Of a stretch of DNA of 64,000 nucleotides, positions 1-64,000 are shown piece after piece. Source of the DNA: Filosporella fistucella (lineage: Eukaryota; Ascomycota; Leotiomycetes; Helotiales). A program made the translations under genes and the position numbers. The notes beneath the pieces were generated by a model that saw nothing but the letters and a program-made list of their open reading frames with translations, had not been told where the DNA came from and did no database searches. Within the stretch, counting starts at the first letter, position 1, and each line of letters starts with the position of its first letter. The stretch covers positions 1 through 64,000 of the forward strand of contig JAQJZZ010000018.1 in the NCBI GenBank assembly GCA_030077755.1. The letters run 5' to 3'.

Positions 1-73
1 ACCCTAACCCTAACCCTAACCCTAACCCTAACCCTAACCCTAACCCTAACCCTAACCCTAACCCTAACCCTAA
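1..73. repeat. Telomere, CCCTAA repeats
   Basis: The first 73 bases are uninterrupted CCCTAA units (about 12). Their orientation, C-rich strand reading into the chromosome, is that of a left chromosome end with TTAGGG telomeres, the standard repeat of filamentous fungi. The array stops abruptly at unique AT-rich sequence. Confidence 0.98.
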
Positions 74-3000
74 TGGGCCGATTAATTAATTGCTAGCTAG
101 CTTCACGTTAATAACCGGTTTCTCCTATACTATAATTATTGCCAATGCTATTACGGCCTAACTTCTATAATCCATGCTATGCTATTAATGCTTGCTTATA
201 TGCCATGATTAACTCGGGCCCTAATCGATATAAAAATGCCCCATTAATAGCATAATGCGCTTGCGCTACCCTATGTCTATGTCCGGATTACTTATATTCT
301 ATATTAATTAAATATTTTATATATATTATTTCCCTTACCCGGCTAGGGAAATTAAACCTACCGGATTATAATATATTAAAATGTATTTAATTCTAATTCC
401 TTATTATTATCTCCTTTAGCAAATTCTTTAACTCCATCTTTAGGCTCCTTATGCTCCTTTTCCCACGTCTTGCTAGCCCATATTAACTTCCGGGTGGCAA
501 TTCTAATTGCGGTATGCCTTTATCCGGATGCCTTTAAATATACTCTTAAATGCTTTCTAGTAACGCTCCCTAACGCCTGGCTTAATTCCTCCCCGGCCCA
601 TGGTCCTTATAAATCCCTAAATAAATATTCCAACTCACGATAATTTAATGCCTAGGCAAATGGTCAAATTTATATTAAATATTAGGCTATGATTTGGCTA
701 ATATTATCTAATAAACACCATATAATATATTTTATATTTCCTCTTTTTTTCCGCGCCTTATTATATATAATTAAAAAACATATCCGACCATTTATAATAT
801 ATATATTACGTGCCGAATATATATTATTACTTACTTTAATGGATCCTAATTTAGGTCTACGTGCGGGCTGGCCTCCTAATCTAATAAATAACCATATAAT
901 GGATGGAATGGGCGGATATACCGGTAATATGCATATATATTATTAACTTTTATAAAAATTGACGTTTCTTGGTCAAATATAATATAATTTATGAATCTAC
1001 CCACTTAACTTTCTTGGTGGCGTGATTTGTCCTTAATAACCTCTATTGGCCCTCTCTTTTCCGTGCTCGCTCTAATAAAAACTTATAATCCCCGCCTACC
1101 TGGTCCTGATTTTGGGCATAATTAATAAAACTAAAATTTTGCCGCCAAAATGCTTGGCTCCATGCTATATTATTAATAATTTAACTCAAATTGATAGGGG
1201 GCACTAGGGATTTAAATGTTAATACTTTTATTAATTCCTATAATTCTTTAATTAATGCGTGACACATGCTCTAGACCTTGGCTAATATAATTAACTAGCC
1301 TAAATAATTAATCATTTATTTATTATCCGACTAATAGATATTAGATGGTAACTGGTGCGTTTTATTAAATTTCTTTCCCATAGCCAATTGCGTTAAAATA
1401 CTAGATATAGGTAAAAATGAACCCTTATATAAATGTAACTATTATAACTTATGGATTTAATTGGGCACGGAATTGATATCGGCTTTGCTATTTAATTTTA
1501 ATTCCGGCCATAGCTTATATGGGACGGCTACTTTTAATATAATTAATCAATTAATCTATAATATGCCTATTAAAATGGGCGTATAAAAAAATGCGGATCG
1601 CAATGACTAGCTTTGCTTATTAATACCTTAGATGGCTAAATAATGCATTATAGGTGAATAATATAATCTAATTCAGCTAATATCTTATATTATGATTAAT
1701 ATATATAAATATATTAATGCACTAATTAATGGTTAATCTTTTATATTATTATTTATTACTTCTTTATCTAATTTATTCCGGATTCTTTAGATATACTTCC
1801 ATTATGCATTAGTATATCTTATTCCGGTTTCTATAATCGTGGTCAAATTTTCTATTATATTTTGGAAATTATATTTAAATTATTAAAAATAATCTAATAT
1901 ATCTATTTTATTTATATGATTTTCTAATGGCGTTATACGTATTATATAATAAATGAAACATATAAAAATTCCATTATACTTATTAACGCTTTTGGCATTT
2001 TATAATAACTTAAATAGGCGCTAGTCCGCGGCTTTATTTTTGGGTAATGCCTACCACTTTAATGCGTCTTTATGGTCGGTTGCTTTTAATATGTTTAAAT
2101 AACGCTCTAAAATTCGATTTTATACACGTAATAATCGCTCTAATTACGGTTCGTCTAAGTCGGGCATACGGGTATAATAGAATATCTTAATCAAATTATA
2201 CTTGGATTGGCTTAATACCTCATTCCACTTTATATATCATAATCACGAATCCATTTTAATAATGGGCACCTCTTTTAATATCCATAATCGCCGCTCTTAG
2301 GCCTTACCCTTTTATTTTTTGATATCCTAAATAATTTAATTATTAATATCATCCTAGTCGCTCTCATTATTATTAATATTATTATTATTGCTATGGTCTA
2401 AATCATCGGTTTCTTTTCCAATATTACGTGTTATAGCTCGGCGCCTCTACCGCTCTTACTTATATTACTTGCTCTAGTTAATAATCCAATATCGGGCTCG
2501 TTAATCATTAAACCATAATTATAACTTGACTATCTTAAATAATTCTTTATTAGAAACCCTTTTCTTACTATAAATCTTATTCCCATGCTACCATATAATA
2601 TCTCGGTTCTGGCTTATATATAGGCAATCCTAATATAAATAGCCGTCTAAAATGGGAATAATAAGCTAGGGCGCTAATCCATTATTAGGCAATTATATAT
2701 TAGTATAATTATATTAAAACGGAAATGTTTAAATATATTTATTTAATTCTTTTTATAATTCGATTAGGGTTTTATGCTTATTACCCAAATGTCGGGAAAT
2801 AATAGTGGGCGAAATTGCATATTTGCACTATAAATAAATTAATATGCTAAACTTAACGTTTAACGTAATAATATAATTTAATACTTCGGGGATGGGTTAA
2901 GCTATGGCTCCTTGGCTATCTATGGTATTTTAAAATGATTCTGGGCAATGTGTAGGCGGTGATAATGGGTTTAGGGTTACTTGGGGTTAACCTATTTACG

Positions 3001-3350
3001 CTATGACTGGGCATAAATCACACTTTAATTTTACTACTATAAAAAAACCCATTCACGGTGTGAATAACGATAACTAATATTAGAGTCGGGGGCTAGAGTA
3101 GCTTTTATTTGGCTTATTATTTTCGCGGATAAAGGGAGGGGTAGGCGACCTAGGAGGAAAGTATATTTCTTTAGGCTCTAATAATAAAGCCGGATAAGGA
3201 ATTGCAGGAGGGGGAATTAAGGTCTGCTTAAGGTTTATTTAGTGGTTATTAAGACTCGGATTATTATCTACTTATAACGGCCTAAATGGTGACCCTAACC
3301 TTAGTGGACTATAGCGTCTTATTACTCGAGGGACTCGACTCTATATATTA
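74..3350. other. AT-rich subtelomere, no gene seen
   Basis: This stretch is dominated by A, T and TA-rich words and has no open frame that looks like protein. An 85-codon frame at 689-946 has TA-rich composition and no recognisable domain. TTAGGG-like and CCCTAA-like motifs near 2968-2990 and 3294-3300 could be old interstitial telomere sequence. The composition fits DNA mutated by RIP, as shown directly in the repeats just downstream. Confidence 0.7.
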
Positions 3351-4079
3351 AGTAAGCTAAATGCCTAAAGATATTAAGGATATAGGGTATCATAATTCAC
3401 CTGGTATTAAGTATTAAGTATTAGAGGTATGGATTTAGCGCTACTTGGAAGAGCTATAGTAAATGAGGAAAATGCTATTATATTTTAGCTTAGTGGCTTA
3501 GGGAATATAGCAGGAATAAAGGAGCTTGGTGGAGTAGGCTATTAGCCGCGGTTTGCGATTCTTTATCGCTACCGGTAGGTTCGCTTAATGGCTCGGCGCT
3601 TTTTCTCTCGCGGCGATAGCTTTAGTAGTATATTAACCGCTAGTAATACGGTAATAATTCAAGAGGGGCTTGGGGAAGAAATGTGGCATAAGTGGTATTT
3701 ATTTAGGGGAGAAGTAATTAATATTGGGATAAGCAGTGGTCGTGGTGGTGAGATTATTTTAAGGTAAGTAAAATTAAATATCATGTGATATTATATATTA
3801 CTAGATCGGGTAACGCTTTGCGACTAAGCTTAATATAATATTATATAATACCACGTAATAAGCCTAGGTCCTTATTAAAATGAAATTAAAGAAATTATAA
3901 TTAAGATAAAGATAAAGAATAAAGGGCATGCGATGCGCAATTAATTCCTAGCCTATTTGCATCCGATTAGCACCTAATTTGGCCCTAGATTAATTTATCT
4001 CTACCACGGTCGCCGTCAAGGATCGCGGGGGCGAGGCGTGGCCGCCTCGCTTAGCCGGCCGCCGCCCGCAATCTGGACC
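3351..4079. repeat. Direct repeat, copy 1 (RIP-marked)
   Basis: This 729-bp segment recurs at 4481-5209 at a constant offset of 1130 bp, with no indel in the parts I compared. The differences are almost all C/T or G/A, with this copy generally keeping the C or G. It ends in a GC-rich island at about 4015-4079 containing an 8-bp stem and 4-nt loop hairpin (4031-4050). No protein-coding content is visible. It is probably a fragment of a transposon or subtelomeric repeat; I cannot name the family. Confidence 0.88.
4031..4050. other. Perfect GC-rich hairpin in repeat copy 1
   Basis: Two complementary 8-mers (GCGAGGCG and CGCCTCGC) flank a 4-nt loop inside the GC island ending the direct repeat. 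The equivalent site in copy 2 (5161-5180) carries a single G-to-A change that breaks one pair. No function is known. Confidence 0.6.
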
Positions 4080-4290
4080 TTAATAGCGGTCCTAAGGACT
4101 TTTATAATAATTGTCTTAAACAATTTGCTATTATAGTTCCTAATAATTTAAGAAGAGGCTTATTGGCGAATTATAATATTAGTAGCACGCGCGGCGGCGC
4201 TAGTAATAATAGGGTTATTAATAAATATAATATTAGTGATTAAAAGGTTAATAAATTATATTCTTATCCTTAAAGGCAAAGAGTTTAAAA

Positions 4291-4481
4291 TATGAGACGT
4301 ATAAATGAAAGGCAATTTAATAAGTAAAATAAATTATATTCTAATATGAGACTAAATTCTAGCCTTTTAAAAAGCTAGAGTTAAATTATTTAAGGAATGC
4401 CTAAGGGGTTCTTATAAATTGCCAAATATAACTAAATAATTAAGGTTATATAAAATTATAATTCCAATTATATACTTAATA
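4291..4481. mobile_element. RIP-mutated LTR copy (191 bp)
   Basis: This aligns over its full 191 bp, without indels, with the solo LTR at 9352-9542. Nearly all differences are C-to-T or G-to-A in this copy, and the terminal TG/CA has become TA/TA. It lacks a clear target-site duplication: the 5 bases before and after differ. It abuts the second copy of the 729-bp direct repeat, so it may be one end of a larger, truncated element rather than a solo LTR. Confidence 0.82.
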
Positions 4482-5209
4482 ATAAGCTAAATATCTAAAG
4501 ATATTAAGGGTATAAGGTATTGCAATTTACTTAATATTAAGTATTAAGTATTAAAGATATGGATTTAGCGCCATTTAAAAGAATTATAATAAATGAAGAA
4601 AATGCTATTATATTTTAGCTTAATAGCTTAGGGAATATAATAGGAATAAAGGAGCTTGATAGAATAAGCTATTAATTATAATTTATAATTCTTTATCGCT
4701 ATTAATAAGTTCGCTTAATAGCTCGGCGCTTTTTTTCTCGCGGTAATAGCTTTAATAATATATTAATCACTAATAATATAATAATAATTAAAGAGGGGCT
4801 TAGGGAAGAAATATAGCATAAGTAATATTTATTAAGGGGAAAAATAACTAATATTAAAATAAGTAATAGTTATAATAATAAGATTATTTTAAGGTAAATA
4901 GGATTAAATATTATATAATATTATATATTATTAAATCGGGTAATACTCTATAATTAAATTAAATATAATATTATATAATATTATATAATAAGCCTAGGTC
5001 CTTATTAAAATGAAATTAGAGAAGTTATAATTAAGATAAAGGTAAGGAATAAAGGGCATGCGATACGCGATTAATTCCTAGCCTATTCGCATTTAATTAG
5101 CACCTAATTTGGCCCTCGATTAATTTATCTCTGCCACGGTCGCTATTAAGGATCGCGAGGGCGAAGCGTGGCCGCCTCGCTTAGCCGGCCGCCGCCCGTA
5201 ACCTGGACC
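4481..5209. repeat. Direct repeat, copy 2 (heavily RIP-mutated)
   Basis: This is the second copy of the 729-bp repeat (first copy 3351-4079, fixed offset 1130). It is much richer in A and T, through transitions such as CCGCGG-like words turned into TTATAA-like words. Its right border, in a GC-rich island, lies one base before the ATG of the broken gene at 5211, so the repeat appears to have cut off that gene's 5' part. Confidence 0.88.
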
Positions 5210-5210
5210 G

Positions 5211-6377
5211 ATGGAATTAGACCTTGGTCAACTCCAAGCCAGGATCACCAGACTAGAGATGGAATTAAACGAGTCCAGATCTCAATTGCAAACTTCCAAG
5301 ACTAGCAGTCTTCATATGATGGGAAGATTACTCTCAAAGGCAGTCAATCAACGTCAAGACACCAAGAAAGATCTGGAGATATATGAGATAGTTATTCGTG
5401 AGACATACCCCCTACCCGAGATACCTACACTCCCAGTCTTCGGCCTGGCGAATGCAATATACATTGCAGACGACTTTGTCGATTTACCAGGCAGACCTGC
5501 TCCAGACAACATGAGAGTGTACTTAGTTACATTGAACGATAATATTTGATATCGTATAAGTGATGACGTTGCAAGGATTAGGGCTGGAACAAACATTGCC
5601 CTTTCATGGGTCGGTACTCATATTGGTTCGATTCTAAGTTTATTCATGAGTCATGAAGAATATTTACTCCTGGATTCATACCTACAAAAGGTTTCAACCT
5701 TAGTCAAGCCAATGGGCTTTTCTAGGACTTGTCTTTTTATGATATTTGCAAGCCTCTCACATCGATCACTAGACATACCTTTAACCCCACTTTGGGCCAA
5801 TTTTCTAGCACAGTTGGTTGGAAACAGTTCATATGGAAAGTTTGATGAATGGTCTTTACTTGACAAAGTCACATTCTCATGCTTAATTTCAAGAGGTGTG
5901 GAATCTCTCTCCTTGGGAATTCTTGAACCGGATCAACCTCGACGACAAGCAATCCTCGATCCGATTAATGATTTTGTTAATCAACGATCAAGTAATTTTA
6001 TTTCCCTCTTGGAAAAGACGTCGATCCAAAAATATATGCTAGAAACCAATGACCAGTCCGAGATCCTCATAATCACTGACAAGGATTCAAGAAAGCTTGC
6101 CATCCTTCGGACAGGTTATGGTGTCAATGGATTCACGAAGAATGAGTTTATCTGGGTGAGAGATTCAAATAAAGTTACAATGAGTGCTAAAGGTCTTTAA
6201 CTCTTGTTCGACGGGCAAGCAAAGTTGTGGTTAAGACCAGAAGGAATGGATTCTATTCGGTGGTTTCCTTATGTGGAAGGTGAAGTTGATGGTTTGAAGG
6301 AGTATTTGGACCGCTGGTATGAAGATGAACTTGGTGTTGCGATTGATGAAGCTGGGTTTGAGGATATTGAAGGGTGA
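5211..6377 (+). pseudogene. Pseudogene 1 of an unrecognised three-copy family
   Basis: A single reading frame of 388 codons runs from ATG 5211 to TGA 6375 and is interrupted by two stops, TGA at 5547 and TAA at 6198. Both can be explained by one C-to-T change (CGA to TGA, CAA to TAA), as RIP or deamination produces. Residues 1-45 look like a coiled coil. Downstream are the landmarks IADDFV, DEWSLLDKVTF, LEPD, ILRTGYG and LLFDGQ, all shared with the broken copy at 13.6-15.1 kb or the minus-strand fragment at 13.3-13.66 kb. The homologous copy at 13.6 kb has extra N-terminal sequence, so this copy is probably truncated by the repeat that ends at 5209. I do not recognise the family. A TAT-to-protein function cannot be assigned. 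Confidence 0.72.
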
Positions 6378-6899
6378 TATTTATGTCCATTTTCAGTGAT
6401 AGGGTTGCAAGAGTCGAAAGTGGATGATTGGATATGAATTACATTTTTCATACGTATTTCAAAACTTTGATCTTGATGATTTGACCTTATTCTTCTTGTG
6501 GTAGTAGCAGTATTACTTGATAAAATGAACTTCAAATTGTGTAATATAATGATTGCAATAGATGTAGGAGCTGCATTTGTGAGAGTTACTGCTATATAAG
6601 ATTCTGAATACATGTTCTTTCTTGATATCTCGTACTTGGAAAAGTCTGGGATTAGTAACTTTGAAGGTGAAGACGCATTCTTCAAGTGTTTACGTTGAAG
6701 TCTTTGCGTTATATTTTTGAGGATAAAGTCTACTAGGATGATGTCCATCTCGCGCCGATAACATTCCACAATCCGGGCAGAGATATTTTATTATAAATAA
6801 TCAATCTATAGAATATAAATTCAAGCATTACACAAAATTTAAATAAGATCAAAACTCCGAAGCAGATATCAAATTGAAATGAAAGCTGTTCCCAAATCC
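6378..6899. other. Intergenic, no gene seen
   Basis: This lies between the 3' end of pseudogene 1 and the 3' end of the DUF2235 gene. A 166-codon minus frame (6269-6769) overlaps the coding end of pseudogene 1, is Ser/Thr/Asn-rich without a domain, and is treated as spurious. Confidence 0.5.
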
Positions 6900-8651
6900 T
6901 TACTCAGCCGAGATAGCCAGCCCATTGCCCTCAATCCCAAAGTTAACATCATCCAGCTCCTTCTGAAACGTTTTTGGCATTAGCACGCGCTCCAAACTGC
7001 CCAGTCCGTCATCCGTCTTGTACTTCGGAATAATGTATTGTGGTATCTCCACTATCTTGGTCTTGGTCACGTCATCCCACTTCACCCATACAAAACCCTT
7101 CTTCCCTTCTCCGAATTGATGTTCCCATCTAGTCTCTACACGGGCGTATACTTTACCGCCCGTCTTAACGGGATCTAAAGAGGGACATTTTAAACCACTG
7201 TATTTGGGAAGCCAACGGTAAGCCACGCAGGGGTGCATGAACTCGCGGGTCTCAACTCCTGACATCTCGAATCCATCGTTACCCACAGGATTAATCTCAC
7301 CGGGCTTGCGGATCACACTACCACCGGCAGCTATCCACTTCACGCCAAAAGTATCAGTGAGACTTCCTGTTGCGTAACTGGGCTCCTGTGATGCTTTCTC
7401 AGTATTCTGTGTTTTCGCGGGTGGAATTTTCTTGGACGATTTATTTTTTGGGTCGGTATTGGTTCGTTTCCCGACGGTGAGAGGAGGCAGCTTGGTGTCT
7501 GATGGAAAGATGGCATCAATGGCGCCCCGATCGAAAGTCAAGTAAGGCTTCACCAAGTCACACATCCATGCGAAGGTGATTTCATCAATATCATTTTCGT
7601 CTTTCCCCTCCCCAGTCGTTCCCCCTCCAACGTTTGCATGATATCCTGGGAACCAGCATTGGATGAGTCTGGTCTCTTTCCAAAGCTTTCCCTCTGGTGT
7701 CTCTTTTGGTATGTACCACAGCGTTGGTTGGAAGGCTCCACGGTGCTCGTCCAATGCTAGAGCATGGAATGCGTGCTTGATCTCTATATCTGAATTTAGC
7801 ATGTATGCTATTGATATTAGAGGTCAATTCAGAGATCACACTCACTCGGATCAAGACCAGTATTATGGAACTTGTATTTCTCGCTTATACCTGCCCAGTA
7901 GGTGAAGGCACTTTCAGGCAGCCCAAGACTTCCAACAGTATCCCAAACACCCACAACTTTAATTTCCACGTTCCGAACAGAGTTCGCTTCAAACATGTCC
8001 CAATTGGTGGGCCGCTCCTTTTTTTTGGCCGCCTCCTCTTCAGTTTCGTAAGGAGACTTGTAAGGCGTTTTCGCCCATTCGGTCTTGGAGAGATGTTCTG
8101 CTTCCTGCCCTTTCCGTCCCGGTTTCCTTCCCCTGTAGGCGGTATACATGTCGAAGAAGAGCTCCATACAATGAGGGTTTAAAAGACCAGCATGACAAAC
8201 AAGACCTGCAACTGCTCGAGCTGTAAAGGCACCACGGGAGAAGCCGAAGAGGAAAATGTCATCACCGGGGGAGTAGTTATTCACAAGAAAATTGTACGCG
8301 GAGCAGACATTCTCATTAAGACCAGCACCGAAGGCTCCTTTAAAGCGAAATATTAGTGTTCCAAGCTTAGGATTTAATGGTGAAGTGTAAATTACCTTGC
8401 CACATCTTATCAACCATTCCGAGATTGCCCGTGCCAACACCTGACTGGTAATAGACGATCTGAGATCGATTCTCGCCTTCATCCGGTCCGTATTCAACCA
8501 CTCCAACTTTGCTCAAAACGCGACTCATTCGTGCGACGTTGCTGGGAAGATTATTCTCTCCCTTGTCAGAGGCATACCATGTGCCATCGCAGCAGATAAT
8601 AATACGCTTTGGAACTCTTTTGTGCTCCGTCGTAGAGGTGGATGACTCCAT
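6900..8651 (-). CDS. DUF2235 alpha/beta-hydrolase-like protein
   Basis: Three exons, 8396-8651, 7846-8337 and 6900-7789, join in frame to give 545 residues. The introns are 58 and 56 nt with GT/AG ends. The start at 8651 precedes the family's N-terminal motif (KRIIICCDGTW). The protein has the DUF2235 hallmarks in order: DGTW, GAFGAGL, the nucleophile elbow GFSRGAF (Ser), GVWDTVGSLG (candidate Asp) and HALALDEHR (candidate His). In bacteria the same fold includes the Tle1 phospholipase effectors of type VI secretion. In fungi the family is common but its substrates are mostly unknown, so hydrolase activity is an inference. No signal peptide is visible. It is the only apparently intact gene in the first 16 kb. 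Confidence 0.88.
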
Positions 8652-9351
8652 GGTGATTGCGGGAGAATTATTCTTGAGACTAGTAGTGTGGGAATATAAA
8701 GTGCTCTATTAGTTTGAATAAAAGTATTTGACTTATTTCTAATTTTGGAGGAAATTCACGGATTATATACTTATATTAAATGAATCAAATCCGGATTAAT
8801 ACAACTTGAATTAATAATCGCTATATAAAAAGAAAGAATCATTTTGGGCTCTAAAGACCAACTTGAAACAAGAGGAAATATCAAATCTCTTAATTAATTG
8901 CTTTTTTTTGTCTCATTTCTTAGTCTTTGCAAATTTATGAGACTATAACCAAGATACAATAATAGTTATAAGGGAATAAAACCATGAGAGGAAATTAATT
9001 ATGCTAAACCCCCCTTTCGCATATATTAATAAAAAATGATAATTGAATTAAGGCATTTTTAAATTAAAGAAAAATCATTATAAATAAAAAGTAATTAAAG
9101 AGCATTAATTATAATAAACTTATATATTCTTTTTAATAATATTAAGCTCTTAAATAACGCATATATATATTTATATATATAAGAATAAATAATATAAATA
9201 TTAATTTTAAAAATAACTTATATTATTAATATAATATAAAAATGAAAATCTATGCATTAAGTTTATTTAATATATATAACAAGTATTAAGTATTATTAAT
9301 TTAAAGCTATTTATTTAATTTTACTTCCACTTAAATTATATATAAGCTATT
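8652..9351. other. AT-rich intergenic DNA
   Basis: Very AT-rich with runs of TA dinucleotides and no supportable open frame. It leads into the solo LTR. The first bases upstream of 8651 should hold the DUF2235 promoter, but no clear motif is seen. Confidence 0.5.
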
Positions 9352-9542
9352 TGTGAGACGTATAAATGGGAGGCAATTCAACGAGTAGAATAAGTTATAT
9401 TCCAGTACGAGACTGAACTCTGGCCTTTTGAAATGCTAGAGTTGGACTATTTAAGGGGTGCCTGAGGGGTTCCTGTGAACTGCCGAACATAACCGAATAG
9501 TCGAGGTCATGTGAAACTACAATTCCAATTATACACCTGACA
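9352..9542. mobile_element. Solo LTR with 5-bp target duplication
   Basis: This 191-bp element begins TGTGAGACG and ends CACCTGACA, the TG...CA termini of an LTR. It is flanked on both sides by the 5-bp direct repeat CTATT (9347-9351 and 9543-9547). It keeps its C and G residues while the surrounding DNA and the copy at 4291-4481 do not, so it inserted after, or escaped, RIP. No internal retrotransposon domain lies nearby, which fits LTR-LTR recombination. Confidence 0.9.
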
Positions 9543-9547
9543 CTATT

Positions 9548-12500
9548 AATTTCACTTTAAAAAATAATTAATTTATAAACTAGGATTATTTTTATTTAAT
9601 TACCCTTAAATCTTTATTAGCTTCTAGCCTTAAATAAAAGTTAATTATGCTAAATAAAAAGAAAGAATATATATTAAGATCCTTAATATATCCTAAAAGC
9701 TACTTAAGAACTTTTAAATTTTAATAGAAAGTCTAAAATATAGCCGGTAGCCACCTTAACGCCGTGGCAGCCCCCCTCCCCCTTTATCCCCTCGTCGTCT
9801 TAGTCTTCGTGTTTTATACCGATAAAAGCTTCGGTCCGGGCCGAGTCCAAGGGCGGCGGATAACACGCGACTAAATGTAATACGGCCCAACACAGCCCAA
9901 TGGCTGTGCCACTACCATTTGTTCTTTGGCGGGTGGATAGTAGAATATTAGATGAGTTGCGTCTTAGTGGTTTCCAAAAATAACAGTCCTATGCCCGGCT
10001 TATAATAAGCTGCTGTTCCAAGCCACGGGCCTGAATCCAATAGACTATAAGGTCACACAAGTTCCAGTCCAGGTACAATAAACCTGGACCACCCCTTTCT
10101 CGCCATTTTTTATTTTTATTTTTTTCGTTTTTATTTTCTTCTTTCTTTTTTCCATAGACTGAGTAAAATTCTATTCTCTATGTGTGCTCGAAAATCAAAT
10201 CGTTGAAAAACGGGTTGGATTGAAAGTATTTCCACACAACGCCATATAGTTGAAAAACGAGACGATTTGGTCGGAATCCATATGGTACTCGCTCAGGAGG
10301 ATTGGAGAGGTACACAGAGTAAGGTCTATGGTCCGATGAACGAAGCCTAAAGTCATCTTCGAGGTGGATACAGAAGTTGGTGACTTCTTCCTACCTTCGA
10401 ACGCTGGAACGTGACAGGTTTAGAGTCTCAACAAAATGAAGGATGAGAATGACAGTCGAAGGTCCGTTGGGGTCGAGACCAAATCCTGTACGTCGTACAA
10501 GCCCGAGACTCGCAATCGAAAACTTGTAGGTTTCTTCCCACCTTCTTTGCTGAGGGTGTGGAGGGTGGAACATTGTGGAGATCAGAGTGACTTGGTGGTA
10601 AGGAGGGTATAAAGGGGTTGTGTTTGCTTTCAAAACTCTACGAAGGGAAATGAATATCTCAGGAATTGTAAGCTCCGTGTATCAATTTGATTCGGCGGCT
10701 ACGTGCTGCGTGCGTGGCGGCATGGAAAGAGGCTTGTCACGTGTAGCCTGATCCAGAATAGTGACAGGATTGAAATGGGTTTGAACGAATTGATAGATGC
10801 ACAAGGATAAGGGTGGCTACTATAGATGGCAACACCGAGAAGTTTGAGGTCGCATAGATTGGGGGGGAGGCGAGAGGGGGAGAGCATTTTCAAAGGTACA
10901 ACAATCGAGAAACGAGATGTAAAGTATATTAGAGAATATAAGTATACGGCTGGAATTGAAACTCGTATTGATAAACATTAGCGTTAAATTAAGATTATCG
11001 AGTCGATAAGTATGCCAGGCCGTTTTGGCATCTTAATTTTCAGAGAATGTCTTTCAGAGAATTTCTTTCAGAGAATGTCTAGGCATTCTCTTGTTCTCTT
11101 GGTCCCAACAATTCAGGCGAGTGACAATATACCTATTCCGACGACGAAGCAGGCGTATATCCTATAATTATACATTCATGCTGAAGATGGGAACAACGAT
11201 CATATATCTTGAAGCAGTACAGTGGTGCACAACGTCTGCTTCTCTTCTTCTCCAACTAAACGTACTAGAATATATATAAACATTCCCTGACGGCTAATAC
11301 TTACTCGCAATATCAAAAATTGTCTTCCGTGAACCATTTTAATTCGGCATAATAAGAATAATGAATGGATGGTAGAGAAATAGTGAGAAGAAGAGGACTC
11401 GTCAGGATGGCGTGGTGTCGATTCAGGGAAATGGTCGCAGTGCATTCATGAGAAGCTAGATCAAAAAGCATCTTCAAGATTGAGTAGCTAGAGACTGCAA
11501 GGCCTCACCAAAGAAAGCATTCCAAGCAACCCTGACCTTCCCTGAAGAGAAAAGGCATGGAAAATTCTCGCATGTCAATCCAAACGCAGATTCTAGGAGC
11601 GGACATAATAAGATGTTGGCAGGAAAAGAAAATAGAAGATAGGATGCGGAATGGGTAAAATTGTAGCGAGGTATTGAAAGCAAACGCCAGGAACTTCAAT
11701 TTGCAATGTCCACCTTGTTGTGTTTGCGAAAACCATGCACGGATATTTTGTCCCAAGGGATAACATATAACACTCGAGACTACTGACCTCTACGTTTTAG
11801 AAATACCTGTCGACCTATAACTGTATGTATCAACCCTGTATGCCTTGGCCTCACCATGCTCTCGACTATGGTTGGTGGCCATCGTGAAATTGCTGACTCT
11901 CCGCAGGTGTTGTCAGTAGTGCATCCTGCTTGGGTAAAGATTGCTTTAGTTGCCGTCGCACTCTCGCGTTTAGTATTTCTAGTCCGAGACCTTCTCTTCA
12001 TGTGTTCTGATCCCCGATGTGTGTATATCCCACCCGAATGATATTACTAGGTGTTACTGGGTCTCCAGATTTTTGAGACGGCCAGTCCTTGTAACCTTTA
12101 AGTGATGCTAGCATTCCCAACGTGCGTCACATCTCAACCCTCCTGTGTTTCGTTTCTCCTTGCCCGTATTTTGACTTGAAAACGAAATTGTCCGGAATAG
12201 ACATATCCTGAAATAGGAAAGTCCAGGCTCCCCTTATGCCTCTAACAGGGGAAGTCTGCACCTTTATCTCCTGCATGCCTTGCGTCTTTTACCACCGCTT
12301 CTAGGCCCTGGAGCACATCTCCTCAACCTTAATCTTGGACCATAGCTCAATATCCCTCGTATACCCAGCACCCTTGCCGCTCGGTTATCCATCCACAGCT
12401 ATAAAGTTGCAACTGTATCTCTCATGTTTTCAGGACTGGTCGTGCCAGCACAGCAGACCTTAAGTCGCACGATCGCTCTTTCTCTATAGCGTATTGGGTT

Positions 12501-13313
12501 TCGACGATTCGAAGGTTTAATCAGGAGGGGTATGGTGGATGTTCTCTCTGGTTGCGATAACAAATGAGATTTGTTTTACATTTTCTGGAATGTGTTGTCT
12601 TGCATCCAGATTGGCATCGGAGATTTTGTGGTGATCTGTGGTGGCTAGTTTACATCAGCCTCGCACTAACTTCAGCCTCGGCAACGAACACCTCATTCAA
12701 CATCATGATATCTTCCAAAAAGGCTTTGGCAACTATCGACGTGGTTGGAGCAACTATTTTCATTAATCTTGCCAGAGGTGGGATATTTATTTGTGGCATA
12801 ACTTGGCCAAAATAGGCCGTGCTGTTCCGATGTTGGATTTGTCCACAATCAATATAATTTCTATCGCATTCCTCGACCATGTGCTTCCGGTTTCCTTAAT
12901 GTCTTTTGGAGAGAAAACATTCACCTAGTAGTTCTATTCCTGGAAGACGTCTCAACTACAAAACTCCAGTTTCTATGTTTTGGCAATATCGGCTTGTCCT
13001 TGACATCAACCCACTCTACTGCCGTGACTGGGTTCTCCTATTTATGTTATCAAATCTGGTTTTTGTGCTTTTAGCTCTCTGGAACAGCGCACAAATGCGT
13101 TAACCTCAATGCGGATGAAGTCGTGAAGCCACTTTCATCTTGGTCGAACCTTTTCTTTCACTCATCTCGAGGCCATCACCTCTTCCAAATAGGAACGAAA
13201 CGCAACTACATAACGAGAAGTTCTCTAATATTCCGAAAGTCACCAGAATAGCTTCATAAAAATACTCGTACGATCGCAGATACAAACACACAAAATCATT
13301 ATTTATGCATTTT
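9548..13313. other. Gene-poor stretch with short tandem repeat
   Basis: The first kb is AT-rich. From about 9740 base composition becomes normal but no frame over 90 codons carries a recognisable domain. At about 11038-11080 three near-identical 14-15 bp units (TTCAGAGAATGTCT-like) stand in tandem. Short frames at 11856-12041 (+) and 12650-12880 (-) could be remnants of decayed genes, but I cannot identify them. Confidence 0.45.
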
Positions 13314-13660
13314 TCAGTTACTGGTCGATAGCCTTAGTTTTATCGTTTTCATACCAATGACAAAATAATCAGCGACAAGAACTCCACTCCCTACTTCAAA
13401 CCTCACTTCATGAATCGCCGCGCCTGGTCCAGTCCATATCTTGAATGCTTTATCAACCTTGAATTTCAAGCCAGTGGTATAGATTATCACCTTTCGTTTT
13501 CTCTTGTCCAGATGTATTCTGTGTTCAAGATTGGAGACCAGCCGTAACCTGTTCGTAGCACCAGAAGTTGCTTTGATGGTGATGGGATAACTGTGCCTGC
13601 TATTAATAAGATGTCTAATTTATACGGATTTGAAGACCTTTTACGAGCCGTGGAGGCAAA
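13314..13660 (-). pseudogene. Pseudogene 3: C-terminal fragment of the three-copy family
   Basis: On the minus strand one frame reads DILLIAG... then LLVLRTGYG...TEYIWTREN, matching the SEILIITD...LAILRTGYG...NEFIWVRDSN segment of pseudogene 1. The reading then shifts by one base into KVIIYTTGL...KIWTGP...RFEVG, matching NKVTM...GL...KLWLRPEG...IRWF of pseudogene 1, and ends at a TGA at 13314. Only the last quarter of the family protein remains. It stands head to head with pseudogene 2, which begins at 13611 on the other strand. The weak point is that the match was found by eye over about 60 residues with one frameshift. Confidence 0.55.
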
Positions 13661-15069
13661 AGCGGCAGGATATTATTTGCACCCCATAGTTGCGGCATAC
13701 CAGAAGAGCTTTGCAAGGCGCTGAGGGAGAACATACCTGAATTAAACGGTCGAACAGAAATTGAGGAAACCAATATAGATGAAATATGCGAGGTATTGGA
13801 TCAACATGGCGCAACGGACTTTGGCAAAGCTATAATTAGTCAAAAGGTGCAGAAGAGCTCCAAGAACTGTGGAACAAAAACTCGGGTACAAGATCTTGAC
13901 GATATTCTTATATCACCTACCAAGGTGAGAAACAGATTCATCAGAAACAGGCCGCAAACATGGAACCAGACCGAACAGAGGTTGTCACACCAGGGCAGAC
14001 CAAAGACCCACAATCTAGACTAGTGACACCTGCCCTCGCCTATGTTGACGCAAATGATGAGAGAGTCTCGCTCTTAGAAGGGCATCTCAAGGAAAAAGAG
14101 AAGGAGGTAGAGGTCGGACCAATCACGATGCTATACCTCAAAGGCCGTCTGTTATCCAATTACCCCCACGATCGCCAGGAAAATACAAAGGCCCTGTGGC
14201 AATATCATGCAGAGATCTGGGCAGCTTACCCACCTACACATCTTCCAATCATCCCAAATTTCTAAACAGTCAACGATATAACTCTGGCAGATGATTTCGT
14301 TCGTCTCTCTGCGCCTCTCAACCCCCGTAATTTACGAGCATTTCTGGTAGCTGTGAATGGTGATATTCGGTACGGGACAGCAGCAGATGCAGTAGATATC
14401 AGACAAAAGACATGCACCACACTCCCATGACTAGGCCCCCAGATTGGAGTGATTCTAGGCTCTTCGATTGTCCACGAAGAATTCTTACTACTCCATTAGT
14501 ACCTGCACAAACTATCCACAGCCGCCGTACCAACGGGCTTGGCTTGTGCTGCCCTCTGAAAAATGATGACGGCCAATCTGGCCCAACGATCTACCGATAT
14601 ATTCCTCACCACTCTATGGACAGAGTCTGTAGACAAGGGATCCTCCGCTTCCGCATATGGAGAGCTCCGTGATTGGAGCCTCCTAGAGAGGATCACATTC
14701 GCTTGGATGATGTCCAGATCGCCATGCCAAATTTATTTGAAGAAAAGGTTGGAACCTGAAGATAATCGCAGAGCAGCAATGCTTGGCTTGATTTGGGACC
14801 TGAGAGGACAACTCCCAAGTGATTTCGATTTACTACTTCAACGAAATCGAATTACAAACTACATATGTCTGGTGAACGATGACTCGGAGATACATTTAAA
14901 GAGTCTTTTTTCCAGCCTATGTGCTCCGTTGGCGACTTATGTCTTCTTTTTGACAGCCAGCCGCTCCTCTACTTCCATTGCCTCACCGATACTAGTCAGT
15001 ACCAACAGGTCATGGAATTCCATGCTCCTGCTCTTACACAGTATTGGCAATAGTATTTTCCGTAACTAG
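13611..15069 (+). pseudogene. Pseudogene 2 of the unrecognised three-copy family
   Basis: From ATG 13611 a protein can be followed through several frames. It starts with FEDLLRAVEAKAAGYYLHP. A frameshift near 13710 leads to EELCKALRENIPELNGR, and a second near 13850 leads to the segment with MEPDRTEVV. Stops then follow at TAA 14263, near 14429, and at TAG near 14495. The part from about 14060 on aligns with pseudogene 1: GRLLS, TLADDFV, HEEFLLL, RDWSLLERITF, LEPED, NDDSEI and LLFDSQ. At least three frameshifts and three stops make it clearly dead. This copy preserves the N-terminal third missing from pseudogene 1. No domain is recognised. Confidence 0.72.
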
Positions 15070-16245
15070 TATTACGGTTGGGCATATTAATATACCCCTA
15101 GACGTACTATACATCCTTACGTAGTGTGAAAAGTAATAATATTAATAGTAATAATAATTATCACTGCACGTGTACTAAGTTACGGACATGAGACAAAATA
15201 CCCCTCTACTTTCCCTTTTAACTCGCATTAAATTACGAGATATTTTAATAATTAATTTCCTATAGTTTTATTTTATATTTAAGTTACTCTTATAATGAAG
15301 TGATGAGGAAAGTCTTTAATTCTTCTAAGTAAGTATATAAAATCGAAAATATAAGAGAATGTTAATCACATGGTCTGTATTTTAATATACGGCCCGCATT
15401 ACGGCCGGCCGTATACGGAACTGGATCTAGTACTTAATACTGCTTACTAAAAGTACTAAAGTAAGTGGTATCAGGGCCAGTATTAGCCACCATAATACGG
15501 GCGTACACTATTTCCAACACTGCTCTTACAAGTTGTGGAGCTTCAAAAGAGAGATCGAGACGAACGAGCGTGGCATGCAAACAGTAAGTGACTTGAATGT
15601 TTGAGGAAAAAAAGAGTTTGAAAATGGAAGCTATAAAGTAGAAAAACGATGAGGAGGAAAGAAGACGATGGTTACAGCGTAGTCACAATCCGACAGTAAT
15701 TGTGTAGACAATAACTAACTAAAGTGGATAAACCGGGGAAAATACGCTGGCATTACATGTGATCCCATTAATGCTACTCGTACGGTACCCCAGCGCAGAT
15801 TCTATCATTGCAATACATCAAGGGAGATCAAGCCCCTTGGTGTTGCTTTCTTAGACGCCTTCACGTGTTTAGAAGGAGTTCACTTGCATCCAAGCACCCA
15901 ATCGATGGTTATCACTAGAGACATTACATCGAGCTTGTGACGGATGGGATTGAGATGGGCCGATTGGCAACCTACCCTGTTGTGCACCCTCAATGATACC
16001 GCACACCTTATAATGGACACTAGACATTTGTGCGGAATTCATGATAACGTCAGCCCCGATTTCTTATAATATTCTTATACTTAGTAATACTATAACTTAG
16101 AACGTCCTCGTGATAAACTCATCCCTTACGTAAAACCCTACGAGCACCGGCCCGTAGAGCAACCGTTACACACTTGCGCTATTATATTTACGAGAAAGTT
16201 GAAATCCTTAACTAAGAAGAAGGTGCATACACTTGCTCTCATAGC
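15070..16245. other. Intergenic, no gene seen
   Basis: Moderately AT-rich with no convincing frame. Around 15375-15425 several short palindromes built on GTATAC and GGCCGGCC stand close together. The region downstream of 16100 should contain the terminator of the gasdermin-like gene. Confidence 0.4.
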
Positions 16246-17461
16246 TTAATCCGATTCCTCAGCATGAGGAATGATCCACCTCACTTCTCCTCCACCATCT
16301 TCCGCTGACCCTTGAAGCACACTCAACTTATCCGGGGTAAATCCGAATTCTCCCATTTCTTCCACCCCGAAATCATCATCACTACATAGTACTATATCTC
16401 CCCCACCCATAGTTGGAGTGCCATCTTGCATAACTACACCTTTCTTGTTCGCCGCATTCTTGAGAGTTCCCTTTTTATCATACCAAATCTTACGGACGCG
16501 GAACGCCACGATGAAGTCTGAAGCATGAGTCCAGGATTCGCCTTCTGTAGTTGTGGATTCGACATTGAACTTGCCTATTCGGGATTGTCATATTAGTTAG
16601 CATATTGACACCATGCCGCTCAGAATGTTAAGTTCCATCTCGGGCCAAAGTAGAGCAAGCCTTTCTAACTGAGCGAAAGATTTCATGGATAGACATACCA
16701 CCAAGCTGCGCTGGGGTTCCGGGTGGAACAATGCCTCCGTCAGTCTTGACCCCCTTCGCTTTTCCTGAACTACTCTTCAACGAAGCACCTCTACCAACCT
16801 TGAGCCCCGTGACCATGTATACAGGTTCTTTGAAGTCCGCTCCCTCCATGAACATCTTAACTTCCTGTAAAGCCATACTGGAGATAATGTAAGATGCTGG
16901 TGGATCAAAAGTCTGAGTCTCGAGGGTTTTGCAGGAGAGAACCTCTAAGGTTGACATCTTCGAGTCAGTATACTTCTTGCATAAGTAATAAGACTGCTTC
17001 GAGAGTCACCTGCCCATATTAAGACTTGCAAAAAGTCGAAACTCTGCAGTTTACCTAGAGGGAGAATCTGGTTCGAAGAAGTCACTTACTTGAGGAGTCT
17101 TCCCTGTATGAAACTTCAGCTCCAGCTCCGACGCCTACTAAACCCAGTACTCGAGCAAATAGCCTGTGATACTAAGTTGAATTTCTCTCTTATGGTACCG
17201 CTTAGGTGGTTCATTGCAAATAGGGTCTCGTTGAGAGAAAGCTGCTCACCCAAGTTCGCCACTCAAAAGCCGACTCCTCGACGTTTGGAAACCTTTCTGT
17301 ATATGAACCGGATTGACATATTCCTTTGGAGTGTCAAGAATAGTAAGGCGATTCAAAGCAGTGAACTCTGTAAGATCATCAAGGATATGACCCAGTTTTA
17401 TGGGTCCTTTAGGTGGTGGAGGAGTAGTCCAATTTGGGGCCAAGATATAAGTCTTCACCAT
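16246..17461 (-). CDS. Fungal gasdermin-like protein (RCD-1/HET-Q1 type)
   Basis: Four exons (17250-17461, 17090-17163, 16699-16944, 16246-16574) join in frame into 286 residues, near the 250-290 expected of fungal gasdermins. The introns (86, 145 and 124 nt) all have GT/AG ends. The order is: N-terminal TYILAPNW and GPIKLGHILDD (about 5-29), a glycine-rich GVGAGAEVSY stretch (about 81-90), LETQTFDPPASYI (about 103-115), a beta-strand VYMVTGLKVGRGASL (about 137-151), and SDFIVAFRVRKIWY (about 196-209), which resembles the AFRV/AYRV strand of animal gasdermins. An acidic, glycine-rich tail of about 42 residues (roughly 4.6 kDa) ends the protein. Gasdermins oligomerise into plasma-membrane pores and kill the cell. 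In Podospora the tail of HET-Q1 is inhibitory and is cut off by the adjacent subtilase HET-Q2. Here a subtilase gene ends 409 bp upstream on the same strand. Family assignment is from remembered motif patterns, not a search. Confidence 0.82.
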
Positions 17462-17870
17462 TTCTTATGTTTGAATTCGTTCGAGGATTCGGATTATATG
17501 CAACAAATGGTACGGAGTTGGCAGCTCACTCAACTTAAGCAGTGAGCGATGCTAGGCATGCAAGTGGAGGGAAATATGCAGGCGTTCTTGAACGGGACGC
17601 CTGCATTTCAGCTCCTGCATGTGCTGAAATTCCTACAGGAGATCACACCAATGATCGGGAAGACTGCTAATTTGAGTGTCAAGTATGCTTTCGAGTCTGA
17701 GATCCTGGTCAACGGCCTTGAATACTTTCTGATTTGCTCCGGCCGGAATCAGCATTCATTGTACCAATTCCAAGAATACTTGCATCCTTTTACCTTGTAC
17801 CTTGTAATTGTCTCCTACTCCCTGTGCATCCTATTTTCTCAATAATGTACATACAGGCAAGAATCCACCA
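17462..17870. promoter_or_regulatory. Spacer between protease and gasdermin-like genes
   Basis: These 409 bp separate the stop of the protease (17871) from the start of the gasdermin-like gene (17461), both on the minus strand. They must hold the protease terminator and the gasdermin promoter. No defined motif is recognised. The spacing is compact for this part of the window, which otherwise has kilobase gaps. Confidence 0.45.
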
Positions 17871-20800
17871 TTACTCTTTCAAAGCTTCTTTAATCTTGGA
17901 AACAACATCTCCTACAGACGCATTGGTATTCCACATCTTCCTCCACGGTGTGACATAGTTATATTTATCCCTAACATCACTCATGGCAATCAAGATGTTC
18001 CTAATACCCATCCTAGTGAACGTTTCTACCCGCTGCTCCTCAGTCATTAAGCCTGCACTCGTAACATGCTGAACAAAGCGCAATACATTGGCTGCTATAC
18101 CAACCATGATGGGGGTTGAGTAAGAGGTGCCCGATACAAAAACATCAGGCTCTGTGATAGAGGGGATGGCTACGCCGAGAGTGCTGAGATTTTCACTAAA
18201 GGGCTTGGGGGTAGGATCCATTCCGCTCTTGTTCCCGTCTCCATCTGAAGCTGTCGAGCAAATCAGCACTAAGATTATCGGAAATAAAGAGCGAGCTCTG
18301 AGAACTTAAGAGCTGACCAGAGGGCTGAAGCAATTGAGCAGACGGAACGAATTCGTTTCCTGTATTGTCGCGGCTCTCAAACTGGCCCCTGGCTCTGGAG
18401 CTCTCAGAGCTTCCATAGAAGAAGACAATTATTTAGCATGGGGAAAGACTAACCATGGATACAAAGCACCTTGTCGAGAAGTTTGGCAGGAAATAATCTT
18501 GGTGTATTGCCGCCGTAATTGGAAGCAGCCGCAAAGAATATAACTCCCTCCTTTTCAGCATTCTTTATCGCTTCTTTGATACTTAATTGGTCGTTGAGGA
18601 AGGCAAATGACATGCTGATAATATCCACATTCACGTTGGGAGACATTGCCCATTTGATTGCCTGCGTTTAGCTGTCAGAGAAAGCATTGTCTCGATATCT
18701 GGATATATACCTCCACAATTGGCTTTGCACCCTCTTCCTCCTGACCATTTGAAATTTTCGCAATGTATAGATTTGCTTCTGGTGCGATCTTTAAAATCAA
18801 GGACGCGACATTCGTACCGTGTCCGAAGGTGTCAGAACAGTCTGAATTGCCGGTGAAGGATTGGATGAGCTTGAAAGGTGAATCTCTCATCCTTCTTGTC
18901 CTCTTCAGGCCTCTGAAAAATGAGTGGTTCTCGCTGATACCCGTGTCAAGGACAGCGATACGAATTCTTCTCTCATTAGAAAGATTCTGAATGTGCTCGG
19001 AGTAGAAGTCCTTTGCCTGCGTCAGGAAGCGGTCGGCTCGAAAGATACTAGGAGGTGTCAATGCGTTTCTTTCGGCCCCCCATTGGCTAGTAAACATAAG
19101 CTTAAAAACCTACCGATCGTCCCCAGGATTAAATACCATCTTTCGAACATCAAATAGCTGGGTGGGAGATCCAAGATTAAATTCGTTCTGAGACATAGCA
19201 ATATTCATCCCTTCTTGTTTGCTTGCATATACTCCCATTGTCTTGGAGCCCGATGCGACAGAAGCTGTTGGACTGGCTAGGGAGTCTCCCTCTGCTAGTC
19301 GTTGACTTTGTACGTCGTTAGATACTTTGAGAGTTTTCGGAAAATTGGGGTCCTTTCGTGATTTTAAGGTACTTCTAGCTTCTTCGAGGCACACAACCAC
19401 TTTGGAAATCACTGCTCTACATTGAGAATTTTCGTCAATCTGGTCATGGTTCTGACTTTGGCGCCCATCATCCGTGTCGCAATCAGATTCAGAGTCCGAG
19501 TCATCATCTATCCTCCGCTTATTAGCTACGAGGCAAGCTGCGATGGCGTCTAAGTAGCCTTTGGCAACTGTTTCAGCTGCTTCACTCTCCTCTCCAATGA
19601 GTTCTAGCAATGCTATATCCCGAGGGACGGTAAATGGCCCCAGCGACATACCCAATGCAATTTCGAGCAGCAGCTTGGCAAATGTGATAAGGATTGCAAA
19701 TTTCCTTGATCGCTCCGGCTCATCATCCGTGAAGGTGTCGGTTTGCTGCAGAGAATACGCAAAGTAAGGATTGTACGCCTCGTATATAATACGTTCTTTG
19801 GGATTGAAGAGAAAGAAGATGTTATTTGTGTTCCACTCTTTGCTTTGCATCTTAGCATTGTACATTCGCTGAAACCCTCGAGCAAGGTTCATCGCGAGAA
19901 TGACCCGATCGACAGGAGTGAATTGATCCTTAATATTGGCAATGATTGACTCCAGGGAGACAGTTGGCCATACCGTAGCGACCTTGGTGCGATTCATGTC
20001 TGATTTGGAATAGCGGAGAATCTGACACGAATGGACCATAATGTCCAGAAGTTGATACTCCTCGAGAGCACGTTGAACATCTTTGCAGATCTTCTTGACA
20101 TTCTTTAATTTGCAATTCGAGGGCCTAGAAAATATTTAGCAACTAACAGCATACATATTTTCTGGGATAGGGATTTGCTTACAGGTCATGAACAACCGTG
20201 CAAGTTATTTCTTGCCACTTGTCTCGGATGCTGGAGCATGTAAGATATAATTTATATTGAATTCCAAGATCGACAGAGCTGTTATGCAGGCCTCGAATTT
20301 GAAGTCTAGCGATATGGAAGTCTGGACACTTTGTATCGCGGATATTGCTCCGTAATGCATCCATAACAGCCAATAGATTTTGATCCTCTCCCTGAGTGCC
20401 GTCAAACTGTTGGATCCTTTGGGTAGGCTTGATAGAGGGTTTTGGAGGACTCCTATCACTGACTTCGATGCTCCCGACATTGTCTCGACTTGCAGTATTG
20501 GACCGTGAAAGGTTCTTAGCGTTAAAGTCAGTCAACGTCTTCTCGACTACTTTGCAGTCTTCTTCTGCTTCAGGGAGTCGTAAAAGTCCGGATAGCCGTG
20601 AAGGATCGTGGTCATCCGCTGCTGCTTTTATCAGAGCCGCAAGTCTAGGATATATGAGCGATGCTAGCCCTTTCACAGTACTATTTGCCGAAGGCATGTT
20701 CTTGGCAGGTGGAGATGCATTTTCAAGGTCTGTCTTCGTGTACGAGTCGACCGAAGAACGAAGAACATTCTCGTCAACCAACCCTTCAAATAGCTGCAGT

Positions 20801-21042
20801 AGCCGATGGAAGTCATCGAGGAAAGACGCGTATTCATCTGCTTCTAAGTCTTGTTCCTTGCTCACATTTAGTAGAATTTGAGCTAATTCGAATTTGAAAA
20901 GAGCTCTCGAATTGGACACTGCTAGACTCGTGATTTTTTCTGAGTCGTCATCAATGCGCCTAGAGATGAGAGGCTCTAGAATTTGTCGAATCGCCACCAG
21001 GGCCTGTAATTCCTGTTGTCCGTCGTGCTCCAGCCGGGGCAT
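17871..21042 (-). CDS. Subtilisin-like (S8) protease with N-terminal DUF7580-like region
   Basis: Exons 20183-21042, 19114-20124, 18711-19047, 18454-18661 and 17871-18250 join in frame to about 931 residues. The start is uncertain: ATG 21042 is the first in this frame, which stays open to about 21114 without another ATG. The N-terminal half is alpha-helical, and about residues 290-420 resemble DUF7580, found at the N terminus of many fungal STAND and subtilase proteins. The C-terminal half is a peptidase S8 domain with all key residues: AVLDTGI (Asp about 658), FGHGTNVASL (His about 700), FAAASNYGG (oxyanion Asn about 784) and VSGTSYSTP (Ser about 848). There is no signal peptide, so it is probably cytosolic. 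Its closest functional model is Podospora HET-Q2, which activates the neighbouring gasdermin HET-Q1. Intron 3 is 49 nt, intron 4 is unusually long (203 nt), and intron 2 (66 nt) has an alternative 27-nt reading that I rejected. Confidence 0.85.
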
Positions 21043-21404
21043 GATGTGCGGGGAGATCAAACTACAGAGTTCAGCACGAGGAAGAACAAAGGAAGGATTA
21101 TTCGCAGCTTGCAAGCAGAATGTTGAGCACTATTACACAAGATGGTCGAGTTTCGAGGGGGCGAGGCTGCAGGTATCCAAGAGAAGTAAAGGCTCTTGCA
21201 TATAACTTTATGATTTTACTGGCTCGAGTAGGCCAAGTTCGTCGTTCAGGTTGCACCGAATGTGCTGGCACATGCATATGCTGACTAGCGGCACCTGCAT
21301 ACTGTAAGCATTTGGCCGAGCTTGGCGGATTCTTTACCGCTTCCACGAATCTTGAGGGTCTTCGTGAGCTTCATCTGCTATAGCTTCGGCAACACATCAC
21401 CACC
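21043..21404. promoter_or_regulatory. Divergent promoter, protease / C2H2 gene
   Basis: This 362-bp gap separates the likely starts of the minus-strand protease and the plus-strand C2H2 gene, so both promoters must lie here. It includes GC-rich segments and no clear TATA box. If the protease has an upstream exon, part of the gap would be coding. Confidence 0.55.
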
Positions 21405-24400
21405 ATGGCAAGTGATGATACTGGCGTTGAGATTAAGAGGAGGGATATATTCAATTTGGCCATCATATGCGAAGACCTTTTCTCGAAGTATGCAGACCCA
21501 GAACAGTCATTACCCGAGCCAAGGGCCCGAGCAGACCTCCAGCAACAGCGATTTGATATCTGGGCTTCATATCTGGGAGTGTTTGCACCGTATGATGTTT
21601 CACTTGACAGGCGGCTGGAGTACAGTGAAGAGATCCGCAACCTTGTGGTACATCTGTTGTCACTGATGCGAAAAAATCTGGATTTTGGTATGATTCCGTA
21701 ACTCATATGCCATCCAAGTAGTCATTCACTGCTGACAGCACTCGCAGTCTCACATGATGGTGAAAGCGAGAAGCAATCCTTACTGGGCAGCACTATTCTT
21801 AAAGGAAAAGATGTCCACGCGGCTACCACATTGATCGGAACTGCCTCAGAAGCATTAGACACTATTGAAGCTACGATAGATAGATTGAATAGACTGGGCT
21901 CTACTATTCGAAAATTTTCTACAGCAAGCCTCGAAACTAGAGTCAAGGCGTTTACGAGCCAACATGGCGACGAAAATTATCCTGCATTCGCTAAGCTAAT
22001 AGTAAAATTTCGGTATATGACAGCTCCCACATCCCTTCAGGAACATCTCGCCGTTTCAATGTCATCGCGACGCCAGAGACTACGTTATATGGGCCGACAT
22101 CAAGCAAAACTTGCTGCTCGAGAGCCAACTAGATCACATAAACTAGAAGAGCGTGGCCAGGTTCAAATAAAGAAGTCGGCGCGCGTACGATTCGTTTCGA
22201 TAATGGAGGAAGAAGATGCAGATAAGCCGGTCGAGTCGGACCTTGCTCAGAGAGACAAGAAGAGGGGTTTCCGTTCCTTGCAGAACAACCCATTTATAAA
22301 GGGATTCGCTCCCTCAAATGTAGGATCAAAGGCATCAACGTTCAAACCACCACCGTCTGTAGTTGCTCGATTACGGGTAGATGGAGGTTCAGTGGTATCA
22401 TCTTCAAAGAATAGCAAGACTTTCATGGCCGAAGATCTTGAAAATTATCCCGCAGCTCCGACAATGGAACCGGGAAAGCCACCTCCTACCTGTCCCTATT
22501 GCCACAAACCACTTGAGGCTGCGGAGCTAGAAGCCAGGAAATGGCAGTATGAAGCTTATTTGGACCATGAAATCATTAAATACTAACTGATATTTTAGTC
22601 GACATGTAAATCAAGATCTCCAACCATTTGTCTGCATCTCCGAGAATTGCAGTCAGCCACCGCAGTCTTTCTGGGATTTCGAAATATGGGCTAAACATAT
22701 GAGAGAATCACATTCTAGCAAGTGGACACAACAAGTTCACAAACCCGTTATCTGGCGATGTGATTTGTATCACACTGAGGAGGTCTTTGCCGAAGAGACA
22801 AAGTTTGAACAACACCTCACTGATGAACACTCCAGCGCCACTCTAACTGAGCGCAAAGCTATCTCCAGATCGAGTAGGAGTACCCGAAAACGACGTCCAC
22901 ATACATGTCCATTTTGTGGCTTCAATATTTCTCTTCTCGACTCGACTCAGCCACGAAGCCCTTTCGGAACCACCAGAGACTCAACCAACGCCAACGAAGA
23001 TGAAGCATTACACAAGCTTGCCAGACACGTAGCCAGTCATCTCAGGCTCTTAGCATTTACCAGTGCAGATAATCTTGATGCCGAAAATGACGATAGCTCC
23101 AGAGGAAGTATCAAATCTTTGGAGATGAGGTCAAAAGATGGCTCCAAAACACATCCGCCTAGTGGAATAAAGGATATGTCCAGAGGCAAGTTGTCATTTG
23201 TCGATGAAGGACCCGAAGATGTCACACTACGGATCCTATGGGTCAATCAGCAAGATGATACAGACCCAGACTGGTCTTCGAGGGAAAGGCAGGACATGGA
23301 AATAGCACCAGAATATGACTATCCAACTGAGGGGTTGAGCTGGACCAAGGTAAAGGATATATTGAAGACAAAACTAGAGCCTGAAATATTGGCAGAGCTG
23401 GAACATACAGATAAGGAGAAAGATTTTGACAAGCCACGGCATCACATTTACCAGCGCCAACTCCTGATCTGGCTCCGAGAGCAAAATGTCGAGGTTGAGA
23501 GTATCGCATATGCCATTATCAAATTCAGTTGGCCCGAGGCATCTTCCACCATCCAACAGCAGGTTCTTGAAGGATGTATGATCAGTCGGGCTCGAAGACT
23601 GCAGAAAGCATTAATTATAGATAATACTCCAGCACCAATCAGATTCTCGCGTGAGCCGGTTCGAGAGGCAGTGGAACTTAGCCCATCGCCTCCACCACCT
23701 CCTATTTTTATTCATAAAGCCCCAATAGGGGTACCCGTCCTGATACCACCCTACCAAAGGTATCTGGGAGAAGACTTGAAAGCGGAGGAGTTTAGCAGCC
23801 GAAGAGACCCGGAAAAATGGGATCGATACCAAGACACGCCAGGCAGGTATTCAGATCCCTACGATTTAGTCCCGTCCGAAGGTTCTGCCCGAGAGACTCT
23901 GTCTCGGCATCCACACCACCGTTTTGCAGATGCAGCATCCCATACCAAAGCACCAAGCGAAGTGATTTCTTCGTACACTGAAGGAACAAAATCTGAGATA
24001 ATGCGAAACTTAGCAAGGTCCCCAGATGAAAAGGAGGGATATCCACCATTTCCCCGAGGGCGTAAATGCCCGTTTTGCCTGGAAGACATCTCAAACTTAA
24101 TGCCGTTATCCTGGAGGTATGTATAATAAAAGCACCCTAATCTCGGATATGCATCGAATTACGGTTTGTTGACTATATTCATAGATCACATGTAAATCAG
24201 GATCTCCAGCCATATGTTTGTATTGAAGTTAGTTGCGCTGATACCCTGAGACTCTTCCACTCCTCCAAAGATATGCGCAAGCACATGGCAACTAGCCATC
24301 CTAACGCTTTCGATGACTTGGTTTGTCCAATTTGCAAGGTGTACATCGATCAAGGCGAGGGTGGGCTCACTGGAGACCTCAAAGCCAGGGTAGCTAAATC

Positions 24401-24791
24401 GGCGCTTTATAGGCACATTGCTGCGCATTTACAAAGTATCGCTCTTAAGCTAGCGCAACTTTCCGATGGCGATCCAGAAAGAAGTGATCAGGTTGGTACG
24501 AGCGCTGAAGAGATATATCGTAGCCAGTCAGGTGGTTCTCGGGATGGTCTCAGTGATGTCACGTTGGAGAACTTTGAGTACGAGACCACACATAACTTTC
24601 AATATGGAGACATACCTAACGAGGAGCGACGAATGGCATCAAGTAACATTGACCTAGATGTGCCAAACGTCGAGACCGACAATTTGAACGATATTTGGGC
24701 TTTCATCCAAGAGCAGAGAGCTGGTGAATTCGACGACCCTGCAAAGGACCGAGTTCTCGAACATATTAGGCTTCTCAGAGGTCAATTTTGA
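21405..24791 (+). CDS. AcuF-type C2H2 zinc-finger protein
   Basis: Four exons (21405-21687, 21748-22546, 22599-24116, 24185-24791) join to 1068 residues. All introns are 52-68 nt with good splice signals, including a TACTAAC branch in the second. The protein belongs to the large fungal set with zinc fingers of the type described as oxidoreductase acuF-like C2H2. It has an N-terminal helical region, then a finger cassette starting CPYC (C343, C346) and continuing HVNQDLQPFVC, a middle finger HTCPFCGF, and a second cassette starting CPFC (C851, C854) and continuing HVNQDLQPYVC. In each cassette the intron interrupts the same place, two nucleotides into the codon after the conserved Trp, so the cassette duplicated with its intron. 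Pro-rich and Glu/Asp-rich linkers separate them. The role is unknown; such proteins often neighbour NLR or HET-type genes. It is transcribed away from the protease. Confidence 0.85.
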
Positions 24792-25310
24792 ACGGTTATG
24801 AGTCAGAAAGGAAACATGAGATAAAAATCATGGCCAAATCAACTTAAGAAAGGAAATCGCATTCTATTAAGCACAGAAGTTCATATTAGATATAACATCG
24901 CAGCTGCTAACGCGTATACTCGATAACGAGGTAAGACGAAAACTTTCTAGTCAGAAAATCAAGGTCAGGTCATTAATAGCCAATAAGCAGATAAAGTAAA
25001 TTAGTGGATGGAAGTTCTACTTCGGGTTTATAAATCGTCTCAAAGCGCGTCACAGTCTTATCTCTTTTCCTACATCTGGGGAAAGTGGATTTGTCTTAGG
25101 ATCTAGCATTAATCCAAACCCTCTACTTTTGCCCTATCGCATATGAACCTTCTAAATGTTGATACAGTATCATATGGTCGCTCTTGTATTGTGGTGCCCA
25201 TACCTTTTTCTCCATATACGTATAATCCTCTACCAACCTTCATATTCACCAAGCATCAGGTCAACGTCGAACATATAACACCTTTATTTCATTTCATCTG
25301 TCTGGAGGAA
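24792..25310. other. Intergenic, no gene seen
   Basis: No supportable frame. Pyrimidine-rich stretches near 25050-25130 could belong to the promoter of the small gene at 25311. Confidence 0.4.
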
Positions 25311-25694
25311 ATGTCTAGCTATACGCAATCAACCCAAGAAACGGAGGATCTACCTTATCAATTTCCAGATCAACCAAAGGACAATGCCGCGACACCAGAC
25401 AAGCTCGAGCAGCGTAAGCTCTATACAGAAGCCGATCTATACCTCCGAACTATCGAACAAAGGAACTTGGCACCTTGCTGGATCTATGTAAACTTTCAAT
25501 CGGACATCGAAATGTCCAAGATGCAGGTAGAGAATTTGTTTGGTAGGACCGAACTCGCAAGAAAGTTTTACGGGGAGCAGCACTGTGTCCTCGTTCAGGA
25601 CTTCGACCGCGGCATTTATACGGAATATGAGAATGGCCAGATTTCACCTCTGAAGCACCTTGCTACACTTGGCAAGCATACCATGAAGAAGTAG
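25311..25694 (+). CDS. Small hypothetical protein (127 aa)
   Basis: This single-exon frame starts at ATG 25311; an upstream in-frame ATG at 25143 would add 56 residues of less plausible sequence. The protein is hydrophilic and mixed in charge, with no signal peptide, membrane segment or recognised motif. It begins Ser/Gln/Thr-rich (MSSYTQSTQETED) and ends in basic residues (HTMKK). A following C-terminal extension in another frame (WYGEGS...) is not supported. It could be a genuine small gene or the remnant of a larger one. Confidence 0.45.
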   Translation: MSSYTQSTQETEDLPYQFPDQPKDNAATPDKLEQRKLYTEADLYLRTIEQRNLAPCWIYVNFQSDIEMSKMQVENLFGRTELARKFYGEQHCVLVQDFDRGIYTEYENGQISPLKHLATLGKHTMKK

Positions 25695-27078
25695 TGGTAT
25701 GGAGAAGGGAGCTCTTTCACACAACAAATCCCGATACTATCGGTGATCAAAGCTTATATGTGCAGTGGACTTGCAGCATGCTCCAATATCGACCTCAAGA
25801 TAGACCATAAATGAAGGATGTCTTAGAAATGATGCGACGCGACACCCGCGTTTCGAGGAAAGCATTTTTTAGAGAGTAGTCAGTAACAATATGTCATGGA
25901 ATTCAACGCTCTGTCAATTCTCCTGAAACAGGCTATAGGTCTTATCAATTACCAAATAGAGAGTGGCAGGCCCATCTTCATATTTGAAGCTTGGAAAAAC
26001 AAGCTCATCTTTCTCCCCCGCTCGAAGCTATATTTCTTACCAGACCCAAACCTTAATTCCTGTCATAAATTTGGACTTACACCAAACAGCATGCTCCAAG
26101 GACATTTGGATAAACATTTGGTACACATCCATAGTCTCCTTTCTTCGTCAGGACCAGGTGGGTATATTTTTCTCTGTGATGTCGATATCCAACTGCTTGA
26201 TAACGAAGAATATAGCCAAAGCCATATTTTGAGCTATTGGGCTGTCTTGTGAGGGATTTCCAGTGCCGCTAGCGATGCCTTCAGGAGACTAAACATCGCC
26301 TACTCGTGCCGCAGCCTCTCTCATGATATACAGAGATGATTGTTGTTTCAAGCATGTTGCTGGTATATCGTCGTGGCACTGATTCGATGCCCTAAACTTG
26401 GGGTCAAGTAGGTCTCTTGTGTAGGTTCAAATGCAATATTGGTCCGCAAGAAAGGACGAACATTGCGGTTTAAGTCAGAGACTGTAGCTGGAACCTATTT
26501 AGTAAGTGCCTTACGATCCATCTTGCCACTTACTGATATGATCACTTCTGCCGAGGGGAGTGGAGGCCACCAGAAAGGGGATTACTGTGTCTTGTCTCGT
26601 TGATTGAAAGTATGGATCGAAAGAACTCTCAAAGTGAAGTTATATAGCTTGTCACACCCGAAATAGAACTCTAGGACTAGCCGATCGTGGTTGTTAATTG
26701 AATTTAGTTGCAACGGTGATTGAAAATCCAAATCCATTCGAAGTTTGCATTGTTCCACTTCCGCTCTACTTCTCCCAACGCATTTATATTCGGAGGGCAT
26801 GTCACTAATCTTGAACGCTTAAATTTATATCTCCAATCCAATATTCAGTAGTGTTATCCTCCACAAGAAGATCGTTTATCTTGCCTCCGAGTCATTCAGG
26901 CCTCCGCGTTATGATCCCTTCGTCCTGACGATAAGTACAATTTTGGGCAGATCAGTGTCATTCTGAATGGTCTCCCTACTTGCTTTTCTCAGTTCATATC
27001 AAATCCGGCTCTAAACCTGAGATATGAGAAAGGAGACACCAAAATTTAGGTGAAAGTCTTCTATTACCATCGACAAAT
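25695..27078. other. Gene-poor interval with unassigned frames
   Basis: Frames at 25896-26252 (+, 118 codons) and 26582-26800 (-, 72 codons) are open but carry no motif I recognise and no splice-linked partner. They may be pieces of decayed genes. Confidence 0.4.
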
Positions 27079-29214
27079 CTATAGAAACAGGAATACCGCA
27101 ATTCCCATAATCCAGCTACCAGCATATGGCACTAGACTGTCACTGATAGCACCGCTAGTAAACGCCAGCATACTCATTCCTGTTTCGTTCCCCTTGGATG
27201 TACTCCCAGTCAAATCTCCCTCCACTGTTACATTAAATGAAGCAGCATCTCCTTTGGAAATTGTAGGATCGCTCCTAGTTCCGTTCGCAAAAGGTTGGAG
27301 AGTTTGCCCTTCTTTCAGCCCTGCATTGATAGCTTTCATCAATGGTAATGTCAAACCATTACATCTTTGTCTCTGGTTCATCCCTGCTACCTCGATCTCT
27401 CCTATACCAGCTCCCATTATCTCCATAGTCGCGTTCGAATTGTCAAAAACGATCCTCTGAGGCGAGTCTATTGTCCAAGCCTGCCAAACAGGAGCCACTG
27501 CTGCTCGGAATGTATTCGGATCCAAGGTCCTTATGAAAGATATCCAATATGACTGCACGATATTGACTGCTTCAACACATCCGCCACTTGCAGCATCTTT
27601 CTTAAAACATTTTGGATCCCCCCATCTGTGTTGTCAGTCCCCCATATTGCATATAACTCACTCGTATGAGGTGTAAATAGACCCTGGTCTGCCAGGCCAC
27701 CAGGCGTAGTATCGAGCACATTATATCGATAATGATAATTTGCAGTAACTCCGACAGAAGCATACATATCTGAAAAGAACGCAGAAACGCACGTAAGTTT
27801 CAATTCTATCATCAACGCTGCGTCTCGTTGCCACTGCACACCTGAGCCTTTCCTCACAGTTACATTCTTTGCCGAGACATCACGACCGAAGAAAGAAATG
27901 TTATTGAGAGAAGTCGGGTATGCTTCAAGTATAGAACTGACTTGTAAATCCGTGATCGATTTGCCAACTTGTTTGCGAAGATGATTTTCAATGTCGGCGT
28001 CAGTGGCTGCGGATTGATTTGAAATGAAATCGGGGGTACCTTCGTTACTCGTTGCTATAGACATCAGCATGGTCCTATACTCAGGAGAGTCTCTCACATC
28101 CGTATATCACTGGTATTTTCTGAAATCTCCCCTGCTCCATCATCTGATAGTGAGGCGCTACCAAGAACTCGCCATCAATGGTTGGTCCCCAGCCATCTTT
28201 TGTGGTTCTATTTTGGAATTCCGCTATAGGTATCGACCTCATGCATTCTATTGCGTCGGTCGAGTTAGAACAACCTGTCGATTTTATGTTGGCCGCAAAT
28301 GCTGTATCTCGCTCGAGGGGATAGGGATCAGAACCCCACCCGGTCGACTCAACCGCAGCGCCAACAAAAAGGTCAGGGAAACCAGTGCCGTTGTTTGCTG
28401 TCAAAATAATATCAATTGCGTTACCTCCAGCAGAGTCACTAGACATGACAATGTGATTGGGATCACCACCAAACTAATATTGTCAAGTGATGCGCGTCCA
28501 AATTTTCATCAAACGTACCTGCTTCGCGTATCGCTTCACGCATCTGGCCGCTGCAATGACTTTCCAATGTTATTCGAATTCTCATATATCTTGTAGGGGT
28601 GACTCACTATCTCTCAGGCCATTATTGCTTACAGCTCCACCCTGCTTTTGCTTTTGCCCATCAACAACACTTCCACCAATAAATCCCAAAATTCCCACAC
28701 GATAATTAATTCTAACGACCATCATATTGCCTCCACTATTTTCAACAAGGCTCGTTCCGTTAAAATTCCCATTGCTATTACTAGAAAATCCTCCTCCTTG
28801 GATAAAAAACATGATAGGCAATTTGCTTTCCGTTGTGGCGTTTAGTGGAGCAAAAATGGCAAGAAAGAGACAATCTTCTGCCATGAATTGACGAGCAGAA
28901 CCGAATTGAAGACCCTCAGGATTGTTGGCTGAAACACAGAGAGCTCCCTCCTTGGTGGCATCTTGGGTGACATTCTCTGTCAATGGATCTTGAGGTGCAG
29001 CAAAACGGCGTAAGCCAGTAGGAGGAGCTGCAAATCTGACAGACAACCATTGATTAACTCCATTTTGAAGAGTGATTCCTTGATACTTTGCATATGAAAG
29101 ATCAACTAGCTACATCAGTGTGTATAGTAGCCGGATAGTGCGATTATAGCTACCGAGAGGGTTAACTGCAAGAGTGCATGGAGCCAAGAAGAGAGATATA
29201 AAGATACCTCTCAT
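27079..29214 (-). pseudogene. Secreted type-B carboxylesterase with one frameshift
   Basis: Five exons can be joined: 29154-29214, 28608-29105, 28519-28550 (only 32 nt), 28098-28473 and 27079-28054. The product starts with a signal peptide (MRGIFISLFLAPCTLA), then has the carboxylesterase order: FAAPPTG, EDCLFL, the oxyanion loop QGGGF, FGGDP, the elbow SDSAG (nucleophile Ser), and PHTSELYAIWG with the candidate His. The elbow begins with Ser rather than the usual Gly. The C terminus is a hydrophobic tail after small residues, like a GPI-anchor signal. Near 27614, at a run of six G, the frame shifts: TDNTDG lies in one frame and DPKCFKKDAASGGC in the next, and no intron of suitable phase fits. 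It is either recently inactivated or carries an assembly indel. Substrate unknown (ester or lipid). Confidence 0.8.
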
Positions 29215-30405
29215 CCTTGCTGTGTATGAAATTTTCAAACGAATGTGTTCGAGGATAAAAGAATGAGGAAAGAAAATGAAGCCACCCGGCCAATGTATTA
29301 GACTGTGACGAAACCACGATATAATGATTAAGATGAGCGAACATGAAGAACAGAATTCCAGTAATGTCGGTATATTTCTCGGAATAACATATATATGGTA
29401 GAATTAACCTCATTTCATTTTGACTTTCCGAGCCACCCGAGTTTGTCTCATCTTTAACCTTCAGACGGATCTGGAGCACTGGCGTGGTCTTGTTCTCCTG
29501 GTTTCAGGGGGTTGAGAACTATAATAAGCGACCCCTATTCCCCCGGTAAGGAATCTTCAAGGGGCGTCATACACCACCAGTCGATTTTATATCGTGGAAC
29601 GCAAAATCCACGGCGGAAGTAAATAAGCGTAACTTCGTGACTGCCGGAATTCTAAGAGTATGTTTTTTGCCATACTGTACTGCCAGATAAGTTTCATAGA
29701 TATATGAAGGCATACGAGTGGAAGTCAAAGATAAGCTCGAAGACAGGGTTGCGGTGGTCTTCTTAACTTCTTCACTACAGACTACTACTGGAGAGCTCAA
29801 GTGCCCCTGGAAGATTCATTTTCATATATTGTATAACTGGCAGTGCCATTTTTCTTAGAGGGGCTTCCAATTGCTGGGTGGATACACAATAGACGTTTAG
29901 CTTATTCGTTGCTTCTTCCAGAAGCCAGATGCACATGAACCGATATGAATGAAAGAAATCTCTTTCTTGAGATGTCGTGATGTCAAAATTCCTGTTTCAA
30001 TAATATAAGAGCCCTTCCCCAGAGACTATTGTCTTCAGTCAGTAGCTTGAGCATATCACGTGTCAAAATGTCTGAATGTACTTGTAGTTTCTCGAGCCAC
30101 GAGTCCATTGCCTTTAAAGTGCCTTTCATACAACAACCATCATTGACTTATTTATTTCAGATCACAACAGCTCCAAGTTCGGAACATAAGATTCGTTTAG
30201 ATTCTGTTAGCAAAGCAACATCTGTGACGTTAATGAAAAGGCGGTCGGCCGTTCGATAGATTGGGCTAGCATGCAGTATATCTTCAATTCTGTAGGATGG
30301 ATCATAACCCGAGGTATAACCAGTTACGATGGTATCTTATCGCTACAGATCTTGAGATTATTTCGCTCGATCGCATCGATACAACCGCAACACATCAACC
30401 TCACG
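29215..30405. other. Intergenic, no gene seen
   Basis: Frames at 29162-29479 (-), 29567-29800 (-) and 30029-30259 (+) lack domains and splice continuity. The interval holds the promoters of the carboxylesterase and of the small plus-strand gene. Confidence 0.4.
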
Positions 30406-30794
30406 ATGGATAGCTTGATTGATCCGGCGTTGCTTGCTCTGGACAATCCAGAGAGAGGTAATAAGACCATTCACACACATTAATCCATTGCTGACCATAC
30501 CAAGCCGAGAACCAGGCTGATCTCGATACCACCGCGGCTTCCAACTCTACCACCAACGGTCTTATTGGCTCTGCTCTCCTGTTGCACACACCAGAACAAG
30601 CTAGTAAGATATCACAATCCTTCTCATTTCATTGCTAACTCTTAAAAGTTGCTTTAGAACGATTGAACTCTCATACTCGTCCTGCTCTGAAACGATACAT
30701 TGACTACAAACCGAGGGAACGAAACTTCTACGACAGCGTTTACAGTTCGCAACATGTCTATGAGGTTCTACCTTACGAGTACACCACGACATGA
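30406..30794 (+). CDS. Small hypothetical protein (98 aa), three exons
   Basis: Exons 30406-30457, 30505-30603 and 30649-30794 join in frame through two introns of 47 and 45 nt. Both introns have GTAA donors and AAG acceptors, with GCTGAC- and GCTAAC-like branch sites. The protein begins MDSLIDPALLALDNPE, has a Thr/Asn/Ser-rich centre, and ends with charged and aromatic residues (RPALKRYIDYKPRERNFYDS). The two clean introns in so short a gene are the main argument that it is real. No domain recognised, and no signal peptide or membrane segment. It overlaps the 3' end region of the dead P450 on the other strand. Confidence 0.65.
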
Positions 30795-30859
30795 AATCAC
30801 TAGCAAGCCACAATATAAATCGCTCGAAAATATCATCGATTATGTCAAACTATCAATCA

Positions 30860-32524
30860 ACGCACTCCGCCTCGCCATTATTCGATCCTCTAAATGCTCC
30901 GCCGTATTCAGCTTCACCATCAACTTAGTTCTGATCATAAATCCGTAAGCTGGCACTCTATCTATCCATCCCACACTCTCCTCATCAATTCCAAATCAAA
31001 TGCATACAATCCTGGCTAGAATCAGACTCATCTCCATGTAGGCAAGTGTCTTTCCGATGCAATTTCTTGGCCCATGCGAAAAGGTTTGAACGGCTTTCAC
31101 ATTATCACTGGACTCTTCAATCCAGCCTTCTGGGATAAAGTCCTCAGGACGATCAAAATTCTTGGCTGAGTGGCCGGCTGAATACCAATCAACGGCGACC
31201 ACATAGCCTCCCGGGACAAAATACCCATTGATTGTTCTTCCTTCTGGAGGTTCGATACGTCGAAGATTCTCTCAAACGGGAGGAAACAGTCAAAGGGCTT
31301 CTTTGATGCATGCCAATTGATTTCCCAGCTTTCCAACATTCTCCATTGTAATTTGTCTTTGGCTCTTGAAACCAGATCGAGTCTCCATGGCAAGCTTCTT
31401 GAAGACTTCCGGGTTTGCGCAAAGGTAATATGTCAATCCAGAAATAGTGCTTGATGTAGTGTCTGCGCCACCAAGAACGAATACGCGGCAGGTCTCTAAC
31501 AGCTCTCCATAGCTCACACCTTCTGGTTTATCAATCCTATCCTGCACTTGAGAGGTACTGATATGTCAGTACAGTTCTGTTCCAAAACCGAAGAAAAACC
31601 TACAAGCCAACACGAGGCTCTGAGTTTGCCAATCGCTTGTCCAATTTTCCGATGGTGATTGTGCCGTGTTTGATATCTGTATCGATCAAATATTTTGGAG
31701 GAAGTACATAATCAGAGCGAAGAGGTATGGGAATCGTTGAGCCATTCCAACAAATGTCAATCCAGTGACTGAATCGTATATCATTTGAACCCAGATCTAC
31801 AAACACAGTGTAATCCAGAGCAAGTGGCATGGCTTACGTGAAGCGTTGAATCTTGTAGGCATTGGAAGCATTCTCCAAGGACTAAGATCCCAATTATATC
31901 AAATTTAGCATAGATATACCATCAACACATATCAACAGGAGTTGCTGCATTTTCCTTGAGCCTCGTTATCGGCTAGTCAATGTATTTCTGATCGGCGGCT
32001 CTTATTCTCTCAGGCTCTTATCCGAGAATGCATATGAGAAGTTTTTCTTGGTAACAGTTAGCATTGCATCCATATTCAGAGAGTCTATACCTAATTCTTG
32101 CGTGTATAACATCACCAGTATCGAAGAGGAGTCTGCCGATGCCAGTTGAAAGCACCAGGAAGTAACAGGAATCTTTCTTCAACTGTACTCGTCCAGTTTT
32201 TGAACCATATCCATATATATCATTCCAAGCGTCAGAGGGGAATGATGTTTCATTTGGTGCCAAACGAACGACAGTGCTATATTTGTTATGCAGCTCCAAG
32301 ATCTTGAGGTGGAGCTTGCCAGTGGCGAGTGTATATGCCATCGGAAATCTGGATAATCCCCAAAGGCGGGTACTAGAGAATTTACATAGTCGATGGAAAT
32401 ATAAGTGACATATAATTCCTGTCACAGTGGATATGGCTGCGGATATCCATGAAATATTCAAGATCGAAGCCAGCGCAACTTCTTCCATGTAAGGGAATCC
32501 CATTCTGGAAATAATCTCAAGCAT
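30860..32524 (-). pseudogene. Cytochrome P450, inactivated
   Basis: Remains of a fungal microsomal P450: an N-terminal membrane anchor (about 32400-32524), WGLSRFPMAYTLATGKLH, VVRLAPNETSF and the HAR motif, then the I-helix GGADTTSS (about 31470), the ExxR region KEAL (about 31300), and the haem-binding FSHGPRNCIGK with its Cys ligand (about 31060). Two in-frame TGA codons at 31290-31292 and 31272-31274 replace what the family has as Arg or a similar residue in EALR-FPPV, and both fit CGA-to-TGA changes. A frameshift after ILARIVC and a missing or scrambled stretch between the HAR motif and about 31830 also break it. Its orientation matches the carboxylesterase, but no other secondary-metabolism gene is nearby. 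Confidence 0.85.
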
Positions 32525-33300
32525 ACCACCGAAGCACTCTGTGTATGCTTGGTTTGGAGTGGATGATACTTATTGATCAGATTGGAAGAATCTGCTACTG
32601 AGAGTGTGAAGAACAGGAATTGCAGAAAATATCTGGAGAGCAAAACAAAGGCGTGCGTTGAGTGGCATCGAGGTTAAAATTTACCACACCGAGCATCTTT
32701 ATTCGCCTCCTTATCTTTATGAGGATAAGTCTCACCAGTGGGATGGAAAATGCTCGGCCACCAATATTCCGAACTCCAAAAGAAGACTAAATGGAGATCT
32801 TCTCCAAATTCTGTCGATGCAATTATTTGGCACTGGACTCGCCTTCTGACTGGAAACTTTCCACCAGACCGTATCAAGGCAAAAAGCTGACACATACAGA
32901 GAAGCGGCAGATATCAGCATTTTTGAAAACTAGAAGAGGAGGTAGACGATCATGTGGTATAATACAAGATCTGTGACAGGTTGGACACAACGAAAACGAA
33001 GCAGGGGACTTGGCCACTTGGTGGACCAACCTGAAAGCCCCCAGAACATCAGTATTTAAGGAGACACATCTTCACTGTTTCCCACTTATTCTATAGCCAG
33101 AATGGCTTTATTTGTCAGCTCTCAAACCATGCGACTGAGTTGTGGCATTTATTCCACGCCTCCCCCTCGCCCCATTGCTGGACACACTTGCTCCGATACT
33201 TCTGCGCCGCACCCGTACAACAATTTACTCATCGCCTAACGTCTCTCGATCACAAATCCTATTCAGCCTTTCATCACACTTGCACTCACTTCGTGCCTTC
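32525..33300. other. Intergenic, no gene seen
   Basis: Short frames on both strands carry no motifs. The sequence marks the change from the accessory, pseudogene-rich part to denser core gene space. Confidence 0.4.
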
Positions 33301-34503
33301 CTAGAGTGACCTCAACAATCGCACAGCCTTCTCCAACATCCCTTTAGCCCCTGGCCTCGAATAATACTTATGCCTATGATGAATCCCCTGCCCATTCTGC
33401 CCCCAGTGCTTTCCTTTCCCAAACTTGTTCAGCAGATCCATGTGATTCTCCAAAGTAACCTGATTCACAATAACCGGATCTTCTATCGGAGCCCTGACAA
33501 CCATGGGCAAGAAGCAATATAAGAAGTCAAGAATATGTTCGTAAAGTTCTTTATCGATGTGACGTCTTCTATCAGCTTCAAGAATCTTGTCGTACATTTT
33601 TCCAAGATTCGTCTCGGAAATGATATCTTGGATGTTCTCGGAGAGATCCTGGACTTGCTTGTCTGTCATTATTCTTCTCGGTGGACGGTCTTCAGAACGA
33701 ATTGATGTGATACGGATGGGGATATCACTGGTGTTTTCGGCTGTGGGTTTGAAGTTTGAAATGCTTTTAACTACACCTCCTCTCTTCTCCTTCGATTCGC
33801 CTTGTCCCGACTCGACCCTTGCTCGAGAAATCTCTCTTGATCCCGTGGGGGTTGATTTTGTTACCGGCTTAGCCTTAGCAATATTGGGAGAGTCGGTGGT
33901 TTTACTCTTATCGAGGGGAGAGCGTGCTCGAGAAATTCTATGTTTATTCTTCGTTTTCTGAGGAGCTGAACCAGTCGTTTTCGATTCTAATGGGATACTT
34001 GGCCCCGGTGGCTGGTACTCATTGTTTGAGTCAGGGGGAGAAGATCCCTCAAACCCAGAAGTTTCAGAAATGGAGCCGTTTTCTCTCCTTCTCTGTATAT
34101 CCTCTCCTGATATAGCAAATTTAACCCTCTTTGGTGACTTCTTCTCTTCTTTGGTTGACGCGTTAATTCTTGGCGGTAGAGGTGGGTTCTCTAGTGCTGT
34201 ATGCTTGAACAGTCCAGATATGGGATGAAGTGAGATCATCTTCGAACATGTATACTTGTCCTCTCCTCCCTTCGGCTCTTGTGCTTCAGGGGCGTTTGGA
34301 CTTGACTCTTCCACACTCGATGTTAGCAAACGAGCTACTGGTTGCTCTTCTTGATCACTGGATATCTGTGGCAAGCGGTCGGATGTACTCGGAGTGGTCC
34401 TATCTGCCTCTACCTCTTGTCCGTCGCGAGAATCATATGCTCTCTTATCAATGAGATTCGGGGAACTTGAGACCATTATCGGACTTGGTGCTAGTGGAGA
34501 CAT
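33301..34503 (-). CDS. Hypothetical protein, disordered with helical C terminus (400 aa)
   Basis: One exon. I prefer the ATG at 34503 (MSPLAPSPIMVSSS) because the upstream codons read as 5' leader. The first 280 or so residues are rich in Ser, Pro, Lys and Glu with many SP/TP sites, hence probably disordered and phosphorylated. It contains a basic SPKRVKFAISGEDIQRRR stretch that could serve as a nuclear localisation or PP1-docking (RVKF) motif. The last 120 residues are more ordered and helical (QDLSENIQDIISETNLGKMY, ELYEHILDFLYCFLPMVV). I do not recognise the family. The RVxF reading is an inference from the motif alone. Confidence 0.75.
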   Translation of the reverse strand: MSPLAPSPIMVSSSPNLIDKRAYDSRDGQEVEADRTTPSTSDRLPQISSDQEEQPVARLLTSSVEESSPNAPEAQEPKGGEDKYTCSKMISLHPISGLFKHTALENPPLPPRINASTKEEKKSPKRVKFAISGEDIQRRRENGSISETSGFEGSSPPDSNNEYQPPGPSIPLESKTTGSAPQKTKNKHRISRARSPLDKSKTTDSPNIAKAKPVTKSTPTGSREISRARVESGQGESKEKRGGVVKSISNFKPTAENTSDIPIRITSIRSEDRPPRRIMTDKQVQDLSENIQDIISETNLGKMYDKILEADRRRHIDKELYEHILDFLYCFLPMVVRAPIEDPVIVNQVTLENHMDLLNKFGKGKHWGQNGQGIHHRHKYYSRPGAKGMLEKAVRLLRSL

Positions 34504-34757
34504 CTTAGTCAAACTTTGTTTAAAGAGAAAAGAAAAGACAAAGTCGGTGGTCACTTAAATAGACACGAGAAGCAGTTACCGTTTGATTCAGAACCTGTAT
34601 TTCATTCATGGCAAGGCATACCATTCAAGTACCTCTAACGCATTGATAACAACGCATTTAGTACCAGTCATGCACTCTAATAGCATCAACTACAACACTG
34701 TGTACCACTTGTGAACTTCCATTGCTAAAGAAAATCGCCCGATTTAAACCCGAAGAT

Positions 34758-36451
34758 TTACCATCGCATCTTCTTATCGTCCCAATAAGACTCCTTGTCA
34801 CGCGCATTCTTCTTAGTAGCAGCCTTGACACTAGAGGTAACAGCAGCAGCACTATTACCACCAAGAATACCTTCTGGATTGATAGCATATTTGATGGTGT
34901 TGTCTGCAGCATGGCGGCCTTCAACCTTTGCGATGGTGCTTGTGATAGTATCAACAATATTTTGATAGTCATCCATGTCACGGACTTTGCAGAACGTGCC
35001 CTGTGACTCGATGTGCTGGGTCAATGCTGTAGCATCATTGAAATACTTATAGCAGTTGGTGCAAAGTAACTTCTCCTGTCGGTGGGCTGGAGACTTCAAG
35101 TGAGCTACAAAGGCTTGAGAGGACGCGGTGCTCCTGCTATATGATGTTAGAGATCCCGAGGAGAAAATCATCGATAACACTTACCCGCAACCATCATAGG
35201 GACACTTGTATTTGCGTAGAACATTAATGTAATACGACTTGAGATCAAATCCAGGCGATGAAGGATCAAAGGGATTGTATCGTGGCTCCGGTTTCTTCGA
35301 TTCCTCGTCCGTGATGGCCAAAGCACTAAGCAGATCACTTGGAGGGTTGACTACAGCACGGGAACTTGGAGACAATGTTGCATTCCGGGCCCACGAACCT
35401 TGAGAACCGGCAGTGTTGGGTGCACCAAGAGCAGAGAAGTTATTGGCATCCTGAGCAAGATGATCAAATAGGGTTGAGGTGCTGGAAGTGTCCATAAGCG
35501 TTCCGCCAGTAAGAGTAGCAGAAGATTGTGCATCAGAATCAGGACCACCCCATTTCGAACCGATAATACCATCAAAGGAGATGAGGTCATGAGGATCGGA
35601 CAGCTTGCGGTTAGGCTCATCGGAGACAAAAGCAGCGGAGGAAGCAGCTAGGGTAGTGGCGAGAGATGGAGGAGGCGGGGCATGATGGTAGATTTGCTCA
35701 GCTCTGGCAAGACCAACATTTCCTACCAAGTCAGCAGTGGAGGTATCGATACGAGAGCGTACATACTGAAAACTTGTTGCTCAATGACAGGGGCTACATT
35801 CTTTGGGAATGGTTGATCAGGGGAGCTTGCACGACCATCAACGCCAGAACCTGTGGAGGCAGCGCTCAAAGATGGAGGAGGTGGAGCATGGGCATATAAT
35901 TGATTAACGCGGACCATGGCAATTTTGCCTGAACAGTTAGTCGCGAACCCACCAGTTGAGAAGCATACATACTGAAACCTTCTTGTTCGACAACCGGAAT
36001 TCTCATCATGGGAAGCGGTTGCTCAGAGGAGCTCGCACGGCCATAGTCCTGAAACTTATGTGCCTCAGCCTGAGATCGATAGTCTTGTATCTTCTCAGTC
36101 CGAACAGCATTCAGAACCGACGAATCGACCTTGCCGCATCCACCATACTCTAAATGCTGGACAAGGCTACCAAGACGAGGGAAGATCTTATCGCACTGAC
36201 CACAAGGAAGGTTTTGGGACATCGCATGAAGCTAGATCATCAGTAGATGCTTGCGACAGAAAAAAGGATATGCTTACCTGATGTTCATGCAGTTGTCGAG
36301 CTGCAGGAGAGTGGAAATCACTCGAGCAGACTCTGCAGGTGATATGGCCAAGAGTTGTTACCTTGTGTTGGTGACATGCCTCGAAAGTGGCGAATACCTC
36401 CTTGCAGAAACTGCAGGTGGTGCGTTGCTTGCTCAGATCAATCGGCGCCAT
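34758..36451 (-). CDS. C2H2 zinc-finger protein with duplicated exon (503 aa)
   Basis: Five exons (36278-36451, 35973-36231, 35767-35928, 35185-35722, 34758-35136) with introns of 44-48 nt join in frame. The N terminus holds three fingers: CSFC...H, CRVC...H and CGQC...H. The C terminus holds two: CPYDGCG...H...H and CTNC...H. The centre is low in structure. Exon 3 (162 nt, flanked by two phase-1 introns) begins like exon 4 (YAHAPPPPSL versus YHHAPPPPSL) and ends like exon 2 (GRASSPDQPFP...EQQVFS versus GRASSSEQPLP...EQEGFS), so it is a tandem exon duplication. The fingers suggest nucleic-acid binding; the target is unknown. Divergent from the palmitoyltransferase gene. Confidence 0.87.
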
Positions 36452-37127
36452 GATTCCACAACAAGATTGACGAGTTGTGATGTTGACGAGATGATGGTGG
36501 ACTAATGTGATCAAGGCAAGACCGAACAGGACACATCCATCTGCAAGAACGCTAGCCCCGAACAGGAAGTTACGCGACTGCCGCAGCCAATGTGACAAAG
36601 TGAGGATATATATCCTGAGAGATCACGTATCTGTTGCGAAGACGCTAGCCAAAGACAGAAAGATACACGGCGGCCACGTCCAAACCAATGAGTTGAGGAT
36701 ATACTTCGGCGACAACGAAGCCACGTGGAAGTACGAATTTGAAGGTATCAAGTACAAGCTGAGGAAAAGCCGAGAGAAAGTGCTCATCAATTCGAGCTCA
36801 GTAGAATACCTACATAGCGAGATCTTGGTGAATTGTGCTCGAAATGGAAAGTTCACTTGACTCCACGGCATGGGAATGACGAAACGGCCGGAAAGAGCGA
36901 AACTGCACAATCACCTGTTGACTGTAGGATCCGGGAATTAAATAGAAAATTGATGTGAGAGCATAGATATATTGAAAATAGGATGCCGAGTGTATGATGT
37001 CGTCCAACTTCATCGGTGACCTAAATTTAACCTCCCCACAACCCGCTACAGTACCCCTTCATCTGCTTCGTCAGCAACTCAGCCTCCTATCGACAACCTC
37101 ACAATCCATCATGACAATAATTTGAGA
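36452..37127. promoter_or_regulatory. Divergent intergenic region
   Basis: This 676-bp gap separates the starts of the C2H2 gene (-) and the DHHC gene (+). A 117-codon plus frame within it (36507-36860) lacks motifs and is not called. No defined promoter element recognised. Confidence 0.4.
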
Positions 37128-38624
37128 ATGGATCTGGCATCACCCTCACGATCACCTACAAGAATGCCTCGTAAATGGGCAAGAAAATGCGAACGGTATT
37201 GTTGTCTCGGCGCAACTTATTTCCCTCTGTTCTTCGTGTACAGCATCACATCTTGGGCAGTCTGGGTAGAAGCAACAATAGGATTTCTGCCTGCGAAAAC
37301 ACCATGGATAGGTACGTCTGCAGATCTTTACTTTGGCTTTGCTAACAATCCAGGTAATGGCACATCATTTCTCGGAATAGCACTCTACATCCTACTCAAC
37401 TGGTCATACACCACCGCAGTCTTTACCTCCCCAGGCACAACCACGAGCTCGAGTGGTTATAGCTCTCTACCTACACATACTACACCATCTGCGACAAACT
37501 TCACGGTCAAATCAAATGGAGAATTGCGGTTCTGCAAGAAATGTCAAGCCCGGAAACCCGACCGCGCGCATCATTGCTCAACATGTCGAACATGTGTCTT
37601 GAAGATGGATCACCATTGTCCATGGTTGGCGACTTGTGTTGGTCTTCGAAATTATAAAGCATTTCTGCTATTCCTCATATATACAACTCTTTTCTGCTTC
37701 GTTTGTTTCGGGGTATCTGGTGTTTGGGTATACAGGGAAATTCTAAATGAAGGGGAATATAGCGAGTCTTTGATGCCAGTTAACTACGTCATGTTGGCTG
37801 TGATCTCTGGAATAATTGGACTGGTATTGGCAGGTTTCACTGGTTGGCATATACTTCTGGCTAGTCGTGGTCAGACAACAATCGAATGCCTCGAAAAGAC
37901 CAGATATCTTTCCCCTCTACGGAAATCAATGCAGCACAAGCATGTCTCTGAGCCATACGAACAGCAACGACAAGATATCCAGAGTGGGTCGAGACACGAC
38001 TCCTACGATGCGCTGGAAAGATTCAGAGCAAGAGAGCGATACGAAGCATACCTAGACGAGCAAGATTCCGAGAAGTTACCCAGCGCATTCGATCTTGGGT
38101 GGAAGCGAAATTTGGGACACCTATTCGGGCCAAGGAAAGCACTCTGGTTTGTTCCTATCTGCAATACAACTGGAGATGGATGGAGTTGGGAGCCAAGTCC
38201 GAAGTGGTTAGCTGCACGAGAGCGTATAGCTCGGGAACGAGAAGAGCAAAGACAACGAGAGCATGCAGCAGGTTGGGGCGAAGAGATAATTCCGGAAGTC
38301 CCAACCCCACGAGATGGAGCTGGGAGACATTACGTGGCATATCCCAGCCGTTCCACATCGAAAGCAGATAGGATACTCGGAAGAAATCCGAGTGATTATG
38401 CGGATGCAGGTGTATCAATGGACAACCTTCGACCAAGGGGAGACGATGATTATGATATTAGCAGCGACGAGGATGAAGCTGATAGAAAGGCGTTGGATAG
38501 AAAAGCTGCCGCTGGATGGCCTCAGAAGGTCGGGATTGTAACTAATACTTTGCTTGGGAATACTTTGGCGCGACAGAAGGACGATGTACGAGGATGGGAT
38601 GGAGTTGATGAAGGCGTGGATTGA
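37128..38624 (+). CDS. pfa3: DHHC palmitoyltransferase, Pfa3-like
   Basis: The start is ATG 37128. An intron at 37312-37353 (42 nt: GTACGT donor, GCTAAC branch, CAG acceptor) is divisible by three, so the unspliced frame is also open, but splicing restores the family spacing TPWIGNGTSFLGI. The spliced product is 484 residues. Two membrane segments precede the Cys-rich domain (about 121-165), which contains the catalytic DHHC at 147-150; two more follow. A TTIE motif (TTxE type) comes after the fourth segment, followed by a long cytosolic tail. Such enzymes transfer palmitate from palmitoyl-CoA to Cys residues of target proteins; yeast Pfa3 acts at the vacuole on Vac8. The long C-terminal tail is usual in filamentous fungi. 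The Pfa3 subtype is inferred from overall pattern and is less sure than the DHHC family. Confidence 0.9.
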   Translation: MDLASPSRSPTRMPRKWARKCERYCCLGATYFPLFFVYSITSWAVWVEATIGFLPAKTPWIGTSADLYFGFANNPGNGTSFLGIALYILLNWSYTTAVFTSPGTTTSSSGYSSLPTHTTPSATNFTVKSNGELRFCKKCQARKPDRAHHCSTCRTCVLKMDHHCPWLATCVGLRNYKAFLLFLIYTTLFCFVCFGVSGVWVYREILNEGEYSESLMPVNYVMLAVISGIIGLVLAGFTGWHILLASRGQTTIECLEKTRYLSPLRKSMQHKHVSEPYEQQRQDIQSGSRHDSYDALERFRARERYEAYLDEQDSEKLPSAFDLGWKRNLGHLFGPRKALWFVPICNTTGDGWSWEPSPKWLAARERIAREREEQRQREHAAGWGEEIIPEVPTPRDGAGRHYVAYPSRSTSKADRILGRNPSDYADAGVSMDNLRPRGDDDYDISSDEDEADRKALDRKAAAGWPQKVGIVTNTLLGNTLARQKDDVRGWDGVDEGVD

Positions 38625-39102
38625 GCATTTACGTAGCGAACTGTACTTTATGTCCTGAAATTCCATACGTTCTGAAGCCACTCGTGGAGGTATCCCTTCC
38701 GTAAAAGCCGTGTGATGCATGAATCTTCAGTGCCTTCAATGCTGTGACAATCGTACATTCAAAGCTACTAAGTCTGCATATAAGCCTTTCTCAATCTGGT
38801 GTGTACGAATTACATTCGTAATATCAAGTTCCCTCCATTTGAATCTATTTTGTTTCGTCATTACAAAGTGATTTTGAATTTCGTTGTATAAAGACCCACA
38901 CGTGATGCGGAGCCATCTACGGTACATATAGGTACGCCCGCCAATGCTGGTGCGAGGCTAAGATATAGATAAGCTCAAGCAACCCTCCAACTGTCCATTT
39001 CAATACCTCGTTCAAACATCTCGCAAGCTATCAATATCTGTATCATAGCGTCGCCTTCTTTATTCCCAAACTTTTACGATCGAGCTACGGCTCCTCACCA
39101 GA
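38625..39102. other. Intergenic, no gene seen
   Basis: This 478-bp gap contains the terminator of the palmitoyltransferase and the promoter of the E2 gene. A pyrimidine-rich run lies near 39050-39075. No gene seen. Confidence 0.4.
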
Positions 39103-40043
39103 ATGGCGTCCAAATTCAATTCCAAATCTCCTACCATCAAAAGAATTCGTAAGCTCCCCCGCCCTGTCATCATATCCATCTAACACATTCAGTGCGCGAA
39201 GCTGCTGAGATGGCAAATTCCCCATCACCAGATTTCTATGCAGCCCCAGCCAGCGACGCAGATCTTTTCGATTGGCATTTTACTTTACGAGGCCCACCAT
39301 CATCTGCATTCGCATCTGGAATCTATCACGGTCGCATCGTACTACCTCCGACTTACCCACTACGACCTCCGATGTTTCGATTCCTAACACCAAGCGGAAG
39401 ATTCGAAGTGAACAGAGAAATTTGTCTGAGTATATCCGGTCACCACGAAGAGACATGGATGCCTGCTTGGGGTATAAGAACTGCATTAGTTGCGCTGAGA
39501 AGCTTCATGGAGACAGATGTGAAAGGACAGCTAGGAGGATTGGAGACCTCGAAAGTAGAGCGTGAACGTATTGCTGCGGCGACGCCTAGCTGGAAATGCG
39601 GGATATGTGGGAAGAGTAATGGACAAATACTAGCAGAGAGTACTGAAGAGGCTGAAAAGAAGGGGGAGGAGAAGAAAGAGGAGGAAGTACCGAAGGAATT
39701 GAAGATGCAGTTCAAGGACGAGATGCAGCCAGCCAAAGATACCAGGGAGGAATCGGAACTTGCGGAAGGATTTGTACAGACTGGAAATATTGTCGATGCA
39801 GGTGCAGCGACGATTCCACCCCCACAACCTTCAACCACATATCCAGCCGCTAGACCTGCGCAGACGGTACCTCAGCCAACTGCAACTGTAGCGGCAGATC
39901 GGATCCAAGCACAGAATACATTCCAGACACAAGTGACACAGAGGAGGTCAAATGATGGTGTCCCAATGTGGATCGATCGGACGATTGCTGCTGTGGTGTT
40001 ATGTCTGGTAGCAATGGTGCTGAAGGTTCTTCTTGGGATGTAA
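39103..40043 (+). CDS. Tail-anchored ubiquitin-conjugating enzyme E2, UBE2J1 type
   Basis: Exons 39103-39148 and 39193-40043 (44-nt intron) give 298 residues. The N-terminal UBC domain begins KSPTIKRILREAAEM and has the UBE2J1/Ubc6-type active site NREICLSISGHHEETW (catalytic Cys 93), which lacks the HPN triad usual in other E2s, as expected for this subfamily. A Cys pair follows (CGICGK). Then comes an acidic and lysine-rich linker, and a C-terminal hydrophobic segment (about 278-297) that should anchor the protein in the ER membrane with the catalytic domain in the cytosol. Members take part in ER-associated protein degradation. Family length and layout are normal. Confidence 0.93.
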
Positions 40044-40499
40044 GATTACGATAGCGAATGTGCATATGGATGGGCAATTTAAGGAGCGGGCGTTTCTGAT
40101 ACCATTTGGGGACAGCACATAAAGGCATATCAGTAGAATTGTTATTTGCATTTTGCATTCGCATTTGTCACAGTGTGGATAACAAATCATTTCTGTTTTA
40201 ACAATGTCTGTCGAGCCCCTAGACTAGCAAGTGCTACACAGGAAAGGTCAATACCAACTTCGTTTTAATTTAACTCGTTCCTCAAGTCAAAACAAATTCA
40301 GCCAGTGCTAGTCTAAACTCAATCTCCATCCTCTTATGGTCTAGACTTCAAATACAAAGTTTGAATCGGCGCAATATCAATATCCTTTTCCCAAGAAGAA
40401 ATCTAAGCCCATCTCTTAACCGACGCAATCCATAACTCCATCCAACTCTTTCCTACTCACATGTGTTCCCAGACAGCAAGGAGTAAAATCCTCAAACAT
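40044..40499. other. Intergenic, no gene seen
   Basis: Lies between the 3' ends of the E2 gene and of the unclear minus-strand locus. No supportable frame. Confidence 0.4.
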
Positions 40500-42152
40500 T
40501 CACCGACGTTTGCAATCAGCCAAATGAGGTTCTGATCCTAGTCTCATAACACCCAAACGCCTTTCTTCGAGGTTCTCAACCTCCGAACCGGGGCAGCTCT
40601 TCATTCCCGCAGCTGAGGTCTCAGACTCAACCTGTCTCCTCTTCCAAAGGTCCCCACCATGATCGCCGTCACTCAATGACCTCTTCCTCGGGTTCCTGCC
40701 TCCAAGGGCAGCGCCAGGAGCGATATCTGTGCCAGGGGCGGCGTAGTCACATGGAGCAACGGTAGCTCTTGCTTCCAGTACTGGCACGTCCATCATCACT
40801 ACCTCCTCATCAACAGCTTTCATCGGCTGGGAAAGGCAAAATAGATTGTCTGGTTTCGCTCAACGGAAGAATATTCATCCCTGGGTGGTCAATACCGTCC
40901 CGGTTGATTTCGAACGTCATGTCAATGCCATTCTCAAAGTCGTCGATGGTTTTGCGTGCCGTAGTACAATGATCTGCTTCTTGTAAGTCCATGTCCATCT
41001 CATATATTTCCACTTACTGGTCTCTTCATTAAGTCTGTATGGTCCCTTGATATTTGATGTTCCTGGCCAAGCGAGGAGACAATCCAATCTTTCTGTTTCA
41101 ACACTCCAACTCCCTCCATCTTAATGTCGTCGTCGAGTCCAGACTCATAACCTCGTTGTCTAGCTTCCCTTCCCTGTAGCACTCAAACTTCTTGAAAGTG
41201 ACTTTCTCTGATGTCTCCGAAGGTGCGGCTGCAGCAAGGTTGAATTTGTCAAAAACAGCTGCCACAATTTTCTCACATCTTGCTCTGGTTGCCCTCCAAT
41301 CAACGGCCCCTTTTACTCCTTCGGATATCCACTTGATAATATGACTCCCCCCGGCTCCTTTTAAATATCTTGCATAACCTTGCAGGAATGCAAGATCGTA
41401 CTCAAAATTGTCTCTGATTGTCTTTGCCGTCATTTCTATTCTTCTTGGTATCGCCTCCCCGACGTCTCTCACCTCCATCAGAGATGCCAAGTGTCTCACT
41501 ATGCTTCGCGCGAAAAGTAGATTTTCATTCTGGCTGGACCCTCTGGAAGTCTTGAGTACATTGGTAGCGAGTCGCAGGGCTTCATTCCAGTATCCAGAGC
41601 CTGCGGATGTTTCGAAGTATCGTTTATAGCATTTCCCTAGTGTGATTCTTGAATGGCGGTATCTGAATTTGGCTTCACCTCCAGGGTTTAATCTTCTCCC
41701 TCTCCTTGAATCCGCAGGCACCAATGGCCCAGCTCTACCATGACGATTGGCTCTTTGTGCTGGTGCGTCGGTGAGGATTGATGTTCGCAATGCTTCCTCT
41801 CTGTTCGTGTTCTCCTCTTCTTCGGATCATGAGGAGCAGATAGTATCTTCTGCAGGGTCGATTTCTGAAAATTCATACCTCACAGCTTGGCGCTGTCTAG
41901 TAATTCTCGCGCCCCTCCTCCTGTTTCATCCCCATCACTCTCCCTATCTTCATTCTCCGCGTAGTCACTACTTTCGTCCCCACTCTCTTCAGCTAACATA
42001 CTGCCACCTCGACTCCCTCTCTTTTCTCTGTCTAGGTCGTATGAGTCGTTAGTATTTCCAAATCCCACTCTCGACGGCATCATTTCCTCCTTACGGCGCT
42101 GTTCGTCCCTTTTCACCCCGTCCTTGTATATTTTTGATGATTGATGTGGCAA
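40500..42152 (-). other. Unresolved hypothetical coding locus
   Basis: Protein-like sequence runs through several minus frames. At 42080 and below is an acidic stretch (EESGDESSDYAENEDRESDG); around 41850-41920 a basic stretch ITRQRQAVRYEF; at 41098-41790 a helical segment of about 200 residues (WNEALRLATNVL, DNFEYDLAFLQGYARYL); and at 40500-41010 short acidic and Arg-rich frames. A TGA near 41826 separates SEIDPAEDTICSS from SEEEEN. I could not find a set of introns that joins the parts in one frame. It is either a multi-exon gene with atypical splice sites or a broken one. No domain is recognised. Confidence 0.4.
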
Positions 42153-43329
42153 GCTGTCTCGATTTGAGATTGTCGATTGAGATGTTGGGCGGAAGTCTGC
42201 TTATATCTATGTCTGGAGCTTCGAATAGGGAGTTCAAGACTAATTCTGGTCCACTCTCAATGTTCTTAATTCAATTGTATGCTAAATTTCTATACCTGAG
42301 AACTTGCTCCCAGAAGCTAAGATACGTTCACCGAGTTCAAAGCATTACGAGTGACTACGTCCTTGTGTGGAGATGTTCGTTCCGTTGAACTAGCTGTACT
42401 TTGTTTGTTCAGCTTACCACGAGGATCCTGAAATTAACTCATTATCGATATTTTGAAAGTACTGATCACAGGCCAGAGTCACAACTAAGTTAGGATTGAA
42501 CTGTAGTCTACAAAGTGCAAGATCTGATCAAAGTATTCAAATAGTTTCATTCATCAATAATCTCTTTGCTGATCCGGGTTCCGGTTCCCTCTCCCATTTT
42601 CTTGACCAGATGATATGCTCTCTTGTTTTGTATTTGAGGTTCAATAAAATCCCAGTTCATCAAATCTTTGTCGTTTTAATATGACCTCAGTTATTGCACC
42701 GCACAGTGCCATAAAATACTTGCTTGTGTATTAATTCCGGGGAGGTCAAGCTGTTTCTAGCTGCCGATAGATGATGACACGAATTCAGAAATCAAGGAAC
42801 ATTCTCCATTGGTGTTTTATGTTCTTGAAGTAAAAAAGTTTCATTTGTCCGCGTCTCAAACTCCTTGAATTTGGACTACTCTGCTCGGAGATGAGATTAA
42901 TTCTATCCTATCTCATATCTATTTCAAGTTGGAAGGAGTCTCAAAGTAGACAGACCATCGGGGTGACTTGGTATGAATTTGATTCCAGGTGATTGGTATG
43001 ACTTCAGCGCTTCGCAAGGAAGGAAGTACAGAACTGCATCTCTGTGCTCGGATTTTGTGGTCACGAATAGGCATTTATTGTTACACACTCATTGTATGAT
43101 GCTTGATCCATAATATCAGGATCTGTATGCGGACTTACGGTCAAGTATAGGTTTTGGAGATTCTGGATCTTCTTATGATCCAAGTTCTCGTCCTCCAGAT
43201 AACCACTGTCAGGTCCACGCGATACGATTCACACTCTACCCGAGGATCAACAAAGCACATTCCAAGAATTCAAAGAATTCTATTAAACGCACCGTGATGA
43301 CTCCGTCTTCGTACCCACCCTAGGGCTCT
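42153..43329. other. Intergenic, no gene seen
   Basis: No frame above 90 codons with any motif on either strand. Composition is ordinary. Confidence 0.45.
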
Positions 43330-44265
43330 CTAGTGTCCATGAACCAATACCGGAGGAGTAGAAGCAGGTCTTGTGTGAAGCTTAGTTTCTGCCCTTCCAC
43401 ATCCCTCATTCTGGGAGCTATGAGTTTGACTAAGTGACACCTTAGAGTATGCGATTGAACTTCTATCGTCGTCATCTGAAGTGATTACCTCGCTTTCATT
43501 TTGATTTTCAAGAGAATAATCTTCCTCAAACTCACCATCCTTATCCACCAGACTCTTCTGCAGAGAAGCTTCCTCGAAATTACCATTATTATCCGCCCAG
43601 CTTTCTTGCACCAGAACTTCCTCAATTCCTTTTTGATGACACTTTGTCTCATGCAAAGACGTTCTTTCCACCTCCTTCCAATGCTCATCCCCACTCCTGA
43701 CCGCATACGTCTTCCCTGGCATCAAGACATCCTCTTCGTCCTCTTCCTCACTTGGACATCTAAACAAAGCGTCACCGCCTAATCCCCACTTCATAGGAAT
43801 ATCTTCCGGTCGGGTGTGACTCATCATCTCCTTATAACTCTCCGACAGGCCCGCACTGCCACTATCAATCGAAGCCGGCACTTTCTTCCCATTGCCAATA
43901 CTTTTGGGCAAAGTAGCAACAGGATGTTTCTCCGGATGGCCATAGCTATGAAGAAGTTGTTGGACGGACTGCATTAAATACGGAGGAGGAAGAGGAGCTA
44001 TATCGCTTCCGTGCAGCTGTTGGCCGAAGAGACAAGGCAGTAGGTCTGATGTAAGCCATTTTGCGGCATCTCGTTGAAGTGGGTGAGAGAATCGTTTGAT
44101 ATGCAGAAGAGTCTTGAGGTTGGTATTAAGATTTATGAGATCACAACTATCGAGTTGATTGTAGAAGGCCTGGTGCATAGCACAGTCATCTGGAATTGGC
44201 TTTGGAGGCGGGGTGGTGGTGAGAGGAATGTGGTGTTTGAGTATGTCAAGGAGATTTGGAGCCAT
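43330..44265 (-). CDS. Hypothetical acidic protein (311 aa)
   Basis: One exon from ATG 44265. The N-terminal 100 residues are helical and hydrophobic in pattern (MAPNLLDILKHHIP, INLNTNLKTLLHIKRFSH, AAKWLTSDLLPCLFG), suggesting a folded domain. The rest is acidic and Ser-rich. A short internal duplication is visible: SWADNNGNFEE then SLVDKDGEFEE, about 15 residues apart. No signal peptide. I do not recognise the family. The uninterrupted frame and conserved-looking N terminus favour a real gene. Confidence 0.65.
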   Translation of the reverse strand: MAPNLLDILKHHIPLTTTPPPKPIPDDCAMHQAFYNQLDSCDLINLNTNLKTLLHIKRFSHPLQRDAAKWLTSDLLPCLFGQQLHGSDIAPLPPPYLMQSVQQLLHSYGHPEKHPVATLPKSIGNGKKVPASIDSGSAGLSESYKEMMSHTRPEDIPMKWGLGGDALFRCPSEEEDEEDVLMPGKTYAVRSGDEHWKEVERTSLHETKCHQKGIEEVLVQESWADNNGNFEEASLQKSLVDKDGEFEEDYSLENQNESEVITSDDDDRSSIAYSKVSLSQTHSSQNEGCGRAETKLHTRPASTPPVLVHGH

Positions 44266-44709
44266 GTTGATACGTTTCTTGATCTCTGCTCAAGTTGTTT
44301 CGGGGACGGGTTGGAGTGGTTTTGATACGGAGTTTGGGCGATGGATTTTTGAGGAGCAGGGGATTCGGTAATAAGTCGAACTGTAGTGACTGGTCGCATT
44401 CAATATTTCATGGGGATGTCCTGTAAGTTCGTGATTCAGGAGGAGTTCTTCTTGCAGCTACCCGGCCATAAAGCGATTTGTATGTCCAACTTCGAGACCG
44501 GCGATCAAGGATGACAGCACTGTTGGTTCAGGGGGACTCTGTACTTCTTCAAAGACTACCTGCCCAGTCGATGCATCTGCGATGATATTGTCAGCTAGCA
44601 AGCACAAAATAGGGATCTAAACAACACGCTTCAAGCGCCACATATCACCTCAAAGACACATCTTCTAGTGGTACGTGAATTGGGTATATCATAATCCATT
44701 ATTCGTAAT
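44266..44709. other. Intergenic, no gene seen
   Basis: Contains the promoter of the acidic hypothetical gene and the 3' region of the Ybp2-family gene. No other gene seen. Confidence 0.4.
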
Positions 44710-46672
44710 TCATTTCGCATCAAGTTGTTTTGTACAAGCAGATATCCTGTCATCCAACAGCTGCAAAGTAACATTTGCACCGTGCAAATCCAGTCCAGCA
44801 CTTCCCGACGGAGTTCCTAATGTCTTTTCTAGAGCAGTTCTCAAAGGCCCCAGATAAATTTCTTCGACAACTGTCAACATTCCGGAAGGGACAATATGTG
44901 AATATTGAGCACTGCTGACGAAGATCAAGAAATTTAAAACAGCCATATGAAATGGAAATGCTTGCTCCAACTCTTGTGACACCTCATCAGTAGTACCATC
45001 GCCCAGTGCAGAAGTATCTGGAAACAAATACGGTTGGGCTGCAGCAAGGGCAACGTTAGTGGCAAACACATTCTCTGACTTTCTCTCTTGGGATATCATG
45101 AGTTCCTCCTTCAGCCAGGAAACAGCCGAGCCTCTGAGTGACTCGAAAGGGCATTCCTCCAGAGTATCAGAAATGAATGTCAACCTCAGCCGGTCAACTG
45201 GATGAGCGTGAAGTATTGATGAGGTGAGTACATGTGCTGCATAACGCAGGGTTGGAGACGGGGTATTTGCTGAAAGCAACGAAAGTGACTGGAGTAATTG
45301 GAGGAAGTCTTGATCATCCAAAGGTCCAGATACAAACAAATTAGAGTTCTCAAGCCACAACCCAATCGCCAATACCGCATCAATAACACCTGTCTCTTCT
45401 CCTCCAGTATTCATGGGTCCATTGGCTCCAATAAAATGCTTCACAAGTTTAGCATGATCTGGGAAAATTGTAAGTTTCGGTTGTGCCGTTTTGGATTCGA
45501 AGAGTATTGATGAGAAAATAAAAGAGGTGATGAGAAACAATGATCCGGCTTTTGACAGAGGTATATCGTCTGGTGATGATGGATATTCAGTTTCGTATTC
45601 CGCTGGGTGGGAATCTGTTCTGTATATTGCTTCGAATAGATCCTTATATTCGGTAAGGCCAAGGTCTCGAGCAAGAGCCTATAAAGTTAGCAATAAATCT
45701 AATCGTCATCCTCGAGGCGTTGGCACGGATGAGGGTGCAAAACATAATACCCTACAGGGTGGGACCAGCATAGCAACTTCGCACTCGAACGTGTGCCAAC
45801 ACCTTGAGCACGGCGAATAGGAATTAACTAACCACAAGCTGCCCGACAATGGTATCCCTTTGCTGTAAAGCTACGTCTTCCCGAAATGCCTCCCCCAAGC
45901 TCATTCTCCCAGACACAACTCTCTTCGGATCAAAAGACTCTTGCAATCTTGTCGCCCATTCCAATGTGTTTGAATTGACATATTCTTCTAATATATGGGT
46001 CACAAATGATTGAAGTAACTTTGTTTGGATTGCCGCCTCCTTTGGGTCCTCCTCCTGTGCCTCTGGGTCTGGTGCAGATGTATCGGATAGTTTCGAGGTG
46101 AGTATTTGTGCACTGGATTTTCGACCCGGAAGATGCGGTCTTTTCTTGCCAGGGAATACTATATGAACAAAGGATATAGCAGCCAGAGTGGCTCGGGGAG
46201 ATGGTCGATAGGCTGACAAGATTGCCATCAGTGTTGTGGACAAGAATCGAGAGGGATATTTCGTTTTGATTCGTGGATGTAAGATAGAAAGAAGATTGAC
46301 CAGTGTGCAGAACGCATCGAGATCACTTGGTAATGTTCCTGCCTTCTTTCCTTCTCCTTCCTCTTCTTCTTCCTCCTCTGCGGCTGTGTCTAGATCCATC
46401 TTCTGTATCTCCTCTGTAACTTTCAAAATAACTTCTCTTGGGTTTCCAAGCCTCGCAATTGTATTCAAACATTCCTCCGAGCCTGGCAGAGGTAGAAGCA
46501 GATGAATCAGGTCCCAACCAATATTTTGGGTCAGGACAGGATCTTGGAGGAATTCGTGGAGAGTTGGCAAGATCTCTGGAGACATATTCAATTCTAAAAT
46601 TGTCAAGTATGTAATATAATCTGCTGTAGGAGGCAGACTATCCGTAATTGCTTTGATCGATTCTGACGCCAT
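44710..46672 (-). CDS. Ybp2/Alf4/glomulin family protein
   Basis: Exons 45833-46672 and 44710-45678, joined through a 154-nt intron, give 602 residues. The sequence is almost wholly helical and repeat-like, with leucine-rich helices throughout (DYITYLTILELNMSPEILP, LLQSFVTHILEEY, FHMAVLNFLIFV) and one acidic run (about 97-108). This matches the YAP/Alf4/glomulin (kinetochore Ybp2) family. In yeast, Ybp1 and Ybp2 bind Yap1 in oxidative-stress signalling and Ybp2 acts at kinetochores; the animal member glomulin inhibits cullin-RING ligases. Which role applies here cannot be told from sequence. Confidence 0.8.
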
Positions 46673-47363
46673 GGTGAAGTTGATGAGGGGAAAGTGGTGA
46701 GGCTGAAGGACGAGGAATGTGGGTAAGGTTTCAGAGGCTATGTACGGATACCAGGGTACCGCAAGGCTGAATCACGTGTAGACATGTTTCTTTTGCAGTT
46801 CAAACTGGACCAGTAGCACCTATCAAAATGCGACAATCTTGAAGCAAGGCATAAGCCCAAACGTGTGAAAATGATAGAAAAATAGCCTCTCTTTTCACAA
46901 CAAATTGGACTTACTACTATTTCTCTTGTATTCAACTCTGTCAATCGGCACTACCAAGCCTTGCCCGATCGGCGAACTAATGGCAGGGCCAGGGTATCAC
47001 TAGCCAAGAGTTTGCTATTTCCTCTGTGTTAGTTACAAATATATCAAGATTTCGTGGAGAGATAGCTTTTGTATAGTGCTAAGCTATGTTGATCATCCCG
47101 AAAATCCGACTTTTATTCATACCAATTTGAATTGAACATTTGTTTTCTGCTTGTCAAGAATGAATCCATGAAGGTGGGTTACGGCAGTCACGACGATCAG
47201 CGTTACTGTGTACCTCGTGTCCCTAGGTAAACTTATTATCTCCCCTTCTCGTAATTTCAATGCCCTATGATTCGCAAAGGTGTTTACGGCATTACATGTT
47301 GCCGCATTGAGACAGGTTTGACAAGAGCGTATTACCGTGAGCAGGCTATTCCGACATCAATTG
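46673..47363. promoter_or_regulatory. Divergent intergenic region
   Basis: About 690 bp separate the starts of the Ybp2-family gene (-) and the AhpD-like gene (+). No gene seen; a 68-codon minus frame at 46738-46944 is not supported. Confidence 0.4.
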
Positions 47364-48333
47364 ATGCTGACTGCGCCAGATTCACAATTCATTTCCGCAA
47401 TTCACAGACAATTATCTCGCCCTGCGATCGGCCACAAGTTCATCTCACCACTTTCTCCTGTTTGCGGTGTACGAAAAATGGCAATTCTGCGAGAGCCAAC
47501 ACCCGAACAGGCTGTAGCTCTATTCAAAGATATCGAGGAGAAATACCCGCACCAGGATCTAGGTGAGGAGACGTGGTATCTGGTGGTAGTAAGTTACTGT
47601 CCCTGTGGAATGCCCTTCTGCTGACAATTACAAGCTTTCATCTCTTGTTGGTGTTGAACCAGAGCATGCGGCCACCTTGTACAAGTACCTAATCGAGAAA
47701 CCTCAATTCTCCACCTCCAAGTCTCGACAAGAATTGATTCGACGTCTGCGGGAAGCTTTGGTGAAGAATGTGGCATTGCAAGGTGTTTGCAAGCCATTAG
47801 AAGCTCTGTTTTCAATCGCCAAAATCGAGAGACCGGAGGACAAAGACTACACGTTCACGAGGTTCGCAGTTTGCTTGCTATGCCTGGCTATTGCTGACAT
47901 GTTCCAGAGAGAATTGGCAAGCCGGAGATGACAATCGTGCAAGAGGAGACAAGTGGTTGAATACAATATATCAAGGCAACCTCTCGACTGCAACAGACCA
48001 ATTCGCTGCACACAAAGATTTTGATTTCATTTCCCGACAAATCACATACGGGTTTTATCTTTCGGATCATACTATACTTGAACCCTTAACCACGGAGCTG
48101 GTTACGTTGGCTGGAATCATGATACAAAACCTCCCTCTCGAAACAGCATGGCACTTGCGAGGTACTCGAAGGGTTGGAGTTAGCATGAAGAACGTTGAGT
48201 TGGTGCAGCAATGCGTATGTTCCCCTGCTGCTTTTAGACTGTGCTAACTTTGTAGATTGAAATGGTGGCAAGATTTGCAGGAATTCGATTGCACAGAGTC
48301 CCTCGAGTTGCTGATGTTGAGCACGAGGTTTAG
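47364..48333 (+). CDS. AhpD-like (carboxymuconolactone decarboxylase fold) protein
   Basis: Exons 47364-47588, 47635-47861, 47908-48214 and 48256-48333 join in frame. Starting at ATG 47364 gives 278 residues with a Ser/Arg-containing leader that could be a mitochondrial presequence. Starting at ATG 47478 (MAILREPTPEQ) gives 240 residues. The second intron has an unusual GTTCGC donor. The body matches a conserved fungal AhpD-like protein: KNVALQGVCKPLEALFSIA, RENWQAGD, QITYGFYLSDH and ETAWHLRGTRRVGVS. The CxxC pair of true AhpD peroxidases is not evident, so redox activity is doubtful. Function unknown. Confidence 0.82.
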
Positions 48334-48836
48334 CTGAGACCAATCTTAATGCTATGCGATTGATCGTTGAGCATTGTGGAGTCTAATGCAAAGGGCTTCA
48401 TCAAGAACCTCCTCTCTGACCCTTCATTATCGCACCAATCCTACGACTTCATACAAGTGATAGAAATCAATCATATTATGTCAGGCGATCTACACACGTT
48501 CAATTTCGTCCCAATGGTTACTCGAAAATATGTGGACAAGCAGCAGAAACAACAAAGCATTCTTTTATAGGCCTAAGACAATTTCTTTTCGCCCTCATTG
48601 TTTTTGTGGACACCCATAGTATTCCAATCGAAGAAAATAGTTTAACTGCTTTATGTTCAGATCTTGCTCTCATTTCTGTTGTTAAGAATAAAATACTCAC
48701 AATTACATTGTTTCTGAGAGAAAGATTTTTTTACCTACAAAGACATTTCACATTTCCACTTTCTGAATTTATGATCTGGAATCTATAAAGTCCGCACAAT
48801 ATAGCCATAGTTTCCCAGACTTACACCACTCTCGTA
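48334..48836. other. Intergenic, no gene seen
   Basis: AT-rich in places, with frames under 70 codons only. It could include the unrecognisable 5' part of the amidoligase pseudogene. Confidence 0.4.
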
Positions 48837-49846
48837 TGTCGGCATCAACATGAATATCAAAACTCACAACATGCCTCAGAAATTTCGAGTAGTTCTCGAG
48901 TTCTACGTCGGCACGCCAACCGCCTACGAATGGAATACAAGGCGACCGCCCCGAATGGCTTGTCCACGATATTGCAACCTCTCCATGGTACGAGACTAAA
49001 GAAGCTGCCATCCAAGAAATTCAGAATGTCGCTCAAGTCACTGAACACATTTTCACCACATGTCTGACGGACCGAGATATGTTAGAAGTGCAAGTATGTA
49101 ATGCTGACGGTACTGCTGAACTCTTCACGGAGCAGGAATTCAAGAATCTGTTTGCCCTCGTTTGGACATCCGAACGACTTCTGGATCAACTTCTCCCCCC
49201 CCCCGAACTTTGCCAAATCCCGAAATCGCCATGAGATATCGTTCTTGGATCTTCGCCCTTTGAAGGACTGTTGCTGGCTTAGAATAGGAGCTCACTCCAC
49301 CGCAAAAGTCGAGCAGGTTCTTGCATTCAACACACAAGAAGAACACGCCAATCTTGACCATCTTATGGACCTTGTATTCACCCCGATTTTTGGGACGAAC
49401 GACAGATTTATGAGACTACCTTGCTTATAGATTTCTTACAGTACGACGGTCGTAACAGTAATGATCTTCCCAACCCCAAACTCCCTGCTCCTGCTCCTGC
49501 TCTACAATGTGATCAGCATGAAGCAACCTTTGACGGCGAAAGGATCGCGAATTGGGTCAATGTTTGCCTTGGTTTTTCTAAATTTGATCGCGAAGAAAAT
49601 TCTGACCACATTGCTGCTTTAGTCCGAGCTAACGCCAATCATACAGACTTCTCTCCCTAGGAGTTACTTTCTCACTTCGGTCTTCCTGGCCAAACCAAAC
49701 ACTACAAGGAGAACGTCCATACAGCCTGGGAAACCCTTCTCAAGCATTGTCGTTGCGGAAGGGAAATGAGCTATTGTGTGCGCATGACGGCTGAAACTTT
49801 GGCCGGTATCATACCAAGGAACCAGACCGTTCCCTCAGAATTCTAA
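48837..49846 (+). pseudogene. Fungal amidoligase-family pseudogene
   Basis: Pieces of a fungal amidoligase-type protein (Amidoligase_2 family, COOH-NH2 ligase fold) can be read in order across frames: FRVVLEFYVGTP, GDRPEWLVHDIA, EVQVCNADG (the HVHVG-like motif) followed by FKNLFALVWTSERLLDQLLPP, then QHEATFDGERIANWVNVCLG, which matches the family's RQHEGTLDGE..NWV motif. The end, ELLSHFGLPGQ, follows an in-frame TAG near 49660. Frameshifts near 48940, 49235 and 49470 and a run of ten C at about 49195-49204 add to the damage. The N-terminal third is missing. Family members are thought to form amide bonds on unknown substrates. Confidence 0.72.
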
Positions 49847-49849
49847 CTT

Positions 49850-50428
49850 AATTAATGCAGTCAACCCAAGCTTATAATTAGCCATTTCTGTGCGCGTACG
49901 TTTTTCATATCAAAACACGACGGCGAAAAAGAGTGCAAACCGTCTCCTCTGCGTAATACTTGCTGGACAGGTATCGAAGTCGTTGGATGACTTCCCTTCA
50001 GCAAGAGCCGTGGCCTTTGAGCTTATTCCTGTTGAATGGTAAGTAGCTAATCTCCTTTTTCATTGGCTTTGACAGAGTCTCCAACTCAATTAGCAATAAA
50101 AAAAGATCTGTATTTGTTGCAATTCTAGTAAATGATTCGAAAGCGTGGCAACCTAGTTTTTCTTTCCGTTATTCTGTGAAGTTGAGCTGGATAGGTATTC
50201 TTGGGTTATTGAATTCAACCTGAGATATCAGATCGCCTTTGGCCGCACATCCAAGACTAACGCAAGAGTTTTCATATTTTGAGGTTTCATTTGGGAGTCG
50301 ATTTCGTAAACTGAAATATATATGCAAACGACGCTGGGAAATATGATGAGAAATCGTTGACAGTCATTAGTATCATGCAATCGCAACCATCATCAGCCAC
50401 GCTTCCATAGATTGCAATGGTTGATCAT
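49850..50428. other. Intergenic, no gene seen
   Basis: No coding sequence recognised between the amidoligase remnant and the 3' end of the DUF1399 gene. Confidence 0.4.
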
Positions 50429-52888
50429 CTAACCACCACAACCACCACAACCTCCACATCCACCACAGCCGCCTCCATCGCCGTCCCCTCCGCCTAGAAG
50501 AGTAGTCAGTACATACGCATCAGGTTTAAGTGGAGAACAATAACAGAAGACTCACCGCCACCGTCAGAACTACAAGCAACACCACAGGCACTGCCACATG
50601 CTCCGGCACCAGCGTCACCTGAACAAGCTCCTACAGCACAATTTCCAGCCACCCCTTCTCCTGGTAGCATGCACGGATCACCAGCAATATACACATACCC
50701 AACACATGGGTATGCCATCCACGGTCCGTACATCATGTATGGATAACCCCAGGAATCAGCATAGTAATTACCCTTAGGTGGAATCTTCCTTCCCTTGGCT
50801 TCGGCTCGCTTTACTGCCTTGGCATAAGCTTTGTCGAGTTGTTCTTGCTTTCGACGACGACGAGCAGCATGGACCGTACTGAGCAAACTGGTGGAATGCA
50901 CAGTCTTCACCGCGTTGTGAGAACTGATATGAGCTGAGTTGTCTGGTGGACAAAGCTTTGCCATTCCGGAAGAGTGGAAACGATCGAGGACTTTACTTTG
51001 AGCAGAGATGTGTAGAGTTTCCGCGGTAGAGGAGACATGAGTGGATCGAATGGCTACGAGAATGTGAGTACACATGTGGGCTTCGTGGAAAACAACTTAC
51101 TTTCGCAATACCAACATGTGCATTCTGAATAAACCATCTGGTAAATTTTCTGGTAAGTCTTACTGGTCCATTCGAACCCAGTCGCCAGCTTATCCTCATC
51201 GATTTTATCGTCATGGTTCAAAAACTTGCGGCAGACGCTGACTGTATAGTCGTAGTATGATTTGGGAGACAGTTGATGTGTATGCCAGGCAAGATCCACA
51301 TCAAGGGTTGGAACTGCTGTGCGTTTTGGGTAGAGTGCGATAATTCGGAGGAATCGTTTGTATTTCTCGATCAACCAAGCCATTGTCTCCCGGGCATTTG
51401 GACTGTGAAGCCAATCGATCTCATACATTTTGTCAACAAAGGCAGATTGCCGAACAACCGCACTGCACAGCTCGAGGCCGAAGATCGAGGAGTTGTTCCA
51501 ATAGCAAGACATCATCTTTCGAATGGCCATTTTTTCTTGCTTGGCCAAAACTCCGTTGCCTGTGGCTGTTCTGCCATTGACGATTTTGGTGTTAGCCCTT
51601 TTGATTGTCTCTTTGTCCTGGATTGTCCTCTCCAGACACTTTTTCAATTCCTCCATCGCTCCTTTGGGCTTTCCAATGAATGTTGGGAGCTCTTCTTTCA
51701 TGCTGGTCTGAACAAGTCGATTTGGGAAAGTATTGAAGCGGTTATCCCAATTATCACTTCTGGCTCCATCAGGTGTACCAGTTGATGGAGTTAGGATCGT
51801 TCCCCCCATAGGATAATCATTTGCTCGAAGGTTATCTATGTCGGTTTTGAGTCTAAATATGCTCAAACGCTCGTGTGTGATAGGTTGGCAGCTTTGAAGC
51901 CCGTGACAAGGCCAGGAGAAATCAGGATCACCATAACCCTTTCCTTTCATTACGCTCAGCCTACCGATAGTTAAACTAAGCTTCAATGCTTTGGAGTGAC
52001 CTACTCTTCTGAAGTAGCTGTCTCCGCTCCACATGTAGTCCAAGGGACCATCACTTGAGCCGAGCAATTTGGACAATGAAGCTTCTTTTCCAGTGAATCC
52101 TCTGAATTGTTCCATTTATGGCCGGTACTTCTCTCAAACGCTGTAACTGCTTCATTTGGGACAGAGTAGATAAAGTCACTATTGTCGATGGAATCATTGA
52201 TTGATGGCCATGGAAGGCCAGCTGCCCAAGTGGTGTTTAGTCCGAATCTCATACAATCCTCGAGATAGTTACGTGGGTTGAGCATGAATGTATGCCAGAC
52301 CATCAAGACATCTACCATTATCACTTAGTCAACTTCCAGATCTAGGGCACTCGACTCACCAATTGGAGGTAACATCTCCCTGTTCCATTGAGTCACAGAC
52401 TGCACTTCCGTAAATCGAGCGAATAGTGGTGTATCCACCAGCATCGCCTTCCATTTCAGTCTAGTCGCGCTGTTGCAAAGCACTCTTTCCCACCAGTCCT
52501 GGAAACGATCTACTGCCCGAGAAACATATAAAGCCCATCTTTTCTCGCGCATGCTTGCCATCACCTTTGCTCGATCTTCCTCGGCTACTATATCACATCT
52601 CGCGTCCCAGAGACCAAATAACCCATCTGTGTATCCCATGTCCTCTTTCAGGGAGTGAAAAACCGAAAGGAGCTTCAGATGAGCTAGACAATCGTCTACC
52701 ATAGGAATAGTGGAGCGCTGGGTAGATAAGTGAAGATGCGTGAATGCGGTGTTGGTGGGAACTTCGAGATCAATTGGAGCAGTCGGTGCATAAGATGGGA
52801 GTATCTCATCTTTACTGACAGTCTCTTGAGAGGGATTACCATTCTTAATCGAGAGAGTTTTCGTCTTCTTCTCTATCTCAGAAGACAT
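50429..52888 (-). CDS. Glycine-rich domain-containing (DUF1399) protein
   Basis: Exons 52360-52888, 52005-52311, 51101-51960, 50556-51053 and 50429-50493 join to 752 residues; the four introns are 44-61 nt. The start is ATG 52888 (MSSEIEKK). The GRDP/DUF1399 marks are present: LPPIDVLMVWHTFMLNPRNYLEDC in the first half, a CPNC knuckle, and the second WH unit DVDLAWHTHQLSPKSYYDY with CTCWYCE. The C-terminal part turns basic (AARRRRKQEQLDKAYAKAVKRAEAKGRK) and ends in a Gly/Cys-rich tail, the last exon being almost only GGC-type units. Plant members act in development and stress; the fungal role is unknown. Probably intracellular, with no signal peptide. Confidence 0.88.
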
Positions 52889-53523
52889 GGCTGTTTGAGG
52901 ATGAGGAAGAGAATTGAATGAGTCTCGAATGCAACTCAACCTGCCAAACTGAAGTCAAACTTATATCATATCAGCAAAAGCTCAAAGGATTGCGTGATTT
53001 TCTACATTTTTGTCTTCGAGACAGTTTATGTGGCGGGGTTGAAACCCGAAACTTTGCAGCCTACCAACGAGGCTCCGCCTCAACCATACGCCCGAGGGCA
53101 CAATTTTGAGACAACTTTCGGCTGCTGGGAAAGTGAGACTTTGGGCCTGTGATAAGCTTTTGACAAGTGAGAGTGGATCGCGAGGCTCCGTGGAACGTTT
53201 TCATGTATGTCGGAGCTTTGTTCCGATTTACAGCGACGACTGCAAGCAATGATCATCGGGTGACTGGAGACGTGTAATGTGAAGAGAGGGCTTTTTGTGA
53301 TTTAATTAGAGCGGGCTGGAATAGAGATACTGCTATCTAATAATGGAAGTCGCGATTGAGACGATAGAGATGTCTCACCTGGCTGCGATTTCCCTCCCAA
53401 ATTCTCCCACTCCCTTCTACTCTGTAAGATGTAAACTATTTTGGATAATAAATATAGATGGAAGTCAAGGATTGACAACCAGTAGCAGAGATTGAGATTC
53501 GATATCTGATATTTCGATTTCTT
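52889..53523. other. Intergenic, no gene seen
   Basis: Holds the promoter of the DUF1399 gene and the 3' end of the next. No motif recognised. Confidence 0.4.
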
Positions 53524-54459
53524 TCACGACCTCGTTTCTTCTACTCTCCTTCGCTTTTCAACTTCCCAATCTGTTGAATTTATCTCTCCTTGCCTCAGCC
53601 TATTGGCCTCCTCAAACCTCTCTTCATGTTCTTCGACCGTCCAACAACTAGAGAATCGTGCCACCATGTCTTCTCCTTCCGCTATCAAATTTTCAACTTC
53701 CTTCCAAGCCTTGTCATTCTTCTTTGCTGGAATCTCGAAATTTGATCCCACGGGCACTGCCTCTTTACCGCACGATGGACAACGCTGAGTGTTCTTTGGC
53801 TCCTCTCCTTCTCTAGGGTACTTGATGGTGATTGGAATCCACCAAGCCTCTGGTTCGCCCGACTTTACTTTTCTTGTCTCATCCTCAGTCAATGATTCAG
53901 GATTTGAGTAAAACTTATCCACCAGCTTCTGGAATGCAATTGTTTCTTCACTTCTTGCCAAGGAACGGCCATTCATTCTTCTCTTCCGCTTCGCTGCCTC
54001 TTTGATCTCAGGGCAGATGTCCTCTCTAGGTCTCACGTCCCAGCATTGCCATTTGCTAATACGGTACTCGAATCTCTCCGCGTCATAAAAGGGCTTAATG
54101 GAACGGCGACACGGTTTACTCGGACAGATAAATTTGGGACGATGCTCTGATTGACAAAGACGATAGTAGAGACCTGTTCGCCCTGGGAGGAAGGAGGCTG
54201 GAGGGTGGTGTTCTGGGGAATTTCGGCGGAGAAGATGTTCACGTGTGTTAAATGAAACCTCTAAGTATTAGCAATGGAATGTACTTGTACTTCGACAGCA
54301 TACTTACCTCGGAGTCAGGATACGGACAACATCCTCTGCTACACCCACGAAGCGCCACATCTCCGATTTTACAGCCGATTAGGCGGGCTTTGTCTGATCT
54401 ATCATATTTAGAGTTAAGCGAGGAAGAGAAGGGGGGGAGGATCACCTTCGACAACTCAT
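53524..54459 (-). CDS. Hypothetical Cys-containing protein (259 aa)
   Basis: A three-exon model (54446-54459, 54308-54338, 53524-54258) gives 259 residues starting MSCRSRGCCPYPDSE. The first exon is only 14 nt and the first intron 107 nt; without it no ATG opens the frame. The core reads GLYYRLCQSEHRPKFICPSKPCRRS and FEYRISKWQCWDVRPREDICPE, Cys-rich and probably metal-binding, then a basic run (KRKRRMNG), another Cys pair (CPSCGKEA) and a charged helical end. I have the impression of a recurrent fungal family but cannot name it. A nuclear location is plausible from the basic run. Confidence 0.68.
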
Positions 54460-55694
54460 TCTGCAGTGAGAGTGTCAATGGAAGTGGAGAACTATCACAT
54501 TGTAACTAGAACGGGGCAGAATGGGCAACTTCAGATTCCTTTATGCTCCCCCTCCCCCTCCCCCCCAGTGAGTCATGAATGAGGTTCAATACGAGATCAC
54601 GTGCGTAGATCTGTGGCTGTGTATCTACATATCGTAATCGCTCCGCCCTTATCGGAGGAGACTTCACACACGGCTCTTCAATGCGGTTTGGAGACATTGA
54701 GAGAATATATTAGGGGCGCCGAATGTCACGAGGAAGCAAATGTATACGGCACTCGTATTTTTCCAGCCTTTCACTGTCTAATCTACCTCATTTACACCAC
54801 GACACTTACTACTAGTAGCAATTGATATTAGCAAGCAGATACAAGGCTATTGTTAGTTCGTTAGATTACAATTCTACAGCACTTCAAATTTGGTACAAAT
54901 GCAACAACGTCGATCAACTCATCTTTGACGATGAAAGCCATATCAGTGGACCAGATAGATTTGTCAAGATCTATTTACCACCCCTCCGAGCCTAATCCCG
55001 CACGATTGGCACGGCGAAAAGTCTTGGAGAGTAATGCATTCGCCATTTTTTCGCGGGTGTGAACAAGACAACCAATGGGACCCTACAAGCGGTTGAAAAA
55101 TCTTTACAGATAGCTGCTCCTACTAATATGCATCCCCTCCAAGCCCAGGCAATGTCTCTCGGATACCAAGGATATCGTATAGGCAGTCCAGTTGTGGCCG
55201 ATGATATTTCGTGGTGGAACATATTGCTTTTGGCTTCAATTCAATACTACATTTCTGCGACCCCGATACAGTCTATAGTTCTTTTCCCGATGAGGCCCAG
55301 TAAATAAGTCTTCGATATGCCCATTACTGATTAACTGATCCTGAAATTCCCTAGAAAGGCGCTGATTAGAAGAAGAAATGGCACAACAAGTTCCCTATAG
55401 TACTCGGAATTCTGTCGTCGCGGATCGGGCATCCGTGAAGCGAGAAATTCTACCCCTAAAGAGTGCTAAATGAGCTTCGAAAAAGTAGAATATATCTCAA
55501 AATACTCTCTCCTCCATCTGGACAGTATGTGGAAAAGCTGTCTTCATTTATGATCTTGCAATCAAAAGCAAACCAGGATGGTTCAGGATAGGTTAGCCTC
55601 GTGTACAAGCATGATGCTTAAGACTATTTCATCGTCAGATCTATTTGTTACAAGTATAAGGTTCGAAAATCATTAAACCTACCAGATAGCCACC
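54460..55694. other. Intergenic, unassigned frames
   Basis: An open plus frame at 55059-55307 (82 codons) has no recognised motif. A C-rich run lies at about 54545-54565. No gene can be supported. Confidence 0.4.
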
Positions 55695-56444
55695 ATGTTA
55701 TCTCTTCCCATAGCTTTGGTTTTCGGGCTTTCTTCAATTCTTCTACCGCCTACTCGATTGTTCCTGGTTTGACGATTGATTTCCAGCCCACAGTGTACTC
55801 ATATCACTTTCCTGTATAACAACGCTGCAGAACTAGCAACACCGACCTCTTCTTTCCTCTCTTGTAGTACCTTCTGCACTGCCAACACAGCTCCTGCTGC
55901 TGTTTCTCCCACCGCTGCAGCGTCATCGGGGCCGCCTGCCAAACTGGATCTTATCCGCAACGGCGACATGAGCCAGCTGTCCAATGGATTATTAGCCTTA
56001 TGGGATACAGGCAAAAATGGCGGCGGGCCTTCTTATGTGTATCCCGACAACATAGATGGAGAGTATGTGCTTGTATCGCATCCTAATAATTACACTGTTA
56101 ATGCCCTGGTCTGAAATGGTACGGCCGGAATGTTTTACTTCCCCTCTCTATCTGAATGGTGAACAATAACACAGACTGTGAGTGGTCTGCATTTGGGCGA
56201 CGACTACCTCTTTACCGCGGAATATAAGCAAGATACCCAGTTCAATTGAGTAATTGAACTTGGGATGCTGGGCGGGTTCTTTAGGCTGGGGCGGCCGGGA
56301 TCTACATCTACCTTCACTCAACCATCTCGCGGCTTTCAAGCTGATGCTGCGTCTATTACTGTTGGTATAAGGGCATCTCGTTGTTATGTTTTTGATACTG
56401 CTATCTATTTTGACAACGCATCTTTACTTGCTGATCTGGGCTAG
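55695..56444 (+). pseudogene. Secreted-protein pseudogene
   Basis: ATG 55695 opens a signal-peptide-like stretch (MLSLPIALVFGLSSILLPP). After a probable intron the frame runs through a Ser/Ala-rich linker to DLIRNGDMSQLSNGLLALWDTG and DGEYVLVSHPNNYTVNALV, and later TVSGLHLGDDYLFTAEYKQ and YFDNASLLADLG. This is the layout of a beta-sandwich, carbohydrate-binding-like module (NGD...G.YTF...YFDN). In-frame TGA codons after NALV and after DTQFN interrupt it. Binding of a sugar is an inference from the fold-like pattern only. Confidence 0.55.
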
Positions 56445-56865
56445 TGCACCCTTAGAGAGCTAGTAGGGGAGGTAGTAATGGGCGGATAGATGCACGGAGT
56501 TGGAGATGTTGGATCTTGAAAGAAAGTTGAGAATGGAGAGGATATATTAAGGGGTCGCGCGCAAGATCAGAAGCCGGGGGGAGAATCAAGGCTAGACTGT
56601 TTGTCTTTACTACTCATTTAGGATCCAAGATGCCTGATGGACAATTTGATTCTAACTTCGAATCGAGACCCGAAATAAATTCAAAGACAAAAGATTTGAA
56701 TCAAATCATCAGAAGGCAAGCGAATCAATTGAATTTGCGAGACTCGTGAAATGATCGTTCATTCTTACACCGCGCAATCGGTACCAACGACTAGATCTTT
56801 AATCACAATCCTCTGGCTTCATCCCTTGTTTGGAGCTTGCACATCTCGTGAGATCCATCACAAAC
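56445..56865. other. Intergenic, no gene seen
   Basis: No supportable frame between the secreted-protein remnant and the 3' end of the SMP-30-like gene. Confidence 0.4.
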
Positions 56866-57801
56866 TCAAAAGTTGGAAGTATCGATGGCAACAATCTTTC
56901 CCCCCTCTGTCTCCGTTCCATTGACTGGGCTTGCAATCGCACCGCTTGTAGCCACATACAGTATATCCTCAGCACCGTTCTTCCCAAATTGACATGAAGT
57001 AGGACCAGCCACAATGAGCTGATCTTTAGCACCAGCAACTGTCATAAGACTTCCATCAACCTTCAGAACAACGACAGTATTCTCAAATGCCGTCGTCAAC
57101 CAAGCATTTCCACTCTTGTCAAATGTGAAGTCGTCGGCGAGAATCTTTGTAGCAATAGTTTCCACTGGCCCGATTGCGTTTACGTCGTCATCAATCTTGA
57201 CGCGGAATAATGTTCGTGCAGCACTATTCGTCCAGTAAAGATATTTATCTCGAATTTTGATGCCATTGATACCGAGCGGAGGTGAATCTCCCTCGGCAGG
57301 CTTCATATCGGGAAGTTGAATTGCAATACCGTGTGCCCCGGTGTTAACATCTACTTTCCACACGGCACCAGCAATAGAATCCGCTCCAAGAATGAAGCCT
57401 TTGCGTTCGCACAGCAACTCAAGTCCGTTGAGAAAGGATGCATCCGGCAGAGTGAACAATTTGATATTTGCTTTAGAACATTCATCGAAACTAGTCATGT
57501 CCACTTCCCATATAACCCATGACGATGGCTCACTGGTGAATGTGGACAAATTGAATTTCCCTCCTGCAACATAGAAGACGTCGTGTTTCGTCTCAATGAT
57601 ACCAGTCAGGGCGTATCCATCGTCAAATTTGTGAACTAGCGTCGCTGATGTGTGGGATGCCGGCTTTATAAGATATAGTTCTGGGGAAGTGAGAAGTGTG
57701 GTTAAGATATCGCCGTTCGAGCGAATAGCAAGATTTTCAAGCCAAGTGGGGTTAGAGAACTGGTAGATAGTAGAAAGAGGAAGCTCTGAATGCGTTGCCA
57801 T
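56866..57801 (-). CDS. SMP-30/gluconolactonase-like beta-propeller protein
   Basis: One exon of 311 residues from ATG 57801 (MATHSELP); an ATG at 57858 would add 19 residues. The chain reads as a six-bladed propeller: NPTWLENLAIRSNGDILTTLL, GYALTGIIE, FLNGLELL, the metal-site-like region GINGIKIRDKYLYWTNSAARTLFRV, and ADDFTFDKSGNAWLTTAFENTVV. This layout is typical of fungal SMP-30/gluconolaconase/LRE-like proteins of about 310-340 residues, often near metabolic gene clusters. No signal peptide, so it is probably cytosolic. The substrate, possibly a lactone, is unknown. Confidence 0.85.
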   Translation of the reverse strand: MATHSELPLSTIYQFSNPTWLENLAIRSNGDILTTLLTSPELYLIKPASHTSATLVHKFDDGYALTGIIETKHDVFYVAGGKFNLSTFTSEPSSWVIWEVDMTSFDECSKANIKLFTLPDASFLNGLELLCERKGFILGADSIAGAVWKVDVNTGAHGIAIQLPDMKPAEGDSPPLGINGIKIRDKYLYWTNSAARTLFRVKIDDDVNAIGPVETIATKILADDFTFDKSGNAWLTTAFENTVVVLKVDGSLMTVAGAKDQLIVAGPTSCQFGKNGAEDILYVATSGAIASPVNGTETEGGKIVAIDTSNF

Positions 57802-60107
57802 TTTGCACTTGCTCTCTGTATATAAGTTTGTGAACATCAGATTGCGGATGCCGTTCATATACTTCAAGTTATGCTAACACGATAGCTGTCATTCCCACCG
57901 CATTTGCATCAATGACAGCGAAAGCCGGTGGAGTTAACTCCATGTATGCATAGGAAAGATATTGAGAACGAGGCATTCGGGGTAAATTATGCCTTCTTAC
58001 CAACCTGGCGACCAATGTGCTGTCAACGAAAACGCCAAAATCCGAGGAATCTCGGCTATCGCTCCCTCAAATCCTGTTTGATCTAATATTACACTACACA
58101 TGCGATCTTTCCACGTCGATAGGCAATGAGCATATTGAGGCCCGAACAGTGGTTCTTATCTTTCGGACATTAGGACATACATGTATGCGACGGAATTAAG
58201 ACACGAATGCATTGAATACAAATGAACTAATGAAGCATGTCGCCTTTTTCGAATTCGAAGCAATTAATTGGGGATGAGGAAAAGGCGAAAATTAATGTGA
58301 TGGTGAAGAGCAGATTTGTCTCGTGTCATCAGGTTTCATGGAAGTGCACTAACAGCTAATTGCAGAGAAGGAGTGAAGTGTATGCGTAGCCAGCAACAGT
58401 TCAAAGCTGATATTACCCTTCGTGATGATGTTGAAGTAAAGTTACAAGATGTTAGATGGTATGGTGGCTGACTCAGCACGCAACTCCCCTCTATTGCCCT
58501 CAGCACGAATCGATATCAATACAACAAATCCTAGCGATACGAATTCTCTACACGCTCCCCTGCTTCGCAGATATCGCAAAGCCGTAAGTTCTCTGGACCA
58601 GGCAGATTCAAGTGTACAGAGATCGTCTTGTGAAGGACTTTGCTACTAGGGATCTGCAGTCTCGGTGACATGCATCGCGAATTGAGCTACTTCCCAAGCT
58701 ACAGTCACGCATGTTACAGCATACCTTTCTCCTTGATTGATACCCTCTCTATGTCTCTTCATATTGCGCTCTATCATTCCGTATCCCAAGCCTCGTCAAG
58801 CTACCCTCGTCCGTAGCTACATGACACCGAGGAGCGTTATTGCGAACCGACCAACAATTGGCACGAATCTCAAGTGAACCAGAGCTTGTATACTTGGGCA
58901 GCTGTCGTGTACCTGTATCTTGCTGAAGGAGCCGTCCTCAAAGCATTGGAAAAATTACCTTTCTGCCGTAATGAACGATAGGAGACTGAGCGGATATATG
59001 TGGTGGCTGTGTGCTGTTCATGCTGAATCTGTACACCAAAACACAATCCTTTGGTCGCATGTGGCTCTGCTAGCAAAGTTGCCTTTAACAGACCATCTGA
59101 AAGTGCCTTGCCAGGCTCTTGCCCTCTGGTCCTTCTATGCTGAAGTCTTCGATTGTACGGCCTGGAAACAACCAGCGTTGCGTCTCTTGATTACTTGTCG
59201 AATCTCCCTTGTGGTAAATAACACGCTCGTATCATTCCTTGTTCTGATCTATGGAATATGCCACGGAGCAAGCGCTTTATTTTGGATCCGGATCTAATCA
59301 CGACACAGCACATGCAATCCCTGCTTTATGCTCGGTCCTCGATGGCTTCATGTCCTCCTGCAGATCGAAGAAGGGGACAAGGTTCCAATACAGTGCATTG
59401 GCATGTCGAGCGCCAAAAATGTATCAGAAGGCAGTGGAGTCAAAGGGATGTATACGTAATCTCTATGTATATTCCAGGCGTCTCAAGACTTCAGTCAAGG
59501 TCAATTCTCTTAGTTCTACCTGCAGAGTCATGCTTCAGAAAATCTTTCGAATGCAATGGTTCGCCAATCAAGTTTGATATCCGATACATCGCTGATAGCC
59601 CAAAGTTGAAACAACAAATTGAATCTGCCACGCTATCCTGATACTTCGGAGAGTATCCAAGCTCTTTTGCGGGTGTTCCCTCCCTCGCTAATGGTGCAGA
59701 TAGCATTTAAGCTTCCGGACAGAAATGTTCCCCGCCATGGCCGTGGGGAGCATTTTCCGCATGCCAGCAAATCAAGGGTGAGTTTCCATATTAGCTTTTG
59801 CTATCTTCTCGACTTTCTTTTTGAATGCGAAGTGCAAAGTTTAATTCTCTCGGTGTTTTTAGCTTTCAAGCTTGAAAACTTCCGCCAGTGGTGCTCACCG
59901 TCCAAAATTGCAATTGGACAGACTATCCTCTAAGAATCTTGATTATCTTATCGGATTACTGGCTAACATTCTGTCATGTATTGCTTGACATTTTGTGACA
60001 ATTGACGAGTCAGCAAAGCTTTTTGAATTCGCGCACTCTCTTAAATGCCCAGTGTCCTATGTATTTCATCGATGGTTACTAAAAGGTATTCGTTCGATTT
60101 ATCGGAC
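57802..60107. other. Gene-poor interval
   Basis: Frames at 58449-58649, 58920-59297 and 59258-59641 (all +) are open but have no recognisable domain and no clear splice links. The composition is ordinary, so this may hold a decayed gene (perhaps a regulatory protein), but I cannot support one. Confidence 0.4.
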
Positions 60108-61579
60108 ATGTTTTCTATCTTGGACGTGCCGGATAATTTTGTGCTCGAAAAGGTGAATGGCAACGATCTCGAAATGGCATCGTTAGTATGGGGTGTTACT
60201 CTTGGCATCGGTTTCCTCACAACGTGGACCGCAGTCAGGCAGACAACAAGTACCACTCGCCGATATGGCTACTCGAAGCTTAATTCCCCTTATATCTGGA
60301 TGATTTGGGTCGAGATTTTGGCATGTCTTGGGTTCTCAGTAACGTCATGGCTGTATCTAAATGCTTAATTACATCCAAGGTACCACTCTCCAGCGCCTAG
60401 CTTCCCGTTCTTTTTCATCATTCGTAGGTATACATAAACTACCACCATTTTCAAGCTCAACATGTACAGTTACTCGCGACACACTACATATTCAGATACT
60501 CTTTCAGATTTTAACTAACAGAATATCAATACTTCTCCCAGATCGAGAGAAGGCTACGAGATTGAAAATTAGAGTGGCAGTTGCTGCTACACTTCTAAGT
60601 GCCTCGGTCTATTGCATTTTGATACCTTCTTGGTTGCAGATCTCTGAGAGGTGAGAGCATATAACCTCGATATGGGATCGTTGCGAGAACGTTCTGTACC
60701 TTCTTATTGATGTACCTCTGGACTGGTATTTCATCCGAACTATCCAGAAGAGACTTGTGGATCAGGGCAGTAAGCTTTAAGTTCTTGCTACATCTATACT
60801 TTGACTGTATGACTTCAATGCTAACATTGTAAGTGGTGAAGTACAAAATGCTCGTTCATTTCAATATCTGGATGGTTGGCTTCTCACTCGGGATGGACAT
60901 GCTTATCAGTGGCATGATGAACTTGCAGAACACATTTGCGTGAGTGGCTGCAATCTCTTTTAACTGCTCTGCTTAGCGAATCATAGTTACATGCAATTCC
61001 ATCCATTGGCATACACTGTCAAGCTAAACATCGAAATTGTAAAACAATTTGCCTTCATCAAGTGCCTCTCTGACGATGGCAGTGTCCATGGCAGAGCTCA
61101 TCGCGACAATTGCTAAATCATCTACGCATCAACATGAATGCTGTTCACATACCCAGAGTTCCCAGACCCGATCGAGAGCAGATACGAGCAGAGCCGCAAG
61201 CCGAGGCGCTGAATCGCCAGAAGGGCGAAGATTACCTGCCAGTGAAGCAGAAAAGACAAGAGGTAGCATGAAGTCGGACCGTATTCGGTCGAAATCCACA
61301 GAATCCACATCATCGTGGCTGGATGGGATATCTGATGACAACCTATACATGACTACCAGTCGACAAAGCGTGTGTGAGATCAACAGGAAGATAGAAATAC
61401 ATATGGACTTAGAGAAGCGGCCAGGGTCTCTGGGGGGAGAGAGTGGAGTGGAAAGTTATCTACCCAAGAAGGATGAACAGTGGCCATTGAGATCAACACT
61501 AGGTGGGGTTGAGAACGTTCGTACTCCAAGTTCGGGTCTTGAGAGAGGAATGGGTGTCATTAGTAAAGTTTTTGTTTGA
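60108..61579 (+). pseudogene. Fungal integral membrane protein, degenerate
   Basis: Starting near ATG 60108 the sequence follows a conserved fungal multi-pass membrane protein: NDLEMASLVWGVTLGIGFLT, YSKLNSPYIWMIWVEI, NRISILLPDREKATRLK, SIWDRCENVLYLLIDVPLDW, MLVHFNIWMVGFSLGMDML, YMQFHPLAYTVKLNIE and MAELIATIAK, ending in a Ser/Arg-rich cytosolic tail. Breaks: TAA at 60366 after LYLNA, TGA near 60652 after QISER, and a frame mismatch between VKLNIE and MSMAELI near 61040. Introns with good signals remain at about 60770-60835 and 60940-60987. Four or more membrane segments are evident. Function unknown. Confidence 0.62.
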
Positions 61580-62516
61580 ATATATATTGGTAATGAATAG
61601 ATGTTTGAAACGGTTTGCTGTCCCATAGATGAGGCCTTCGTTGAGATGGTATGAAACACTTGGCCCCAGACCTCGATCTTTCTTATTTCCTTCCACGTTT
61701 GCGTTTCTCGATGAAGGATTCTAATATCATTCTGCTAAAAGCAGTTGCACTTGATTCTTTTCAAGAGTTCGTCCTGTTTTGTCTTCAAGTCCAAGAAACA
61801 TTCAAACTAGCTAACTTTGAAGTGTATAATAACGTGAAAAGATGTCTGGCACGGGAAACCAATATTTATTCGTCGTCGAGTATATGTATGATAATAACGT
61901 ACAACTATATTTGTCCCCTTGAGTCTGACGTCTAATATCTTCGGACAAGGTAGCTGTAGCTATGGCTGAGGATATCTCGTGGTCCATTGCATTTGCAGTT
62001 TTGAGACAAAACTATTCCTGTTTTCTTGAAATTGGCATTCATCTCCCAGACTTAGCTTATTTCACTGACCAAAGAGGCACTGCTCGGGGTTTGGAGCAAA
62101 GATTTAATGTTTTGCATGGTTAATGAAAATAGTCTGAGCGGAGCGCTTTATGCAACTTTCGCACAAATCACTTGATAGGATATGTTCATCGAGTGTTGGA
62201 TGGCTCCCTTGGCACTTGTGCGATCGTTCTCCAATTCGGTCTCGTGAGAGGCGTGTCACTCAGATGTAATGGTTCTCTCAGTTCTAGGTTTGATTCTTGT
62301 GATGAAGATGTGCGAAAAGGAAAAGATTTGCAATTGAAACAAAAGATGAATGAATTAGGAGCAAAAGGTTGGGAACGCAAAGAAGAAATAGGTGATTTCA
62401 GCGCGAAATATGGAGAACACTAAGTGTCTCGAGAGAACAGTCCACCGAAATTTGACTGGGGGTATCTTGCAGCTGCATAGAGAGTCCAAAATGTTATGCG
62501 GAATTGTACCTTTGCC
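61580..62516. other. Intergenic, no gene seen
   Basis: Only short frames without motifs (61651-61935, 62172-62423). No RNA gene recognised. Confidence 0.4.
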
Positions 62517-63487
62517 TCAACTTCTTCCACTACTAGCTTTCTCTTTCATCATCTGCCTATATCCCTCCACCACACTTCTCCTCTCTTCCCCGAGCTGTTC
62601 TCTCTTTGCAATACTCCCGCTCGCTCTCGGAACATCCTCTACCTCCACTCTCGCCCCTCGAACTTTGAATTTTTCTTTTGGTGCCTTCGTAAATGTAGGA
62701 GGAGCTTGCACAACATCATTCAGGCCCGCCTTTGCCTCCCCTCGATCTCTCTTCAACTTAGCCCATGGATCATCATCTCCATCATCCAGTTCTCCAAGCA
62801 CTTTCTTTTTCTTGCCCTTTCCTTTCTTCTTTGACTGAGACTCGATGTCGACTTTCCATTTGACTTGTCCATCTTCGTCCATCTCTTCCTCCTCTGCTAA
62901 CTCCATAGCTTCCATTCGTTTATCTTGTATCCTCGCTTCCTCCGCTCGCCACTCATCATACATCTTGTGCATCTTCTTCTCCTTCTTTGTTCGTCCGACC
63001 TTCAATCCCAGAGGGTCTTTTCCGCCTTTTGTGCTCTTGTTAATCAACCCACTTACTGGCAGCGCAGCATCTACTCTAGCAGAGAAATCTGACATTCGTT
63101 CCCCAGGCAGGATTGTAGGCATTTCCTTTTTGATTTGCACCTCTGGCTCTTCTGCCACTTTCCGCTTTTTCTCTGCTTTCGTCGGTCTGACACCGTCATC
63201 TAAGGCTTTGGGCAGCTTCTTCCCCTGCGCCATAGCCATCAACCTCGAGAATGCTTTCGGCGTATCATCTTCGTCATTTTTGCGCTTCCTCTTCTTGTTG
63301 CTTCGCTTTGCTGTCAATTCAGTCGTAAAGATCCCGTTCGAATTCGCAGATTTTGAGACTGCAAGAGGTTTTGCAACAATGGTCGGTGGCAGGTCGAGGC
63401 TAAAAGGGTCAATTGAGTTCCACAACGAAAATTGAGGTCATACGTAGACTTGTCTACCTCGCCTTTTCTTGTGTGCTTGTGCGGCAT
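62517..63487 (-). CDS. Lysine-rich, probably nucleolar hypothetical protein (308 aa)
   Basis: Exons 63444-63487 and 62517-63399 (44-nt intron, GTATGA donor) join to 308 residues beginning MPHKHTRKGEVDKSTLDLPP. The exon join restores the pattern MPHKHxRK...DLPPxxIAKPL typical of a conserved fungal protein. Several basic clusters (KRSNKKRKRKN, KKKGKGKKKK) and acidic runs suggest a nucleolar, ribosome-biogenesis-like protein. RTKKEKKMHKMYDEWRAEE and a terminal helix (RRSVVEGYRQMMKEK) are the most ordered parts. The exact function is unknown. The antisense frame over the same bases is its shadow. Confidence 0.8.
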
Positions 63488-64000
63488 GGTATGCGGTGCC
63501 GATTGTGCCTGAACGAGGGGATGTCAGTTTCACGATAAGATGTGAAATTTTCTTGATTGCAGGGTCCAAGTGCCAAGATTCGAGAGGCGGAAAGCTAGCC
63601 GATGCCAAGAGCGAGCAGGAACATGAACATCAGACAAGTCAACTTCACATTTACATGTAAAGACATATCCAAAACATCGTATCGTTGCGAGATCTATAGT
63701 TTCATGTCTATAATATTCTCTATCAATTTCTCCATTTCTTCATTCTATCTTCGCCCTCCTGCACCATGATTCTACAACCTCCCTCCTCATTCACGAATCG
63801 TCGCACGTGTCTCTTTTGGTGGCCCAGACCCACGAAGATCTCCGCAAGGACGGGGCATAGAAACAAATATGGGGTTACAGTCCGTGGGCTTGATAACGCA
63901 AGAGGATTGGCTCAGCCGGTAACGAAATCCCAAGAAGGAGCCAGATAATAAATATATCCTCAATCCTTTTCCTTCTTCTCTTCTTCGTACCAAAAATACC
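63488..64000. other. Window end, no gene seen
   Basis: Short frames on both strands overlap each other and carry no motif. The region upstream of 63487 should hold the promoter of the lysine-rich gene. Confidence 0.4.

What the first reader, a model, noticed from the sequence alone, without database searches (positions are those of the whole stretch)
16246..21042. Gasdermin-like gene next to a subtilase: a likely cell-death cassette
Seen: a 286-codon four-exon gene with fungal gasdermin-like motifs (TYILAPNW, LETQTFDPP, VYMVTGLKVGRGA, SDFIVAFRVRKIWY) and, 409 bp away on the same strand, an S8 protease with Asp, His, Asn and Ser catalytic residues. Known: Podospora HET-Q1 (gasdermin) and HET-Q2 (subtilase) are adjacent, HET-Q2 cleaves HET-Q1 to release its pore-forming part, and many fungal gasdermin genes cluster with protease genes. 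Inferred: this is a working homologue of that system in a subtelomere, a place suited to allelic diversity. The gene is easily missed because its exons are short and only one is an obvious frame.
Basis: partly seen in the sequence, partly recalled or inferred. Interest (0 to 1): 0.93.

Follow-up and report, generated by a model that had tools for sequence, protein, structure and literature searches.

The report
Fungal gasdermin with its sensor protease
Near a chromosome end of a fungus lies an intact pair of genes for a pore-forming cell-death protein and the protease that probably switches it on: a real but already known kind of fungal self-killing system, here with a little-studied, possibly kinase-like sensor part.

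The parts
17250..17461 (-). gasdermin exon 1 (ATG at 17461), codons 1-70 and part of 71
   Evidence: donor GTGAGC; 55 of 56 relatives ungapped across the junction
17090..17163 (-). gasdermin exon 2, to part of codon 96
   Evidence: CACAG acceptor, GTAAGT donor; 55 of 56 relatives ungapped across the junction
16699..16944 (-). gasdermin exon 3, to part of codon 178
   Evidence: CTTAG acceptor, GTATGT donor; 55 of 56 relatives ungapped across the junction
16246..16574 (-). gasdermin exon 4 with stop; ends the pore-forming domain and encodes the acidic tail (residues 227-286)
   Evidence: net charge +8 for residues 1-226, -13 for 227-286
20183..21042 (-). Q2L protease exon 1 (ATG at 21042): helical N-terminal region (predicted in relative P0067) and start of DUF7580
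   Evidence: PF24476 at E 1.5e-4 (below its cut-off in this exon alone)
19114..20124 (-). Q2L protease exon 2: most of DUF7580 (possibly kinase-like) and an acidic linker
   Evidence: PF24476 E 1.4e-24; weak profile matches, to kinases only
18711..19047 (-). Q2L protease exon 3: S8 domain with Asp658 and His700
   Evidence: PF00082 E 1.4e-6
18454..18661 (-). Q2L protease exon 4: S8 domain with Asn784
   Evidence: PF00082 E 3.7e-6 on the open frame 18449-18667
17871..18250 (-). Q2L protease exon 5 with stop: S8 domain with Ser848 (GTSYSTP)
   Evidence: PF00082 only E 0.06 on the open frame 17871-18305 that contains this exon; S8 found in all 37 relatives
17462..17870 (.). 409-bp intergenic stretch between protease stop and gasdermin ATG, the likely gasdermin promoter (inferred)

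Best explanation
This is a two-gene regulated cell-death module of the fungal gasdermin / HET-Q2-like (Q2L) type. The gasdermin is made as an inactive intracellular protein: a basic pore-forming domain (about residues 1-209), a flexible linker with the conserved patch VVMQDG (224-229), and an acidic tail that holds it inactive. The protease is made as a latent sensor: a helical N-terminal region, a DUF7580 domain that may be a degenerate protein kinase, then a subtilase. An unknown trigger read by the N-terminal half releases the subtilase, which cuts the gasdermin linker (about residue 226-232, removing a piece of about 6 kDa). The freed domain flips from net negative to net positive, binds acidic membrane lipids, assembles into pores and kills the compartment. 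Shown here: family identity, open frames, conserved pairing, parallel divergence, charge split. Inferred: cleavage, its place, autoinhibition by charge, latency of the protease, cell death itself.
Against: No transcript, protein or phenotype data. No Pfam model recognises this gasdermin. A single-sequence PDB search reaches RCD-1 only at 1e-4 and does not list HET-Q1 at E up to 10. Both AF2 models are of relatives, not of the window's own proteins, with mean pLDDT 63 and 73; Foldseek TM for the 14 RCD-1 chains, normalised by the query, is only 0.30-0.40. The kinase reading of DUF7580 rests on a best E of 0.043, and 26 of its 28 matches are one protein, IRAK4. In one of the seven assemblies the matching genes are not adjacent (LCI18_006330 / 006843), and a second gasdermin relative of another (ACHAPT_004165) has no listed partner. 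The basic/acidic split is not universal: the pore part is net positive in 96 of 113, and the genome's own C3 paralogue is -3.
Confidence: 0.82

Rival explanations
1. A heterokaryon-incompatibility locus: allelic forms of the gasdermin or the protease in other strains are incompatible, and death follows fusion of unlike hyphae, as with het-Q or rcd-1.
For: The two characterised fungal gasdermins, RCD-1 and HET-Q1, act in allorecognition (PMC10197012, PMC12881547, passages); subtelomeric place.
Against: Both partners are open frames in one genome, and the protease keeps a sensor-like half of about 600 residues, unlike the 388-aa HET-Q2. No alleles seen. The two uses do not exclude each other.
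Confidence: 0.25
2. Cleavage-independent gasdermin of the RCD-1 kind; the protease is a neighbour without a direct role.
For: Closest solved relatives by sequence are RCD-1 proteins.
Against: RCD-1 proteins are 244 and 257 aa (PMC12881547), and their PDB chains end 16 and 26 residues after the last aligned position, while this protein has 77 residues there with conserved parts; conserved pairing and parallel divergence.
Confidence: 0.06
3. The gasdermin opens pores for a non-lethal task such as secretion.
For: A role of these clusters in secretion is named as something to explore in PMC12881547 (passage).
Against: Both characterised fungal gasdermins kill; no evidence here either way.
Confidence: 0.08
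4. A decaying subtelomeric pair whose open frames happen to survive.
For: Subtelomeric place; AT-rich flank at 1-6 kb.
Against: All nine predicted exons are open, all seven introns are GT..AG, the four catalytic residues are kept, and the gasdermin keeps the residues invariant in its alignment.
Confidence: 0.04

Closest known systems
Podospora anserina HET-Q1 / HET-Q2
   Same: Gasdermin of about 280 aa with a short C-terminal tail; S8 subtilase partner; HET-Q1 pore (PDB 9uv9) found by profile at 3e-11.
   Different: HET-Q2 is 388 aa and in a proposed model a constitutively active product of rearrangement; here 931 aa with DUF7580, and both genes open in one genome. The 9uv9 chain is 232 residues long, shorter than the cut position F238, so the cut sites were not aligned; the conserved patch in the like region here is VVMQDG.
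Neurospora crassa RCD-1-1 / RCD-1-2
   Different: RCD-1 needs two allelic forms and no protease, and has no tail of comparable length.
Q2L multidomain proteases clustered with fungal gasdermins
   Same: S8 domain fused to a sensor part beside a gasdermin gene; about 63% of fungal gasdermins are clustered with S8 genes (PMC10197012); fusions to kinase-like domains are mentioned in print (PMC12881547).
   Different: DUF7580 is not named in the passages I read, and a search for 'DUF7580' found 0 papers in the held library.
Bacterial gasdermins with adjacent proteases
   Same: Two-gene layout, short inhibitory tail (PMC12881547).
   Different: Only marginal profile similarity (0.08-0.19).

Membership tests
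Fungal gasdermin (fGSDM) | Sequence homology to characterised members | tested here: met
   RCD-1-2 6e-19, HET-Q1 3e-11 with a 26-member profile
Fungal gasdermin (fGSDM) | Gasdermin N-domain fold | tested here: met
Fungal gasdermin (fGSDM) | Membrane pore formation | not testable with these tools
   needs a liposome or cell assay
Q2L-controlled gasdermin cluster | Protease gene within 10 kb | tested here: met
   409 bp; consecutive locus tags in 6 of 7 other assemblies
Q2L-controlled gasdermin cluster | S8 (or CHAT) protease with complete catalytic set | tested here: met
Q2L-controlled gasdermin cluster | Short removable C-terminal tail on the gasdermin | tested here: inconclusive
   77 residues after the last strand, conserved patch and acidic tail; removal not shown
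HET-Q allorecognition system | S8 protease without a sensor half, about 390 aa | tested here: not met
   931 aa with an N-terminal half of about 600 residues; HET-Q2 388 aa
HET-Q allorecognition system | Polymorphic incompatible alleles in a population | not testable with these tools
   one genome only
RCD-1 type | No inhibitory tail | tested here: not met
   77 residues after the last strand against 16-26 in the RCD-1 chains
RCD-1 type | Two antagonistic alleles | not testable with these tools
   one genome only
Animal gasdermin | C-terminal repressor domain of about the size of the pore domain | tested here: not met
   only 77 residues follow the pore domain; no gasdermin family among Pfam matches
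Protein kinase / pseudokinase (DUF7580 part) | Kinase fold | tested here: inconclusive
   the 28 PDB sequences with E up to 10 are three kinases (26 of them IRAK4), best E 0.043; no kinase family in Pfam for 27 relatives at E up to 1; not folded separately
Protein kinase / pseudokinase (DUF7580 part) | Catalytic motifs HRD and DFG | tested here: not met
   no HRD, DFG or G-loop in residues 211-510 (a D-[FLY]-G match at 258 lies far N-terminal of the expected place), so at most a pseudokinase

The most novel reading that the evidence does not exclude
DUF7580 is a degenerate kinase domain that serves as the sensor of a conserved gasdermin-protease pair, so this family is a pseudokinase-gated pyroptosis-like pathway: the MLKL design (helical bundle plus pseudokinase) placed on the activating protease instead of on the killer. 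The gasdermin is held off by a charge lock: an acidic tail over a basic pore domain, released by one cut at or near the conserved V-M-Q-D-G patch, and the lock is common to fungal gasdermins.
Probability: 0.28. Interest if true: 0.65.

Novelty: new member of a known kind. Interest (0 to 1): 0.42.

Why it matters
Which stimuli activate the putative sensors of fungal gasdermin pathways is called a major open question (PMC12881547, passage). This pair gives a compact test case: one gasdermin, one protease, and a sensor half without a second close copy in this genome that may be a pseudokinase. The acidic tail, seen in 113 of 113 aligned gasdermins, offers a simple, testable account of how fungal gasdermins, which lack the large repressor domain of animal ones, are kept inactive.

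Tried and rejected
Pfam on the gasdermin and on 35 relatives: no gasdermin model fires, only matches above E 0.03 such as PF06120; this says nothing against the identity. Pfam on 27 Q2L relatives at E up to 1: DUF7580 and S8 in 27 of 27, ten further families in one member each, no kinase family; this counts against the kinase reading. Rfam: no match in the window at gathering score. CHAT proteases as the partner: 10 matches in the genome, none near the three gasdermin genes. A loose pattern for the cut-site patch matched 47 of 113 tails against 15 on average (25 at most) in shuffled tails; the patch is strong in close relatives but reads differently in the Aspergillus/Penicillium group (AAYLSKDD), so I do not claim one universal cut site. 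The third neighbour (divergent gene from 21405) was considered as a third component; not tested.

Full report
Observation. The window is the first 64 kb of a 2.63-Mb contig of a 45.8-Mb, 19-contig fungal assembly and begins with 73 bp of CCCTAA repeat. On the minus strand, exons 17461-17250, 17163-17090, 16944-16699 and 16574-16246 give a 286-codon frame. Exons 21042-20183, 20124-19114, 19047-18711, 18661-18454 and 18250-17871 give a 931-codon frame. For the second gene I chose this set from 78 open combinations by canonical splice sites and by fit to what I know of the S8 family, so its junctions could move. At each gasdermin junction 55 of 56 relatives of at least 250 aa align over ten residues without insertion or deletion.

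The tail. After the last strand (FRVRKIWY, to residue 209) 77 residues follow. In the P0001 model the linker is mostly below pLDDT 50 (its residues 213-226 and 228-232). The best conserved part of the tail is VVMQDG at 224-229 of the window's protein, Met226 being nearly invariant. The 232-residue HET-Q1 chain aligns up to its residue 222 against profile position 216, so HET-Q1's reported cut at F238 (PMC10989679, passages) would fall near residue 232 here; this is an extrapolation past the end of the chain. Residues 1-226 carry net charge +8 and 227-286 carry -13. I aligned 113 gasdermins: those of at least 250 aa among the hits listed (one search found 281 and listed 120), plus the three of this genome. 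The tail has pI below 5 in 113 and is more acidic than every same-length stretch of the rest in 111; shuffled proteins give 9 on average, 21 at most. The part before it has pI above 7 in 96 of 113. As a rough outside control, the last 60 residues are net negative in 9 of 37 Q2L relatives. The sequences are related, so 113 is not 113 independent cases.

Pairing. Searching the genome with each of the three gasdermins returns the same three genes; more distant ones could be missed. The C7 copy (283 aa, one exon) is divergent to a TPR frame followed by an S8 gene; the C3 copy (293 aa, one exon) is convergent with an S8 gene. Distances to the nearest S8 match are 1274 (the gene itself ends 409 bp away), 2873 and 307 bp. 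With 22 S8 loci in 45.8 Mb, random placement would put all three within 3 kb with probability about 4e-8. Elsewhere, seven assemblies show a numbered locus tag for both a gasdermin relative and a DUF7580-S8 relative. Six pairs are consecutive (ACHAPT_009169/009170, ACJ41O_015090/015089, QQS21_002507/002506, LRP88_00608/00607, CEP54_011988/011989, CEP51_001717/001718) and one is not (LCI18_006330/006843). One further same-prefix case (V8C35DRAFT) was left out because I take JGI 'DRAFT' numbers not to be positional. The records themselves were not seen. For seven pairs (this one, the first five consecutive ones, and Fusarium falciforme, whose two proteins share a contig length; CEP51 was found later and not added) pairwise identities correlate at 0.93, reached by 10 of 5040 permutations. 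Three species that I recall as members of one Fusarium species complex (F. falciforme, F. phalaenopsidis, F. duplospermum) fall into two groups, and both genes agree on the groups, as expected if the pair is inherited as a unit.

Mechanism. From work on fungal gasdermins as told in reviews (PMC12881547, PMC10197012, PMC10989679; passages only; the primary paper by Clave et al. 2022 was not held), the best account is removal of the tail by the neighbouring sensor protease, then pore formation. Because both genes are open in one genome, the protease must be latent until triggered; this is an inference from viability. The N-terminal half is the natural place for the trigger to act.

What is and is not new. 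About 80% of fungal gasdermin genes lie beside protease genes, about 63% beside S8 genes, and fusions of the protease to kinase-like domains are already mentioned. The pair is thus a new member of a known kind. In the held library, 'DUF7580' gives 0 papers and 'fGSDM' 4 (I read passages of three of them). A search for fungal gasdermin with pseudokinase, subtilisin and sensor listed 10 of 2,958 papers, of which I saw titles and abstract starts. I saw no description of a DUF7580-S8 gasdermin pair or of a charge lock; most subscription papers are not held, so this is weak evidence of absence.

Noticed in passing
window 6903-8512 (-): Two neighbouring frames match the Tle1-like phospholipase domain PF09994 (5.9e-22 and 2.1e-42), consecutive along the profile; an intron or a frame break lies between them.
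   Followed up: no
window 21405-24788 (+): Consecutive open frames, one with weak zinc-finger similarity (zf-Di19, below cut-off), look like a multi-exon gene whose likely ATG lies 362 bp from the protease start on the opposite strand, so the two may share a promoter region.
   Followed up: no
window 1-6000: AT-rich stretch next to the telomere (GC 0.30-0.34, against 0.43-0.48 from 10 kb on; 8-10 kb dips to 0.35), with no frame of 140 aa or more before 5550.
   Followed up: no
L023:3068-3922 (-) and L023:5062-7840 (+): Second gasdermin of the genome, one exon, divergent from a TPR frame followed by an S8 subtilase.
   Followed up: partly
L024:5239-6369 (-) and L024:4087-5130 (+): Third gasdermin, one exon, convergent with an S8 subtilase; the frame just upstream of the subtilase matches no Pfam family.
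   Followed up: partly
proteins P0053 (Purpureocillium lilacinum) and P0063 (Colletotrichum higginsianum): Gasdermin relatives of 283 and 299 aa are named 'major facilitator superfamily MFS-1' in public records, probably a misannotation.
   Followed up: no
G000, 11 places listed: DUF7580 matches at least 11 places of this genome; of these only the window copy is next to an S8 match, so the domain probably has other uses.
   Followed up: no
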